From an uncultured Pelagibacteraceae bacterium (GTDB lineage Bacteria; Pseudomonadota; Alphaproteobacteria; Pelagibacterales; Pelagibacteraceae), in the NCBI GenBank assembly GCA_902518155.1, contig CABYFA010000002.1, positions 1 through 64,000 of the forward strand: DNA of 64,000 nucleotides, given 5' to 3'. Below, piece after piece: positions 1 through 64,000 of the stretch (position 1 is its first letter; every line of letters begins with the position of its first letter). The notes below the pieces were generated by a model, which saw only the letters and a list, made by a program, of their open reading frames with translations, was not told where the DNA came from and made no database searches. A program made the position numbers and the translations under genes.

Positions 1-1
1 A

Positions 2-1663
2 AAATACAATTTACAAAAATTAGACTTTATTTTTGATTACAGTAGTAATAATTTTTTAGTAAAAGATCTTAATTTTAGATTTGATAAAATAGGAATTTCT
101 TCAGAAAAAGTATCAATTAAAAAAAAGAATGATGATTTTTTTGTAGATGGTACCTTTGCACATAAAAAGTCTGATTTAGATAAAAGAAATATTGATTTAT
201 TAATCAAACAATTTTTACCTAATTTTGAAATTGAAAAAGTATCATTTACATCTGATAATAATTTTTCTTTTGAAATACAAAAAGGATTTAAATTTGAAAA
301 TTTCAAAATTAATTCAGAAATGTTAGTTCATGAATTAATAATACCTAATAATTTGAAATTAAAAAGATTTTTTCCTAAACAAAAAAAAACAATTTCTCTT
401 TTTAATCAAAAAATAAAATTACAATATGAAAAGAATAATTTTAGTGTTGAGGGAAATGGAAACCTACTATATCAAGTTGACAATGATGATATAGATTATT
501 TTTTTTCAAATAAGAATAAAACTAAAAACTTTGAAATAACTCTTAAAATAAAAGATAACCCTTTTAAGTTTGATTATTTAAATTACAAAAAAAAGGAGAA
601 AAGGGAAATTATCTTAAATTTAAAAGGATCTCAAAATAAAAATAATAAACTAGTAATAAAATCTTTTAATCTAAATGAGGATAAAAACTTTATAAAAATA
701 AAAAATTTAGTTTTTAATGAAAAACTTCAAATTTCTGGATTAGATGAGGTCAATTTAGATTATCTTGATGATGATAAACAAAAAAACTCAATCAGATTGA
801 AAAGGAACAAAAAAGAATATTTTTTAACTGGGTCTAGTTTTAATGCTGATAATTTAATTGAGGACTTATTATCAAATGATGATAAAGGTTCAAAAATTAT
901 AGATATAAATAGTAATTTAGAAATTGATATTGAAAAAATTTTTTTAGATAGTGAGTATTATCTAAGAGATTTTAAAGGAGATATTTCAATTAAAAATAGT
1001 GAAATACAAAAAGCTAACTTAATAGGAAGTTTTTCAAAAAATAAAAAACTTAAATTCACAATTAATAGTGTTGATAATAATAAAATCACCACCTTGTTTG
1101 TTGATGAGGCAAAACCTTTTGTAAAAAGATATAAATTTATTAAGGGTTTCGATGAGGGATCACTCGATTTTTATAGTTCAAAAAAATCAAAAAAATCTGT
1201 TTCGCAAATAAAAATTTATGATTTCAAATTAAAAGAGCTACCTTTATTGACAAAAATTCTTACCCTGGCATCCTTACAAGGTATTGCAGATATTTTGTCT
1301 GGAGAAGGAATACGTTTCACAGAATTTGAGATGAACTTTAAGAATGAGGGTAATTTGATAACCATTGACGAGATTTATGCAATTGGTCCAGCAATATCTA
1401 TTTTAATGGAGGGCTATGTTGAAAAAAATAAATTAATTAGTTTAAAGGGCACATTGGTGCCAGCCACAACAATTAATAATTTTATTGGTTCATTACCTGT
1501 GCTAGGTGAAATACTAGTTGGAAAAAAAACTGGTGAGGGAGTATTTGGAGTAAGTTTTAAGATCAAAGGACCTCCAAAAGATTTAAAAACTTCAGTTAAT
1601 CCTGTCAAAACTTTAACACCTAGATTTATTACAAGAACATTGGAAAAAATTAAAAAGAATTAA
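2..1663 (+). CDS. AsmA/YhdP-like (DUF3971-type) protein, C-terminal part; 5' end lies outside the window
   Basis: The frame of the 320..1663 ORF stays open back to base 2, so position 320 is an internal Met. The C-terminus (ITIDEIYAIGPAISILMEGYVEKNKLISLKGTLVPATTINNFIGSLPVLGEILVG) resembles AsmA-like C-terminal regions. Confidence 0.75.
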   Translation, partial: KYNLQKLDFIFDYSSNNFLVKDLNFRFDKIGISSEKVSIKKKNDDFFVDGTFAHKKSDLDKRNIDLLIKQFLPNFEIEKVSFTSDNNFSFEIQKGFKFENFKINSEMLVHELIIPNNLKLKRFFPKQKKTISLFNQKIKLQYEKNNFSVEGNGNLLYQVDNDDIDYFFSNKNKTKNFEITLKIKDNPFKFDYLNYKKKEKREIILNLKGSQNKNNKLVIKSFNLNEDKNFIKIKNLVFNEKLQISGLDEVNLDYLDDDKQKNSIRLKRNKKEYFLTGSSFNADNLIEDLLSNDDKGSKIIDINSNLEIDIEKIFLDSEYYLRDFKGDISIKNSEIQKANLIGSFSKNKKLKFTINSVDNNKITTLFVDEAKPFVKRYKFIKGFDEGSLDFYSSKKSKKSVSQIKIYDFKLKELPLLTKILTLASLQGIADILSGEGIRFTEFEMNFKNEGNLITIDEIYAIGPAISILMEGYVEKNKLISLKGTLVPATTINNFIGSLPVLGEILVGKKTGEGVFGVSFKIKGPPKDLKTSVNPVKTLTPRFITRTLEKIKKN

Positions 1664-2889
1664 CCTAACTCAATCTTTAAATGTCTTTTTTTCCCCACTG
1701 AAAGTTTTAAATAATTTTGTCTGAACAATTCATGAGAAATAATTAGATTTTCTTGAGATATAATTTCATCATTAAGTTTTATTCCGTTTCCTTTAATAAG
1801 ACGTCTGATTTCACTCTTTGAATTTTCTAATTTAGATAATATCACGAGATCTATAATACTCATTTTATTTTCAATATCAGTTTTCTTAATTTTAATTGAA
1901 GGTAAATTTGAACCAAGCGAAGTTCCAGAGAAAGCTTCTTTTGCAGCTTGCTCTGAACTTTTAGCAGCTTTAAGACCATGAAGCATAGCAGTTGTCTCGT
2001 TAGCTAGCCTAATTTTAAGTTTATTAATGTTTTCATCCTTCATTTTATCAATTTCCTCAATATCTAAATCTGTAAACATTTTTAAAAATTTTATTACATC
2101 TCTGTCATCAATATTTCTCCAAAATTGCCAATAATCATATGATGATAATAATTTTTCATCTAACCAAATAGCACCTGTCTCAGTTTTTCCCATTTTTGCT
2201 CCTGAGGATAATGTAATGAGAGGGGTAGTTAAACCATAAGCTTGTTTACTAGAATATCTTTTTATAAGTTCTGTTCCATTAACAATGTTTCCCCATTGAT
2301 CAGAACCCCCTATTTGTAAGGAACAATTTTCTTTTTTATTAAGCTCTAAAAAATCATAAGCTTGCAAAATCATATAATTAAATTCCATATAACTTAAAGA
2401 TTGTTCTCTATCCAATCTAGTTTTAACACTTTCGAAAGTAAGCATTTTATTAATTGTAAAATGTTTTCCTATTTCTCTCAAAAATGAAATATAGTTTAAA
2501 TTTTTAAGCCAGGAATAATTATTTACAAAAATAGGTTTTGTTTTTGGATCATTATTATTTAAAAATTTTTTTAATATTTTTTCAATATTTTTTGTATTTT
2601 TATCAATTTCTTTTTCAGTTAAAATTTTCCTTGTTTTGTCCTTACCCGAAGGATCTCCAATTCTGGTAGTCCCTCCACCTAATAAGACAATCGGTCTGTG
2701 TCCATATTTTTGAAGAAGTCTGAGACACATGATTTGAAGTAAGCTTCCAACATGAAGACTTTCAGCAGTACAATCAAAACCTATGTAACCTTTAATTTTT
2801 TCTTTATTTATTAATTTAGATAATTCATTTTCATTAGTGCATTGATAGAAGTAGCCTCTATCTTTAAATTCTTTTAAAAATTTATCCAT
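1660..2889 (-). CDS. tyrS: Tyrosyl-tRNA synthetase
   Basis: YIGFDCTAESLHVGSLLQ (HIGH region), QIGGSDQWGNIVNG, KMGKTETGAIWLDE (KMSKS region), C-terminal S4-like domain. The ORF track starts at 2907; MDKFLKEFKDRGY at 2889 is the more likely start. Confidence 0.95.
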   Translation of the reverse strand: MDKFLKEFKDRGYFYQCTNENELSKLINKEKIKGYIGFDCTAESLHVGSLLQIMCLRLLQKYGHRPIVLLGGGTTRIGDPSGKDKTRKILTEKEIDKNTKNIEKILKKFLNNNDPKTKPIFVNNYSWLKNLNYISFLREIGKHFTINKMLTFESVKTRLDREQSLSYMEFNYMILQAYDFLELNKKENCSLQIGGSDQWGNIVNGTELIKRYSSKQAYGLTTPLITLSSGAKMGKTETGAIWLDEKLLSSYDYWQFWRNIDDRDVIKFLKMFTDLDIEEIDKMKDENINKLKIRLANETTAMLHGLKAAKSSEQAAKEAFSGTSLGSNLPSIKIKKTDIENKMSIIDLVILSKLENSKSEIRRLIKGNGIKLNDEIISQENLIISHELFRQNYLKLSVGKKRHLKIELG

Positions 2890-2936
2890 AAGTCTATAGT
2901 TCCACAATATACATTATTTAATAAAAAAAAATAAGA

Positions 2937-4082
2937 ATGGATAAGATTTATACAGCAATGGGTTTAATGAGTGGTACCTCATCAGATGGAGTAGATGTAT
3001 CCATAATTAAGTCAGATGGTAATCAAGAATTTTCAATATTAATTGATAAATATTTTCAATATGATGAAGAATTAACTCAAAAAATACTTAAAATTAGGGA
3101 TAAAATCTTAACTCCAGATCATTTAACCGAATATCAAGTTGAAATCAAAGATTTAGAAAGACAAATAACTTTATTTCATTTTAAGGCTGTTAATAAGAGC
3201 CTTGAATTATCAAAATCTGATGTTGATTTAATTGGTTTCCACGGTCAAACAATATTTCATGCTCCAGAAAAAAAAATTACAAAACAATTAGGTGATGGAT
3301 TGCTACTATCTCAATTAACTAAAAAGAGAGTTATTAATAACTTTAGACAAAATGATTTAGAAAATGGGGGACAGGGTGCTCCTCTAGCGCCAATCTTTCA
3401 TAATGCTTTAGCTAATGAATTAAATAAAAAATTTAATTTAGGTTTTCCAATGAATATTCTTAATATTGGAGGTATTTCTAATGTTACCTCTATAATAGAA
3501 TGTAATAATTTGGATTTAGAAGAAAAAATTTATGCCTGTGATATTGGACCTGGCAATTGTTTGATAGACGAATGGATGAGAAAAAATTCAAAAAAAGGGT
3601 ACGACAAAGAAGGTTTAGTAGCAAGATCTGGAAAAACAGACAAATTAATTTTAAATCAAGCTTTGGACAATTTTACTGAACAATCTAATTTTGAAAAATC
3701 TTTAGATACTAAAAATTTTGATATTTTTTTTGCAAAAGGACTTTCATTAGAGGATGGTGCTGCAACCATTACTGATTTCACCGCTAAGTTAATTTCCAAT
3801 GGAATGAATTTTATTCACAATAAGAATAATTCTCAAAAAAGTAAATGGTTAGTATGTGGGGGAGGAAGAAAAAATAAATATCTCATAGAAAGTATAAAAA
3901 ATAATTTTGATGATATAAATATTAATTCAATTGATCAATATGGATTAGATGGAGACTTTATCGAGTCTCAAGCTTTTGCTTTTTTAGCGATAAGATCATT
4001 AAAAGGTATGCCTATTTCATTTCCAAATACGACTAGATGTACAAAATCGGTAACTGGTGGAGTTTTAGTCAAAAATTTTTAA
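2937..4082 (+). CDS. anmK: Anhydro-N-acetylmuramic acid kinase
   Basis: MGLMSGTSSDGVDVSI, GFHGQTIFHAPEKK, NIGGISNVT, CDIGPGNCLIDEWM motifs. Confidence 0.93.
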   Translation: MDKIYTAMGLMSGTSSDGVDVSIIKSDGNQEFSILIDKYFQYDEELTQKILKIRDKILTPDHLTEYQVEIKDLERQITLFHFKAVNKSLELSKSDVDLIGFHGQTIFHAPEKKITKQLGDGLLLSQLTKKRVINNFRQNDLENGGQGAPLAPIFHNALANELNKKFNLGFPMNILNIGGISNVTSIIECNNLDLEEKIYACDIGPGNCLIDEWMRKNSKKGYDKEGLVARSGKTDKLILNQALDNFTEQSNFEKSLDTKNFDIFFAKGLSLEDGAATITDFTAKLISNGMNFIHNKNNSQKSKWLVCGGGRKNKYLIESIKNNFDDININSIDQYGLDGDFIESQAFAFLAIRSLKGMPISFPNTTRCTKSVTGGVLVKNF

Positions 4083-4735
4083 TACAAAGCTGTTTCTTTT
4101 TTAATGTATTTATCAAGAGATTTTGAAAGTGCATTCTCATTTTTTGAAAAAAAATGATTTGCTTCTGAGATTGATTGAAATTCAACTTTAATACCTTTTT
4201 GTGCACTTAATCTTTTATTTAGTTCATTGATATGTTCAACAGGTACCAATTCATCTTTTTTTCCATAAATCATTATCCCAGAAGTTGGACACGGAGACAA
4301 AAATGAAAAATCATAAACATTTGGTTGGGGAGATATTGCGACAAATCTATTTATCTCTGGTCTCCTCATTAAAAGTTGCATAGCAATCAATGACCCAAAA
4401 GAAAAACCTGAAACCCAACATTGAGAATTATCAAAATTTTCTCTCTCTAACCAATCAAGAGCAGCTGCAGCATCTGCTAATTCACCTTGGCCATTATCAA
4501 ATTCTCCATCACTCTTTCCTACACCTCTAAAATTTACTCTGCAAACTGAAAAATCATTTTCCATAAAAGTATGAAAAGTTTCTACAACAACTTTATTATT
4601 CATTGTCCCTCCATACTGAGGGTGTGGTTGTAAAACTAAAGCTATTGGTGAAGTGTTTTTTTTACTCTTATAATATTTGGCTTCAAGTCTACCTGCAGGT
4701 CCTGGAATAAATATTTCTAATATTTTATTTTCCAT
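4079..4735 (-). CDS. Alpha/beta hydrolase
   Basis: LQPHPQYGGTMNNKVV, NFRGVGKSDG, GFSFGSLIAM nucleophile elbow. Confidence 0.85.
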   Translation of the reverse strand: MENKILEIFIPGPAGRLEAKYYKSKKNTSPIALVLQPHPQYGGTMNNKVVVETFHTFMENDFSVCRVNFRGVGKSDGEFDNGQGELADAAAALDWLERENFDNSQCWVSGFSFGSLIAMQLLMRRPEINRFVAISPQPNVYDFSFLSPCPTSGIMIYGKKDELVPVEHINELNKRLSAQKGIKVEFQSISEANHFFSKNENALSKSLDKYIKKETALY

Positions 4736-4819
4736 AATTGTTATTGATTATTATTCTCAAAAAAAAATTAGGTTTATCACAACTGCGTGACAAAATGTTA
4801 GCTTTTTTTTACTCATGAT

Positions 4820-4840
4820 ACTTGACTATTTTGGTCAGGT
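4820..4840 (+). promoter_or_regulatory. Putative IscR/Rrf2-type operator upstream of iscR-suf
   Basis: Near-palindrome ACTTGACtattttgGTCAGGT, located about 30 bp upstream of the iscR ATG. Confidence 0.65.
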
Positions 4841-4869
4841 TTATATATACCCCTGTAAAATAAGGAATT

Positions 4870-5295
4870 ATGAGACTTACTTCTAAAGGCAGATATGCGG
4901 TTATGGCTTTAGTGGATCTGGCTAGATTTGATGGAATTAATCCAGTTTCTCTGAGAGATATATCTTTAAGACAAGGCATTTCGTTAGATTATTTAGAGCA
5001 AATTTTTTCAAAATTGAGAAAAAAAGAAATTGTTCAAAGCGTTAGAGGAACTCAAGGTGGATATATTTTAAATAGGAAAGCTAAAGAAATAAAATTAACT
5101 AATATTTTTGATGCAGTAGACGAAAAAGTAAAAACTGTCCAATGTAAAAAAGAGTCAAAAAAAGGATGCAATGGTAAATCTACAAAATGTTTAACTCACA
5201 ATCTTTGGGATGAACTTGAAACTCACATCAATAATTTTTTTGATAAAAAAAGTTTAGACGACTTAGTAAAAGAAAACTTTGAAAGAAGATTATAA
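4870..5295 (+). CDS. iscR: Rrf2-family Fe-S regulator (IscR-like)
   Basis: [18 protein letters not shown]; Cys cluster [24 protein letters not shown]; directly upstream of suf genes. Confidence 0.92.
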
Positions 5296-5296
5296 A

Positions 5297-6739
5297 ATGG
5301 ATACTAGAGAAAAAGATATAGAAAATTTAAAAGATTATAAATACGGTTTTACAACTGATATTGAAAATATTAAAGCACCAAAAGGTCTAAATGAAAATGT
5401 AATTAAGTTTATTTCAAATATTAAAAAAGAACCTAAATGGATGTTGGATTTTAGATTAAAAGCATTTGAAAGATTTAAGCTTCTCAAAGAACCTAACTGG
5501 CAAAAACCTAAGTATCCTAAAATTGATTATCAAGATTTATATTACTATTCGGCTCCGAAAAGTATGAAAGATAAACCTAAGAGCTTAGAAGAACTAGATC
5601 CTAAACTTTTAGAAACTTATAATAAATTAGGAATTCCCCTTCAAGAGCAGGCAAGATTAAATGGAATAGCTGTAGATGCGGTATTTGATTCTGTTTCAGT
5701 AGCCACAACATTTAAAGGTGAATTAACAAAACATGGTATCATTTTTTGTTCAATGTCAGAAGCAATACAAAAACATCCTGATTTGGTAAAAAAATATTTA
5801 GGAACAGTAATTCCAACAACAGATCATTTTTTTGCGACATTAAACTCTGCTGTTTTTACCGATGGGTCATTTGTTTATATTCCTGAAGGTGTAAAGTGTC
5901 CAATGGAGCTCTCGACCTATTTCAGAATTAATGCATCAGAAACTGGTCAATTTGAAAGAACTTTAATTATTGCTGATAAAGGAAGTTACGTGAGTTATTT
6001 AGAAGGCTGTACTGCACCGATGAGAGATGAAAATCAATTACACGCTGCTAACGTTGAACTAATAGCTCTTGATGATGCAGAGATTAAATATTCAACTGTT
6101 CAAAACTGGTACCCGGGAGATGAAAATGGAAAAGGGGGAATTTATAATTTTGTAACTAAAAGAGGACTATGTAAGGGAAAAAATTCTAAGATTTCTTGGA
6201 CACAGGTGGAGACAGGTTCTGCTATAACTTGGAAATACCCTAGTTGTATTTTAAAGGGTGATAACTCAATTGGAGAATTTTATTCAATAGCAATTACAAA
6301 TAATCATCAAAAAGCAGATACTGGGACAAAGATGATCCACCTTGGTAAAAATACTAAAAGTAAAATAATTTCCAAAGGTATTAGTGCTGGATTTTCTGAT
6401 ATGACATATAGAGGATTAGTAGATATAAATTCGAAAGCAAAAAATTCTAGCAACTATACTCAATGTGACTCTCTTTTAATGGGAAATAAATGTGGAGCAC
6501 ACACTGTTCCTTACATAAAGAACAAAAATTTCGACTCAAATGTTGCTCATGAAGCGACAACGTCAAAAATAAGTGAAGAGCAATTGCACTATTGTCAACA
6601 AAGAGGATTAAATCCTGAAGAGGCTGTTGGGTTGATCGTTAATGGATTTTGCAAAGAAGTTCTTCAGCAATTACCAATGGAATTTGCTGTAGAGGCACAA
6701 AAACTTGTTGGAATTAGTCTTGAAGGGAGCGTGGGTTAA
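5297..6739 (+). CDS. sufB: Fe-S cluster assembly protein SufB
   Basis: [51 protein letters not shown]. Start placed at the second Met of the 5279 ORF (MDTREKD). Confidence 0.95.
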
Positions 6740-7473
6740 TGCTGAAAATTAATAACTTAAACGCAAATGTTGAAAATAAGTCAATTTTAAAAGGATTTTC
6801 ACTAAATATAAACCCAGGTGAAGTACATGCAATAATGGGTCCTAATGGCTCTGGAAAAAGTACTTTATCTAATATTTTATCGGGAAAAAAAGGTTACGAG
6901 GTATCTGGAGAAATATTATTTGAAAATAAAAATCTATTTGAACTTGAAACTGAGGAAAGAGCGCACAAAGGTATATTTTTAGCCTTCCAATACCCTTTAG
7001 AAATTCCTGGAGTAAATACTAATATTTTTTTAAAGACTTCTCTAAATGCAATTAGAAAAGCTCGTGGACAAAAAGAACTTGATGCTATCGAGTTTTTAAA
7101 ACTCGTAAAAGAAAAAGCTAAGGAACTTAAATTTGATGAAGAAAAACTTAATAGGCAATTAAATGTAGGCTTTTCTGGTGGAGAAAAAAAGAAAAACGAA
7201 ATTCTACAAATGTCAATGCTGGCGCCAAAACTTTCAATTTTAGATGAAACAGACTCAGGTTTAGATATAGATGCTCTAAAAATAGTTGCAGATGGTGTAA
7301 ACACATTAAGGAATAATGAAAATTCTTTTTTAATCATTACTCATTATCAAAGACTATTAGATTATATTAAGCCAGATTTTGTTCACGTTTTAATGAATGG
7401 AAGGATTATTAAATCAGGTGGACCTGAACTTGCAGAAGAATTAGAAAAAAAAGGATATGAGAGTTTTAATTAG
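6739..7473 (+). CDS. sufC: Fe-S cluster assembly ATPase SufC
   Basis: MGPNGSGKSTL Walker A, FSGGEKKKNEILQM signature, LDETDSGLDIDALK. Confidence 0.95.
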   Translation: MLKINNLNANVENKSILKGFSLNINPGEVHAIMGPNGSGKSTLSNILSGKKGYEVSGEILFENKNLFELETEERAHKGIFLAFQYPLEIPGVNTNIFLKTSLNAIRKARGQKELDAIEFLKLVKEKAKELKFDEEKLNRQLNVGFSGGEKKKNEILQMSMLAPKLSILDETDSGLDIDALKIVADGVNTLRNNENSFLIITHYQRLLDYIKPDFVHVLMNGRIIKSGGPELAEELEKKGYESFN

Positions 7474-8721
7474 ATGAAGGAACAATTAAAAATAGATTTT
7501 AATAAAATTCAAGAAGTTTCTAATTTTTCTAATAGAGATATTGAGATAAAAAAGTCTTACCTAAATAAATTTATTAAAAATGGATTCCCAAATAGAAAAC
7601 AAGAAAATTGGAAGTTTTTGGATATAAATCAAATAATTAGTAATAATATTTCAAATTTGAGCTTTTATAATAATTATTCGATTGAAAATAAGATTGATTC
7701 ATCAATTTTTATAGATGATTTAGAACATAATAAAATTATTTTTATTAATGGAAGAATTGAAAAAATTGACTTTAGTTATGAGGATAAAAAACAGATTGAA
7801 ATAATCAAGGACTCTTTCACAATTGATAAGTCTGAAAACAATAATTCATTAATTGATTTGAATATTGCATTAAGTAATAAACATTTTAAAATTTTAATTA
7901 AAAAAAGCTACTCATTAAAAAAACCTTTAATCATTTATCATTTAACCAATGATAAAATGAAATCAAAGAATATTAATTTAAGGTTAGATTTTGAGCTTGA
8001 ACAAAACAGCTCACTAAAATTAATAGATTTCTTTAGTGATGATAGTGAAAAAAATTTTATGAATATTTTTTACAATTTTAATTTAGATAGAGATGCGATT
8101 CTTAAAAATTATAAAATTGATAAGTCGTTGAATAAAAATCTAAAATATTCATTTAATAATATTAATCAAAAACAAAATAGTATTTCTGAAACTTTTGTTT
8201 TTTCTGCAGGTTCAGACTATTTCAAAAATGAGATAAATTGTAATCTAAGTGGTGAATATTCTTCAGCATTTATAAATGGTATTTTTTCATTAGATAATAA
8301 TAAACAGCACGAAATAAGAACTACTATAAATCATTTAGTTGAAAATACAAAAAGCTATCAGTTAATTAAGAGTGTGCTTGGAAAAAATACAAAGTCTGCT
8401 TATCAAGGAAGAATATATGTAGATTCAAAGGCTCAGAAAACAGATGGATATCAATTAAGTAAAGCAATATTGTTAGACGAAACCTCAGAGTTTAACGCAA
8501 AACCTGAATTAGAAATTTATGCTGATGATGTTAAATGTTCTCATGGATCAGCATCTGGTAGTCTTGATGATAATTCAATTTTTTATTTAATGTCTAGAGG
8601 ACTAAATTATAAACAAGCTAAAGGACTATTAATAAATGGTTTTTTGCTTGATGTAATCGAAAAGATTACTGACGCTGAAATTAAAGATTTATTAAAAAAA
8701 ATGATTGGTTTAAAAAAATGA
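7474..8721 (+). CDS. sufD: Fe-S cluster assembly protein SufD
   Basis: Between sufC and sufS; C-terminus LEIYADDVKCSHGSASGSLDDNSIFYLMSRGL. Confidence 0.93.
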   Translation: MKEQLKIDFNKIQEVSNFSNRDIEIKKSYLNKFIKNGFPNRKQENWKFLDINQIISNNISNLSFYNNYSIENKIDSSIFIDDLEHNKIIFINGRIEKIDFSYEDKKQIEIIKDSFTIDKSENNNSLIDLNIALSNKHFKILIKKSYSLKKPLIIYHLTNDKMKSKNINLRLDFELEQNSSLKLIDFFSDDSEKNFMNIFYNFNLDRDAILKNYKIDKSLNKNLKYSFNNINQKQNSISETFVFSAGSDYFKNEINCNLSGEYSSAFINGIFSLDNNKQHEIRTTINHLVENTKSYQLIKSVLGKNTKSAYQGRIYVDSKAQKTDGYQLSKAILLDETSEFNAKPELEIYADDVKCSHGSASGSLDDNSIFYLMSRGLNYKQAKGLLINGFLLDVIEKITDAEIKDLLKKMIGLKK

Positions 8722-9938
8722 ACATAGATAATATTAAAAAAGAGTTTCCTATCTTTGATGAAAAGATACAAAACAATGATCTAGTTTATTTGGATAGTGC
8801 TAATTCTTCTCAAAAACCTAAAGTTGTTATTGATAGAATAAACGAATTCTATACTAAAGAATTTTCAAATGTGGGCAGAAGTATTCATTATTTGGCAGTG
8901 GCAGCGACTAATTTATATGAAAATACAAGATCTTCTGTCCAAAAATATATTAATGCAAAAGATAAAAATGAGATTGTATTTACTAAGGGTGCAACTGAAG
9001 CCCTCAATTTAGTTGCTAATACACTTGGCCAAAAGTATTTGAATGAAGGTGACGAAATTTTACTCACTGAGTTAGAGCATCATTCAAATTATGTACCATG
9101 GCACTATTTGAGAAAATCAAAAAATATAAAGATTAATTTTGCTGAAATAAATGAAGAGGGAGAAATTCCAATTGAAAATATTGAAAAAAAAATTACGCCA
9201 AAAACAAAGGTGATTGCCATTAATCATCTATCGAATGTCACTGGCGCAATCTTACCAATCAAAGAGATTACTGAGCTTGCACACGCAAAAGATATAATTG
9301 TTGTTGTAGATGGATGTCAAGGTGCACCACATTTGAAACTTGATGTGCAAGATCTGGACTGTGATTTTTATGCAATTTCTTGTCATAAAATGTATGGACC
9401 GACTGGACTTGGAATTTTGTATGGAAAAAAAAAATGGCTCGAAGAATTACCACCTTATCAAGGTGGTGGTGGAATGATTAAAGAAGTTAAAAAAGATCGT
9501 ATTACTTATGGTGATCTTCCAAATAAGTATGAAGCAGGCACTATGGCCACTGCACAGGTGATAGCTTTTGATAAGTCTATCAAATTTTTAGAAAGTATTG
9601 GAATTGAAAATATAATTAAACATGAAAAAGAATTAATAGAATATGGTCAAGAAATTTTAAAAAAGAATAATTCAGTAAAATTAATTGGTAATCCAAAAAA
9701 TAAAGGCGGTGTAATATCGTTTACGATTGAAGGGGTACATCCACATGACATAGCGACAATACTTGACGAAGACGGAGTAGCTATTAGGGCTGGACACCAT
9801 TGCTGTCAAATATTACACGACAAACTTGAAATACCTGCAAGTGCAAGAGCATCAGTAGGTGTCTATAATACTAAAAGTGATTTTGATCAATTAAATGAGT
9901 CTATAAACAAATGTAAAAAAATTTTCGATTTAAAATGA
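8718..9938 (+). CDS. sufS: Cysteine desulfurase SufS
   Basis: VYLDSANSSQKP, CHKMYGPTGLGILYGKK PLP-lysine region, RAGHHCCQ. Confidence 0.95.
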   Translation: MNIDNIKKEFPIFDEKIQNNDLVYLDSANSSQKPKVVIDRINEFYTKEFSNVGRSIHYLAVAATNLYENTRSSVQKYINAKDKNEIVFTKGATEALNLVANTLGQKYLNEGDEILLTELEHHSNYVPWHYLRKSKNIKINFAEINEEGEIPIENIEKKITPKTKVIAINHLSNVTGAILPIKEITELAHAKDIIVVVDGCQGAPHLKLDVQDLDCDFYAISCHKMYGPTGLGILYGKKKWLEELPPYQGGGGMIKEVKKDRITYGDLPNKYEAGTMATAQVIAFDKSIKFLESIGIENIIKHEKELIEYGQEILKKNNSVKLIGNPKNKGGVISFTIEGVHPHDIATILDEDGVAIRAGHHCCQILHDKLEIPASARASVGVYNTKSDFDQLNESINKCKKIFDLK

Positions 9939-10399
9939 ATTTAAAAGAATTATATCAAGAAATAATTTTAGAACATGGAAAAAATCCAAGGAATTTGAGG
10001 AAGACTGAGAATTTTAATAAAGATGCGAAAGGGAATAATCCTTTATGTGGGGATAATGTGCATGTTTATCTAAAATTGAATAACCAAAGAAAAGTTGAAG
10101 ATATTTCTTTTGAAGGAAGTGGTTGCGCAATATCAATGGCCTCAGCTTCAATAATGACAGATTTGATTAAAGGCAAAAGTGACAATGAAGCAAAGGAGAT
10201 CATAGATGATTTTCTTGGAATGATAAAAGAAAATCCTGAATTAAAATCTTCGATTTTAGAGGAGGATGATAAAACAAAACTAATGTGTCTATCAGGAGTA
10301 AAACAATATCCTATGAGAGTAAAATGTGCTACTTTATCTTGGCATACTTTGATTTCTGCAATGGAAGATGATGGAAAGCAAGTGAGTACAGAAGATTAA
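9935..10399 (+). CDS. sufU: SufU-type Fe-S assembly scaffold/sulfur acceptor (NifU N-terminal family)
   Basis: NPLCGDNVHVYL, GSGCAISMASASIMTDLIKGK, and the insert between the second and third Cys regions followed by VKCATLSWHTL, as in SufU. Confidence 0.88.
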   Translation: MNLKELYQEIILEHGKNPRNLRKTENFNKDAKGNNPLCGDNVHVYLKLNNQRKVEDISFEGSGCAISMASASIMTDLIKGKSDNEAKEIIDDFLGMIKENPELKSSILEEDDKTKLMCLSGVKQYPMRVKCATLSWHTLISAMEDDGKQVSTED

Positions 10400-10403
10400 T
10401 ATT

Positions 10404-10700
10404 ATGGAAATAAAAGAAAAAATTATAAATGAAATTAGAAAAATTTATGATCCTGAATTACCAGTTAATATTTATGAACTTGGTTTAATTTATGATATTC
10501 AAGTAAAAGGAAAAAAAGCTGAAATTAAAATGACCTTAACCACACCAAATTGTCCTGTTGCAGAGAGTTTACCAAAAGAAGTAAAAGAAGGAGCTATGCA
10601 AGTTGAAGAAATTGATGATGTTGATCTTCAACTAGTTTGGGACCCACCTTGGAACAAAGATATGATGTCAGATGCTGCTAAGTTGGAGTTAAATTTGTAA
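10404..10700 (+). CDS. sufT: SufT/MIP18-family (DUF59) Fe-S assembly protein
   Basis: IYDPELPVNIYELGLIYDI, TTPNCPVAESLP, VWDPPWNKDMMSD. Confidence 0.88.
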   Translation: MEIKEKIINEIRKIYDPELPVNIYELGLIYDIQVKGKKAEIKMTLTTPNCPVAESLPKEVKEGAMQVEEIDDVDLQLVWDPPWNKDMMSDAAKLELNL

Positions 10701-11035
10701 TGAATCCTATAATTAAATTAAGTGAAAATGCAGCAAACAGAATTAAAGAAATCATGTCTAGTGCCGAAAAAGATGCTTTAGGAGTGAGAGTTTCAATTAA
10801 ATCTGGAGGATGCGCAGGCATGTCATATGTAATGGAATATTCTAAAGAACTTAACCCGAATGATGAGGTAATTGAGGATAAGGGAGTTAAGGTTTTTATA
10901 GATTCTGCTGCAGTGATGTATTTATTAGGTACTGAAATGGATTACAAAAAAGAGGATTTTTCTTCAACTTTTGTGTTCAATAATCCTAATGAAACAGAGA
11001 GATGTGGTTGCGGGGAGTCCTTTAAAATAGAATAA
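10700..11035 (+). CDS. A-type (HesB/IscA/SufA) Fe-S carrier
   Basis: KSGGCAGMSYVMEY and C-terminal CGCGESF motif. Confidence 0.92.
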   Translation: MNPIIKLSENAANRIKEIMSSAEKDALGVRVSIKSGGCAGMSYVMEYSKELNPNDEVIEDKGVKVFIDSAAVMYLLGTEMDYKKEDFSSTFVFNNPNETERCGCGESFKIE

Positions 11036-11101
11036 AATTTAGTATCCCATAAGTTGCATAGCTGTATTGCTTAAAATGCATATCTAGTATATAATTATTA
11101 C

Positions 11102-11272
11102 ATGAACGTTTTTGAATTTAGAAATTTATTAGCGTCTGAAGACAGAAAAGAAAAAAGAAAAAGCTTACAAAGATCTTTGATCAAATCTGTTGAAACAGGA
11201 GCTAACGGAACTCAAGATTACGTTGTTAAAAAAGGTCCTGGCAAAAACAAGATTGCCACTACTAGACAATAA
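11102..11272 (+). CDS. Small 56-aa hypothetical protein (not in ORF track)
   Basis: MNVFEFRNLLASEDRKEKRKSLQRSLIKSVETGANGTQDYVVKKGPGKNKIATTRQ*; preceded by TTGCTT...TATAAT-like promoter. Confidence 0.6.
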   Translation: MNVFEFRNLLASEDRKEKRKSLQRSLIKSVETGANGTQDYVVKKGPGKNKIATTRQ

Positions 11273-11275
11273 TTT

Positions 11276-12682
11276 TTAACAACTATAATACATGTCGAAC
11301 TCTATTGGGTGTGGTGTGTGTTCGAAATTATGTATTTCCTCAAATTTTAAAGCAATGTAAGCATCTATCTGATCATCAGTGAATACGTTACCTTGTTTTA
11401 AAAAATCTCTGTCCTTATCCAAACTTTCCATTGCTTCTCTTAATGAGCCACAAACAGTAGGTATTTTTTTAACTTCATTTTCAGATAAAGCATAAAGATC
11501 TTTATCGAAAGATTTACCTGGATCAATTTTATTTTTAATACCATCTAGTCCAGCCATAAGCATTGCTGCAAAAGTTAAGTATGGGTTTCCAGCTGCATCG
11601 CCAAATCTAATTTCACATCTCGCAGCTTTTTTACTTAGAGTGATAGGGATCCTACATGAAGCTGATCTGTTTCTCGCTGAGTACGCTAATAATACTGGGG
11701 CTTCAAATCCCGGGATCAATCTTTTGTAACTATTGGTTGTTGCGTTTGAAAAAGCGTTTATAGCTTTTGCATGTTTTAAAATTCCACCAATATAGTGTAA
11801 AGCTAAATCGGATAAGCCAGCATATTTATCTCCTGAAAATAATGCTGTATTTCCTTTCCAAATTGATTGGTGCACGTGCATACCTGATCCATTATCACCT
11901 TTTACTGGTTTAGGCATAAAAGTTGCAGTTTTTCCAAATGAATGTGAAACCATGTGTACTGCATACTTATATAATTGCAAGTTATCTGCTTGATCAACTA
12001 AAGTTCCAAAATACATTCCAAGTTCATGCTGACTTGGAGCAACTTCATGGTGATGTTTCTCAACTTTAATACCCATGTCTTTCATTGCTTTTAAATACTC
12101 ACTTCTCATATCTTGTGCACTATCAACAGGAGGAACAGGGAAGTAACCACCTTTGATACCAGGTCTGTGTCCCATATTTCCGTTTTCATATTTTTTTCCA
12201 GTGTTGTAAGGGCCTTCAGTACTATCAATTTTGAAGCCAGTTTCATTCATGTCATTTTTAAATCTTACATCATCGAATACAAAAAATTCAGCTTCTGGAC
12301 CAAAAAATGCTTTGTCACCAATTCCAGATTTTTTTAAATATGCCTCTGCTTTTTTTGCTGTTCCTCGAGGATCTCTTTCGTAAGGATCTTTTTTTATTGC
12401 ATCCAAAATATCACAAAAAATGTTTAATGTATTATGAGACGTAAACGGATCAACTACAGTTCTGCTTAAATCAGGCTTTAAAATCATGTCAGATTCATTA
12501 ATAGCTTTCCAACCTGCAATTGAGGAGCCATCAAAGAAAATTCCATCGTTTAACATATCTTCGTCAACTACCTTAGTGTCCATTGTAACGTGTTGAAGTT
12601 TACCTCTAGGGTCAGTAAATCTTAGATCAACGTAATCGATCTCTTTGTCTTTAATAACTTTTAATACATTTTTCGCACTCAT
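11276..12682 (-). CDS. glnA: Glutamine synthetase type I
   Basis: [67 protein letters not shown]; truncated-looking adenylylation region retained ([13 protein letters not shown]). Confidence 0.96.
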
Positions 12683-12754
12683 TATATCTCCTCTGTAATC
12701 TTGTGGGTTGTGATACCAAATAAAGACTGATAAATAATCCTCTTTTACTTAATA

Positions 12755-12781
12755 ACACCTATGCATTTTTAACATAAGTGT
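12755..12781. promoter_or_regulatory. Inverted repeat in divergent glnA / ybaK-like intergenic region
   Basis: ACACCTATGcatttttaaCATAAGTGT, 8 of 9 arm bases pair. Confidence 0.4.
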
Positions 12782-12823
12782 ATATTGAAAAGACTAAGAA
12801 TACTAACAATTCAGAGTTGAATA

Positions 12824-13303
12824 ATGACATTACTTGATAAAGAACCAGTTCGAAGAGTTGGAAGAATTATTAGAGAATTCGACCAAAATTTAAGTGTTAG
12901 TGTTTTAGAAACATCAGCTAGAACTGCTTTAGAAGCCGCATCTTCTTTAGGATGTGAGGTAGGAGCAATTGTAAAAAGCTTACTTTTTAAGACAGATAAT
13001 AAGTTTACTTTATTTTTGGTTGCTGGAGATAAGAAAGCTTCACTAAGAAAAATTAAGAAAAATATTAAATTTGATGATGTTTCTATGGCTACTGCTGAAG
13101 ATGTAAAAAACATTACTGGTTATACTATTGGCGGTGTTTCACCAGTAGGCCATTTAGAAAATGTTGATATTTACATAGATAATTCGTTACATAGGTTTGA
13201 TTTTTTATTTGCTGCTGCAGGTCATCCAAATTGTATATTTAAAATCAATTTCTTAGATTTAAAGAAAATTACAAAAGGAAAAATTGAAGATATTACTGAA
13301 TGA
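12824..13303 (+). CDS. YbaK/EbsC-family aminoacyl-tRNA deacylase
   Basis: IVKSLLFKTDNKFTLFLVAGDKKAS, TGYTIGGVSPVGH. Confidence 0.88.
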   Translation: MTLLDKEPVRRVGRIIREFDQNLSVSVLETSARTALEAASSLGCEVGAIVKSLLFKTDNKFTLFLVAGDKKASLRKIKKNIKFDDVSMATAEDVKNITGYTIGGVSPVGHLENVDIYIDNSLHRFDFLFAAAGHPNCIFKINFLDLKKITKGKIEDITE

Positions 13304-14199
13304 GACAACCAAAACTATTAGATTATCTTTTATTAATTTTGTTGGCCTTAATATGGGCATCAGCTTTTTTTAATATCAAAATTGCAACATATTCATTTGG
13401 ACCAATTACCATTGCATTTTTAAGAGTGTTTTTTGGAGCAATACCAGTTTTGTTACTTTGTTATTATAAAAAGATAGAGATCGAAGCTTTTTCAAAAGAT
13501 TGGTATTGGTTTGCAATGATAGGATTTATAAATTTAGTAGCTCCCTTTTTTTTAATTGCGTACGGAGTACAATCAGTTCAAAGTAATTTGGCTGCGATAT
13601 TGATGTCAACTACTCCACTAAGTTCAACTGTGCTAGGTCATTTTTATACAAAAAATGAGAAATTTAATTTTATCAAAACAATAGGAATCTTAATTGGTTT
13701 TTCTGGAATACTTTACTTATTTTCTGATAATATTTTGATTAATGAAAATAATTTTTTTTCCGCAATACTTATTCTATTAGGCTCAACTTGTTATGTAATA
13801 GGTGGTGTTCTTACCCTAAAAATTAGTAAGAAAAAAAATGAAAATGTAACTGGCTCAATACTAGTTTGGGCAGTTTTGATTTTGATACCTATTGTAAGTA
13901 TTGTTGAACAACCATGGATTGTCTCGCCAAGGTTAGATTCTACAATATCTGTGATATACCTTGGCTTAGTTTCTACTGGAATTGCATGGTTATTGAGATT
14001 TAGAATTTTAGTTAATAATGGACTGATATTTCAGTCACAAGTTTCATATTTAATCCCAATTTTCGGAACTATTTTGAGTTATATTTTCCTAAAGGAATTG
14101 ATCACTTTCAAAGTTTTGATATCACTCATTGCAGTATCAGTAGGAATTTATTTTGTGAGAAAAGCAGACAATAAAATTAGTAAAATAAAGCTCGATTAA
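13300..14199 (+). CDS. EamA/DMT superfamily transporter
   Basis: About 10 TM segments, LALIWASAFFNIKIA, paired EamA repeats. Confidence 0.88.
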   Translation: MRQPKLLDYLLLILLALIWASAFFNIKIATYSFGPITIAFLRVFFGAIPVLLLCYYKKIEIEAFSKDWYWFAMIGFINLVAPFFLIAYGVQSVQSNLAAILMSTTPLSSTVLGHFYTKNEKFNFIKTIGILIGFSGILYLFSDNILINENNFFSAILILLGSTCYVIGGVLTLKISKKKNENVTGSILVWAVLILIPIVSIVEQPWIVSPRLDSTISVIYLGLVSTGIAWLLRFRILVNNGLIFQSQVSYLIPIFGTILSYIFLKELITFKVLISLIAVSVGIYFVRKADNKISKIKLD

Positions 14200-14291
14200 T
14201 ACAATTCTTAGTTGAAAACATTATTGACCCATTTACATCATTCCCAAAAAGGTCTTTAATTAATTTATATAAATAACAAGAGGAGAAAAAA

Positions 14292-15836
14292 ATGAGTGCA
14301 GAAGCAATGAAAGTGTCATCTGTATTAGATACTTCTCATTTAAAGGTTAAATTTCCGTTCAAAGCAAAATATGGAAACTACATTAATGGAAAATTTGTAG
14401 AACCAAAATCAGGCAAGTATTTTGATAATGTTAGCCCGATCTCAAATGAGAAAATCTGTTCAGTTGCACGATCAGACGAAAAAGACGTAGAAGCAGCATT
14501 AGATGCAGCTCACGCAGCTTTCCCTGAGTGGGGAAAAACAGATATCACTACGCGATCAAATATATTGTACAAAATCGCTGATGTGTTGGAAAAAAATCTA
14601 AATTTATTGGCTACAGCTGAATGTTTAGATAATGGAAAACCAATAAGAGAGTGTATGGCAGCAGATTTACCTTTGGTTATTGATCATTGGAGATATTTTG
14701 CTGGTGTGATTAGAGCAGAAGAAGGTTCAATAGCTGAAATAGCAAATAATCAATACTCATACAATTTTCATGAACCATTAGGTGTAGTTGGTCAGATAGT
14801 TCCGTGGAATTTCCCATTATTAATGGCGACATGGAAATTAGCTCCAGCTCTAGCAGCAGGAAATTGCTCAGTTTTAAAACCTGCAGAGCAAACGCCTGCA
14901 TCGATTATGGTTATGATGGAACTGATTGGAGATTTATTACCTCCAGGAGTTGTTAACATTGTTAGTGGTTTTGGATTAGAAGCAGGTAAGCCTTTAGCAT
15001 CATCAAAAAGAGTTGCTAAAGTTGCATTTACTGGTGAAACTACAACAGGAAGATTGATTATGCAGTATGCTGCACAAAACATAATTCCAATTACTTTGGA
15101 GTTAGGTGGAAAATCTCCAAACATTTTCTTTGAAGATATCATGGATAAGGATGATGATTTCTTTGATAAATGTATTGAAGGTTTTGTAATGTTCAATCTA
15201 AACCAAGGTGAGGTTTGTACTTGTCCAAGTAGAGCTTTAGTTCAGGAGTCGATCTATGATAAATTCATGGAAAGAGCTATAGCTAGAACAAAAGCTGTTG
15301 TTCAAGACAATCCTTTGAAAATGGAAACCATGATTGGAGCACAGGCATCAGTAGAGCAGATGGAAAAGATTAAATCTTATCTTGAGCTTGGAAAAAAAGA
15401 AGGTGCTAAAGTTCTAACTGGTGGAAGTGTTGCTAAACTTAACAGCGGATTGGAAAAAGGTAATTATATTCAGCCAACTGTTTTTGAGGCAAAAAATGAC
15501 ATGCGAATTTCTCAAGAAGAGATCTTCGGACCGGTTGTATCTGTGATTAAATTTAAAGATGAAGCAGAGGCATTGAAAATTGCTAATGATACTCTTTATG
15601 GTTTAGGAGCAGCTGTATGGACTAGAAATGGTAATATAGCTCACAGAATGGGTAGAGCGATACAAGCAGGAATAGTATGGACTAATTGTTATCATGCTTA
15701 CCCAGCGCACTCGCCATTTGGTGGATACAAACAATCTGGAGTTGGTAGAGAAACTCACAAAATGATGCTTAATCATTACAGACAGAATAAGAATCTTCAT
15801 GTTTCTTATGCTGAGAAAAAATTAGGCTTCTTTTAA
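14292..15836 (+). CDS. NAD-dependent aldehyde dehydrogenase
   Basis: [55 protein letters not shown] active-site Cys. RBS AGAGGAG upstream. Confidence 0.93.
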
Positions 15837-15870
15837 TCAAATAATATATACTGGTCCATGATTCGATATC

Positions 15871-16242
15871 ATGGGCCAGAGAAAAAACATGAAAGTATCT
15901 GCAACACATTCGGCACTTAGTTTATTATCTGAACTTAAAGAAAAATATGGTGAAAAATTAATGTTTCATCAATCAGGTGGATGTTGTGATGGGAGTGCTC
16001 CTATGTGTTTCCAAGAGGGTGAATTTCCATTGGGAGACAATGATATTAAACTTGGAGAAATAGGTGGTGTTCCATTTTATATGAATGGTGATCAGTATGA
16101 AAAATGGAAACATACTGATCTTACGATAGATGCCGTAAAAGGAATTGGTGGAATGTTTTCATTAGATAATGGAACTGGAAGAAGATTTTTAACTAAATCT
16201 GAAATATGTCTCGTAGTGGATAACGATAATCCAAATCATTAA
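15871..16242 (+). CDS. DUF779 family protein
   Basis: MFHQSGGCCDGSAPMCFQEGEF; immediately follows an ALDH gene, a common arrangement. Confidence 0.85.
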   Translation: MGQRKNMKVSATHSALSLLSELKEKYGEKLMFHQSGGCCDGSAPMCFQEGEFPLGDNDIKLGEIGGVPFYMNGDQYEKWKHTDLTIDAVKGIGGMFSLDNGTGRRFLTKSEICLVVDNDNPNH

Positions 16243-16265
16243 ATAATCTTAAAATTTAAACTAAA

Positions 16266-16739
16266 ATGGCTATTTATCTTAGTTCCCAAAAAATAATTAA
16301 AGAATGGATTGATTATAATAATCACATGAATGTTTCTTACTATCTTTTAATTTTTGATAAGTATGGTGCAGATACGTTAAATAATTTTTTTAAAATGGGA
16401 GAACATTCAGCAAAAACAACAGGTAAAAGCACTATGATTGTTGAGTCAAATATTACTTATAATCAAGAATTAAAAGTTGACGATGAAGTAGATATTAATT
16501 TAATTTTTTTCGATCATGATAAAAAAAGACTTCAATATAAAATGGAGATGATCCATAAGGAGAAAAAATATTTAGCATCGACCATCGAAATCTTAGCTTT
16601 ATATGTTGATTTAAATACAAGAAAAGTTTCTGAATTTGAGGCTGAAAAAGTCAAAATAATGGACGATTATATAAAAAAAAACTCTTCAAATTTTAAAAGT
16701 GAAAATTTGAAATTCTCAAATAAATTAAAAAAAAATTAA
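16266..16739 (+). CDS. Hotdog-fold acyl-CoA thioesterase-like protein
   Basis: EWIDYNNHMNVSYYLLIFDKYGAD (4HBT-like). Confidence 0.75.
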   Translation: MAIYLSSQKIIKEWIDYNNHMNVSYYLLIFDKYGADTLNNFFKMGEHSAKTTGKSTMIVESNITYNQELKVDDEVDINLIFFDHDKKRLQYKMEMIHKEKKYLASTIEILALYVDLNTRKVSEFEAEKVKIMDDYIKKNSSNFKSENLKFSNKLKKN

Positions 16740-16772
16740 TATAACTTCCAGTCCGCTACTAGAAGTTATATA
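16739..16772. terminator. Hairpin between convergent genes (likely bidirectional terminator)
   Basis: ATATAACTTC...GAAGTTATAT stem between 16739 and 16778. Confidence 0.6.
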
Positions 16773-16777
16773 TTAAA

Positions 16778-17095
16778 TTACTGACCGGGTGCTTTATAAC
16801 CAATTTTACTTGCTTTTGATGTAGCTTTAGTAAAATCAATAGCCTCTAACATTGTTAAGTTTTTAACTGCACCAGATCCCTCAACAACTAATTTAATTGC
16901 TGCAAAATCATCAAAACTTGGCATTTCTGCTACAACCACAAAATCATATGAACCTCTTACAATATCCATGCTATGCATAGTTCCGCCCATTGCTTTTGTT
17001 AATTGTTCCACTACAGCTTTTCTATCACTTGTTGGATCTTTTAAAAATCCTTGAAAAGCTTTTTCAGTGTAGTTTCCCATTATATATGCTTTCAT
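16778..17095 (-). CDS. GYD-domain protein
   Basis: MGGTMHSMDIVRGSYDFVVVAEMPSFDDFAAIKLVVEGSGAVKNLTMLEA. Confidence 0.8.
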   Translation of the reverse strand: MKAYIMGNYTEKAFQGFLKDPTSDRKAVVEQLTKAMGGTMHSMDIVRGSYDFVVVAEMPSFDDFAAIKLVVEGSGAVKNLTMLEAIDFTKATSKASKIGYKAPGQ

Positions 17096-17197
17096 ATAAA
17101 CTCCTTTTTTATGTTGTTAGAGTATCATCTAAACTTGTAAAATTAATGTGTAAAAATTACATAGTAGACACAACCTGCAGTAATGTTAGATTAAATG

Positions 17198-18640
17198 ATG
17201 TACGAAAAATTTGGTCAATTCATTGATGGAAAATGGTGTCAATCCTCTGACAAATCTACATACGAAGTAATTAATCCAGCTAATGAGGAAACTTTAGGTC
17301 ACGCATCTAAAGCTACATCAAAAGATGTTGATAGAGCATTAAAATCTGCTGAAAAAGGTTTGCAGGTTTGGAAAAAAACACCTCCTTGGCAAAGGTCATA
17401 TATCATAAGACGTATTGCCGATAAGATAAGAGAGAAAGAAGATGTTTTAGCGAAATGGATGACATTAGAAGTTGGCAAACCTTTTGTAGAAGCTAAGGGT
17501 GAGGTAAATGGAGCAGCAGATATTTTTGAGTGGAACGCAGAAGAAACTAAAAGAATTTACGGTCAAACAGTTGAAAGTAGATTTGAAGATACTAGAGTAC
17601 ATGTTTATTACCAACCAGTAGGTGTTGTAGCTGCATTATCTCCTTGGAATTTTCCAGCAGTTCTGTCTGCAAGAAAAATTTCTACAGCTTTAGCAGCTGG
17701 TTGTTCCGTAATAATTAAACCAGATGTGATAACTCCAGGAGTTGTAATGGAAATGGTAAATATTTGTAGTGAATGTGGTGTGCCACCAGGTGTAGTAAAT
17801 CTTTTATCAGGAGATCCTCCTAGTATCGCTCAACAATTAATAGCATCTGATATTATAAAAAAGATTTCAATAACTGGCTCATCAAGAGTTGGAAAATTAA
17901 TTTTAAAACAAGCAGCTGATAAAGTTCAGAGAGTGACAATGGAGTTAAGTGGTCATTCTCCATTTATAGTTTTTGATGATGCTGATATTAAAAAAGCTAC
18001 AGATATGGCAATCGCAGCAAAATTCAGAAATAATGGTCAAGTTTGTATATCGCCAAATAGATTTTATATTCAAGAGAGTAAAAAAGATGAGTTTGTAAAT
18101 TTGTTTGTTGAAAAAACTAAAAAACTTAAAATTGGTAATGGAATGGATCCATCTACACAATTAGGCCCATTAACAACTAAGAAAAGATTAAATGAAATTG
18201 AGGAACTGGTTGAAAAAACTAAGCAAGAAGGTGCAAAAGTTTTATTAGGAGGAAAAAAACCAGCTGGATTTAATAAAGGTTTTTTTTATGAGCCAACTGT
18301 CTTTGATCATGTCAAAGACGATTTTACAATAATGAAACAAGAACCATTTGGACCACTTGTACCCATGTTATCTTTTAAATCTTTTGATGAAGTTATAGAA
18401 AGAGCAAATAATCACGAGCTAGGTCTTTCAAGTTATATTTGCACAAATTCAATGGAAAAAGCACATAAAGCATCTGAATTAATGGAAACAGGAACAGTTG
18501 CAGTTAATACTCCCCTAGTTGCAATTGCAGAAGCTCCTTTTGGTGGTATAAAACAAGCTGGCTATGGTAGGGAAGGTGGATCAATGGCTATTAAAGATTA
18601 TTTAAATGTAAAATATACTCATTTGGGTTTAAAAGGTTAG
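17198..18640 (+). CDS. Aldehyde dehydrogenase family protein
   Basis: FIDGKW, VAALSPWNFPAVLSARKISTALAAG, ITGSSRVGK, ELSGHSPFIVFDDAD, NNGQVCISPNR. Confidence 0.92.
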   Translation: MYEKFGQFIDGKWCQSSDKSTYEVINPANEETLGHASKATSKDVDRALKSAEKGLQVWKKTPPWQRSYIIRRIADKIREKEDVLAKWMTLEVGKPFVEAKGEVNGAADIFEWNAEETKRIYGQTVESRFEDTRVHVYYQPVGVVAALSPWNFPAVLSARKISTALAAGCSVIIKPDVITPGVVMEMVNICSECGVPPGVVNLLSGDPPSIAQQLIASDIIKKISITGSSRVGKLILKQAADKVQRVTMELSGHSPFIVFDDADIKKATDMAIAAKFRNNGQVCISPNRFYIQESKKDEFVNLFVEKTKKLKIGNGMDPSTQLGPLTTKKRLNEIEELVEKTKQEGAKVLLGGKKPAGFNKGFFYEPTVFDHVKDDFTIMKQEPFGPLVPMLSFKSFDEVIERANNHELGLSSYICTNSMEKAHKASELMETGTVAVNTPLVAIAEAPFGGIKQAGYGREGGSMAIKDYLNVKYTHLGLKG

Positions 18641-18644
18641 ACTT

Positions 18645-19493
18645 ATGAAATTATTACGAATAGGCGTAAAAGGAAAAGAGAAACCTGCAGTAATTGACGA
18701 TCAAAATAATTACAAAGACTTATCATCAGTTATTGAGGATTTTAATCCAAAAACTTTAAATTTTGAAAGTTTAAAAAAAATAAAAAACACAGATTTATCA
18801 AAGTTACCAACTATTGACTCAAATCAAAGAATAGGTGCGTGTGTCTCAAAACCTTCCAAGTTTATTGGAATAGGCTTAAACTTTAAAGATCATGCTGAGG
18901 AACAAAATTTACCAATTCCAAAAGAACCAATTATTTTTTCAAAGTTTACAAGTTGTATTACAGGACCAAATGATCCAATAGTTGTACCAAAAGGATCTAA
19001 TCATACTGATTGGGAAGTTGAAATTGGTTTTGTAATTGGAAAAAAAGCTATTAATGTCAGTATTGAAAACGCCTTAGATCATGTCCTTGGTTTTTTTCTA
19101 GTTAATGATGTGAGTGAAAGAGATTTTCAAAAAAATAGAGGTTTAACATGGGATAAAGGAAAGGGTTTTGATACTTTCGGTCCAATAGGCCCATTCATAG
19201 TTACTACAGATGAATTACCAGACTATCAAAATTTAGATATGTTTTTAGATGTAAATGGAAAAAGGATGCAAACTGGAAATACAAGTAAAATGATTTTTGA
19301 TATTAAAACTTTAGTTTCTTATATGAGTTCGTGTATGAGTTTACACCCAGGTGATATTTGTTGTACTGGGACACCCCCAGGTGTTGGAGAAAATATGAAA
19401 CCACCTCATTTTTTAAAAGGTGGAGAGGAAGTAGTTTTAGGTATAGATAAACTTGGTACTCAAAAACACCAGGTTGTTCCTTACAAGGAATAA
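18645..19493 (+). CDS. Fumarylacetoacetate hydrolase (FAH) family protein
   Basis: IGIGLNFKDHAEE, NDVSERDFQ, WDKGKGFDTFGPIGPFIVT, GDICCTGTPPGVG. Confidence 0.93.
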   Translation: MKLLRIGVKGKEKPAVIDDQNNYKDLSSVIEDFNPKTLNFESLKKIKNTDLSKLPTIDSNQRIGACVSKPSKFIGIGLNFKDHAEEQNLPIPKEPIIFSKFTSCITGPNDPIVVPKGSNHTDWEVEIGFVIGKKAINVSIENALDHVLGFFLVNDVSERDFQKNRGLTWDKGKGFDTFGPIGPFIVTTDELPDYQNLDMFLDVNGKRMQTGNTSKMIFDIKTLVSYMSSCMSLHPGDICCTGTPPGVGENMKPPHFLKGGEEVVLGIDKLGTQKHQVVPYKE

Positions 19494-19512
19494 TATAAAT
19501 TTTATTTATTAG

Positions 19513-20220
19513 ATGTTAGAGATATTTATTGCTTTAGGTGCGGGTTTGATTAGTTTTTTATCCCCATGTGTATTACCATTAATACCTGGTTATATCTCTT
19601 ATATTTCTGGCACTTCACTAAATGAATTAATAGAAAAGAAAAATATAAATTTAATTCCTATCATTCTTTTCACAATTGGTTTTTCAATTGTTTTTATTAT
19701 TTTTGGTGCCGCTTCAACTTTTTTAGGCCAAGTATTACTACAAAATTCAAATGAATTAAGAATTGGTGCTGGATTAGTTATCTGTATTTTATCTTTACAT
19801 TTAATTGGAATTATAAATTTAAAATTTTTGAATTATGAAAAAAGACTTCACACAAATAGTAACACTAATTTTTTTAGCCCAATATTAATCGGTATGGCTT
19901 TTGCTTTTGGTTGGACACCATGCATAGGCCCTATTCTTGGATCAATCTTAGCACTTGCCTCAACAGAAGAGAGTATCAATAGAGGTATAATACTTTTATC
20001 ATTTTATTCTTTAGGTCTTGCTTTACCATTTATTCTGTCAGGTTATTTAATTCAAAAATTTTTAATTTTTTCAAAAAATTTCAAAAAGAACATTAATTTA
20101 ATTTCAAAAATTGGTGGTGTAATATTATTAATTACCGGTATATTAATATTAACAAATCAATTACAAGCATTAGGTTATTATTTACTTAATATATTTCCTT
20201 TTTTGCAAAATTTTGGATGA
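19513..20220 (+). CDS. ccdA: Cytochrome c biogenesis protein CcdA
   Basis: GLISFLSPCVLPLIPGYISYISG, FAFGWTPCIGPILGSIL. Confidence 0.93.
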   Translation: MLEIFIALGAGLISFLSPCVLPLIPGYISYISGTSLNELIEKKNINLIPIILFTIGFSIVFIIFGAASTFLGQVLLQNSNELRIGAGLVICILSLHLIGIINLKFLNYEKRLHTNSNTNFFSPILIGMAFAFGWTPCIGPILGSILALASTEESINRGIILLSFYSLGLALPFILSGYLIQKFLIFSKNFKKNINLISKIGGVILLITGILILTNQLQALGYYLLNIFPFLQNFG

Positions 20221-20226
20221 TTGTTT

Positions 20227-20811
20227 ATGAAGATTTATCAAATTGACTCAAGCGCTAGAAAAGAGGGTTCGACCTCAAGAGCTTTAGCGAAAAAGTTACT
20301 TGAAAAAATAAAAAAACCTGAAGATGAAGTTATTTATAGAGATTTAAATGAAGAGATGGTTTTTGTGAGTGGTTTAACAGAATCTGGAATGAATATTGAT
20401 GAAAAAGATCAAAATGAAAATCACAAAAAAATGTTTGAGCTCTCTAATCAACTTGTAAAAGAACTTAAAGAGAGTGATATTTTAATTATTTCAGCACCAA
20501 TTTATAATTATGGTCCTCCTGCAACTTTAAAAGCTTGGTCGGATTTGGCCGCAAGAATTGGAGAAACATTTAAATTTAAACCTAATGGCAGAAGAGAAGG
20601 TTTGTTAAAAAATAAAAAAGCTTATTTAGTAATTACATCAGGAGGTACTAAGTTAAATAGTAATGAAGACTTTTTAACTCCTTGGTTGAAATTTATTTTA
20701 AATTTCTTTGGTATAGAAAAAGTTGAGACAATCAGTGCGGATCAAATGGCTCTAGATTATGAAAAATCAATTAAAGATGCTCACGCACAAATTGATAAAA
20801 TAAAATTATAA
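20227..20811 (+). CDS. azoR: FMN-dependent NADH:quinone/azo reductase (AzoR family)
   Basis: IDSSARKEGSTSRALAKK, APIYNYGPPATLKAWSDLAARIGETFKF. Confidence 0.85.
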   Translation: MKIYQIDSSARKEGSTSRALAKKLLEKIKKPEDEVIYRDLNEEMVFVSGLTESGMNIDEKDQNENHKKMFELSNQLVKELKESDILIISAPIYNYGPPATLKAWSDLAARIGETFKFKPNGRREGLLKNKKAYLVITSGGTKLNSNEDFLTPWLKFILNFFGIEKVETISADQMALDYEKSIKDAHAQIDKIKL

Positions 20812-20877
20812 TTAATTTAATTTAACTTCGAAATTTTGATTTGTTCTTTTCTTAATCAATAAAATAAATTAATATAC

Positions 20878-20943
20878 TTATAGGGGTGTCTTAACAGACT
20901 GAGATTAAACCCTATGAACCTGTCCGGTAATTCAGAAAGGGAA
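20878..20943 (+). ncRNA. TPP (THI element) riboswitch
   Basis: AGGGGTGTC..ACAGACTGAGATTAAACCCTATGAACCTGTCCGGTAATTCAGAAAGGGA; matches conserved CUGAGA, ACCC, GAACCUG and GGUAAU blocks. The 3' AAAGGGA abuts the downstream start codon. Confidence 0.93.
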
Positions 20944-20945
20944 CA

Positions 20946-22391
20946 ATGGATAAAACATATTTTTTAACACAATCAACCGCATTATCTTTAGTAATTGTTA
21001 TATGTTTAATTTTTTTATCATTTGGAATTTATTATTCTAAAAACTATCAAGGATTAAAAAATTATCTAACTGCAAATAGAAATATCGGATTTCTCTCATT
21101 AACAACAAGTTTGACTGCGTCTGCACTAGGAGCCTGGATTCTTTTTGGTCCTGCTTCAGCTGCAACTTGGGGAGGCTTAGGTGCGGTAATTGGATATTCC
21201 CTCGGGACAGCTTTTCCAATGTTTTTTTTTATATATCTTGGAAAAAAAATTAGAAAAGAGTTTCCTCAAGGTTCCACGCTCATTGAATTTTTAAGAAAAA
21301 AATTTGGTAAAAGTTTATTTAAACTTATTTTACTGATGACAATTTTTTATATGTTTATTTTCTTATGTGCTGAAGTTACAGCGGTTGCAGTTTTGATTAA
21401 CTATATTTCAGGTACTGAACTTTGGTTCACTGCTTTAATTGTGCTATTGTGTACTTTAACTTATAGTTTATATGGTGGATTAAAAGCTTCAATATTGACT
21501 GATAACATTCAAATGTTTGTCATTGGTTCATTATTATTGATTTCTTTAATATATATTTTGTCTTTCACAGGATCAAAATTTTCATTTGATTTTGTAAAAG
21601 AAAAAAACCCACATCTTTTAAGCGGATCTTATTTGCCTGGTTATACTTCTGGTTTAACTTTTTTTATTGCTGTAGCAGCAACAAATCTATTTCACCAAGG
21701 TAATTGGCAACGTGTTTATGCAGCAAAAGATTATAAAACTTTAAAAAAAAGTTTGATTTTATCTTTTTTGATAATTGTACCGATTGTTTTTTTTATGGGT
21801 TTTACTGGACTTGTTGGTTTTTCACTCAATTCATCAGTAAGGCCCGATCTAAGTTTTTTTTATTTGTTACTAAATGAACAAGCAATGTTTTTATCGATAG
21901 TAATTATTATTTTAGGTCTAGCATTAACTATCTCAACCGTAGATACTTTAATTAATGCAATATCAAGTTTAATTATAGTCGATGGTAAAGCTACATTTGA
22001 ATTTAAAAAAAAGACTAATCATTTAAAATTTTCAAAATATATAATTGTATTTTTATCTGTAATAACTTTTGTAGTTGCATCCTATGGCCTTGATATTTTG
22101 TATTTGTTTTTACTGGCTGACTTATTTTGTTGTGCGTTCGTGATAACTGTCTTTTATAGTTTTTATAATAAGATTGATGAAAAAACCGCATATATATCAA
22201 TCATTATTGGGTTTATAGCTGGATTTTTATTATTTCCTTCACCAGATTTGTCAAAGAGTTTGTTAGTTGGAATATTGTTATCAAAAGAAATATTTAGTCC
22301 ATTTATATCCCAATCATTATTATTTTTGTCTTTTATCATCGCAACTTTTTTACCTTTATTGGTTCTTAAAGCTAAAAAGATCAAATTTTAG
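20946..22391 (+). CDS. thiV: Sodium:solute symporter (SSS) family transporter under TPP riboswitch; ThiV-like thiamin-precursor transporter
   Basis: SSS-type TM protein (LTANRNIGFLSLTTSLTASALGAWILFGPASAATWGG), directly downstream of the TPP riboswitch. Confidence 0.8.
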   Translation: MDKTYFLTQSTALSLVIVICLIFLSFGIYYSKNYQGLKNYLTANRNIGFLSLTTSLTASALGAWILFGPASAATWGGLGAVIGYSLGTAFPMFFFIYLGKKIRKEFPQGSTLIEFLRKKFGKSLFKLILLMTIFYMFIFLCAEVTAVAVLINYISGTELWFTALIVLLCTLTYSLYGGLKASILTDNIQMFVIGSLLLISLIYILSFTGSKFSFDFVKEKNPHLLSGSYLPGYTSGLTFFIAVAATNLFHQGNWQRVYAAKDYKTLKKSLILSFLIIVPIVFFMGFTGLVGFSLNSSVRPDLSFFYLLLNEQAMFLSIVIIILGLALTISTVDTLINAISSLIIVDGKATFEFKKKTNHLKFSKYIIVFLSVITFVVASYGLDILYLFLLADLFCCAFVITVFYSFYNKIDEKTAYISIIIGFIAGFLLFPSPDLSKSLLVGILLSKEIFSPFISQSLLFLSFIIATFLPLLVLKAKKIKF

Positions 22392-22432
22392 TTGATTGTA
22401 TTAAGTGAATTAATAGTTATATAACTGACCGA

Positions 22433-23368
22433 ATGTCAGAAAATCAAATAGTAATTAATAATCTCTCAAAAGTATATGATAACGGCTTTAATGCTCTAAA
22501 AAATATAAACCTCAATATCAAAAAAGGAGAAATTTTTGCGATGCTTGGACCGAATGGTGCAGGTAAAACTACTTTGATTAGCATTATTTGTGGTATTGTA
22601 AAACCATCATCAGGAAAAGTTACAGTTGAAGACTTTGATATCATTGAGGATTATAGGGAAACAAGATCACGTATAGGACTCGTTCCTCAAGAATTAACTT
22701 TAGAGCAATTTGAAACTGTTTTTAATAACGTTTCTTATTCAAGAGGTTTGTATGGAAAAAAACCTGATCCTAAGCATATTGAAAAAATCTTGAAGCAACT
22801 CAGTCTTTGGGACAAAAAAGATTTAATCTTGCGAAAATTATCAGGTGGAATGAAAAGAAGAGTTTTAATCGCTAAAGCATTATCTCATGAGCCAAAAATT
22901 TTATTTTTAGACGAACCTACTGCTGGTGTCGATGTTGAATTAAGACAGGAGATGTGGAAGGTGGTAAAATCATTGAGAGAAATAGGTGTTACAATTATTT
23001 TAACAACTCATTACATTGAAGAGGCTGAGGAGATTGCTGATCGAGTAGGGGTTATTAATCAGGGAGAAATTATTATTGTTGAACAAAAAAAAGAATTAAT
23101 TAAAAAAATGGGCCATAAAGTTTTATCTGTTGAATTACAAGAGGAAGTTAAAGATATTCCTGACTCATTAAAAAAATATAATTTGATTATTGGAAGTAAT
23201 AAAATGTCTTTAGCATATACTTATAATTTAAAAGAAAAACAGACTGGGATTACAAATCTTTTACAAGATATTAAAGATTCTGGTTTAAAACTTAAGGATC
23301 TTAAAACCGAACAAAGTAATTTAGAAAAAATATTTGTAACTTTAGTAAAGGAAAATAATGAAAATTAA
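22433..23368 (+). CDS. ABC transporter ATP-binding protein (ABC-2 export type)
   Basis: [42 protein letters not shown]. Confidence 0.92.
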
Positions 23369-24125
23369 TTATTATGGATTTAAAGCTATTTATTTTCATG
23401 AAATGGATAGATTTAGACGAACCTTAGGTCAATCTCTTTTATCACCAGTAATTTCAACATCATTATATTTTATTGTTTTTGGTTCTGTGATTGGTGGTTA
23501 CGTTCAAAAAATTGATGGTATCAGTTACGGATCATTTATAGTTCCAGGATTGCTGATGCTAACTTTGTTAACTCAATCCATAAGTAATACTTCTTTCGGA
23601 ATATTTTTTCCAAAATTTAATGGGACTATTTACGAGATTTTAGCTGCACCTATATCCGCTTATGAAATTGTGCTAGCATTTGTAAGTGCAGGAGCTACCA
23701 AAACACTGATTGTTGGTTTTGTAATTTTTTTGACTGCACAATTTTTTGCTGATGTACAAGTTCAATATCCATTGCTAATGATTTTTTTATTAATTCTTGT
23801 TTCTTTCACATTTGCATTATTTGGATTTTTAGTTGGTTTAGTTAGTAAGGACTTTGAACAGATGTCAATAATCCCATCTTTTGTGATAACACCAATGGTA
23901 TTTTTAGGTGGAAGTCTTTATTCATTAGATATGTTACCTGAATTTTGGCAAGTGGTTACTTATTTTAATCCAGTTGTTTACCTAATCAGTAGCCTAAGAT
24001 ATTCTTTCTATGGCATATCAGATTTTAATATTTGGATTAGTGTGGGTTTAATGGTGTTATTTTTGTCAGTTTGCGTGATTATTGTCTCTATATTACTTAA
24101 AAAGGGTTACAGCATAAAGTCTTAA
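23358..24125 (+). CDS. ABC-2 type permease
   Basis: Overlaps the ATPase gene; six-TM ABC-2 permease, [29 protein letters not shown]. Confidence 0.9.
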
Positions 24126-24130
24126 AAGAT

Positions 24131-24811
24131 TTATTTAAAAATTTTTTTGAGTTTTTTTAGATTATCTAAATTGTCAACTGTGTACCATTTTTTTGGCATT
24201 ACATCAGAAACATATAATTGTCTGATTTTAATTAGTTTTTTCCAGAGAATATTAAAGTCATCAGTTGGTTTAATTTTATCGTTTATCTTTTTTGGATTTA
24301 ATATTTGAATACCAGTGCAGTAAATATCAGATTTTTGTGTTCTTGAAAGTTTTTTAACAATATTTTTTTTTTTAAAAATAAAATCTCCCGCTAATCCTTT
24401 AATTGGTTTTGTTGGAATTAACATGCATAGGGGCTGACCTTTTTTATAATAATCTTTCTCAAGTTTTTTAAAATCAATGTTAGTGACATTATCGCAAGTT
24501 AAGACATAAATTGGAGAGTTAAATGATTTAAATATAGAGTTAAATATCCACCAAGAATTACCTTTTTTGTCTGTATTTATTATTGATGAAACTTTTTCTT
24601 CTATTAAATGTTTAGCTAATATAGGCCCTTTGTAACCAACTGAAATATGAACAAAATTTATATATTTTTTCAGTCTTTTGATACCCATTGCTATTAATGA
24701 AGTTTGTTTAAATTTAACTAAACCTTTAGGTATTTTTTTGGTAAGTGGCATTAATCTGGTTCCACGTCCAGCTGCCATTATAAAAGCATGATTTATTTTT
24801 CTATAAGTCAT
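24131..24811 (-). CDS. Sugar nucleotidyltransferase
   Basis: HAFIMAAGRGTRLMPLTKKIPKGLVKF. Confidence 0.88.
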   Translation of the reverse strand: MTYRKINHAFIMAAGRGTRLMPLTKKIPKGLVKFKQTSLIAMGIKRLKKYINFVHISVGYKGPILAKHLIEEKVSSIINTDKKGNSWWIFNSIFKSFNSPIYVLTCDNVTNIDFKKLEKDYYKKGQPLCMLIPTKPIKGLAGDFIFKKKNIVKKLSRTQKSDIYCTGIQILNPKKINDKIKPTDDFNILWKKLIKIRQLYVSDVMPKKWYTVDNLDNLKKLKKIFK

Positions 24812-25754
24812 TAGATTTCAGACCAAACTTGATAATTTTTTCAATTTCAGACTGCGCTAATCTCTTTGCATTTTCAGAGGACACTATTTCTTTCAGTGGT
24901 TTTTTTAAAAGATTATTAAAATCGATTACAAAATATTTTTTATTCTTAATTTTCATCTCTTTGGCATATTTTAACTCGTCTTCACCAATTAGATATTCAT
25001 CTTGTCGATCACCTTTTCTAGATTGAATTATTTTATATTTACCACCAAATTTTTTTGTCCAGACTTTTAAGAAATCGATCATTTTTGCAGATTTCATCTC
25101 GGCTGAGAGAATTTTTCCATTTAATTTGTTTTTAAGTTTTAGAGCCTGATCAATTAAACTTACAGCTTCATTCACTGAGAAAAAAAATCTTCTCATATAA
25201 GGACCAGTGGTAAGTATAGTCTTATTTTTTTTATACATTTGTTTCCAAATTGGTAGAACAGATCCAGTAGACCATGTTACATTACCATATCTCACACAAA
25301 TAAATTTAGTTTTACTATAAGATTTTATTGATGAAAAAAGTCTTTCCATACAAGATTTACTTAAACCATAAATATTTTTGATTGGCGGTGATGCTTTGTC
25401 GGTTGAAACACCTATAACAATTGGAACTTTTTTGTTTATACAGGCTCGAACAATATTAGTTGATCCAAGTATATTTATATCAATACATTCAAATGGAAAT
25501 TTTTCTGATAAGTCGACAAATTTTGTAGCTGCAGCATGAATTACGATATCAGGTTTAGTATAATTTAAACAATCATGTACAGACTCAATATTAGAAACAT
25601 CCAAAGGTACTACTTCACAATTCGTTAAATTTTTTACTAAGAAATTTTGTTTATTATTACGAGCGCCAAGAAAAACTTTATATTTTTTCTTATAAAAATT
25701 AGCTAAATTTCTTCCTAGATAACCTGTACCACCCGTTATTAGAATTTTTTTCAT
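24801..25754 (-). CDS. NAD-dependent sugar-nucleotide epimerase/dehydratase (polysaccharide biosynthesis SDR)
   Basis: ILITGGTGYLGRNLANFY, VSTDKASPPIKNIYGLSKSCMERLF, VRYGNVTWSTGSVLPIW. Confidence 0.88.
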   Translation of the reverse strand: MKKILITGGTGYLGRNLANFYKKKYKVFLGARNNKQNFLVKNLTNCEVVPLDVSNIESVHDCLNYTKPDIVIHAAATKFVDLSEKFPFECIDINILGSTNIVRACINKKVPIVIGVSTDKASPPIKNIYGLSKSCMERLFSSIKSYSKTKFICVRYGNVTWSTGSVLPIWKQMYKKNKTILTTGPYMRRFFFSVNEAVSLIDQALKLKNKLNGKILSAEMKSAKMIDFLKVWTKKFGGKYKIIQSRKGDRQDEYLIGEDELKYAKEMKIKNKKYFVIDFNNLLKKPLKEIVSSENAKRLAQSEIEKIIKFGLKSNDL

Positions 25755-25795
25755 TATTAAATGTTATAAATATGTTTATAATTTTAAAATAAATA

Positions 25796-26716
25796 ATGTC
25801 TATATCTATTCATATACCTTTTTACAATCCAAATCCTGAAAAAAAAGAAGGTTATAGAAATTTAAGACGTTTTGATTATCTTGAAGAAAATGTAATCAAT
25901 CTAAAAACACTTTCAATTAAAAATGATATTTTTATTCACACGCATAATGATTTTTTGGATGATAAAAATTTAAATGCTAAAGTTATCAAACATCAAATAA
26001 GTGATAGTGACCTGAATAAAGGGTATTTAACATGGAAGTGTAGATCATTAATGGAAGAACAAAAAAATGACTATGAATACTTCACTTACTTAGAGCACGA
26101 TATTAAGTTCTCAGAAGTTAATCTACAATATTGGCTGAAATATCAAGATTTATTAGCAAATAAAGGGTTTCATTTAGGTTTTTTCATATATGAAATGAAT
26201 AACAAAACTAATCAAAAGCATAGTATTCATATTTCAAAAAAATTAGACAAATTTTTTGAAATAGAGGGTCAAAATTTCATCGTTAATGACTTGGAAAATT
26301 ATTGTTGTTTTTGGATCTATACAAAAAAACAATTTGAAACTTTTTTAAAATCCAAATGGTGGTCATTTGAAAAAAGAGCACATAACTTTAGACATAATTA
26401 TGGTATTACAGAGAGATCATCAATTGGTTTCCACGCTCTTAGTATGAATTATTTCAAAGCAACTTTAATTCCTGAAAAAAATAATCAACCACACTCAGAT
26501 TCTTTGGTTGAACATATTACAAATAATTATTATGAAAAATTTCCTGATTTAGACAAAAAAGATTATTTTGATATTAGAGGTGCCTGTAAGTTTCAAATTA
26601 ATGAAATTATCACTGAGCCTGAAAATAGAAAGAAAATGGCTGATAATTTCATTTTAAAGAGATTAATTAAAAATCTTTTTTGGAAATTTAGATTTATCAC
26701 CAGAAAATTTAACTGA
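25796..26716 (+). CDS. Hypothetical protein, possibly glycan/surface related
   Basis: Complete 306-aa ORF (MSISIHIPFYNPNPEKKEGYRNLRRFDYLEENV); divergent from the sugar-nucleotide genes; no confident family. Confidence 0.6.
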   Translation: MSISIHIPFYNPNPEKKEGYRNLRRFDYLEENVINLKTLSIKNDIFIHTHNDFLDDKNLNAKVIKHQISDSDLNKGYLTWKCRSLMEEQKNDYEYFTYLEHDIKFSEVNLQYWLKYQDLLANKGFHLGFFIYEMNNKTNQKHSIHISKKLDKFFEIEGQNFIVNDLENYCCFWIYTKKQFETFLKSKWWSFEKRAHNFRHNYGITERSSIGFHALSMNYFKATLIPEKNNQPHSDSLVEHITNNYYEKFPDLDKKDYFDIRGACKFQINEIITEPENRKKMADNFILKRLIKNLFWKFRFITRKFN

Positions 26717-26736
26717 CCCATTTCTGGGCCAGTTAA
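26709..26736. terminator. Strong hairpin between convergent genes
   Basis: TTAACTGaCCCAtttcTGGGcCAGTTAA. Confidence 0.7.
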
Positions 26737-26765
26737 TAGACTAATATATAAGAGGAATTGTTTTA

Positions 26766-28040
26766 TTAGAATTGTTCAGACTCGGTTGAGCCATCCATTG
26801 CTGTAGTTGAGCTCTTTCCACTACTTATTGTATTAGAAACAGCATCAAAATAAGATGTACCTACTTCTCTTTGATGTTTTACGCTTGTGTAACCATCTTT
26901 TTCACGAGCAAATTCTTGTTGTTGAATTTTAGAATAAGCAGCCATACCTTCTTTTTTGTATTTTTCTGCTAATTCGAAAATTGCAATATTTTGTGTATGA
27001 AAGCCAGCTAGCGTTATAAATTGAAATTTATAGCCCATTTTACTTATTTCTTTTTGAAATGAAGCGATTTCTTCGTCTGATAAATGCTTCTTCCAATTAA
27101 ATGATGGAGAACAATTGTACGCTAAAAGTTTTCCAGGAAATTTTTCATGAATTGCATCTGCAAATTTTTTAGCTTCTTCAAGATTTGGTGTAGCTGTTTC
27201 ACACCAAATTAAATCTGAATATGGTGCATATGCTAATCCTCTTGAAATTGCTTGCTCGATTCCTGATTTGACGTAATAAAATCCTTCAGGAGATCTTTCA
27301 CCTGTTAGAAAAGGTTTATCATTTTCGTCAAAATCATTAGTAATTAGTTTTGCAGCATTTGCATCTGTTCTAGCCAAAATTATTAATGGCACATCAGCAA
27401 TATCAGCTGCCAATCTTGCAGCCTTTAAATTCTTAATCATTGTACTGGTCGGCACAAGTACTTTACCACCCATATGACCACATTTTTTTTCGCTAGCTAA
27501 TTGATCCTCAAAATGAACACCTGCAGCACCAGCTTTAATAAACTTTTTTGTAAGTTCAAAAACATTTAATGGACCTCCAAAACCTGCTTCACCATCTGCA
27601 ATAATTGGAAGCATATAATCAATTCTTTTCTCTTTTTTCATATCACCATCTTTTAGTTCCATATGTTGAATTTGGTCTGCTCTTAGTAAAGCGTTATTCA
27701 TTGACTCTACAAGTTTTGGAGCACTATCATATGGATACAAAGATTGATCTGGGTACATTTCACCAGCACTATTAGCATCTGCAGCTACTTGCCAACCACT
27801 TAGATAAATTGATTTTAGACCAGCTTTAGCATGTTGAACCGCTTGATTTCCTGATAAAGATCCTAAAGTACTTATGTAATTTTCTGTATTAAGAAGTTTC
27901 CAAAGTTTAACTGATTGTTGTTTACACAGGGAATATTCAATTTTTATTGAGCCTCTCAATCTTTCAACTTCATCGGGGGTATAATCTCTTTTAATGCCTG
28001 CAAATCTTTTTAGTTCGTATGAGATGTTTTCTGCACTCAT
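26766..28040 (-). CDS. aceA: Isocitrate lyase
   Basis: [62 protein letters not shown]. Confidence 0.96.
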
Positions 28041-28092
28041 AATTGGTAGTTACCTCAGAGGTTAAAATTAAAATGAAAAAGTAAAATTTGAT

Positions 28093-28254
28093 TTAATTAG
28101 AGTCGTTAAGTGTCTCAACTAAATCTTTCATTCCACTTGAACCCCAATCACAATGATCATCTCTCATATAAATACCTCTGCTATTATGTCTTGCAAGGTC
28201 CTCATTTTTTATGATTTGAGCTTCATTTTCTGTGTTTTTTTGTTTATCAGTCAT
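28093..28254 (-). CDS. Small 53-aa hypothetical protein upstream of aceA (not in ORF track)
   Basis: MTDKQKNTENEAQIIKNEDLARHNSRGIYMRDDHCDWGSSGMKDLVETLNDSN*; same strand, 52 bp before aceA. Confidence 0.6.
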   Translation of the reverse strand: MTDKQKNTENEAQIIKNEDLARHNSRGIYMRDDHCDWGSSGMKDLVETLNDSN

Positions 28255-28267
28255 GTAAATCTTATAA

Positions 28268-28357
28268 TTTACAAAATTTACAAAATCTACAAAAAAGGAT
28301 AAAAAGCTTGTAAATCAAAGAAAATAATTGTAAATATAAATTTACAAAATTTACAAA
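28268..28357. promoter_or_regulatory. Repeated TTTACAAA / TTTGTAAA-type operator cluster in the divergent promoter region
   Basis: TTTACAAAATTTACAAAATCTACAAA (28268..), TTGTAAAT twice, TTTACAAAATTTACAAA (28341..28357). Confidence 0.7.
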
Positions 28358-28365
28358 TAGAAAAT

Positions 28366-29796
28366 ATGAGTCAAAATGATTTAAAGATAGGACCAAAAAT
28401 CAAGGCTTTTAGACGTCAACTGGGTCTTCAAGCTAATAAACTTGCGCAAGAAATAAACATTTCACCTAGTTATTTAAATTTAATCGAGGGGGGAAAAAGA
28501 AAAATTGATGGGGATCTACTTTTAAAAATTTGCGAAAAGTTAAATATTGAACTTTCTCAATTAACATCAAAAGATGATGTAAATTTAGAAAATACTTTAT
28601 CAGAAATTTTAGATGATAAATTATTTGAGGATCTTGATATTTTAGGGCCAGAGGTCAAAGATCTTGTAGGAACTAATCCAAAAATTGGAAAAGCAATTGT
28701 AAGATTAGGAGATATTTTAAAAAAAAAAGATCATGAATTAGTAAATAAGATTGAAAAAATTTCTGGAAAAATTGTTGATAATAGAAAGAACTCATTTCCA
28801 GGTGAAGTTATTTCTGACTTTCTTCAAGAAAATAAAAATTATTTTCCAAAATTAGAGGATTTTGCCAATAAAGTTTTTGAAAAAGTTCAAAAAAATAATC
28901 GTACAAGATATGTTGCTCTTTGTGATCATTTAAAATCTGAATATAACATTATTGTCAAAGATGTTATTCCAGAGGAAAATAAACCTTTTTCTAAAATTTT
29001 TAACAAGAATAAAAAAGAACTTCTGTTAAGTGATTATAGTTCCCTTGAAACAAAAAAACTTCATGCAGCTGCACAAATTGCACAGGAGGGGGCAATAAAA
29101 GAAATTGAGGATTATTTAAATAAATTTACTTTTCCATCAGAAGAGTCTAAAAAATTAACTAAAATTGCTTTGCTTAATTATTGTGGTGCTGCAATATTAA
29201 TGCCTTACAAACTTTTTCATTCAGAGTGTAAAAAACTTAAATACGATCTTGAATTATTACAAAATACTTTCGCAACATCTTTTGAACAAGTAGCTCATAG
29301 AGTAACCTGTTTGCAAGATCCAAAACTACCTGGAATTCCATTTCATTTTTTAAGGGTAGATATGGCTGGAAATATTTCTAAAAGATTTTCTTTGTCTGGA
29401 ATTGAAATTCCAAGATATGGAGGTGCGTGTCCAAGATGGAATGTTTATTCTGCATTTACAAGACCTGGAGTTATTCAAAGTGCTGTAAGTAAAATGACCA
29501 ACGGAGAAAAATATGTTTGTATTGCACGAACTGTTGAAAAAGGGATTGGAAGATTTGGTAAAGCAAAAAGTATTTTGTCTATCGGGTTAGGTTGTGAAGC
29601 AAAATATGCTAAAGATTTTGTATACACTGAAAATGTTAACTTGACTGAAAAGTCATCAGAAATTCCAATAGGTGTGTCATGTAGAACCTGCGATAGATTA
29701 GATTGTTCTCAAAGAGCTTTTCCTCCTTTACATAAAAAATTTGATGTCGACATAAATCTGAGAGGCGTTTCGGTTTATGTAGGTGATAAAAATTAA
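28366..29796 (+). CDS. XRE-type short-chain fatty acid/glyoxylate regulator (ScfR/RamB family)
   Basis: HTH IKAFRRQLGLQANKLAQEINISPSYLNLIEGGKRKI; IrrE-like middle; C-terminal CRTCDRLDCSQRAFPPL. Confidence 0.85.
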   Translation: MSQNDLKIGPKIKAFRRQLGLQANKLAQEINISPSYLNLIEGGKRKIDGDLLLKICEKLNIELSQLTSKDDVNLENTLSEILDDKLFEDLDILGPEVKDLVGTNPKIGKAIVRLGDILKKKDHELVNKIEKISGKIVDNRKNSFPGEVISDFLQENKNYFPKLEDFANKVFEKVQKNNRTRYVALCDHLKSEYNIIVKDVIPEENKPFSKIFNKNKKELLLSDYSSLETKKLHAAAQIAQEGAIKEIEDYLNKFTFPSEESKKLTKIALLNYCGAAILMPYKLFHSECKKLKYDLELLQNTFATSFEQVAHRVTCLQDPKLPGIPFHFLRVDMAGNISKRFSLSGIEIPRYGGACPRWNVYSAFTRPGVIQSAVSKMTNGEKYVCIARTVEKGIGRFGKAKSILSIGLGCEAKYAKDFVYTENVNLTEKSSEIPIGVSCRTCDRLDCSQRAFPPLHKKFDVDINLRGVSVYVGDKN

Positions 29797-29968
29797 AAAA
29801 AATATGCTTAAATTTATAATTCCTGCGGTCATATTCTTTTTAATTGTTCTTTTTTGGGAAAAGATCAATGAGAAAATTTACCAAAAATTTAAGGTTAAAA
29901 TTAATTTAGTTATTTTAACTGCAGCTTTATTATTTGTCTTAGCAGTACTGATTTTGTTATACTTTTAG
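29783..29968 (+). CDS. Small membrane protein
   Basis: 61-aa ORF with two hydrophobic segments, overlapping the regulator stop. Confidence 0.55.
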   Translation: MIKIKKNMLKFIIPAVIFFLIVLFWEKINEKIYQKFKVKINLVILTAALLFVLAVLILLYF

Positions 29969-29970
29969 TT

Positions 29971-30522
29971 ATGATGAAAAAAATTTTTATTGTTTTTTTA
30001 ATTGTTTTTTCATATTTAAATAATTCAATTGCAGATGAAAGAATTAAAAAACTAAATCAATTGTTTGATGATTTAAAAACTCAAAATTACTCAGTCGCAT
30101 ATAAAGTTGAACAAGAAATTTGGCAAATATGGAGCACACATCCGAATGATGAAAATTTGACAATGTTATTGAATAAAGGATCAAGTTTAGTAAATGAGTC
30201 AAAGTATAATCAAGCAATAGATATATTTTCTAAAGCTATTAATTTGGATCCATTATGGGCTGAGGCATGGAATAAACGTGCAACTGTATTCTATTTATCT
30301 GGTAATTTTGAAAAGTCGCAAAAAGATATTGATAAAGTTTTAGAATTAGAAAAAAGGCATTTCGGCGCTCTTGCTGGACAAGGTTTAGTTAATATCCAGT
30401 TAAAAAATTACGATAAAGCAATTGATAGTTACAAAAGAGCTCAGGAAATATATCCATCTATGAAATCACCAGACATCATGATTGAACAAATTAAAAAATT
30501 AATAAAGGACCAAACAATTTAA
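29971..30522 (+). CDS. Secreted TPR-repeat protein
   Basis: N-terminal signal peptide (IFIVFLIVFSYLNNSIADE); TPR motifs NQAIDIFSKAINLDPLWAEAWNKRATVFYLSGNFEKS. Confidence 0.85.
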   Translation: MMKKIFIVFLIVFSYLNNSIADERIKKLNQLFDDLKTQNYSVAYKVEQEIWQIWSTHPNDENLTMLLNKGSSLVNESKYNQAIDIFSKAINLDPLWAEAWNKRATVFYLSGNFEKSQKDIDKVLELEKRHFGALAGQGLVNIQLKNYDKAIDSYKRAQEIYPSMKSPDIMIEQIKKLIKDQTI

Positions 30523-30558
30523 ATATCTTATTTTTTAATTTAAAAACTTTATTCATCA

Positions 30559-31041
30559 TTAATTATTTTTAAAAGTTTCATAATAATATTTTTTCTGTCT
30601 TTTCCTTTTATTAGTTAATTGCTGGTCATTTAAATCTTTATAAATCTTTTTATAAAAAATTTTTTTTTCAAATGAATTCATATTATTCAAATAATTAAAA
30701 TTCCTGTCAATATCGCATTCAGAGCAATTACTTCTTTTTTTATTTTTCCATCCATGAATATCATTAGGGAACTCATTTAATGTTTTAAGCTTCTTACAAA
30801 TAGAACACTGAAGTTTATTATTTTTGAACTTTTTACGATATACTGACTTTTTAAAAATAAGACCCTTACGTTCGGTTTCTTTTCTAGTTAATATTTTTAT
30901 ACTATTCTTTTTTTCTTCACCTCTAAAATCTTTCTTTGTCCAAGTAGGATGTTTGTCAATTATTTTTTGAATTTCCTCATTACTTCTTAATATCCACTGG
31001 TTATGACCCTCAGGATTTCTATTGTAGTTTTTATTTTTCAC
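30559..31041 (-). CDS. Small zinc-finger-like protein (CxxC...CxxC), possible HNH-like
   Basis: CSICKKLKTLNEFPNDIHGWKNKKRSNCSECD; lysine-rich. Confidence 0.5.
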   Translation of the reverse strand: MKNKNYNRNPEGHNQWILRSNEEIQKIIDKHPTWTKKDFRGEEKKNSIKILTRKETERKGLIFKKSVYRKKFKNNKLQCSICKKLKTLNEFPNDIHGWKNKKRSNCSECDIDRNFNYLNNMNSFEKKIFYKKIYKDLNDQQLTNKRKRQKKYYYETFKNN

Positions 31042-31053
31042 AATGATCTTAAT

Positions 31054-32085
31054 CTAATTTTTACTTTCGTTTATGTTATCGAGTTCTTCTTTTATTCTTT
31101 GCAAATTAGTTTTCATTTTTTCAGCTGTAGATGTTACAGCTTGTGCATCGGTGTAAGATTTTTTAAGATTATTTTCGTGTTTTAAAGTTGTTTCGTTAAG
31201 TTGATCTATTGAATTTGTTAGAGCCTCAAGATGTTTTACAAACATTTTTGCTTTCTGATCTCCCTCGATTTGATTAAAACCTAAAAGAATTGCACTACAA
31301 TAGGCCGCAAAAGTTGATGGACCCATAAAAGTAACATTTGTTGCATCTTGAACTTTAGAAATCCATAGTTCCTTCTCTTCGTTCACATGAGTTGTCACCT
31401 CATGATAAAGACTTTCGCTTGGAATATAAACACACGCAAAACCCCCACTAATAGCACTATCAACATATTTTTTATTTACCTCTTTAGCTTTATCTCGGTA
31501 GTCATTAATTATTTTTTTGAATAAATCATCTTTTTCTTTTTTAAGTCTTTGTAATTCAATTTCATCTGCAGTTTCTACTTTTCTTAATTCTAAAAGTTTC
31601 TCGTAAGATGTTTTAGGCCAATGAGCATCAACAGGTAAATAAAGCCCTGTTGGGTGCTTAATTGCAAATTCAACAGAAAGACTTTTACCATCTTTTTTAA
31701 CGGTTAAATTCTTTACCCATTGTTTTTCATAAACTAAGCCGGAATTTTTGAATAAATTTTCTAATAATAGTTCACCAGTTTTTCCAAATTGTTTGCTACC
31801 AGTAAGACTATCTACTAATTTTTGATGAGCTTTTAAAATTTGATCTGATTTAGTCTCAAGTATACCTTTGTTTGTGCCAGCAGATGTAGAGATATTTGTT
31901 AAGGTGGTTGTAAGATCTGTTTTTACTTGATCAATCTTTGTTTGAATATCACTTATTATATCTGTTTTAAATCCCTCATGATCTGATTTATTATAAACAT
32001 CTCCGTCATTTTTCTTTTTTAAATATAAAAAGATAATTAAAATTATTAATATGACGATTAATGTAGTATTTATATAACTAATCAT
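31054..32085 (-). CDS. rmuC: DNA recombination protein RmuC
   Basis: N-terminal TM, coiled coil, VEFAIKHPTGLYLPVDAHWPKTSYEKLLEL, FACVYIPSESLYHEV, ATNVTFMGPSTFAAYCSAILLGF. Confidence 0.88.
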   Translation of the reverse strand: MISYINTTLIVILIILIIFLYLKKKNDGDVYNKSDHEGFKTDIISDIQTKIDQVKTDLTTTLTNISTSAGTNKGILETKSDQILKAHQKLVDSLTGSKQFGKTGELLLENLFKNSGLVYEKQWVKNLTVKKDGKSLSVEFAIKHPTGLYLPVDAHWPKTSYEKLLELRKVETADEIELQRLKKEKDDLFKKIINDYRDKAKEVNKKYVDSAISGGFACVYIPSESLYHEVTTHVNEEKELWISKVQDATNVTFMGPSTFAAYCSAILLGFNQIEGDQKAKMFVKHLEALTNSIDQLNETTLKHENNLKKSYTDAQAVTSTAEKMKTNLQRIKEELDNINESKN

Positions 32086-32104
32086 AATTCTAAGACTCTT
32101 TATT

Positions 32105-32863
32105 TTAAATATTATCTTTTGTTTGATTTTTTTCTATATTTAATCTTATGGAGTCTCCTAATTTTTTCTTCTCATTATACCATCTACAATTATCACAATC
32201 TTTTCCTGGACTGGGGTATTTATCTGAATCTAAACAAGCTTTTAAATCAACTAAAGTATTTTCAATATAATCTGTCTTTAATTTATAAGACAACAATGTT
32301 GTTTTAAAATTTACTTTTTTATCAAATGTTTTTTGTTCCCCATCGGTAGCATTACAGATTAGCCAATATCCAGTATCATGAACTTTAAAATCATTTAGTT
32401 TTAAAAGGTATGCATAAAAATCTAGCTGTCTCAGATAACTTTTATGATAGTGTTTTTTTGATGTGGTGTAGTCCTCAAGATTCTTTGTTGAGGTAGCTTT
32501 ATAATCTAAAACAATAATTTCTTTAGTATCATTATTTAACCACAAATCATCTAAAGCACCATAAATTTCTATACCAGTTTTTTTTGATATAGCTCTAACG
32601 CCACTTCGGTTATATCGATATTTTTTTAAAGTTTCAGGGCTAAGGCCATTGTAAGGAACAAAGTTTAATTTGTATTCTTTAAATATTGCATGGGGTTCAC
32701 CTTTAGCACGTAATTTATCAAACTCTTCTTTTAATAGATTATCAACTCTCATATTGATATTAAAACGAGGAGTACTAGGAGGATCAATGTTATGCTTTTC
32801 TTTAAGATAAAAGCACAAAGGACATTTTATAAAGTTATCCCATTTAGATCTACTTATTTCCAT
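32105..32863 (-). CDS. PD-(D/E)XK nuclease family protein (Cas4/AddB-like)
   Basis: KEIIVLDYKATST nuclease core; paired Cys KCPLCFYLKEKHN and C-terminal KDCDNCRWY, like an Fe-S cluster arrangement. Confidence 0.8.
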   Translation of the reverse strand: MEISRSKWDNFIKCPLCFYLKEKHNIDPPSTPRFNINMRVDNLLKEEFDKLRAKGEPHAIFKEYKLNFVPYNGLSPETLKKYRYNRSGVRAISKKTGIEIYGALDDLWLNNDTKEIIVLDYKATSTKNLEDYTTSKKHYHKSYLRQLDFYAYLLKLNDFKVHDTGYWLICNATDGEQKTFDKKVNFKTTLLSYKLKTDYIENTLVDLKACLDSDKYPSPGKDCDNCRWYNEKKKLGDSIRLNIEKNQTKDNI

Positions 32864-33149
32864 AAGTTCTCCAATTTCTACTCTCTTTTATTTTTTTTGT
32901 TAAAACTTCCATCTCTATTTCATTTTTTTTGTAATCATGTCTTATTCTTAAGTACCTCGCTACTCTCAGCAGATTGTATGGTAAAAAATAGATATTTAAA
33001 ACAAATTTTAAAAAAGGTCTTGTTTTATAAAATTCTTCATCAGCTTGTTTTGTAATTTCCTTGTTAGCTAAATACATGTCAATATCATGTTTCCAGCTTT
33101 TACAGTAAGTTAGACGATCTTTAAGTTTATTTTTAAAATAGTTATTCAT
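32850..33149 (-). CDS. Small hypothetical protein
   Basis: MNNYFKNKLKDRLTYCKSWKHDIDMYLANKE; start at 33149 overlaps the upstream TGA as ATGA, preferred over the track start 33179. Confidence 0.55.
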   Translation of the reverse strand: MNNYFKNKLKDRLTYCKSWKHDIDMYLANKEITKQADEEFYKTRPFLKFVLNIYFLPYNLLRVARYLRIRHDYKKNEIEMEVLTKKIKESRNWRTYGNK

Positions 33150-33307
33150 TTTACATACCTCGCAATTTGTTTGTAACATTGTGGTTTGACTGAAGATTTA
33201 CCAATAATTTTTACCTCACCATTTTTAAAATAATAAATCCAATAATAATGTTGGTTATTTTCTTCATCAAAAATTTCTTCAATTCTAATTTCAGTGATTT
33301 TATCCAT
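33146..33307 (-). CDS. Small 53-aa hypothetical protein (not in ORF track)
   Basis: MDKITEIRIEEIFDEENNQHYYWIYYFKNGEVKIIGKSSVKPQCYKQIARYVK*; TAATG overlap with the gene before and ATGA with the gene after. Confidence 0.65.
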   Translation of the reverse strand: MDKITEIRIEEIFDEENNQHYYWIYYFKNGEVKIIGKSSVKPQCYKQIARYVK

Positions 33308-33594
33308 TAGTGATAAGTCCTTTCTTTCTTCACATACTCAAAATACAGTTTGAAGATCGCAAGTCTTACTTTTCTCATGACATTATCCCATTCTTCTTCA
33401 GAATTATTTGATAGCCAGGGAAGATCTTTTTGTTTTAACTTAAATACTTCAATGAATACTTGATCTACAGATTGTAGTAGATCATTTACATCTTTTTCGC
33501 CCTGAATAGAGATTAGATTGATAAGTTTATCGTGATTAGATAACTTTGATATTTTCTTGTTCTTCATATTTACCTTCCTGAACGTTAAGCTCAA
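33307..33594 (-). CDS. Small hypothetical protein
   Basis: 95-aa ORF (start may be internal, MKNKKISKLSNHD), first gene of a tightly overlapping minus-strand series. Confidence 0.55.
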   Translation of the reverse strand: MSLTFRKVNMKNKKISKLSNHDKLINLISIQGEKDVNDLLQSVDQVFIEVFKLKQKDLPWLSNNSEEEWDNVMRKVRLAIFKLYFEYVKKERTYH

Positions 33595-33760
33595 AAAAGA
33601 TAAATCTGTCTATTTTACTGACCATATATATTTTACCATTTAGAACTTTCGTTCATAATTATTAGTTTCTAGGTAAAAGATTTATAGATTGTGTACACTT
33701 ATTCCCATTAAGCTTCAGATAAAACTAAAAGCTTTACCTCTTAAAGGGTCGGCAATGCAC

Positions 33761-33815
33761 TGAAGGCAGGAAATATACACTGGTCAATAAAGTTAATGTA
33801 TATATCTTGCCTTCA
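33761..33815. repeat. Long imperfect inverted repeat / hairpin
   Basis: TGAAGGCAGGAAATATAC...GTATATATCTTGCCTTCA, about 16 of 18 bp arms with about 19-nt loop. Confidence 0.7.
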
Positions 33816-33890
33816 ACAAACATTCAAACCTTACCTAGATCCTATTATATACTTAAAATAGACAAATTCAACGACTAATATTTAAAGTTT

Positions 33891-34058
33891 ATGATTAATA
33901 ATTTTTTTTATTGGTGCGTTAATGTTTTAGAAATAATAGGAAATGTTACTGGTATGGGGTACGAACTTGCAAATATTGTTATATTTGTAATTTTACAACC
34001 AGCTTTAATATTATCATTCTTTTTGTTGTGGAGAAAAGAAGTTAATAAAAATAAGTAA
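33891..34058 (+). CDS. Small 55-aa membrane protein (not in ORF track)
   Basis: MINNFFYWCVNVLEIIGNVTGMGYELANIVIFVILQPALILSFFLLWRKEVNKNK*; stop overlaps the M16 start as TAATG. Confidence 0.65.
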   Translation: MINNFFYWCVNVLEIIGNVTGMGYELANIVIFVILQPALILSFFLLWRKEVNKNK

Positions 34059-36826
34059 TGCGAAATATTATTTTTTTTCTTTTCTTATTAATCACACCAC
34101 TAAAAGCTGAAAATGTCTTTCCCTTAGACCCTGCTATCAATTATGGCAAGTTAGAAAATGGGTTAACTTATTATATTCGAGAGAACTCCACCCCAAAGGA
34201 TAAAGCTGTAATGAGATTGTTTGTAAAAACAGGTTCTGTTATGGAAGAGGAGCATCAAAGAGGATTAGCTCACTTGATAGAGCATATGGCTTTTAATGGT
34301 TCTAAAAATTTTCCAAAAAAGAAAATTGATGAATATTTATCCTCTATAGGTTTAAATTTAGGTTCACATTACAACGCTCATGCATCTTTTTTTGAAACGG
34401 TATACAAATTTGAAATTCCAACTGATGATATAAAAAACGTTGAAACTGCTATTCAAATATTAGCAGATATTGCAAAAAATTTAGATTTAACTCCTGAAGC
34501 ATTTGAAAGAGAACGTAAAATAGTTGAAGAAGAGTACCGAACTGATATTGGCGGTGATAAAAGATATTATGATGAATTAAGTAAACTTACTTTCAAAAAT
34601 TCAAGATTACTGAACCGAAAACCCATTGGTGATATAAACGTTATTAAAAATTTTAAATATGAAGATGCAATCAGTTATTATAAAAAATGGTATCAACCAG
34701 AGAGAATGGGGTTATTTGTTATTGGAGAAATTCAATCAGAGGAAATTAAAAATTTAATTCAAAAATATTTTGGTGGCTTTAAAAATACAGAAAAAACAAC
34801 TGATCCTGATTACAAAGTTCCAGATTTCAATGAAAATCTTTTTTTTTCTTACCAAGATCCTTTAGAGGAAAACATTCTATTTTCTATTTGGAATAAAGAT
34901 GATTTTAAAAAAGTTAACACCATTGAAAATTATCAACACGCAATTGTAGGAGTTCTTGCTCAAAACATTTATTATAGAAGAATTAATGAGTTAAACGAAC
35001 GTAATCAATCTGCTTTTAGGAACTCTTTCATTTATGAAGATCAAATATCTGATTTAGACATGTATTATCTATTCTCAGTAATACTTAAACAAAATTCAAT
35101 TTTACAAGGAATAGAGGATGCTCTTACTGTTGTAGAACAAATTAAGCAATATGGATTTTTAAAAAGTGAGTTTGATCTTGCTAAAAAAAGACACTTAGAT
35201 CGTTTATATCAGGCCTTAACGGAAGAAAATACTAGATCCTCAGAAGATTTTATCGATGAATATATATATCATTTTATCTATGATGAAATGATCACAGGAC
35301 TTGCAAAAGAAATTGAATATACCGAAGATATATATAGCTCTATTTCTGTAGAAGATTTAAATAATTATTTTAAAAATTATTTATCTTCGAATAATAGGTT
35401 AATTTCAATTGTTGCTCCTGATTTTATAACTGATTTACCAACTGAGGCAGATATTGATAAATTATTTAAAATAGTCAGTCAAAAAAATATAAAACCATAT
35501 AAATTTGAACTTAAAAATACAGAACTGATCAAAAAAGATTTGATTGGTTCGAAGATTGTTAAAAAGAAAAGATTTCCAAGAAGTAACATTATTAAATTAA
35601 CTTTAGAAAATGGTGCTGATATTTATTTGAAAAAAACAGATTTTCAAAAGGATGAAATTTTATTGAAAGCATTTAGCTGGGGAGGTTATTCAACTGCAAA
35701 TATTGAAAAAATTGCATCTGCAAAATATGCCGGAGATATTTTAAGTTTTGCAGATCTAGGTGAAATGTCTGTAAATGAAAAAGAAAATTTGTTTCAAGAA
35801 AATTTTGTAGATGTATTTCCAATGATTTCAGAAAGTGGGGAAGGAGTAACGGGTAAATCAAATAATAAAAATTTAGAAAATATGTTTAAGATGCTTTATC
35901 TAAATTTTACTGATTTAAGAATTAAACAAAATCATGTTGATAGATTTATAGAGAAAAATATAAATCAATATATCATCGATAAAGAAAATCCAAAACATGA
36001 GTCTAATGTAGATTATCGAAAAAAACTTTATCAAGATCATCCAAGGACGATGTATCCAACGGATGAGTTTTTTCAGCAAATCATTTTAGAGGATGTGCAG
36101 AATTTTTATAAAGACCGATTTATTGACGGAGGTAGTTTTGATTTTGCAATTGTAGGTGATTTTGAATTTAAAACGATTGAACCTTTAATTGAAAAATATA
36201 TTGGTAGTTTGTCTGATTTAAAAAGAGACGACCCTTATATTGATCATGGTATTCGTTACACACAAAAAAGAGAATACAATGAGTATAAAGAAGAGGATGC
36301 AAAAAAAGCAAATATTCTCAGAGTTTATTATAAAGATTATAATTATTCTTACAGAGATAAAGCGAAATTATATTTATTAATGTCTATATTAGATGAAATG
36401 CTTTTTGATAAAGTTAGAGAAGAAGACAATCTTGTTTATTCTATCTCTTCAGCAAAGTATTTTGATGAAAAAATACCAGAGGAATTAACTAGTTTTTATA
36501 TTTACTATACTGGAGACCCTAACAATGTAGAGACCATTAATAATCGTGTAGATGAATTAATAAAAACTATCAAAAACAAAGAATTTGATGATCAAATTTA
36601 TAAAGATCAAAAAGTTGCATTAAAGAAAGACTTTGAAGCAAACTTAAAAACAAATGATTTTTGGTTAAGCTCTATTCTAAACGCTGCAAAATATAATCAA
36701 AATATAGAACAACTTACTTATCTTAACACAATTGTGGATAGTATTACTTTAAATGAAATTGCAAAGTTGGCTAAAAAACTTTTTGATGATCAATATTTTG
36801 AAAGTGTGAGTTATTTAAGTGAATAA
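34058..36826 (+). CDS. M16 (pitrilysin-type) zinc peptidase, exported
   Basis: Signal peptide; HLIEHMAFNGSKNFPKK (HxxEH), downstream E (ERERKIVEEEYRTD), second inactive-like M16 domain. Confidence 0.93.
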   Translation: MRNIIFFLFLLITPLKAENVFPLDPAINYGKLENGLTYYIRENSTPKDKAVMRLFVKTGSVMEEEHQRGLAHLIEHMAFNGSKNFPKKKIDEYLSSIGLNLGSHYNAHASFFETVYKFEIPTDDIKNVETAIQILADIAKNLDLTPEAFERERKIVEEEYRTDIGGDKRYYDELSKLTFKNSRLLNRKPIGDINVIKNFKYEDAISYYKKWYQPERMGLFVIGEIQSEEIKNLIQKYFGGFKNTEKTTDPDYKVPDFNENLFFSYQDPLEENILFSIWNKDDFKKVNTIENYQHAIVGVLAQNIYYRRINELNERNQSAFRNSFIYEDQISDLDMYYLFSVILKQNSILQGIEDALTVVEQIKQYGFLKSEFDLAKKRHLDRLYQALTEENTRSSEDFIDEYIYHFIYDEMITGLAKEIEYTEDIYSSISVEDLNNYFKNYLSSNNRLISIVAPDFITDLPTEADIDKLFKIVSQKNIKPYKFELKNTELIKKDLIGSKIVKKKRFPRSNIIKLTLENGADIYLKKTDFQKDEILLKAFSWGGYSTANIEKIASAKYAGDILSFADLGEMSVNEKENLFQENFVDVFPMISESGEGVTGKSNNKNLENMFKMLYLNFTDLRIKQNHVDRFIEKNINQYIIDKENPKHESNVDYRKKLYQDHPRTMYPTDEFFQQIILEDVQNFYKDRFIDGGSFDFAIVGDFEFKTIEPLIEKYIGSLSDLKRDDPYIDHGIRYTQKREYNEYKEEDAKKANILRVYYKDYNYSYRDKAKLYLLMSILDEMLFDKVREEDNLVYSISSAKYFDEKIPEELTSFYIYYTGDPNNVETINNRVDELIKTIKNKEFDDQIYKDQKVALKKDFEANLKTNDFWLSSILNAAKYNQNIEQLTYLNTIVDSITLNEIAKLAKKLFDDQYFESVSYLSE

Positions 36827-36847
36827 ATACTCATAAAATTCATTAAT

Positions 36848-36900
36848 GCCCTCGTGGTGAAATTGGTAGACACAAAGGACTTAAAAGCTGAGGGATAGAA
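36848..36900 (+). pseudogene. Truncated tRNA-Leu-like 5' half
   Basis: GCCCTCGTGGTGAAATTGGTAGACACAAAGGACTTAAAA matches acceptor 5' strand, D-arm and anticodon stem/UAA loop of tRNA-Leu. The variable arm, T-arm and 3' acceptor are missing. Confidence 0.75.
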
Positions 36901-36955
36901 GTTAAAGTTAAAAAATAATCATAATTTCAACAAGTTTTTTTTATAATATCTGACT

Positions 36956-37408
36956 GTGAAAAAAATTTTCTTATTTTTATTAACTTTTTTTTTCTTCACT
37001 CAATCATCATATGCAATTTTAAAAGTAACCAAACTTCCTTATAAAGATGCTCAAATAGAGCGAATATATAAACTTGATAATGGTAAATATATTTTTATTG
37101 AGCAATTTGTGAGAGGTCATATTATTTGGGAATACGACCAAGAATTAGATAAATTTAAACAAATTTCTCGTGTTTGGGGTTTCATTGATCTTGCATCAAA
37201 ATGTGAACAATTAAAAAGCCAAGATATTTATTTCGCAACCACGTTAGAATATTGGTTTGCTGGGGGTACTAATATTGATTATCCAGAGATAAGAATATTT
37301 GAATTATACGAACCCAATCCTTGGAGAGATACTGATATAGGAATTACACCTAGCATGAAATATGCAAAAGAGTGGTGTACTTTTTATAAACCTTATTATA
37401 TAAAATAA
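36956..37408 (+). CDS. Small exported hypothetical protein
   Basis: GTG start, signal peptide KKIFLFLLTFFFFTQSSYAI. Confidence 0.6.
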   Translation: MKKIFLFLLTFFFFTQSSYAILKVTKLPYKDAQIERIYKLDNGKYIFIEQFVRGHIIWEYDQELDKFKQISRVWGFIDLASKCEQLKSQDIYFATTLEYWFAGGTNIDYPEIRIFELYEPNPWRDTDIGITPSMKYAKEWCTFYKPYYIK

Positions 37409-37475
37409 ATACCGTCCGTGATTTAGAAATAACTCTACTTGCTTCGGACATTAAACATTAACGCTAAAGGAGCAT

Positions 37476-37709
37476 ATGAAATATAAAATCAAAAAAGCAA
37501 AGAAAGACGACCCAATTTATAAAAAAGGGTTTACCATTAGTTCTATTAAGGACTACTTCCAATCAAAGAAAGATAGAGGGTTAAAGCCTTTATTCTTTGA
37601 AAAAATAGGGGATAAAAACTCTTCTCGAGACGAAAAACTTCAAAACCTAATCAAAGTATTAAAGGCGAATGGTTGGAAAATTAAAGGGGGACCTAATGGC
37701 AACAATTAA
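37476..37709 (+). CDS. Small hypothetical protein
   Basis: 77-aa ORF with RBS (aaaggagcat). Confidence 0.55.
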   Translation: MKYKIKKAKKDDPIYKKGFTISSIKDYFQSKKDRGLKPLFFEKIGDKNSSRDEKLQNLIKVLKANGWKIKGGPNGNN

Positions 37710-37863
37710 GGAGGTATACGAGCTACTTAAAAAAAAACAAGCAGCAGGTGAAAAGATAGGAATGTTTGGAGAGTCTTTGGTTGAGGAGTATGAAAAAGAG
37801 GATAAGGACCAAACTACTAAAGAGGTCAGTGTAACGTTTATAAAGAAGAAAGAAAATCAATAA
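37696..37863 (+). CDS. Small hypothetical protein
   Basis: MATIKEVYELLKKKQAAGEKIGMFGESLVEEYEKEDKDQ; start at 37696 within the 37669 ORF, preceded by AAAGGGGG and overlapping the upstream ORF. Confidence 0.5.
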   Translation: MATIKEVYELLKKKQAAGEKIGMFGESLVEEYEKEDKDQTTKEVSVTFIKKKENQ

Positions 37864-38023
37864 GTTAAATTGAATATCCTGTATTCTAAATGTTAGAAAT
37901 ATATGGTTATTGTTTAGAGCGGTAATGTTTAGAAGATAAATTGTTATTAGCTAGAAATATACAATTTAATTAAATATTATTATTTATATAAAATAATAGA
38001 CATTTAGAAATACTAGTCTTACA

Positions 38024-38200
38024 TTATTTATCTTTTTTAGACCATTTTTTTACAGTTTTTGAATTTACACTTCCTTTTTTTTCAGCAGTGTAGCCAATCA
38101 TATATTGTTTTGCATGGGCAGCTGGTCTTTTAAATCCACGTTTTTTGTAAAGCGCAGTCATTGATTTTAAAGTAGGCTCAGTCTTTGTCTTCTTTTTCAT
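38024..38200 (-). CDS. Small basic 58-aa hypothetical protein (not in ORF track)
   Basis: MKKKTKTEPTLKSMTALYKKRGFKRPAAHAKQYMIGYTAEKKGSVNSKTVKKWSKKDK*. Confidence 0.5.
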   Translation of the reverse strand: MKKKTKTEPTLKSMTALYKKRGFKRPAAHAKQYMIGYTAEKKGSVNSKTVKKWSKKDK

Positions 38201-38323
38201 TGATTATTAATATACCATCCAACCAAGATAGCTGCAATTTCATTAGATATTAAGACCTCAAGCATTGTGAATTAAATAAAAAGTTTATTATGTTTTTTAC
38301 TATTATTGTTATATTTATAAATA

Positions 38324-39334
38324 ATGGGAAAGATAACATCTATAGATTTATTTGCAGGAGTAGGAGGAATGAGAATTTCTCTTTCAAAAGCCTTAAGAAA
38401 ATTAGGTTATGCTGATGAATGTAAGCTATATTCAGAAATTAACTCTTATAGTCAACAAACTTACAATGAGAATTTTCCAGAAACAAAGTTAATAGAGGAT
38501 ATTAAATCAATAGATAAGAAAAATATTGATCAAATAATACCCGATCATGATATCTTGTTAGCTGGTTTCCCATGCCAACCTTTTTCAATAGCAGGTATTT
38601 CAAAAAGAAAAAATCTTAAAAGAGCTTACGGCTTTGAGGATAAAGACCAAGGAGATTTATTTTTTAATATTTTAGATATTTTAAATACAAAAAAACCTAG
38701 AGCATTTGTTTTAGAAAATGTGCAAAATTTAAAAAATCATCAAAGAGGTAAATTGTTAAATAAAATTCTTAAAGAGCTTAGAAAAAATTATTATGTACCA
38801 GAACCACAAGTTTTGGATGCGCAGAATTTTGGATTAGCTCAAAGAAGAAGAAGAATTTTTATAGTTGGTTTTTTAAATTTTAATGGAGATTTTAAATTTC
38901 CAAATCCAACTAATAAAAAAACAAAAGTAAAAGATTTTTTAGATTTATACCCACCCAAAAAATATATTATTTCAGATTTGCTTTGGAAAAGTCATAAAAA
39001 AAGAAAGTTAAGAAACAAAAAAGCAGGAAAGGGTTTTGGATATAAATTAACTTATCCAACCGATAAAGCGACAATTACTATTTCAGCAAGATACTATAAA
39101 GATGGTAGTGAATGCTTGCTTTATAGAGGTGACAATAAAAATCCTAGAAAATTAACTCCAAGAGAAGTTTTTAGGCTTCAAGGTTTCCCAGAAAGTTTTA
39201 AATTTTCAGTTTCAGATTTGCAAGCATATAAACAAGCAGGCAATGCTGTACCAATTAATGTAGTAGAGAAAGTTTGTATAGAAGTCTTGAAATATTTAAT
39301 AAGAAAAAAAAATAGAATTAAAAATGCTGCTTAG
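38324..39334 (+). CDS. drmMII: DNA (cytosine-5-)-methyltransferase, DrmMII-like
   Basis: Motif I DLFAGVGGMRISL, motif IV GFPCQPFSIAG, motif VI ENVQNL, motif VIII QRRRRIFIVGF, motif X AGNAVPINV. Confidence 0.9.
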   Translation: MGKITSIDLFAGVGGMRISLSKALRKLGYADECKLYSEINSYSQQTYNENFPETKLIEDIKSIDKKNIDQIIPDHDILLAGFPCQPFSIAGISKRKNLKRAYGFEDKDQGDLFFNILDILNTKKPRAFVLENVQNLKNHQRGKLLNKILKELRKNYYVPEPQVLDAQNFGLAQRRRRIFIVGFLNFNGDFKFPNPTNKKTKVKDFLDLYPPKKYIISDLLWKSHKKRKLRNKKAGKGFGYKLTYPTDKATITISARYYKDGSECLLYRGDNKNPRKLTPREVFRLQGFPESFKFSVSDLQAYKQAGNAVPINVVEKVCIEVLKYLIRKKNRIKNAA

Positions 39335-41298
39335 CTATTAAAAAGCTCTTCAAAATATCCTACTAAATTAGTTTGGGTATCTCCTACTATAGTTGTTCTA
39401 TCTAAAAGCTGATTTGCTTCCTCACAAGATGTTTCAGGTAGAAATGAACAAGCATGACAAGATGCTGAGTTAGTTCCACTTAATCCTTGACTTTTATTAT
39501 CTATACATACTGGATCGTACGAACAAACTTGAGCTTTAATCAAAGATTGTTTAATGATATTTTCTAAATTCCTTGGCTCACCTTCTCTTACTAAGCCTCC
39601 TAGGCTGCCTTCTGAATCGCCTGATGCAGTATATATAAGCACACCATTCATCGGCTTATCAGGATAATCTAAATCACAATATACTCGCTCTCTTAATGAA
39701 GCACTTCCATAACCACATGAATAACTTAATTGATTTATCATTAAATGTGCAAAAGTGTGAATTAAAAAAAACTTCGTATTTAATTTTCTTTCTGGAAGAT
39801 TTCTTTCTTTACGGTTTTTATTATACCTATCATTAATTTCTATAAGGTGATTTTGAGAAAAATTACTACTCCATTCTTTAAGTTTTTTCTCATTAAATTC
39901 AAAGAATATACCTTCTCCTTTGACGGTAATACCAGGGTACCATTCTAATTTTTCAAGAGAGTTAGATTGAATATTTGATTCCTTTGAAGGATCATAAGGC
40001 AACATTCTTGTAAACCCTGTTTGAACTCTTGTTTCAATCAAACTATCAATCAAAAAAATATTACTAAAATATTCTTTTAATTTTCCATATTTAATCATAT
40101 CAATTTTTCGTATTTTTAATTCCAGATCATTGTTATCTGAGGGATCTTTATTTTTTATAAAGTTATATTCTTGAAATCGATACTCTTCTTCATCATCAAC
40201 TGCCTCATTTTTTTGGCTTTCAATACCTTTAAGTTTTATATCTATTGCTTCTAAAACTTTGTCCTCATCTAAATTGAACTGTTTTATTCTTGATTTTAAT
40301 ACTAATTTTAGCTCATGGGTATTTTTGGAAAATTCTTTTACCAAAGACCAAATATCTTTTTTATTTAAAAACTCGAGTATTTTTCTATCTATTTTTCCAG
40401 TTTTTACAGGAATAAATATAGAACTTTTAACTACTGGGTAATAAACATTTGAAGCTTGTCTCAAAACAACCTTTGGCGACTCTTTACAACCTTTTTCATG
40501 TTGATTTAATCCTAGCCAAGGTCTGTTACCTGTGCATTTATATTTAATTTTTTTTTCTAAAGGAGTAATTTCTTTTCCACCTTCATCGCTAATATTGAAG
40601 CTGTTAACTGCTTCTGCTAATGAATAACCTTCATTACATCTCACACAATCTACCCTTACATTCATAAGTGAATTATTTCCACCTCTACCGTCGACAAAAC
40701 GTAATTCACATTTTTCAGGATCATACTTATTTTTTCTGTGAACCCATTCTATAAAAGGGAAATCATCTATATGGCCTTTCTCGCATATAACCATAAATCT
40801 TATTGGTAATAAAAATTTTTTTTTCCACGTTTCATTGTTATTTGAGCAGATTTTAAAGTGTTTTTCATTTATCAGTTTTCCATTTTGATCTCTTTTGGGG
40901 TTACATCTTGGAGCATCAGATGAAAATAGAGGTGCTTTATGCATTAGGTTACATTGATGACAATAATGCCATTGAGGAAAACGAACATATGGTAAAAATT
41001 TAGCTTTTAAGCTCTCATCGTATGAGTATTGCCTAAAATCTGGCGGTTCTAAAAAATATTCTTTTTTAAGTCTGGCCTGAAGCCTTGGTTCAAATATTTT
41101 CCAACCATCCGGTGGTGTCTTGTTATCAAACATGTTTTCCCAAGCTTCTAAACCAGCTAACATCAGTGAGTCTTGATCACCGGATTTGCTCCATTGATTT
41201 TTAAACAAATAAAGTGAACCAACACCAAAAATTGAAATTATTTGAGATTTTCTAATTGTTCTTTTTGCAAAAGTGTTTCGACGATTAGTACTTCTCAT
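39331..41298 (-). CDS. drmB: DISARM DUF1998 protein DrmB-like
   Basis: DUF1998-type C-terminus (HTFAHLMINQLSYSCGYGSASLRERVYCD, GVLIYTASGDSEGSLGGLVREGEP, SCHACSFLPETSCEEANQLLDR); several Cys pairs; paired with drmA. Confidence 0.85.
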   Translation of the reverse strand: MRSTNRRNTFAKRTIRKSQIISIFGVGSLYLFKNQWSKSGDQDSLMLAGLEAWENMFDNKTPPDGWKIFEPRLQARLKKEYFLEPPDFRQYSYDESLKAKFLPYVRFPQWHYCHQCNLMHKAPLFSSDAPRCNPKRDQNGKLINEKHFKICSNNNETWKKKFLLPIRFMVICEKGHIDDFPFIEWVHRKNKYDPEKCELRFVDGRGGNNSLMNVRVDCVRCNEGYSLAEAVNSFNISDEGGKEITPLEKKIKYKCTGNRPWLGLNQHEKGCKESPKVVLRQASNVYYPVVKSSIFIPVKTGKIDRKILEFLNKKDIWSLVKEFSKNTHELKLVLKSRIKQFNLDEDKVLEAIDIKLKGIESQKNEAVDDEEEYRFQEYNFIKNKDPSDNNDLELKIRKIDMIKYGKLKEYFSNIFLIDSLIETRVQTGFTRMLPYDPSKESNIQSNSLEKLEWYPGITVKGEGIFFEFNEKKLKEWSSNFSQNHLIEINDRYNKNRKERNLPERKLNTKFFLIHTFAHLMINQLSYSCGYGSASLRERVYCDLDYPDKPMNGVLIYTASGDSEGSLGGLVREGEPRNLENIIKQSLIKAQVCSYDPVCIDNKSQGLSGTNSASCHACSFLPETSCEEANQLLDRTTIVGDTQTNLVGYFEELFNS

Positions 41299-44200
41299 AT
41301 TTTTCCTTTGTATGACTGAATAATTATAGCATTACACTCTTTGTCCACATTTCTCATAGACGTAAGTGTTTCAAAAGGATCACCTTCGGGCGGTGTCTCA
41401 GATCCTGCAGGTATCATTAGTAAAGAACTTGTACTTTGATTTGCTATCGAAACCATTTTTCCATACTCTTGGGGATTTGTATTTTCCCATTTATCAAAAA
41501 TAAAATCTAATTCTTTCTCGGTATTTAATTCTTCTTCAGCATGTTCCGGATCTGCCTTTCTTACATAAGATAAAATATATCTTTTTATTTTTAATTTTAA
41601 CTTTTCATTGGGAGGAGATGGATTTAATCTAAGTGTAGTTCCCCATAGTCTAGCGAGACCAATCACAATTGCATGTAAACATCTTGATCTAACTGGATCC
41701 GAATGTGACGTAATACTAGTTGGTTCAACAAATTTATAGAGATTTTCATGATAGCTTTGAAATTTTTCATAGTGTGATCTATCTCTAGGCCTAAAAGGAC
41801 TCAATATAGTCAATACTAATCCAGGCTTACTTTTTTCTCTTCCAACTCGGCTTGATGCCTGAATATATTCCGAAGTAGTTTTTGGTTGACCAACTATTGT
41901 CATCAAAGCTAGTCTTGGAATATCTATTCCAACCTGAATCATATTGGTTGTTAAACATATATCTATTGCCTTATTGTTATCTTGAGAATGTTGAGTAAAA
42001 AGTCTATCTAAAATTTCTGGCACTGCACTACTTTGGACTCTAGAAGTTAACTCCTCTGGTTTGTAGAGGCCTCTACGCATATCTTTGGTATATTTTTCAC
42101 CCATAACTTCTTTTCTTAGACCTTTTCTATAATATTCACCTCTTAAATTTCCTTTTGCATCTGCTTGTATTAATGCTGCTCCACCCATTAATTCTCGTAT
42201 ACTGTTAAAATAAAAAAGATTAGTCCAATATGGATCATAACATTTAGTATCATTATCAGAATTTATTCTTGCTTCATTTGCAGCCATACACATAGAAGAC
42301 ATAATTTTAGCTTGAGTAATTTGAGGAGAAGATGCGCTAGGACAAAAAACACCCACATATTTTCTACCTTCTTCATTCTTAGCTTCAACTGAAAAAAAAG
42401 AGTCCTCTAATTGATTTGATTGTGGAGGAAAAATATGACATTCACTCCCGTAAAGATTTTTTACTTGTTGTTCAGCTCTGCTAATTGTTGCAGTAGATCC
42501 AATTATTTTGGCATTAATAATTTTATCACCGATTTTTTTTTCTGTTAAAGCACTAAGAAATATTTCATACATTCCAGCAATGGAACCTAATGGTCCTGAA
42601 ATCAAATGAAGTTCATCCTGAATTATTAGATCAGGTTTGGTAAATTTTTCATTATCGAACATTGATATTGCTTCATGAAGCCATGTAACTGAAGCAAATT
42701 TATCTATTGTACCAATTAATAAAGTAGGTGGCTCATTATAAATTCTTTCATCGATTACTGTAATTGGTAGATTTTCTTTATCACTTGAAAAGGAACAGTC
42801 TTTATTTGGACAAACATAGTGAAAATGTTTTTTTTTACCTAAAATTTTGTATCCTCTTGGTCTTTCTTGATCTTTTACAAACTGCTCATTACACCAAGGA
42901 CAATTAAGTAAAATAAATTTATTTTTTGAAGTATCCTTTGGATCAAAAAAAAGCTCTGTTAAACACTGTGAGGCCTCATTCTCTTTGTTAGGAGTAGACT
43001 CTTTACCAATCCAAAGACCTAGAGAAATCTTCTCCTGTCCAAGTAAATTTGAATTTTTACGTCTTATTAGTTCACACGCACATATTAAAGATGCAGCTCT
43101 TTGAAATTGCTGAGTAGTTAAAAGCCTTAGAGTATATCTCATTAATACAGCGCAACCCTTCTCATCTTTTGAATTCAATTTTCTCAAAAATATAGTGAAG
43201 CTGGTAAGACCCAAATAAGCTTCTGTTTTACCGCCACCTGTGGGAAACCAAATTAAATCCATTATTTTTCTTTCATCACTATCAGGTTCTAAAAAACTTT
43301 TTATGTTCAAAAGAATAAAGGCTAATTGGAAAGGTCGCCAATTACCTTTTTTAAGATCTTCTAATTTTTTTTCATAATCAATATCAATTTTAAAATCTTT
43401 AATTTGATAGTGAACTTGTTGTAAATACATACTATGGTTCATAAAAATAAACGCCTTTTGAGCAATTTTATTTTTTTCAAGAATTGATATACCTTGATTA
43501 ATTCTTTTAAGAATATTTTTACATTTTTCTGTATTTATTTCTGACGTTTTTTTAAAAACCTCACTTGAAAATTTTTTTCCCCTTGAAATTTCTTGATCTA
43601 TCCAAGAAGAATATTTTTCTGATAATTTTTTTGATTGTAAAATTGCAAAATCTATATCCTCAGAAAATTTTTTCATATTTAATTCAAGATCTTTAAATTC
43701 TTGGGCTTGAATTGGCTTAGTTTCGAAAACTGGTATTATTTCAGACTGAATAATAAATTGACCATCTTGATTTTTTTTCCAAGAAGGGGCACAACCATGA
43801 CCTATTGCATAAGATTTTCTATTATGATGTAACAAATTTAAAGATTTTTCTTCCTGACTTAACTTATCAATATTTATTTGATCAAAAGAATGAAAAATAT
43901 TGTCAGAACTTTTTTTTGCATGAATAAAAAAATTGCTTTGAAAAAAGCACTTATTTACAAGAATTTTTTCTTTACTCGCTAAATTAGTATTAACAAGAGA
44001 AACTGTTAAATATTTTTTATCTTGATCTTTATGAGGTCTTATTATTACAGAAATACATAATCCAATATCCTCTTTTTTTTCATCTTTTAAATTTTTAATT
44101 ATTCTTTTACTAGAATTGTTTAATTCATTCGACTGAATCTCAATTATTGAATTTATAGATTCTCTTTGATATCCACTTTTTACTTCTTCAATTTCTTTTT

Positions 44201-44975
44201 TATTTTCTTTAATCGAATTGATGTCATTCTCTATTAACATCTCCAGTTCTTCTCTTTTAATTTTTTCAAGTTCTTTAATAGTTCTAGATATATGTGTAGG
44301 TACTTTTTCTTTATCGAAACCTACTCTTTTGTTAGTTTCAAAATGTGGATCAAAATAATCTCTAAAATTAACTTTTATATTTGATACAGTATAGATATTT
44401 TCTAAAAATTTATGACACTCATCCTGAGTATTTTTTGGTAATTTAAATTTTTCAAATAACCATTGATAAGAATTTTCATACTTAGATAAGTAACAACAAG
44501 CCATCAAAAGTTGTTTTGAAGGTTCTTTGCCTAGTTTATTATACCTTCCTATATCATTAACTCCGATAATAACTGGTTTATCATTAGATACTAAAATAGT
44601 CATACCCATTGCCGAAGCTCTTAGTTCATTTGTTAAGTCTAAATCAAAATTATTATCTGAAACCTGGTCTTCAATATCATCTTCGGACGTTTCTGGTGAT
44701 TTATCCTTAGTTTCCATTATATTTTTTTCATCAAAAATATTTTCATTTTTGTAGTCATCTTCATCAAAATGATAACTATTAACTTCTCCCTGAGGGAATA
44801 ATATACCAGCTGTATACACACTCCTTGGGCTTTTATCTAAAATCTCATTTGAATGATTGTATTTGTCTTGTGAATAATATTCAAAACTTGACATTCCTGG
44901 ACCAACTAATTGTTTTTTTAACTCTTGAATTAGGTATTCTCTTGTTTCAGAAGCTGATTTAATTATTTTTGTCAT
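41295..44975 (-). CDS. drmA: DISARM helicase DrmA-like
   Basis: Walker A LIWFPTGGGKTEAYLGL, DEXH-like LIIQDELHLISGPLGS, GSTATISRAEQQV, motif V/VI TNMIQVGIDIPRL...YIQASSRVGR; 1226 aa, overlaps drmB. Confidence 0.88.
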   Translation of the reverse strand: MTKIIKSASETREYLIQELKKQLVGPGMSSFEYYSQDKYNHSNEILDKSPRSVYTAGILFPQGEVNSYHFDEDDYKNENIFDEKNIMETKDKSPETSEDDIEDQVSDNNFDLDLTNELRASAMGMTILVSNDKPVIIGVNDIGRYNKLGKEPSKQLLMACCYLSKYENSYQWLFEKFKLPKNTQDECHKFLENIYTVSNIKVNFRDYFDPHFETNKRVGFDKEKVPTHISRTIKELEKIKREELEMLIENDINSIKENKKEIEEVKSGYQRESINSIIEIQSNELNNSSKRIIKNLKDEKKEDIGLCISVIIRPHKDQDKKYLTVSLVNTNLASKEKILVNKCFFQSNFFIHAKKSSDNIFHSFDQINIDKLSQEEKSLNLLHHNRKSYAIGHGCAPSWKKNQDGQFIIQSEIIPVFETKPIQAQEFKDLELNMKKFSEDIDFAILQSKKLSEKYSSWIDQEISRGKKFSSEVFKKTSEINTEKCKNILKRINQGISILEKNKIAQKAFIFMNHSMYLQQVHYQIKDFKIDIDYEKKLEDLKKGNWRPFQLAFILLNIKSFLEPDSDERKIMDLIWFPTGGGKTEAYLGLTSFTIFLRKLNSKDEKGCAVLMRYTLRLLTTQQFQRAASLICACELIRRKNSNLLGQEKISLGLWIGKESTPNKENEASQCLTELFFDPKDTSKNKFILLNCPWCNEQFVKDQERPRGYKILGKKKHFHYVCPNKDCSFSSDKENLPITVIDERIYNEPPTLLIGTIDKFASVTWLHEAISMFDNEKFTKPDLIIQDELHLISGPLGSIAGMYEIFLSALTEKKIGDKIINAKIIGSTATISRAEQQVKNLYGSECHIFPPQSNQLEDSFFSVEAKNEEGRKYVGVFCPSASSPQITQAKIMSSMCMAANEARINSDNDTKCYDPYWTNLFYFNSIRELMGGAALIQADAKGNLRGEYYRKGLRKEVMGEKYTKDMRRGLYKPEELTSRVQSSAVPEILDRLFTQHSQDNNKAIDICLTTNMIQVGIDIPRLALMTIVGQPKTTSEYIQASSRVGREKSKPGLVLTILSPFRPRDRSHYEKFQSYHENLYKFVEPTSITSHSDPVRSRCLHAIVIGLARLWGTTLRLNPSPPNEKLKLKIKRYILSYVRKADPEHAEEELNTEKELDFIFDKWENTNPQEYGKMVSIANQSTSSLLMIPAGSETPPEGDPFETLTSMRNVDKECNAIIIQSYKGKI

Positions 44976-44977
44976 TT

Positions 44978-46822
44978 CTAAACTTTTAGTCCTCCAATGA
45001 CTTTTAGCTGCTTATCATAATATTCTTTCAATCTTATGTCCCAAATTAAATATAAAATTGTTGTAGCTCTACCCATGGCATTGAATGCAATTAATTCTGG
45101 CTTTAAACTATCAAGACTAGAATATGATTTAGGTGGTGTTTCTAATGGATCAACATATACAACTATCTTACTTTCTAAACCTTGAAAGGCTGCGGCTGTT
45201 GAAAAATAAATACATTCTTTTTTCTTGATTTCATCAATATTATTACCTAAGTTTCTTATATTCTTATCTGTGAGATCTACTACATGATCATATGTTCCTG
45301 ATAAATCTAGTTCTGATATAAAGTTATATTTATTATCTAATCTAAAATTAGATAAAATTACAATATCATGTCCTTTAACACCTTCATTTTTTAACTTTCT
45401 AATAATTGAACTCAATCGTTCAATTTTTTCCGATCTACCTTTACAAAATGAATTTATAACCTCTCCGTGTTCTGATTTTGATATTTGATATGGTAAATTT
45501 TTAAATAAACCAGATAATATAGGTGCATTTCTAGATATCGATTTTGAATTTCTAACGTTTCTTGTCAAAGGAACCTGTTCATAATCAATCAAATAGTTTT
45601 TGGGATGCTTATTCTGATCAATCAATAATTGATCTGAAACTAAATTTTGATATTTAAAATCACCCAAAAAGCAATATTTACCATCACTTAATCCATCTTT
45701 TAAAATTAATTCCATAAAATCATAAAATTTGTCATAGAAAAAACAATTCTGCATTTCATCAAATACAATAAAATCATAATTGAATTTTTTTTTAAGTAGG
45801 CTTGTGTCTGCTTTCAAAATCTCAACTGATTTATCAATTAATAAATTATTTTTTTTTATAAATTCTCGTTTTATGATTGATTTTAAAAACTGCTTATCAA
45901 CAGAATTAATTATTTCTAATAAAAATTTATTGAATGTATAGAAATCTATAGAATTTTCAGTTTCAAAATTTTTTAATTTATCTTTCATCTCTTCACAGGC
46001 AAGTCTATTTGAGTTTAAAAATAAAATTTTTGACTTATTTTTATTATATTCTCTTCTCAGAATATCTTCGGCTATAGATGTTTTGCCTGTTCCTTGACTA
46101 CCGGTAACTAAAATTCTTTTACCTTCATCTAAATGATTGAGAATATCAATTTGTTCATCTGTATATTCTTTAATTTCTAATTCACTATCACTGAGAATAG
46201 TTGGTGTTTTTATAAATACCTCAAAATTAGGTCTCATTATTTTTTTTTGTAACATATTCAAATCTTTTTCATTAATTTGAAAAATACCACCTCCAGTTTT
46301 CAATATTTTGGAAAGACCAACTAATCTATTTATGAAATTTGAATTAAAACTGTCAGTATCAATAATATTATCGTTAGAATATTCAATATCATCAATTACA
46401 TCAAAAGCGCATTGAGTAAAAACAACCATCCAATTTTGTGGAAATTTTTTATTTAATTTTAATTCTATATATTTTCTAATATTAAACATAGAGTCACTTG
46501 CTTGTTTTAACGGACTTTTTTTATTTGGTTCTTTAGTACCATCAGGTTTTGTTATATCCCAAACTCCTTTTTTACATGAAAAACCTGTCCAACCTTTAAC
46601 TTCAATATTAATTATTCCCTTATTTGGTATAAGAATTACAAAATCAGCCTCACCAAAATATTTAAAAGATTTTTTTTCAGATTTTTTTATACTTACAGGA
46701 TAATTTAACGAGTGGTAAACAACCCAATTTTTTGTTTCAGCGTTAGGACTATTTTTAAGTTTAGAAAAAACTTTTTTTTCAGCAAAATTACTATTATCTA
46801 TTGTAGGAGGTATCATGATCAT
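44978..46822 (-). CDS. NERD-domain plus UvrD/SF1-like helicase
   Basis: N-terminal NERD-like nuclease core (DFVILIPNKGIINIEVKGWTGF), Walker A ILVTGSQGTGKTSIAED, Walker B IVFDEMQNCF, C-terminal helicase motif FSTAAAFQGLESKIVVYVD. Confidence 0.85.
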   Translation of the reverse strand: MIMIPPTIDNSNFAEKKVFSKLKNSPNAETKNWVVYHSLNYPVSIKKSEKKSFKYFGEADFVILIPNKGIINIEVKGWTGFSCKKGVWDITKPDGTKEPNKKSPLKQASDSMFNIRKYIELKLNKKFPQNWMVVFTQCAFDVIDDIEYSNDNIIDTDSFNSNFINRLVGLSKILKTGGGIFQINEKDLNMLQKKIMRPNFEVFIKTPTILSDSELEIKEYTDEQIDILNHLDEGKRILVTGSQGTGKTSIAEDILRREYNKNKSKILFLNSNRLACEEMKDKLKNFETENSIDFYTFNKFLLEIINSVDKQFLKSIIKREFIKKNNLLIDKSVEILKADTSLLKKKFNYDFIVFDEMQNCFFYDKFYDFMELILKDGLSDGKYCFLGDFKYQNLVSDQLLIDQNKHPKNYLIDYEQVPLTRNVRNSKSISRNAPILSGLFKNLPYQISKSEHGEVINSFCKGRSEKIERLSSIIRKLKNEGVKGHDIVILSNFRLDNKYNFISELDLSGTYDHVVDLTDKNIRNLGNNIDEIKKKECIYFSTAAAFQGLESKIVVYVDPLETPPKSYSSLDSLKPELIAFNAMGRATTILYLIWDIRLKEYYDKQLKVIGGLKV

Positions 46823-49587
46823 AAAAATAACAACCTATTTGTTATAGACGCCTTAACTTCTTTTAAAGTTTTTGGTTCTTCAAAATTATTTACTTGAACA
46901 ATATAACCCTCTGGTTTACCTGCGGTTTCTGAACCAAATATAATGTTTCCATCTATGTAGTCTACTCGTAAAGGATCTCCATCAAATTCTATGTTTTTTG
47001 CTTCTCTAATTAGTGCTTGATCAAGTTTTTTTGATAAACTAAAACCAGCGCTTTGACGAATAGATTTATATTCTTGAGCATCTTTAAACATTTCTAAAAC
47101 TTCTTTTTCGTCATATCTATACGCATCAGTTTTGAACTCTGAGCAAATTAAAGCACATGCTTTGAATATCTTTTTTAAATCCTCAGGGTTTTTAGGACAA
47201 ATAGTTCCACCATTTATATCTGATAACGACAAAACATTATTTATACCTTTTGTGTAATTAACTTTTTTTAAAACATAATTTAAAAGGGATTTCTTATTCC
47301 TTGAAAATCTTGCACTTGGCATAATAATATTTTCGCCATTGAGTCTATCATGAGTACTTTCTAAACATTTGTTTATTATATTTGGAATTTTTTTTGTTTT
47401 TTCTTTAATATTAAAATACTTTTCTTTATCGTTATTTAATCTTAAAATTGCTTCATGATCTAATGCTTCACTATCTGATTCATGTCGCATTAAAACTATG
47501 TCTCCTATTTTAATTTGCTGATAATTTTTTTTAACAATCTTTCCTCTTTTTTCAAATGCAGATGGATCAAAAACAGAATTTAGAACTTTAAAAGAAAAAT
47601 CCTCGGTTGCTAAAGTATAACAGTCGCCATTAAATATTGTTAAAAACGCCGGGAGTTTTAGTGCCTCTTCGTCACTTTGGCCGCTAATAATATCATTCGT
47701 ATATTTTGACAAATCTTTTATTCTAAAAAAATCTTCATAATCTTTTAATTTTTTTGATTTTAATTGATCTGGCTGAAAAAATAAATTTATATACTTTTTA
47801 TCAATATCTAGAATTTCACATTTTCTGTCATTACTCATATTAAGATTTAGCCATCTGTTAAATAAGTGATTTTTTACAGAGTTTATTTCCTCTTTAAGAC
47901 TTTTGCTTCCTATAAAATAAACATTTTCAAAATTATCACTTAATAAAAGTTTTATAATTTTAGATTGAACTAATTCAGAAGGGACTATTAAAGATTTAAA
48001 TGATCTAATATTATCAATTGAATTAATAACATTAGCATCTATACCCCATTTTTCTTTAATATTTTTTTTATAGTAAATTTTTCTCTCAGGATTGTATGCT
48101 AAGATAGCATAATCATTTTTTCCATCATTTTCTCTAAATTTTAAATTTTCGTGTAATTCATTTAATCTTTTATCAAATATATTGTTGTTACTCATTTTAA
48201 TATTTTTAAAAATTTTACCTAATTCAACAAGCTCATCAAATAATTCATTATCCAAAAAACTTTCCATTGAATTTAATTTTGTAAAATATAAGTCTATTGC
48301 AAATTTTGTTTCTTCTTTTAATTTATCAGGAAAACCAAAAATATGATCTCTTAACTCATACATTTTTGTACGTAATCCAGAAATCAAATTTCTAATGTTG
48401 TCTTTTTTTGTTTCATCATAATAAATAATTCTATCAACTATTTTTTTAATTTTATTATTGATAAGATTAAACACTGTATCATCAGTATCTAAATAAATAT
48501 CCTTTTTATAAATATGATTTCTACTTTTTAAATATGCTCTTCCTGGAAATGATTTATTCAAATCAAAGTCATCATGCTTGATTTGACTTATAAAAGTCTC
48601 AATTTCTTTATTAGAAAATTTCCAAACTTCAGAATTGTTGTTTTCTTTAAAAGATTTTACGTAGTCATATTCATGCTCTTCGGCAAAAACCAAAAATTTA
48701 AAATTCTTATTATTATTTTTTATTTGTTCAATTATTGGAAAATTCTCACAGAGTTTTTTTATATCATCACAAATAATTAATTTTTCATTGTCAGTTTTTG
48801 AGGAGAATTCATATATTGAGCCTAAATCTTTAGTATAAACCATTAATGGTTCTATCGAATGATCTTTAATATTGCCATCCTCATCAATTTGGCCTGATTT
48901 GATAATTTCCGCCAATGTATTATCGTTATTAGTTTGGTTTATATTACTTAATAATATTTCTGTGTTTAAAAATTTATCAAATGAAGAAAAGAAATTTGTT
49001 AAAACTATTATTTTATTTTTATAAAGCATTGGATTATCATAACTTTGAATATTTAAGATTTCGTCAATTCTTGATTTAATTGGTTGAGGAATAAATCCCT
49101 TAGTTCCAATTTTTTGCTTGTTTAAATTATTGTCTGAGATAGGTGCTAGCTGTAATAATGTTTCAATTTTATGATCTATCTTAATTGATTTATCTATTAA
49201 ACTACCAAGTGAAATAAAGTTATCATTTTTTTTTCCTAAGTATCTATATGTTTTACCTGTTTCTGCTCCACTAGAACAGAGCATTACATTGACATCGGGT
49301 TTAAGCCAATTTTCAAAATTTTCTAATCTGTTTTGAAAATCTTTTTTATAAAAAGTCAAAGCTCCAAATAAACTTGAAAGATAAGCCATTTCTTTTTTTG
49401 CTGGAAGAACCAAGATTAAATCATTATGGATATTTTGTATTATTTTATTTATAATTGGATAAATGCCTAATAAGTTAATTTTTCCATAGGAATTATTACC
49501 TAATTTATTAAAATGTACTTCAATCAGGTCATTTAAAAGAGGGTCGTTATTTTTAAGAATTTTTATAATTTCATTAAAATTGTTCAT
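46819..49587 (-). CDS. drmE: Large DrmE-like protein of the DISARM-like operon
   Basis: 922 aa; LILVLPAKKEMAYLSSLFGALTFY and SSGAETGKTYRYLG near the N-terminus; first gene of an operon with drmA/drmB (4-bp overlap with next gene). Assigned mainly by context and size. Confidence 0.55.
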   Translation of the reverse strand: MNNFNEIIKILKNNDPLLNDLIEVHFNKLGNNSYGKINLLGIYPIINKIIQNIHNDLILVLPAKKEMAYLSSLFGALTFYKKDFQNRLENFENWLKPDVNVMLCSSGAETGKTYRYLGKKNDNFISLGSLIDKSIKIDHKIETLLQLAPISDNNLNKQKIGTKGFIPQPIKSRIDEILNIQSYDNPMLYKNKIIVLTNFFSSFDKFLNTEILLSNINQTNNDNTLAEIIKSGQIDEDGNIKDHSIEPLMVYTKDLGSIYEFSSKTDNEKLIICDDIKKLCENFPIIEQIKNNNKNFKFLVFAEEHEYDYVKSFKENNNSEVWKFSNKEIETFISQIKHDDFDLNKSFPGRAYLKSRNHIYKKDIYLDTDDTVFNLINNKIKKIVDRIIYYDETKKDNIRNLISGLRTKMYELRDHIFGFPDKLKEETKFAIDLYFTKLNSMESFLDNELFDELVELGKIFKNIKMSNNNIFDKRLNELHENLKFRENDGKNDYAILAYNPERKIYYKKNIKEKWGIDANVINSIDNIRSFKSLIVPSELVQSKIIKLLLSDNFENVYFIGSKSLKEEINSVKNHLFNRWLNLNMSNDRKCEILDIDKKYINLFFQPDQLKSKKLKDYEDFFRIKDLSKYTNDIISGQSDEEALKLPAFLTIFNGDCYTLATEDFSFKVLNSVFDPSAFEKRGKIVKKNYQQIKIGDIVLMRHESDSEALDHEAILRLNNDKEKYFNIKEKTKKIPNIINKCLESTHDRLNGENIIMPSARFSRNKKSLLNYVLKKVNYTKGINNVLSLSDINGGTICPKNPEDLKKIFKACALICSEFKTDAYRYDEKEVLEMFKDAQEYKSIRQSAGFSLSKKLDQALIREAKNIEFDGDPLRVDYIDGNIIFGSETAGKPEGYIVQVNNFEEPKTLKEVKASITNRLLFL

Positions 49588-49690
49588 TAGTATATCTTAA
49601 AAATATATCTTGCTAAAATAAAGACAAAAAGTATCAGTATTATGGATGATTTGATGTTGAGATACTTATAATTATTAATATATTCAAATT

Positions 49691-50824
49691 ATGTTCAGTT
49701 ATATAATTCCATTTTTAATATTACTTACAATAGTTGTGTTTGTTCATGAGTATGGACATTACTATTTTGCAAGACGATATGGAGTAGGGGTAACTGCATT
49801 TTCAATTGGTTTTGGTAAAGAATTGTTTGGCTATACTGATAAAAATGGTACTAGATGGAAGTTTTCTGCAATTCCTTTTGGCGGTTATGTTAAGTTTTTT
49901 GGGGACCATAATATCTTTAGTGATTTTAATAGAGAAGAACTTCGAAAAAAATATACTGAGGAAGAACAAAAAAAATTACTAGCTTTTAAGCCATTATATC
50001 AAAGAAATCTGATTGCATTTGGTGGACCTTTAGCTAATTTTATTTTAGCCTTTGTTATATTTGTAGGTGTTTTTATGTTTGTAGGAAAAGATATGACACC
50101 AGCCTCAATTTCTGAGGTTCAAAAAGAAAGTCCTGCCGAAGTATATGGATTAAAACAAAATGACATTTTACTTAATATTGATGGCAATAAAGTTGAGAGT
50201 TTATTAGATGTTTCTAAATTCATTATGCTTTCAACGGATGATTTTATTGAGTTTGTTGTTTTAAGAAATAGTCAAGAATATACATTTAAAGTTAAACCTA
50301 ATTTAGTTGAAAGTGTTGATCAGTTTGGAAATCCTTTGGAAAAAAGAATGGTTGGAATAGTAATTAGGCCAAATAATGATAATATCAATCATGTAAAATT
50401 AGGACCAATTGATGCCATTTATTATTCAGTTAAAGAGATATTTTTTGTTAGCCAAAAAACATTAGAGATAGTTTGGGGCTACTTGCAAAAATTATGGGGT
50501 CAAGGTTATGGTGATTTAAGACAATTAGGAGGTCCAATCAAAATTGCTCAAGTTTCAGGAGACTTTGCAAAATTGGGCTTATTACCTTTTATTATGATAA
50601 TTTCCTATATCTCAATAAGTCTAGGGTTATTCAATCTTTTCCCTATCCCTTTGTTAGATGGTGGCCATATTGCAATAAATTCAATTGAGGGAATTAGAGG
50701 TAAAGAGTTTAATAGAAAAACATTAGAAAATACTTTTCGAATCGGTATTGGAATTATTGCAATGTTAATGATTTTTACAATTTTTAACGATATTAATAAT
50801 TTTTTACTGCGCTATCAAAATTAA
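49691..50824 (+). CDS. rseP: Site-2 protease, RseP-type
   Basis: VVFVHEYGHYYFARRYGVGV (HExxH), PDZ region, NLFPIPLLDGGHI. Confidence 0.93.
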   Translation: MFSYIIPFLILLTIVVFVHEYGHYYFARRYGVGVTAFSIGFGKELFGYTDKNGTRWKFSAIPFGGYVKFFGDHNIFSDFNREELRKKYTEEEQKKLLAFKPLYQRNLIAFGGPLANFILAFVIFVGVFMFVGKDMTPASISEVQKESPAEVYGLKQNDILLNIDGNKVESLLDVSKFIMLSTDDFIEFVVLRNSQEYTFKVKPNLVESVDQFGNPLEKRMVGIVIRPNNDNINHVKLGPIDAIYYSVKEIFFVSQKTLEIVWGYLQKLWGQGYGDLRQLGGPIKIAQVSGDFAKLGLLPFIMIISYISISLGLFNLFPIPLLDGGHIAINSIEGIRGKEFNRKTLENTFRIGIGIIAMLMIFTIFNDINNFLLRYQN

Positions 50825-50916
50825 AATAATCTTAAAAAAACTAATAAAATTGCGGTTTTATTCACTATACCACATATTGTGCATAACTTTTAACTAGATA
50901 CTAAAAAAAAGCTTGA

Positions 50917-50937
50917 TTTATCAATACTTTTGATAAA
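50917..50937. promoter_or_regulatory. Palindrome upstream of hup gene
   Basis: TTTATCAatactttTGATAAA. Confidence 0.4.
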
Positions 50938-50970
50938 GATAGTAAATAACCTAATAAAACCGGAGCTAAA

Positions 50971-51246
50971 ATGAACAAAAAACAACTAGTTGTCAAATTA
51001 TCAGGCGCTTTAAACCTAAGTAAAGCTGATGCTGAGAGAACTTTTGACACGATCACCAACACTATTTTAGATGCACTAAAGGCTGATGATTCAGTTAAAA
51101 TCGCAGGATTTGGTACATATAAAGTGGCAAAAAGAAAAGCCAGAGTTGGAAGAAACCCAAGAACTGGTGAGCAAATTCAAATTGCTGCATCGCAAAAGGT
51201 TAAATTCTTACCTGCTAAAGCTTTAAAAGAAGTATTCAATAAATAG
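50971..51246 (+). CDS. hup: HU-family DNA-binding protein
   Basis: MNKKQLVVKLSGALNLSKADAERTFDTI, GFGTYKVAKRKARVGRNPRTGE. Confidence 0.95.
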   Translation: MNKKQLVVKLSGALNLSKADAERTFDTITNTILDALKADDSVKIAGFGTYKVAKRKARVGRNPRTGEQIQIAASQKVKFLPAKALKEVFNK

Positions 51247-51253
51247 TCAATTT

Positions 51254-51285
51254 ACAGCCTTAACGTCAAAAAGCGTTAAGGCTGT
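51254..51285 (+). terminator. Rho-independent-type hairpin after hup
   Basis: ACAGCCTTAACGtcaaaaagCGTTAAGGCTGT, 12-bp perfect stem. Confidence 0.75.
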
Positions 51286-51380
51286 CTCTATATGCAAAAT
51301 CTGCATACCCAATTTTCATAATCAGCGTTAGTTTTTAGGAATTATTAAAATACAAGCACTCACTATAACAGGGAGGTCTT

Positions 51381-52682
51381 ATGACTAAATTAATAAAAAA
51401 AATAAGTGCGCCACTTATTAGTTTAATTTTTTTATTAAACATGAGTAGTGCAGGTATGGCAGACACAACAGTTTCTGCTGAAGTAGGTTTTATTTTTAAT
51501 ACCTTATTATTTTTGATTTGTGGATTTCTAGTAATGTTCATGGCATGTGGTTTTGCTATGCTAGAGTCTGGAATGGTTACATCAAAAAGTGTATCCGTTA
51601 TTTGTGCAAAAAATATAGGGTTATTCTCAATTGCAGGTATAATGTTCTGGCTTGTAGGTTATAATTTAGCCTATGGTATCAGTCCAGGTGGATATATAGG
51701 TAAATTTATTCCATGGGCAGATGGCAGTAAAATAGATACAGGTTATTCCGATGGTTCAGATTGGTATTTCCAAATGGTATTCTGTGCAACTACTGTTTCA
51801 ATCGTGTCAGGTACAATGGCTGAAAGAATTAAATTATGGCCATTCTTTACATTCGCTGCAGTTTTATCAGGAATTATTTATCCAATCGTAATGGGTTGGC
51901 AGTGGGGTGGAGGCTGGTTAGCAGAATTAGGATTTTCTGATTTTGCTGGTTCAACTTTAGTACACTCAACTGGTGGTGCAGCTGCTTTAGCTGGTGCAAT
52001 GATAATTGGTCCGAGATTAGGAAGATTTACTAAATCTGGGGCTCCAGCGCCGCTTAAACCGTTTGCAGCATCATCAATACCTTTAGTAACAATTGGAGTA
52101 TTTATTTTATGGTTAGGTTGGTTTGGATTTAATGGTGGTTCACAATTAGCATTGGGAACGGCCACAGATGCAATCGCTGTATCAAAAATATTTATTAACA
52201 CATTCCTTGCTGGTGCAGGTGGTGTTATGGGTGCAGCAGTTATAACAAGATTGCATTTTGGTAAAACTGACGTAGTCCAAATGTTAAATGGATGTATCGG
52301 TGGTTTGGTTGCTGTAACTGCAGAACCATTATTACCATCACCATTTGCTGCAATTTTAATTGGTGCTGTAGGTGGATTAATCGTAGTGTATGGTACTAAA
52401 CTATTATTCTCTTTAAAGATTGATGATGTAGTTGGTGCTATTCCTGCTCACTTATTTGCTGGAATTTGGGGTACATTAATTGTACCTGCAACAAATTCTG
52501 GTGCAAATTTTAGTACCCAGTTAATTGGTGTATTATCAGTAAACATATTTGTGTTTATTGTAGCTTACATAGTGTTTAGCGCTATCAAAGCAACAATTGG
52601 CCTAAGGTTAAGTAAAGAAGGTGAAACCAAAGGTACTGATGTCACTGAAACTGGCGTGATTGCATATGCAATACGTGACTAA
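51381..52682 (+). CDS. amtB: Ammonium transporter
   Basis: MACGFAMLESGMV, GTMAERIKLWPFFTFA, STLVHSTGGAAALAGAMI, IPAHLFAGIWGTL. Confidence 0.95.
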   Translation: MTKLIKKISAPLISLIFLLNMSSAGMADTTVSAEVGFIFNTLLFLICGFLVMFMACGFAMLESGMVTSKSVSVICAKNIGLFSIAGIMFWLVGYNLAYGISPGGYIGKFIPWADGSKIDTGYSDGSDWYFQMVFCATTVSIVSGTMAERIKLWPFFTFAAVLSGIIYPIVMGWQWGGGWLAELGFSDFAGSTLVHSTGGAAALAGAMIIGPRLGRFTKSGAPAPLKPFAASSIPLVTIGVFILWLGWFGFNGGSQLALGTATDAIAVSKIFINTFLAGAGGVMGAAVITRLHFGKTDVVQMLNGCIGGLVAVTAEPLLPSPFAAILIGAVGGLIVVYGTKLLFSLKIDDVVGAIPAHLFAGIWGTLIVPATNSGANFSTQLIGVLSVNIFVFIVAYIVFSAIKATIGLRLSKEGETKGTDVTETGVIAYAIRD

Positions 52683-52695
52683 TTGTTAACAATAA

Positions 52696-52745
52696 GGGAC
52701 TCTTCGCTCTCTGTGTATCTCCGCGATTACTCATCGAAGGGTCCC
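52696..52745. other. Hairpin with 11-bp arms and about 28-nt loop downstream of amtB
   Basis: GGGACTCTTCG...CGAAGGGTCCC (one G-U) at 52696-52706 / 52735-52745. Confidence 0.6.
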
Positions 52746-52774
52746 TAAAACTCTCTCTTAAAGTTAGTTAAACG

Positions 52775-52808
52775 AAAAAAAAGCCCCTCCCTCAAGGGGC
52801 TTTTTATT
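52775..52808. terminator. Strong rho-independent terminator, bidirectional
   Basis: AAAAAAAAGCCCCTccctcaAGGGGCTTTTTATTTTT. Confidence 0.9.
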
Positions 52809-52843
52809 TTTAAGTTTTATTTTGAATTGCAATTTAAACTCTA

Positions 52844-53833
52844 CTATGACAAATTTTTTTCAATTTGATTAAAAACATAATTTGGTTTGAGTTTTTTCAT
52901 ACCCATCCTGTCTCTAATCCAAATATTATCAACGTAGCCCTCTGGGGTAATAGGTTTAATATTACTATATTTAAGTTCACTGACAGGATCATTAGCTATA
53001 AGACCGAAGGTTTTTATTCCCAAAGCTGCAGATAAATTTAAAGGGCCAGAATTATTTCCAATATAAAAATCAGAGCTTTTAATTGCCAAAATTACTCCTT
53101 GAAGATCTTTGTTTGAACAATCAATAAAATACGATTTTTTTGATTCATCTATAATTTTTTTAGCTATATGGGATTTGTCTGGACCACAAATCAAATAAAT
53201 ATAATCACATAATCCTTTGTTGTATAATAAACTTGCTAGTTCAATAAAATCCTCCTCGAACCACATTTTGAAATCTTCAAAAGAATCAACTCCAAATGCA
53301 ATCTTTTTTCCTTTGACTATAAGATCGTCATTACCTTGTTTTAATCTTTCAGTATCAATCTCTAAAGAGGGAAATTTATCATTTAACTTAATTGAATTTA
53401 TCTTTAAAAATTTCTGTGATTGTTCTGAATAATTTAAATTCCAATCATCTTCATTAAGATAATTTTTAGAAGTAATCCATTTTTTTTGATTTTTTATCCC
53501 TGGTGCGATTATATTTTGAATACCTGATAATTTTGCAGCTATTGCGGGTTTATTCACTTTATCTAAAATATATACATAGTCATATTTTTCTGTATCAAAT
53601 ATTTTCTTTAGTTTAAAAACATCTAACCAATAAAATATACCTTTTCTGAAATCATTATAAAAAATTTGATTTATATGTTTTAGGTCTTTAAGTATATTTT
53701 GGGCTTGAGTTTTTTCTCTGACAATTAGATCTATATTTGTTTGATGATGTTGACTGATAGCTTTTATGTAGGGTAATTGCCATATTAAATCACCTAATTT
53801 ATGATGAGTGTAAACGATACAAATTTTATTCAT
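52844..53833 (-). CDS. Glycosyltransferase family 9 (heptosyltransferase-like)
   Basis: HKLGDLIWQLPYIKAI, YLICGPDKSHIAKKI, SSDFYIGNNSGPLNLSAALGIKTFGLI. Confidence 0.85.
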   Translation of the reverse strand: MNKICIVYTHHKLGDLIWQLPYIKAISQHHQTNIDLIVREKTQAQNILKDLKHINQIFYNDFRKGIFYWLDVFKLKKIFDTEKYDYVYILDKVNKPAIAAKLSGIQNIIAPGIKNQKKWITSKNYLNEDDWNLNYSEQSQKFLKINSIKLNDKFPSLEIDTERLKQGNDDLIVKGKKIAFGVDSFEDFKMWFEEDFIELASLLYNKGLCDYIYLICGPDKSHIAKKIIDESKKSYFIDCSNKDLQGVILAIKSSDFYIGNNSGPLNLSAALGIKTFGLIANDPVSELKYSNIKPITPEGYVDNIWIRDRMGMKKLKPNYVFNQIEKNLS

Positions 53834-53880
53834 TTTTATTTATGTGATTTCAAAAAAAACTATATAATAAATTTAGTTCT

Positions 53881-54264
53881 ATGAATATAAAATCGTCAAA
53901 AACATTAGTCACAGAAGCTTTGAGTGAAATTAAAACAATTTCACCAGACGAAGCATTGTCAATGATGAATGAAGATAAATGTAATCTAATTGATATTAGA
54001 GATATAAGAGAACTTGAAAGAGATGGGCGAGTTGAAAATTCAAATCATATTCCGCGAGGCATGTTAGAATTTTGGTTAGATCCTGATAGTCCATATTTTA
54101 AAGATGGTAAATTAGATATGAATAAAGAAATGGTTCTTTTCTGTGCTGGCGGCATGAGATCGGCATTGGCTGCAAAAACTCTCAAAGATATGGGGTTTGA
54201 AAAAGTTTCACACATTGATGGTGGGTTTGGAGCTATTAGAAATAGTAAATTTAAGATTGTTTAA
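53881..54264 (+). CDS. Rhodanese-like domain protein
   Basis: NLIDIRDIRELERDGRVENSNHIPRGMLEFW, VLFCAGGMRSALAAKTLKDMG. Confidence 0.9.
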   Translation: MNIKSSKTLVTEALSEIKTISPDEALSMMNEDKCNLIDIRDIRELERDGRVENSNHIPRGMLEFWLDPDSPYFKDGKLDMNKEMVLFCAGGMRSALAAKTLKDMGFEKVSHIDGGFGAIRNSKFKIV

Positions 54265-54845
54265 GAAACACACTCTTCTAAAGCATATTCAAGTCTATCT
54301 TGTCCCCAAAAAAGTTTATTGTTGACTATGAAAGTTGGAGCACCGAATACATCATTTTGAAAAGCTTTGTCAGTTAAACTTTTTAATTCGTCTTTTACTT
54401 TTTGATTACTTATATCTTCAAAAAATTTTTTTTTATCAATTTTACAATTATCTAAAATTTTGTTTACGTTAGCTTCGATTGATATATCTATATTATTTTT
54501 CCAATAGGCATCAAAACAGATATCAAAGTATTCACTTTTTTTATTTGCATCAATTGAAATAAATCCTCTCATTAAATAAAGGGTATTAATTGGAAATTTT
54601 TCATTCCATTTAAAAGATATATTATTTTTGTTAGCGATAATTTCGCAATCATTCTTCATATTTTTCATTTTCCGCTCATTAAAAGCAGGAGCAGTTATGT
54701 TACCCAACTTATGTAGACCACCTAGTAAAATAGGTTTATAATTAAAATCGACCCCATTTTTATTCTGCATTGATTTAATTTTTTTATAGGCAATGTAAGA
54801 ATATGGACTAATAAAATCGAAGTAAAAATCGATGATTTTACTCAT
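54261..54845 (-). CDS. 2-hydroxychromene-2-carboxylate isomerase / DsbA-family protein
   Basis: IDFYFDFISPYSYIAYKKI, GVFGAPTFIV-type motif (NDVFGAPTFIVNNKLFWGQDRLEYAL). Confidence 0.88.
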   Translation of the reverse strand: MSKIIDFYFDFISPYSYIAYKKIKSMQNKNGVDFNYKPILLGGLHKLGNITAPAFNERKMKNMKNDCEIIANKNNISFKWNEKFPINTLYLMRGFISIDANKKSEYFDICFDAYWKNNIDISIEANVNKILDNCKIDKKKFFEDISNQKVKDELKSLTDKAFQNDVFGAPTFIVNNKLFWGQDRLEYALEECVS

Positions 54846-55311
54846 ATAGGTTAATACTTTTCGCGTAAAATATTCTAATGAGCCAATAAATAAAAATGCC
54901 TAAAGGACCAATTAAATAAGTGATTATTAATGGAATGCCAACAAGAACCTTATTGATAAAAAATTTTTGTGAGTCTCTTACAATCCAGCCACCGACGAAT
55001 AAATTAATTGATACAAAGTGGATCCAAAATAACATTAAAAAAATATTACTTGAAAACAAACCTGATAAATTACTAATACTTAAATATAATTCAAAATTAC
55101 TATCGAAATCATAAGCATTTAAATAAGCTTTATAAAGCACAAATATGTAAGCACCTCCTAATAATGTGATTGGAAAAATAGAAGTAACAAAATATTTTGT
55201 AAAGTTTGATTGTGGAAAAAATATTAATACTAACCAAAAAGGCAAAACTCCTAAATTCACCCAGAAGTAGAGAATTTCAATTGTAAAGTAAGCATAAATT
55301 TGTTCGATCAT
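54838..55311 (-). CDS. ABA4-like (DUF4281) membrane protein
   Basis: IHFVSINLFVGGWIVRDSQ...LVGIPLIITYLIGPLGIFIYWLIR. Confidence 0.75.
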   Translation of the reverse strand: MIEQIYAYFTIEILYFWVNLGVLPFWLVLIFFPQSNFTKYFVTSIFPITLLGGAYIFVLYKAYLNAYDFDSNFELYLSISNLSGLFSSNIFLMLFWIHFVSINLFVGGWIVRDSQKFFINKVLVGIPLIITYLIGPLGIFIYWLIRIFYAKSINLYE

Positions 55312-55339
55312 TTTAAATTATATTATATTAGATCTTACA

Positions 55340-55903
55340 ATGATTCCTATAAGAAATAAGAGAAAAACATTACAGGTGACTGTAGATGAAATGAGAAATT
55401 TTGCTTTAGCATATGTTGAAAAATATGCCCCATCTAAACAACAATTAAGAACATATTTACTAAAAAAATATCTCAAATTATCTGTTCCAAATGTAAAAAA
55501 ACAGGATGTGACAAATTTAATTGATATTGTTTTATCTGATTTAGAAAAAAATAAATTCATCAATGATAAATTTTATTCTGAAAGTAAAGCCAAAAGTATG
55601 ATCCGAAGAGGAAGTTCGATTAATAAAATCAGAAACTACTTAATTGGCAAAGGTGTTAATGATGAATTTATAAAAGACACAGTCAATAAAATTAATGAAG
55701 ATAATTCAGATCAAGATTTTTTTTCGGCAATTAAAATTTGTAAAAAGAAAAGAATTGGACCCGCTAGGATTGAAGATAATAGACCACTTTTTTATAAAAA
55801 GGATATCTCTTTATTGGCAAGAAATGGCTTCGACTTTGAGACATCAAAAAAAGTTATGGAATTAAAAAAAGATGATTATTTAAAAATAATAAAACTACTT
55901 TGA
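55340..55903 (+). CDS. recX: RecX-family regulatory protein
   Basis: ALAYVEKYAPSKQQLRTYLLKK, FINDKFYSESKAKSMIRRGSSINKIRNYLIGKGV. Confidence 0.8.
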   Translation: MIPIRNKRKTLQVTVDEMRNFALAYVEKYAPSKQQLRTYLLKKYLKLSVPNVKKQDVTNLIDIVLSDLEKNKFINDKFYSESKAKSMIRRGSSINKIRNYLIGKGVNDEFIKDTVNKINEDNSDQDFFSAIKICKKKRIGPARIEDNRPLFYKKDISLLARNGFDFETSKKVMELKKDDYLKIIKLL

Positions 55904-56038
55904 TTTTTTTTTCTTTTCTTCTTCAACTAATTGATTGATTTTATTTCTGATATAATTTTTGACATATACAAATACTAATAAGCCAAAAATAGATACCGAT
56001 ACAATAATTATTAGTATTATTCTTAATTGCTCATCCAT
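55895..56038 (-). CDS. Small 47-aa membrane protein (not in ORF track)
   Basis: MDEQLRIILIIIVSVSIFGLLVFVYVKNYIRNKINQLVEEEKKKKSK*. Confidence 0.55.
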   Translation of the reverse strand: MDEQLRIILIIIVSVSIFGLLVFVYVKNYIRNKINQLVEEEKKKKSK

Positions 56039-56039
56039 A

Positions 56040-56810
56040 TTAGATATTTTTATTTTTTAAGATTAAACTGGGATTTTTAAGATTTTTCTTTCCATATTTA
56101 ATTTCTTTACCTTCAAAATCTGAAATTATTCCTCCAGCATGTTGTAAAATTGCATGACCAGCCGCTATATCCCATTCATAAGCCCTAGGCTCAGCCACAT
56201 ATCCATCATATTCACCAGCAGCAATAACACAAAATTTAAGTGAACTTTTCATTCTAACATATTTTTTTACATTAAATTTTTTATGTAATTTTTCTATCTC
56301 TGGTTTAATCTTTGAAGAATTTGATACAAATTTAATTTCATTTTTATTAAAATTTTTTGAACAATCTAAATTCTTTGTTTTACCATTTGTAAATTCATAG
56401 GCGTTATTTGGACCATAGGAGTAAAACATTCTTTTTTTTGAAGGTGCATAAATTAATCCAGCTGCGGGATTTTTATTTATTATTAATCCAGCATTAATTG
56501 TAAATTCCTCTAGATTATTTATGTAGTCATAGGTGCCATCTATAGGGTCAATTAACCAAAAGTTTTCAAGATTGTTTATTGATTTATTATCAGAAGTCTC
56601 TTCTGAAATAATGGGAAGTTCAGGTGTTAATTCTTTAATTTTTTGAGTAACAATTTTATTAACTTCTAAATCTCCATTACTAACAGGAGTATTATCGGCT
56701 TTAATTTTTTTTATAAGTCCTTGTTTTCTTAAATCTAAAGAAATTTTTCCTGCATGAATAAATGTATCAATCAGATTTTCGACAATCTTTTTTAAATTCA
56801 AATTATTCAT
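56040..56810 (-). CDS. Inositol monophosphatase / CysQ-like 3'(2'),5'-bisphosphate nucleotidase
   Basis: PIISEETSDNK, WLIDPIDGTYDYIN, WDIAAGHAILQHAGG. Confidence 0.9.
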   Translation of the reverse strand: MNNLNLKKIVENLIDTFIHAGKISLDLRKQGLIKKIKADNTPVSNGDLEVNKIVTQKIKELTPELPIISEETSDNKSINNLENFWLIDPIDGTYDYINNLEEFTINAGLIINKNPAAGLIYAPSKKRMFYSYGPNNAYEFTNGKTKNLDCSKNFNKNEIKFVSNSSKIKPEIEKLHKKFNVKKYVRMKSSLKFCVIAAGEYDGYVAEPRAYEWDIAAGHAILQHAGGIISDFEGKEIKYGKKNLKNPSLILKNKNI

Positions 56811-56973
56811 TGATCTTTATTAATTCTATATTTTTAGTATTTATTACTTTTTTTCCAACATTTTCAAAATTAACTGTCACTTTTTCTTTTATAATTGATT
56901 GAACTTGACCTATACCCCAGTTTTTATTAGAAGGATTGATAACTTTGTCTCCTGGTTCAAAATCTAATATCAT
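56803..56973 (-). CDS. DUF3553 small protein (not in ORF track)
   Basis: [56 protein letters not shown]. Confidence 0.8.
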
Positions 56974-57014
56974 TTAATTTAACTTATATTAGAAATAAGT
57001 ATAAATACCATCAA

Positions 57015-58133
57015 ATGAATAAAGAATTAAATTCAATAGGATTAAACAAGAAACCATCAGACACAAAAGTAGTTGTTGCAATGTCTGGAGGTGTAGATTC
57101 ATCAACTGTAGCAGGCATGATGAAAAAAGAGGGATATGACGTAATTGGTATTACTTTAAAACTTTATGACGATGCAAAGCAGGTCGCAGAATCAAAGCAA
57201 TGTTGTTCTGGTCAAGATATCATGGATGCTAAAAGAGTTGCTCAGAAATTAGATATAGAACATAAAATTTTATATTATCAAAATAAGTTTAAGCAAGGAG
57301 TTATAGATAATTTTGTTGATAGTTACTTAAAAGGTGAAACTCCAATACCTTGTGTTCAATGTAATCAAACAGTAAAATTTAAGGATTTATTTGAAGTTTC
57401 TAAAGATTTAAATGCTGATGCTTTAATCACTGGGCATTATGTGAAAAGTGTTACTTCAAATAATAATACAAATATGTACAGAGCTATCGACGAAAATAGA
57501 GATCAAAGTTATTTTCTTTTCAATACTACTAGAGAACAACTTGATTATTTAAGATTTCCATTAGGTGGTCTTCATAAAAATGAAACACGTGAAATTGCAA
57601 AAAAACTAGACCTTAATGTTGCTGATAAACCAGACAGCCAGGATATATGTTTTGTACCTGGTGGAGATTATGCATCAGTAATTCAAAAATTCAGACCAGA
57701 CTCATTTAAAAAAGGAAACATAAAAGATCTTAAAGGTAATGTCATTGGTGTTCACGATGGAATTATAAATTTTACTATTGGTCAAAGAAAAGGAATAAAA
57801 GTTTCTGACAAAGAAGCTTTATACGTTATTAAAATTAATTCTGAAAAAAATGAAATAATTGTTGGACCAAAAGAATATTTAGGAAAGAAAGATATTTTAT
57901 TAAAAAATATTAATTTATTAGCAAATGAACAAGAATTTAAATCCAGCATTTTTGTAAAAGTTAGATCTACTGGCAAATTGCTTAAAGCAAACGTTAACCT
58001 AAGTGATCAAAATGGTGCGAATGTAAACCTTGAAAGCCCTGAGGATGGAATATCACCAGGCCAAGCATGTGTTTTCTATAATAAAGATGCTCTCGGTTAT
58101 AAAGTATTAGGAGGCGGCTGGATAAAGGAATAA
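57015..58133 (+). CDS. mnmA: tRNA-specific 2-thiouridylase MnmA
   Basis: [63 protein letters not shown]. Confidence 0.95.
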
Positions 58134-58134
58134 G

Positions 58135-58218
58135 CTATTTTTTCTTATTTTTTTTTCTAGCTCTTCTTTTTTTCGACCCCATTTTTCTTCGGCCTCTATG
58201 TTTCTTTGGGTAACTCAT
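58135..58218 (-). CDS. Very small highly basic protein (27 aa)
   Basis: MSYPKKHRGRRKMGSKKRRARKKNKKK*; intact start and stop in a conserved-looking gap. Confidence 0.4.
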   Translation of the reverse strand: MSYPKKHRGRRKMGSKKRRARKKNKKK

Positions 58219-58252
58219 TAAATCCTTTTCATTAATTTATTGAATTTTTGAT

Positions 58253-59467
58253 ATGGATATAGCATTGTCCTTTAATCATATCAATTTTTTTATGGGTAAA
58301 TCTTTTAAGACATTTTTAAAACACACTGCAAAAGATTTTCATAACCAATCAGTAAATCCACCAGTGGTTAGAGCATCGACAATTATTTTTAAGTCTATGC
58401 AACATATAAGAAAAACTCAAAAAAAAGCTCTACGAAATCCAACAGGTGGTCATTTTGATTACGGCAGACAAGGGACTTCTACTACTTATATATTACAAAA
58501 AATTTTAACAAAACTTGAAGAAAGTTATCATGTTTTTACAACACCAACAGGTTTTGGCTCCGTTTTTTTAGCAATATTTAGCGTTGTTAGACCTGGAGAT
58601 GAAATGTTAGTTGCAGATCCAGTTTACAGTCCTACACGAATTTTAACTGAAGATTATCTAAAAGATTTTAATATAAAGACAGTTTTTTATAATCCGCATG
58701 ACCTCAATACATTAAAAAACAATATTACAAAGAAAACAAAATTGATTTTTGTAGAAAATCCTGGAAGTAATACTTTTGATTTTCAAGACTTGGGTAAAAT
58801 TATTTCGATTGCAAAAAAGCATAAGCTATACACTGCAATTGATAATACTTGGGGTACCCCTTATTACTTAAAACCAATTAAACTTGGTTTTGATATGTCA
58901 ATTGTTTCTGCAACTAAATATTATTCTGGACATTCAGATGTTATGGGTGGAAGTTTAGCAGTAAATAAAAGAGTATTTTCCAAAGTTAAAGCAGCAGAAA
59001 AAATTACAGGTCTTAGATTAGGACCTGATGATGCTTATTTAATAACTAGGGGATTAAGAACGTTAGACGTGAGATTAGACAGACATAGAGAAAATGCTAA
59101 AAAAGTTGCAGCATTTTTATTAAAAAATAAAAGAATTAAATTGTTATATCCTTTCAAAAAAAATTCACAAAATTTTAGAATGTGGAAAAAATATTATTCT
59201 GGAGCGTCAGGTTTAATGGGATTAAAGATAAAAGCTAAGAATATTAATTCTGTTCGAAAGTTTGTTAATTCACTGAAATTGTTTGGCTATGGCTATAGTT
59301 GGGGCGGATTTGAGAGTTTAGCGCTTCATCAAGAATTTAGAGAAACCGGTAAAAGAAAATATATGAACTTACCAAAAGATGAACATTTAGTAAGATTACA
59401 TGTAGGTCTTGAAGATCCTAATGATTTGATTGCTGATATCAAACAAGCTTTAAGACATTTAAGATGA
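58253..59467 (+). CDS. metC: Cystathionine beta-lyase / Cys-Met metabolism PLP enzyme
   Basis: GFGSVFLAIFSVVRPGDEMLVADPVYSPTR, SATKYYSGHSDVMGG PLP Lys; likely start MGKSFKTF at 58292 or nearby. Confidence 0.88.
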   Translation: MDIALSFNHINFFMGKSFKTFLKHTAKDFHNQSVNPPVVRASTIIFKSMQHIRKTQKKALRNPTGGHFDYGRQGTSTTYILQKILTKLEESYHVFTTPTGFGSVFLAIFSVVRPGDEMLVADPVYSPTRILTEDYLKDFNIKTVFYNPHDLNTLKNNITKKTKLIFVENPGSNTFDFQDLGKIISIAKKHKLYTAIDNTWGTPYYLKPIKLGFDMSIVSATKYYSGHSDVMGGSLAVNKRVFSKVKAAEKITGLRLGPDDAYLITRGLRTLDVRLDRHRENAKKVAAFLLKNKRIKLLYPFKKNSQNFRMWKKYYSGASGLMGLKIKAKNINSVRKFVNSLKLFGYGYSWGGFESLALHQEFRETGKRKYMNLPKDEHLVRLHVGLEDPNDLIADIKQALRHLR

Positions 59468-60684
59468 GTTCTGAAAAATTTTTTCGTTCAAAAACAGCGA
59501 TAGTAACTTTATTTGCTGCATGCTTTGTTGTTTTGATTTCTTTGGGTGTCAGACAAACATTTGGTTTGTTCTTTATGGACTTCAACGAGAGTTTAAAGAT
59601 AAGCAACACCGCATTTGGTTTTGCAATTGGGATGCAGATGTTGATGTGGGGTATAACAGGTCCTATCTTCGGAGCTATAGCAGATAAATATGGAGGACAT
59701 ATAGCTATAATCGGAGCATTTATTTTTTATACTTTAGGTGTTTATTTTTTATACACGGGTCCAAACACTGGAATATTTTTTCAAATCCATATGGGTTTAT
59801 TAATCGGAATAGGTCTTGGTGGAACAGCAATAAGTATTCCTATGTCAGTTGTGGGGAAACATTTTCCATTATCTACAAGAACGATTGCAATGAGTTTTGT
59901 TACTGCTGTTGGATCATTTGGTTACTTTCTTTCACCAATTTTTACTAATTTTTCTCTCACAGAGTTTGGTTGGAACTACACATTATTTGTTTTTTGCTTA
60001 TTTTTGTTATCCGGTTTAGTTGCAGCATATTTTGTTAGATCTCCATCTAAAATGGAAAGTGTCGAAAAAACTTCTGATCAATCTTTTAAGGAAGCTCTCT
60101 CAGAAGCTTTTAAAACTAAAAGTTATATTTTACTTGTATCAGGGTTTTTTGTATGTGGTTTTCATATAACTTTGGTTGGAACGCATGTACCTAAATATGT
60201 AATAGATAGAGGACTTGAGGATTGGACTGCAGCAGCAATTTTATCTTTGATTGGTTTATTTAATATTTTTGGTTCACTACTAAGTGGCTACCTCTCTGCA
60301 AAAATGAGTAAGAAAATTATCCTTAGTGTAATTTATTTTTTAAGAGGTGTTTCTATAATTTTTTTTATATTTATGCCCGCAAGTAATATTAACGCATTTT
60401 TATTTGGTGCAAGTTTTGGTTTTTTATGGCTATCAACAGTGCCTGCAACAAGTGGAATTGTAGCTCACTTGTTTGGGACAAAGTATTTAGGTCTACTATA
60501 TGGAATTGTTTTTTTAAGTCACCAAGTAGGATCTTTTTTTGGCGCTTATCTAGGGGGTTTATTTTATGATCTATATGGGTCATATGATTATGCGTGGTAT
60601 TTAGCAATTGCATTATCAGTTTTTGCAGCAATAATTCATCTGCCAATTAGAGAAGAACCAGTTTTAAGACTAAAAACAGAATAA
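59464..60684 (+). CDS. MFS transporter
   Basis: 12-TM MFS, GPIFGAIADKYGGHIAI, GIGLGGTAISIPMSVVGKHF. Confidence 0.9.
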   Translation: MSSEKFFRSKTAIVTLFAACFVVLISLGVRQTFGLFFMDFNESLKISNTAFGFAIGMQMLMWGITGPIFGAIADKYGGHIAIIGAFIFYTLGVYFLYTGPNTGIFFQIHMGLLIGIGLGGTAISIPMSVVGKHFPLSTRTIAMSFVTAVGSFGYFLSPIFTNFSLTEFGWNYTLFVFCLFLLSGLVAAYFVRSPSKMESVEKTSDQSFKEALSEAFKTKSYILLVSGFFVCGFHITLVGTHVPKYVIDRGLEDWTAAAILSLIGLFNIFGSLLSGYLSAKMSKKIILSVIYFLRGVSIIFFIFMPASNINAFLFGASFGFLWLSTVPATSGIVAHLFGTKYLGLLYGIVFLSHQVGSFFGAYLGGLFYDLYGSYDYAWYLAIALSVFAAIIHLPIREEPVLRLKTE

Positions 60685-60685
60685 T

Positions 60686-61837
60686 TTGAACAGATTAAAT
60701 CAATTAATAGAGATACATCAGTCAGGAAAACCCTACATTATTTATAAATCTAAAAAAGGATTTAATCTTTATACTAATTTTTCAAAAAAGATTATTTTGA
60801 ATAATAAAAATATTAAAAGTTTTTTGTCTAAAAAAAATAAAAAGAAATCAAAAGATACTGACCTTTTTATTGGTTTCTTTGGATATGAGTTATTGAATAA
60901 TCTGATTGATGTTAAAATCCCAAAACAGAAGAATTTAAATTTTCCCAAGGGTATTTTTTATAAGCCGGAGAAAAAGATTAAACTTAGCAACAAATTAAAT
61001 TATGATTTTGAAAATTTTAAATCAGGTAATTTTGAAATAAATATTAATAGAAAAAATTATACAAAAATATTCAATAAATTTAAAAAAAAAATAAAAAGTG
61101 GTGAAACTTATCAAATTAAAATTTGCACTAAATATAAAACAAAGTCAAAAATTAATCCGTTAGATTTTTTTTCGAGGTTATCTAATACTAACCTAGCTCC
61201 TGAGGCTTTTATGATTAAAGATCATGATTATTCAATAATTAGTTGTTCCCCAGAAACTTTAATTACAAAAAAGGGGAGTGATATATCTACAAAACCAATA
61301 GCTGGAACTGTAAAAAAAACGAAGCATTTAAATAAAATGAAGGCATTAGATTATTTTAGAAAAAATTTAAAAGAAACCAAAGAACATAATATGATTGTTG
61401 ATATGGAAAGAAATGATTTGTCAAGAATTTGTAAAGTGGGCACTGTAAAATTATCTAAACAAAAAATCGTAGAAGAATACAAAGACCTTTTTCATTATGT
61501 CAGTCTCATCAAGGGTAAATTAAAAAAAAATATAAATAATTTTGAAATCATTAAAGCAATGATGCCTGGTGGTTCAGTTATTGGGTGTCCAAAGATTAAT
61601 ACGCTTAATCTTTTAAATAATCAGGAAAAAGAAAACAGGAATATTTATACAGGAAGTTTTGGCTACATAAAATTCAATGGTGATATGAGATTTAACATAA
61701 TTATACGTTCAATTTTAAATTTTAAAAACATATCTGAAATTTCAGTTGCTTCAGGTGTTGTCGTCGATAGTAATGCCAATCATGAATTCAATGAGAATTT
61801 TCTTAAAGCTAAAGCGTTAATAGATTTATTTAAATGA
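60686..61837 (+). CDS. pabB: Aminodeoxychorismate synthase component I
   Basis: TTG start; GETYQIKICTKY, SCSPETLITKKG, KPIAGTVKKT, MIVDMERNDLSRIC, MMPGGSVIGCPKINTL. Confidence 0.88.
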   Translation: MNRLNQLIEIHQSGKPYIIYKSKKGFNLYTNFSKKIILNNKNIKSFLSKKNKKKSKDTDLFIGFFGYELLNNLIDVKIPKQKNLNFPKGIFYKPEKKIKLSNKLNYDFENFKSGNFEININRKNYTKIFNKFKKKIKSGETYQIKICTKYKTKSKINPLDFFSRLSNTNLAPEAFMIKDHDYSIISCSPETLITKKGSDISTKPIAGTVKKTKHLNKMKALDYFRKNLKETKEHNMIVDMERNDLSRICKVGTVKLSKQKIVEEYKDLFHYVSLIKGKLKKNINNFEIIKAMMPGGSVIGCPKINTLNLLNNQEKENRNIYTGSFGYIKFNGDMRFNIIIRSILNFKNISEISVASGVVVDSNANHEFNENFLKAKALIDLFK

Positions 61838-62391
61838 TTTATGTAATTGATCATAACGACTCCTTTACTCATAATGTAGTTCATCAATTTGCTTTGTTTG
61901 ATAAAGTTGAGTGCGATAACTATGATAAAATTAACGAAAATAAAATTAAGCAAGCATCTACAATAATTTTTTCACCCGGTCCAGGTAATCCAAAAAATTA
62001 TCCAATCACTTCAAAGATTTATAAAAAATATAAAGGTAAAAAGAAAATCATAGGAATTTGTTTAGGATTTCAACATATTCTATTTTGTGAAGGTGCAAAA
62101 ATTGTTGAACAAAAAAAAATTTATCATGGTTTTCAATCAAATATAAAAGTAATCACTAATAAATCTTTATTTAAAAAAGGAAAAATATTTAAAGTTGGCA
62201 GGTATCATTCTTTAAAATTAAAAGAACCTTTCAAATCTAATAATTTTGAGATAACTATGAGATGTTTAAATTCAAAAGTTGCAATGGCATTTGAAAATCA
62301 AAAGGAAAAAATTTATGGATTTCAATTTCACCCAGAATCTTTTTTAACTATCAATGGTAACCTACTTATTAAAAAAATCTTATCAGCTTAA
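61834..62391 (+). CDS. pabA: Aminodeoxychorismate/anthranilate synthase glutamine amidotransferase
   Basis: IFSPGPGNP, IGICLGFQHI nucleophile Cys, GFQFHPESFLT. Confidence 0.88.
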   Translation: MIYVIDHNDSFTHNVVHQFALFDKVECDNYDKINENKIKQASTIIFSPGPGNPKNYPITSKIYKKYKGKKKIIGICLGFQHILFCEGAKIVEQKKIYHGFQSNIKVITNKSLFKKGKIFKVGRYHSLKLKEPFKSNNFEITMRCLNSKVAMAFENQKEKIYGFQFHPESFLTINGNLLIKKILSA

Positions 62392-63127
62392 AGACTTAAA
62401 ACAAATAGAATTCCAAGATCTTTGGGGGGATCATGGAATTTTTACAACGATGTGGATTTTTGGTAAACCTGCAAAAATTTTATTTTTTGATAATCATTTA
62501 AAAAACTTAATTTTGTCATTAAAAAAATATCAAATAAAAAAGAAATCATTAAGGTCGGATATTTTAGAAATAATAAATAAAAATTTATCCAAAAAGAGGA
62601 AATATAATCACCTATTGAGAATTGCTATAAATAAAAAAGTTATTTCAATATCTTTAAGGAAAAGAGTTAAACCAAAATTAAATTTTAATTTGAAATTAGT
62701 AAAATTAAAAAGAGAAAAACCAGAGTTTAAAAATCTTAAATACAAAAAGATCTTATCTTATTTATCTAAAATGGATAACTCCCAATCAGATATTGCATTG
62801 GTATCTAATAAGAAATTATTAGAAACCGGAACCTCAAATTTATTATTTGTTAAAGATCAAAAATTTTTTACTCCCAAAAAGGATTATTATGAGGGAAATA
62901 CTTATAAATTTTTCAAAACAAAAATAACAAAGATTTTTAAGAAAGATATTTTGCTTAAAGAGATAAAAAATTATGATGAAATTTTATTAGTAGGATCTGG
63001 GAAAGGGGTTGCTTCAGTTAGAACTATAAATGAGCTTAAATGGAAAAGAAAAAACCTAAAAAAATTTAAGTTTTTATCAAAACAATATGATGCAGTCATA
63101 AATAAATGCAATTCTTATAGATTTTAA
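62354..63127 (+). CDS. pabC: Class IV aminotransferase, 4-amino-4-deoxychorismate lyase-like
   Basis: Directly after pabBA; LVSNKKLLETGTSNLLFVKD, EILLVGSGKGVASVRTINE. Start codon uncertain because the 5' end overlaps pabA. Confidence 0.8.
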   Translation: MVTYLLKKSYQLKDLKQIEFQDLWGDHGIFTTMWIFGKPAKILFFDNHLKNLILSLKKYQIKKKSLRSDILEIINKNLSKKRKYNHLLRIAINKKVISISLRKRVKPKLNFNLKLVKLKREKPEFKNLKYKKILSYLSKMDNSQSDIALVSNKKLLETGTSNLLFVKDQKFFTPKKDYYEGNTYKFFKTKITKIFKKDILLKEIKNYDEILLVGSGKGVASVRTINELKWKRKNLKKFKFLSKQYDAVINKCNSYRF

Positions 63128-63130
63128 CAG

Positions 63131-63529
63131 ATGAAAGATCCAAACAATCCTTGTTTATTTTGTGACGTTAAAAAAAGTGGATGCGCTCATGAAAATGATT
63201 TGGCATATGCAAGTTATGACTCTTATCCAGTTTCAGAACATCATTGTTTGATTATACCCAAAAGACACATAAAGGATTATTTTGACCTTACTAATGATGA
63301 ATTGGTTGCATGTAATGATCTTATAAAAATTGTTAAAAAAGAAATAACTAATAAAGATCCGTTAGTTAAAGGATTTAATCTAGGTACAAATATAGGAATT
63401 GTATCTGGTCAATCTATTTTACATTGTCATTTTCATCTGATTCCCCGAAGAGAAGGAGATGTTGACAATCCCCAGGGTGGAGTACGATCAGTCATTCCAA
63501 ACAAACAACATTATAAAAGAAATAATTAG
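63131..63529 (+). CDS. HIT-family hydrolase
   Basis: CLFCDVKKSG, HCLIIPKRHIKDYFDL, SGQSILHCHFHLIPRR. Confidence 0.93.
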   Translation: MKDPNNPCLFCDVKKSGCAHENDLAYASYDSYPVSEHHCLIIPKRHIKDYFDLTNDELVACNDLIKIVKKEITNKDPLVKGFNLGTNIGIVSGQSILHCHFHLIPRREGDVDNPQGGVRSVIPNKQHYKRNN

Positions 63530-63628
63530 CCTGTTATAAAAGACAAATTGACCCCAGTTTGAGGTTGAACTATAAATTCAACTAGATATAAAACTTTAAA
63601 CTAATTCAAAATTTAACAAAAGGCGGAA

Positions 63629-64000
63629 ATGTTAAGTAACAATCCATTTTCAATTTTATCAGAAACCATTTCACCCTTTGCAATGCAATCTTTTATCATT
63701 GCAATGGTTTTGTTAATTGCAATAGGAACTATTATTCAAATGATACATCACAAAAATTTGACTTATTTTTTTAACAACGCAAAAAAAGCAAAGCTGTCAG
63801 CAACAAAAAAATTAGGGGTTGGAGAAAAAGTTTCTGTCATTGCTAAAACAACAGTGGTTGATATTGGCACAACTTCTGAATTAGGTTTTGGAAAAAGAAG
63901 ACTGGCCCATGTTCTAGGAATGTATGGTACAATTTTATTTTGGGTGTCTTCAGCTATTTTAGTTTTTTGTTACACAGGTGCTGATAAACCAAGTTCTCAA
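63629..64000 (+). CDS. Membrane protein, truncated by window end; function uncertain
   Basis: MLSNNPFSILSETISPFAMQSFIIAMVLLIAIGTIIQMIHHKNLTYFFNNAKKAK...FGKRRLAHVLGMYGTILFWVSSAILVFCYTGADKPSSQ, open to the end. Confidence 0.65.
   Translation, partial: MLSNNPFSILSETISPFAMQSFIIAMVLLIAIGTIIQMIHHKNLTYFFNNAKKAKLSATKKLGVGEKVSVIAKTTVVDIGTTSELGFGKRRLAHVLGMYGTILFWVSSAILVFCYTGADKPSSQ

Follow-up and report, generated by a model that had tools for sequence, protein, structure and literature searches.

DISARM typically carries the PLD nuclease DrmC; related systems swap nucleases, and many DISARM-like classes are still uncharacterised (PMC12458937). DrmC is dispensable in the systems tested and is often missing, and host PLD nucleases have been proposed as stand-ins for it (PMC9142583). 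The same structural study left the DISARM nuclease a mystery and described class 1 DrmAB of Serratia, which loads on unmethylated or ssDNA-ended DNA and translocates (PMC9142583). The PADLOC definition of type II DISARM comprises DrmA, DrmB, DrmC, DrmE and DrmMII. NERD domains are known from two other settings: a domain review includes a 'Nhi-like' NERD system (PMC10952713), and in the TALON/BRIGADE/ARMADA systems, which combine a YprA-type helicase with a PD-(D/E)xK nuclease, the nuclease of TALON is NERD (PMC12458937). DefenseFinder, applied to 172 SAR11 genomes, is reported to have detected no systems other than those of the restriction-modification type (PMC11066056).

The locus described here lies in a 64,000-nucleotide window (the whole stretch of DNA that was analysed) of a SAR11 genome. 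Four genes on the minus strand form an operon in the order drmE-like (49587-46819, 922 aa), NERD-helicase, drmA (44975-41295, 1226 aa) and drmB (41298-39331, 655 aa). The drmE-like and NERD-helicase genes overlap by 4 bp, a 2-bp gap separates the NERD-helicase gene from drmA, and drmA and drmB overlap by 4 bp; these coordinates agree with the placement of the NERD-helicase gene between drmE-like and drmA in the initial annotation. The locus is completed by a gene for a drmMII-type C5-cytosine DNA methyltransferase (38324-39334, plus strand, 336 aa), which is convergent with drmB, the tails of the two genes overlapping by 4 bp. One peptidase M16 gene and one peptidase M50 gene flank the operon. 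An empty-site comparison was uninformative because these two peptidase genes are not adjacent in the relative that carries both.

The window contains the DISARM core, namely DrmA and a separate, adjacent gene for DrmB. DrmA, an SF2 helicase of the YprA type, scores 720 bits with the PADLOC model and 890 bits with the NCBIfam model, slightly below the equivalog cut-off of 950. Its MZB/DUF1998-domain partner DrmB scores 268 bits with PADLOC and 445 bits with NCBIfam DrmB_fam, above the cut-off of 240. The methyltransferase matches the class 2 component DrmMII of PADLOC with 328 bits and Pfam DNA_methylase with 272 bits; the DrmMII and Type II methyltransferase models score nearly equally, and the DrmMII label comes partly from context. 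The locus resembles class 2 DISARM in uniting DrmA, DrmB and a 5mC methyltransferase of the DrmMII type with a protein that is DrmE-like by indirect evidence, and differs from it in lacking DrmC and in the insertion of a NERD-helicase between drmE-like and drmA. Since DrmC is part of the PADLOC type II definition and is absent here, the locus was filed as a DISARM variant and not as class 2 itself. With class 1 it shares the DrmA/DrmB core; unlike class 1, it lacks DrmC, the DrmD model (SNF2 helicase) finds nothing within the window locus, no DrmMI-type adenine methyltransferase was found among the neighbouring ORFs scanned, and its DrmA belongs to another clade. PGAP calls most of the DrmA proteins of this kind just 'helicase-related protein' (L034, L035, L036, L041 and L063). 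Because of these vague labels and of the NCBIfam cut-off, which the window DrmA misses, the variant is under-annotated.

The drmE-like label of the initial annotation is reasonable but indirect. The 922-aa protein matches no Pfam, PADLOC or NCBIfam model, and a direct match to NCBIfam DrmE_fam was accordingly rejected. Two other alphaproteobacterial loci (L016 and L017) have the same gene order with a corresponding protein of ~1110 aa, which scores 117 bits in L017 and 64 bits in L016 against DrmE_fam (cut-off 80 bits). A 1792-aa protein of L024 bridges the two groups, matching the window DrmE-like family at 2e-10 and the L017 protein at 3e-10, and a profile-profile comparison of the window protein with those of L016 and L017 gave a probability of 79%. 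By this transitive homology, the first operon gene probably encodes a divergent DrmE. The AlphaFold model of the protein, made from two sequences, was too poor for use (pLDDT 37), as was that of the NERD-helicase alone (pLDDT 33).

The NERD-helicase gene (44978-46822, minus strand) starts with ATG and encodes 614 aa. Pfam NERD (PF08378) matches residues 12-135 with 42.5 bits (cut-off 22.1) and Pfam UvrD-helicase matches with 25.9 bits (cut-off 23). In a PF08378 search of the 1.14-Mb genome, this PD-(D/E)xK nuclease-like domain (46418-46789, minus strand; 45.3 bits) was the sole NERD domain. The PDB profile matches, Schlafen, PcrA/UvrD, Upf1 and GajB, are all SF1-type helicases, and both a Walker A (GSQGTGKTS) and a Walker B motif (IVFDEMQNC) are found. 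These matches and motifs confirm the fusion of a NERD-type N-terminus to a Walker A/B helicase that had first been read from the ORF. Residues E15, D60, E74, K76 and Q107 (window numbering) and the Walker A residues G244, G246, K247 and T248 are invariant in all 19 DISARM-linked NERD-helicases; D355/E356, R424 and R585 do not vary among the 18 copies that extend intact over those sites. The nuclease and helicase activities are both predicted to be intact.

The same domain fusion occurs in the Nhi-like or DRT-associated NERD-helicases, whose PADLOC model (RTasNERD-Hel) matches the window protein with 67 bits. Those proteins are single-gene or reverse-transcriptase-linked systems, whereas the window gene is embedded in a DISARM operon, among whose genes no reverse transcriptase was seen. 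TALON, found mostly in Chloroflexota, consists of ARMADA-like YprA, TPR-CSD and TBP genes. No TPR-CSD- or TBP-type genes were found in the window operon; as in DISARM, its drmA and drmB encode the helicase and the DUF1998 part separately, and the fusion partner of NERD is an SF1 helicase. Literature searches for DISARM with NERD returned just the papers on TALON (PMC12458937) and on the Nhi-like system (PMC10952713). A NERD-helicase is documented as a DISARM component in neither PADLOC, NCBIfam nor the searched literature; the founding DISARM paper (Ofir 2018) or supplements could mention one.

No HKD/PLD protein was found near the window drmA, either in the gene neighbourhood or in a six-frame recheck. 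In the whole genome, which is ~92% complete, PLDc_2 matches just a 717-aa polyphosphate kinase. The same Pfam model recognises known DrmC proteins, and a DrmC hidden elsewhere in the genome was rejected, the lone PLD-like match being that kinase. The absence of a DrmC gene, initially noted for the flanking sequence, therefore holds for the locus and for the available genome. By itself this absence is unremarkable, since DISARM systems can dispense with DrmC and frequently lack it (PMC9142583). That no PLD nuclease turned up in this ~92%-complete genome matters because host enzymes of this type were proposed to substitute for DrmC (PMC9142583).

DrmA was searched in 386 alphaproteobacterial, 399 Pseudomonadota and 398 Pelagibacterales genomes, which partly overlap, and in 72,556 plasmids. 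The gene neighbourhoods of 47 DrmA loci, a sample without the canonical Bacillus class 2 loci, were inspected and then rechecked in six frames. A NERD-helicase is present in 19 of the 47 loci and drmC in 11, and the two never occur together. The NERD-helicase-bearing loci span Alphaproteobacteria, Burkholderia (degraded), Actinomycetota and Deinococcota. In a reduced set, which omits two loci found by NERD-helicase searches and two partial-DrmA loci mostly at contig ends, 17 loci have a NERD-helicase, 11 have drmC and 16 have neither (Fisher p 0.003; 0.016 once some near-copies are dropped). The 16 loci with neither gene indicate that neither is obligatory. Among the plasmids, NERD-helicases are carried by 10 of the 54 with drmA and by 8 others among the 72,556 (p about 1e-27). 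All ten lie near drmA, and none of the 19 drmC-bearing plasmids carries one (10 versus 19 of 54: p 0.01, or 0.08 with near-copies collapsed). All four strong NERD-helicases (>300 bit) in the 399 Pseudomonadota genomes adjoin drmA (p 5e-7). These p values overstate significance because the counts ignore phylogeny, and the mutual exclusion is clade-structured. The association of NERD-helicase with drmA is far stronger than its exclusion of drmC.

Within Pelagibacterales, DrmA was found in 4 of 398 genomes, about 1% of sampled species, and all four have the NERD-helicase (the window, L015, L053 and L054, in genomes G000, G098, G977 and G864). In L054, an AspBHI-like/Mrr-type restriction endonuclease gene (6701-7882) directly follows drmB.

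The survey shows that DISARM loci without drmC but with a NERD-helicase in the operon recur, in line with the variant that the initial annotation had suggested, and the co-occurrence with drmA across genomes is strong. That the NERD-helicase is a chance neighbour or an annotation artefact is extremely improbable, as the gene order persists between independent genomes whose proteins are as little as ~25% identical; the spread of the loci over phyla and complete plasmids also speaks against mutual contamination. A stand-alone, Nhi-like defence gene nested in the DISARM operon, each acting independently, would be a more serious alternative, and NERD/SF1 fusions do exist outside DISARM, as 'Nhi-like' (PMC10952713) and as homologues in Leisingera, Sphingomonas and Thermomicrobium. 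We consider it unlikely, given the tight overlapping junctions, the same position across distant phyla, the strong enrichment beside drmA with exclusion of drmC, and the constant company of drmA for strong family members in the sampled genomes. On plasmids of Leisingera and Sphingomonas without DrmA (L049 and L051), the NERD-helicase adjoins a 2094-aa helicase or a 1618-aa DUF3883 protein, and these may be further NERD-helicase defence pairs.

The NERD-helicase occupies two positions relative to drmA and drmB. In the first layout, the drmE-like gene or two smaller genes are followed by NERD-helicase, drmA and drmB; this order is found in SAR11 (the window, L014, L015, L053 and L054), in L016, L017 and L024, in Rhodococcus (L034) and in Deinococcus (L035 and L063). 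In the second layout, UvrD-drmA-drmB-NERD-helicase, the NERD gene occupies the drmC position; it is found in Azospirillum (L036), Rhizobium (L040 and L041), Shinella (L042), L019 and L027, and in L018 the NERD-helicase lies one or two genes beyond this position. In a quick DrmA tree, with support by SH-aLRT only, class 1/drmC systems form a supported clade, the loci with the NERD-helicase in the drmC slot form a second, and a third unites the upstream-NERD systems and further loci that lack drmC. The NERD-helicase tree likewise splits the two layouts, and its drmC-slot clade groups with non-DISARM members, a point in favour of the stand-alone reading. Constraining the DISARM-linked copies to a single clade is disfavoured, though weakly (AU p 0.038), and with the tree this makes it likely, though not certain, that DISARM recruited the NERD-helicase twice.

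Three loci, on two Photobacterium plasmids and in genome G576 (L030, L043 and L045), have a third drmC-less layout, in which drmA and drmB are followed by an SF1 helicase without NERD and by a ~480-aa protein, which in L043 matches no Pfam model and may be the nuclease. Such NERD-free helicases after drmB are compatible with the NERD-helicase being an accessory processing motor for DNA-end resection or displacement that widens or regulates DISARM, its nuclease site not being the effector and DISARM blocking phage by DrmAB loading alone. The dispensability of DrmC and the proposal that DrmAB forms a physical replication block (PMC9142583) also fit; the full conservation of the nuclease residues in the 19 DISARM-linked copies argues against this reading, to which we give slightly less credence than to the stand-alone gene. 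A separate plasmid locus, in Burkholderia aenigmatica (L052, 7956-17341), has broken drmA and drmB genes together with an IS3 element; its NERD-helicase gene, encoded on the other strand, is intact. This locus is decaying.

A scan of genome contigs revealed one closely related locus, in the single-cell genome AG-365-K10 (L014), with a 92%-identical homologue. Between window positions 41295-49587 and L014 positions 2499-10361, DNA identity is 96.5% for DrmA, with 98-100% in its downstream half, about 90% for the NERD-helicase and 71% for the drmE-like gene. The drop comes at the drmE/NERD boundary, identity within the drmE-like gene ranging over 63-79%, and no similarity could be aligned beyond the operon. 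This gradient and the dissimilar flanks fit a horizontally moved mosaic cassette. The drmE-like gene may have been exchanged or may be the fastest-evolving part, as expected for a specificity or anti-evasion component. The two NERD-helicase copies differ at 30, 24 and 132 first, second and third codon positions, which indicates purifying selection. The AG-365-K10 copy (5222-7059) is split by a 1-bp deletion beside an A-run, which may reflect assembly error, phase variation or decay.

The locus is probably a class-2-like DISARM system (DrmE-like, DrmA, DrmB and DrmMII) without drmC, in which the NERD-helicase serves as the candidate nuclease effector. It may functionally replace DrmC, our best inference from the mutual exclusion, the location of the NERD gene in the drmC slot of one clade and the conserved catalytic residues; since DrmC is dispensable in the tested systems, perhaps no nuclease needs replacing. 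In the proposed mechanism, DrmMII would mark self DNA with 5-methylcytosine, as its family suggests. By extension from class 1 Serratia, DrmAB would then load on phage DNA that is unmethylated or has ssDNA ends and would translocate, and the rapidly diverging DrmE-like protein might provide recognition or gating. The NERD-helicase, recruited to DrmAB or trailing it, would load on the exposed strand through its own SF1 motor and cleave with its PD-(D/E)xK site, so that restriction turns into degradation. More tentatively, and short of an even chance in our judgement, these loci may form a distinct DISARM class in which the NERD-helicase, recruited at least twice, is an obligate effector fed by DrmAB.

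If such a class exists, the DISARM core would act as a general-purpose engine for sensing and translocation that works with interchangeable nucleases. A recurrent operonic nuclease-helicase that never accompanied drmC in the surveyed loci makes it possible to test in what way DISARM destroys phage DNA, and it could explain how phage DNA is cut in DISARM systems without the usual nuclease. SAR11, reported with only restriction-modification-type systems (PMC11066056), carries DISARM, in a variant that current models under-call.
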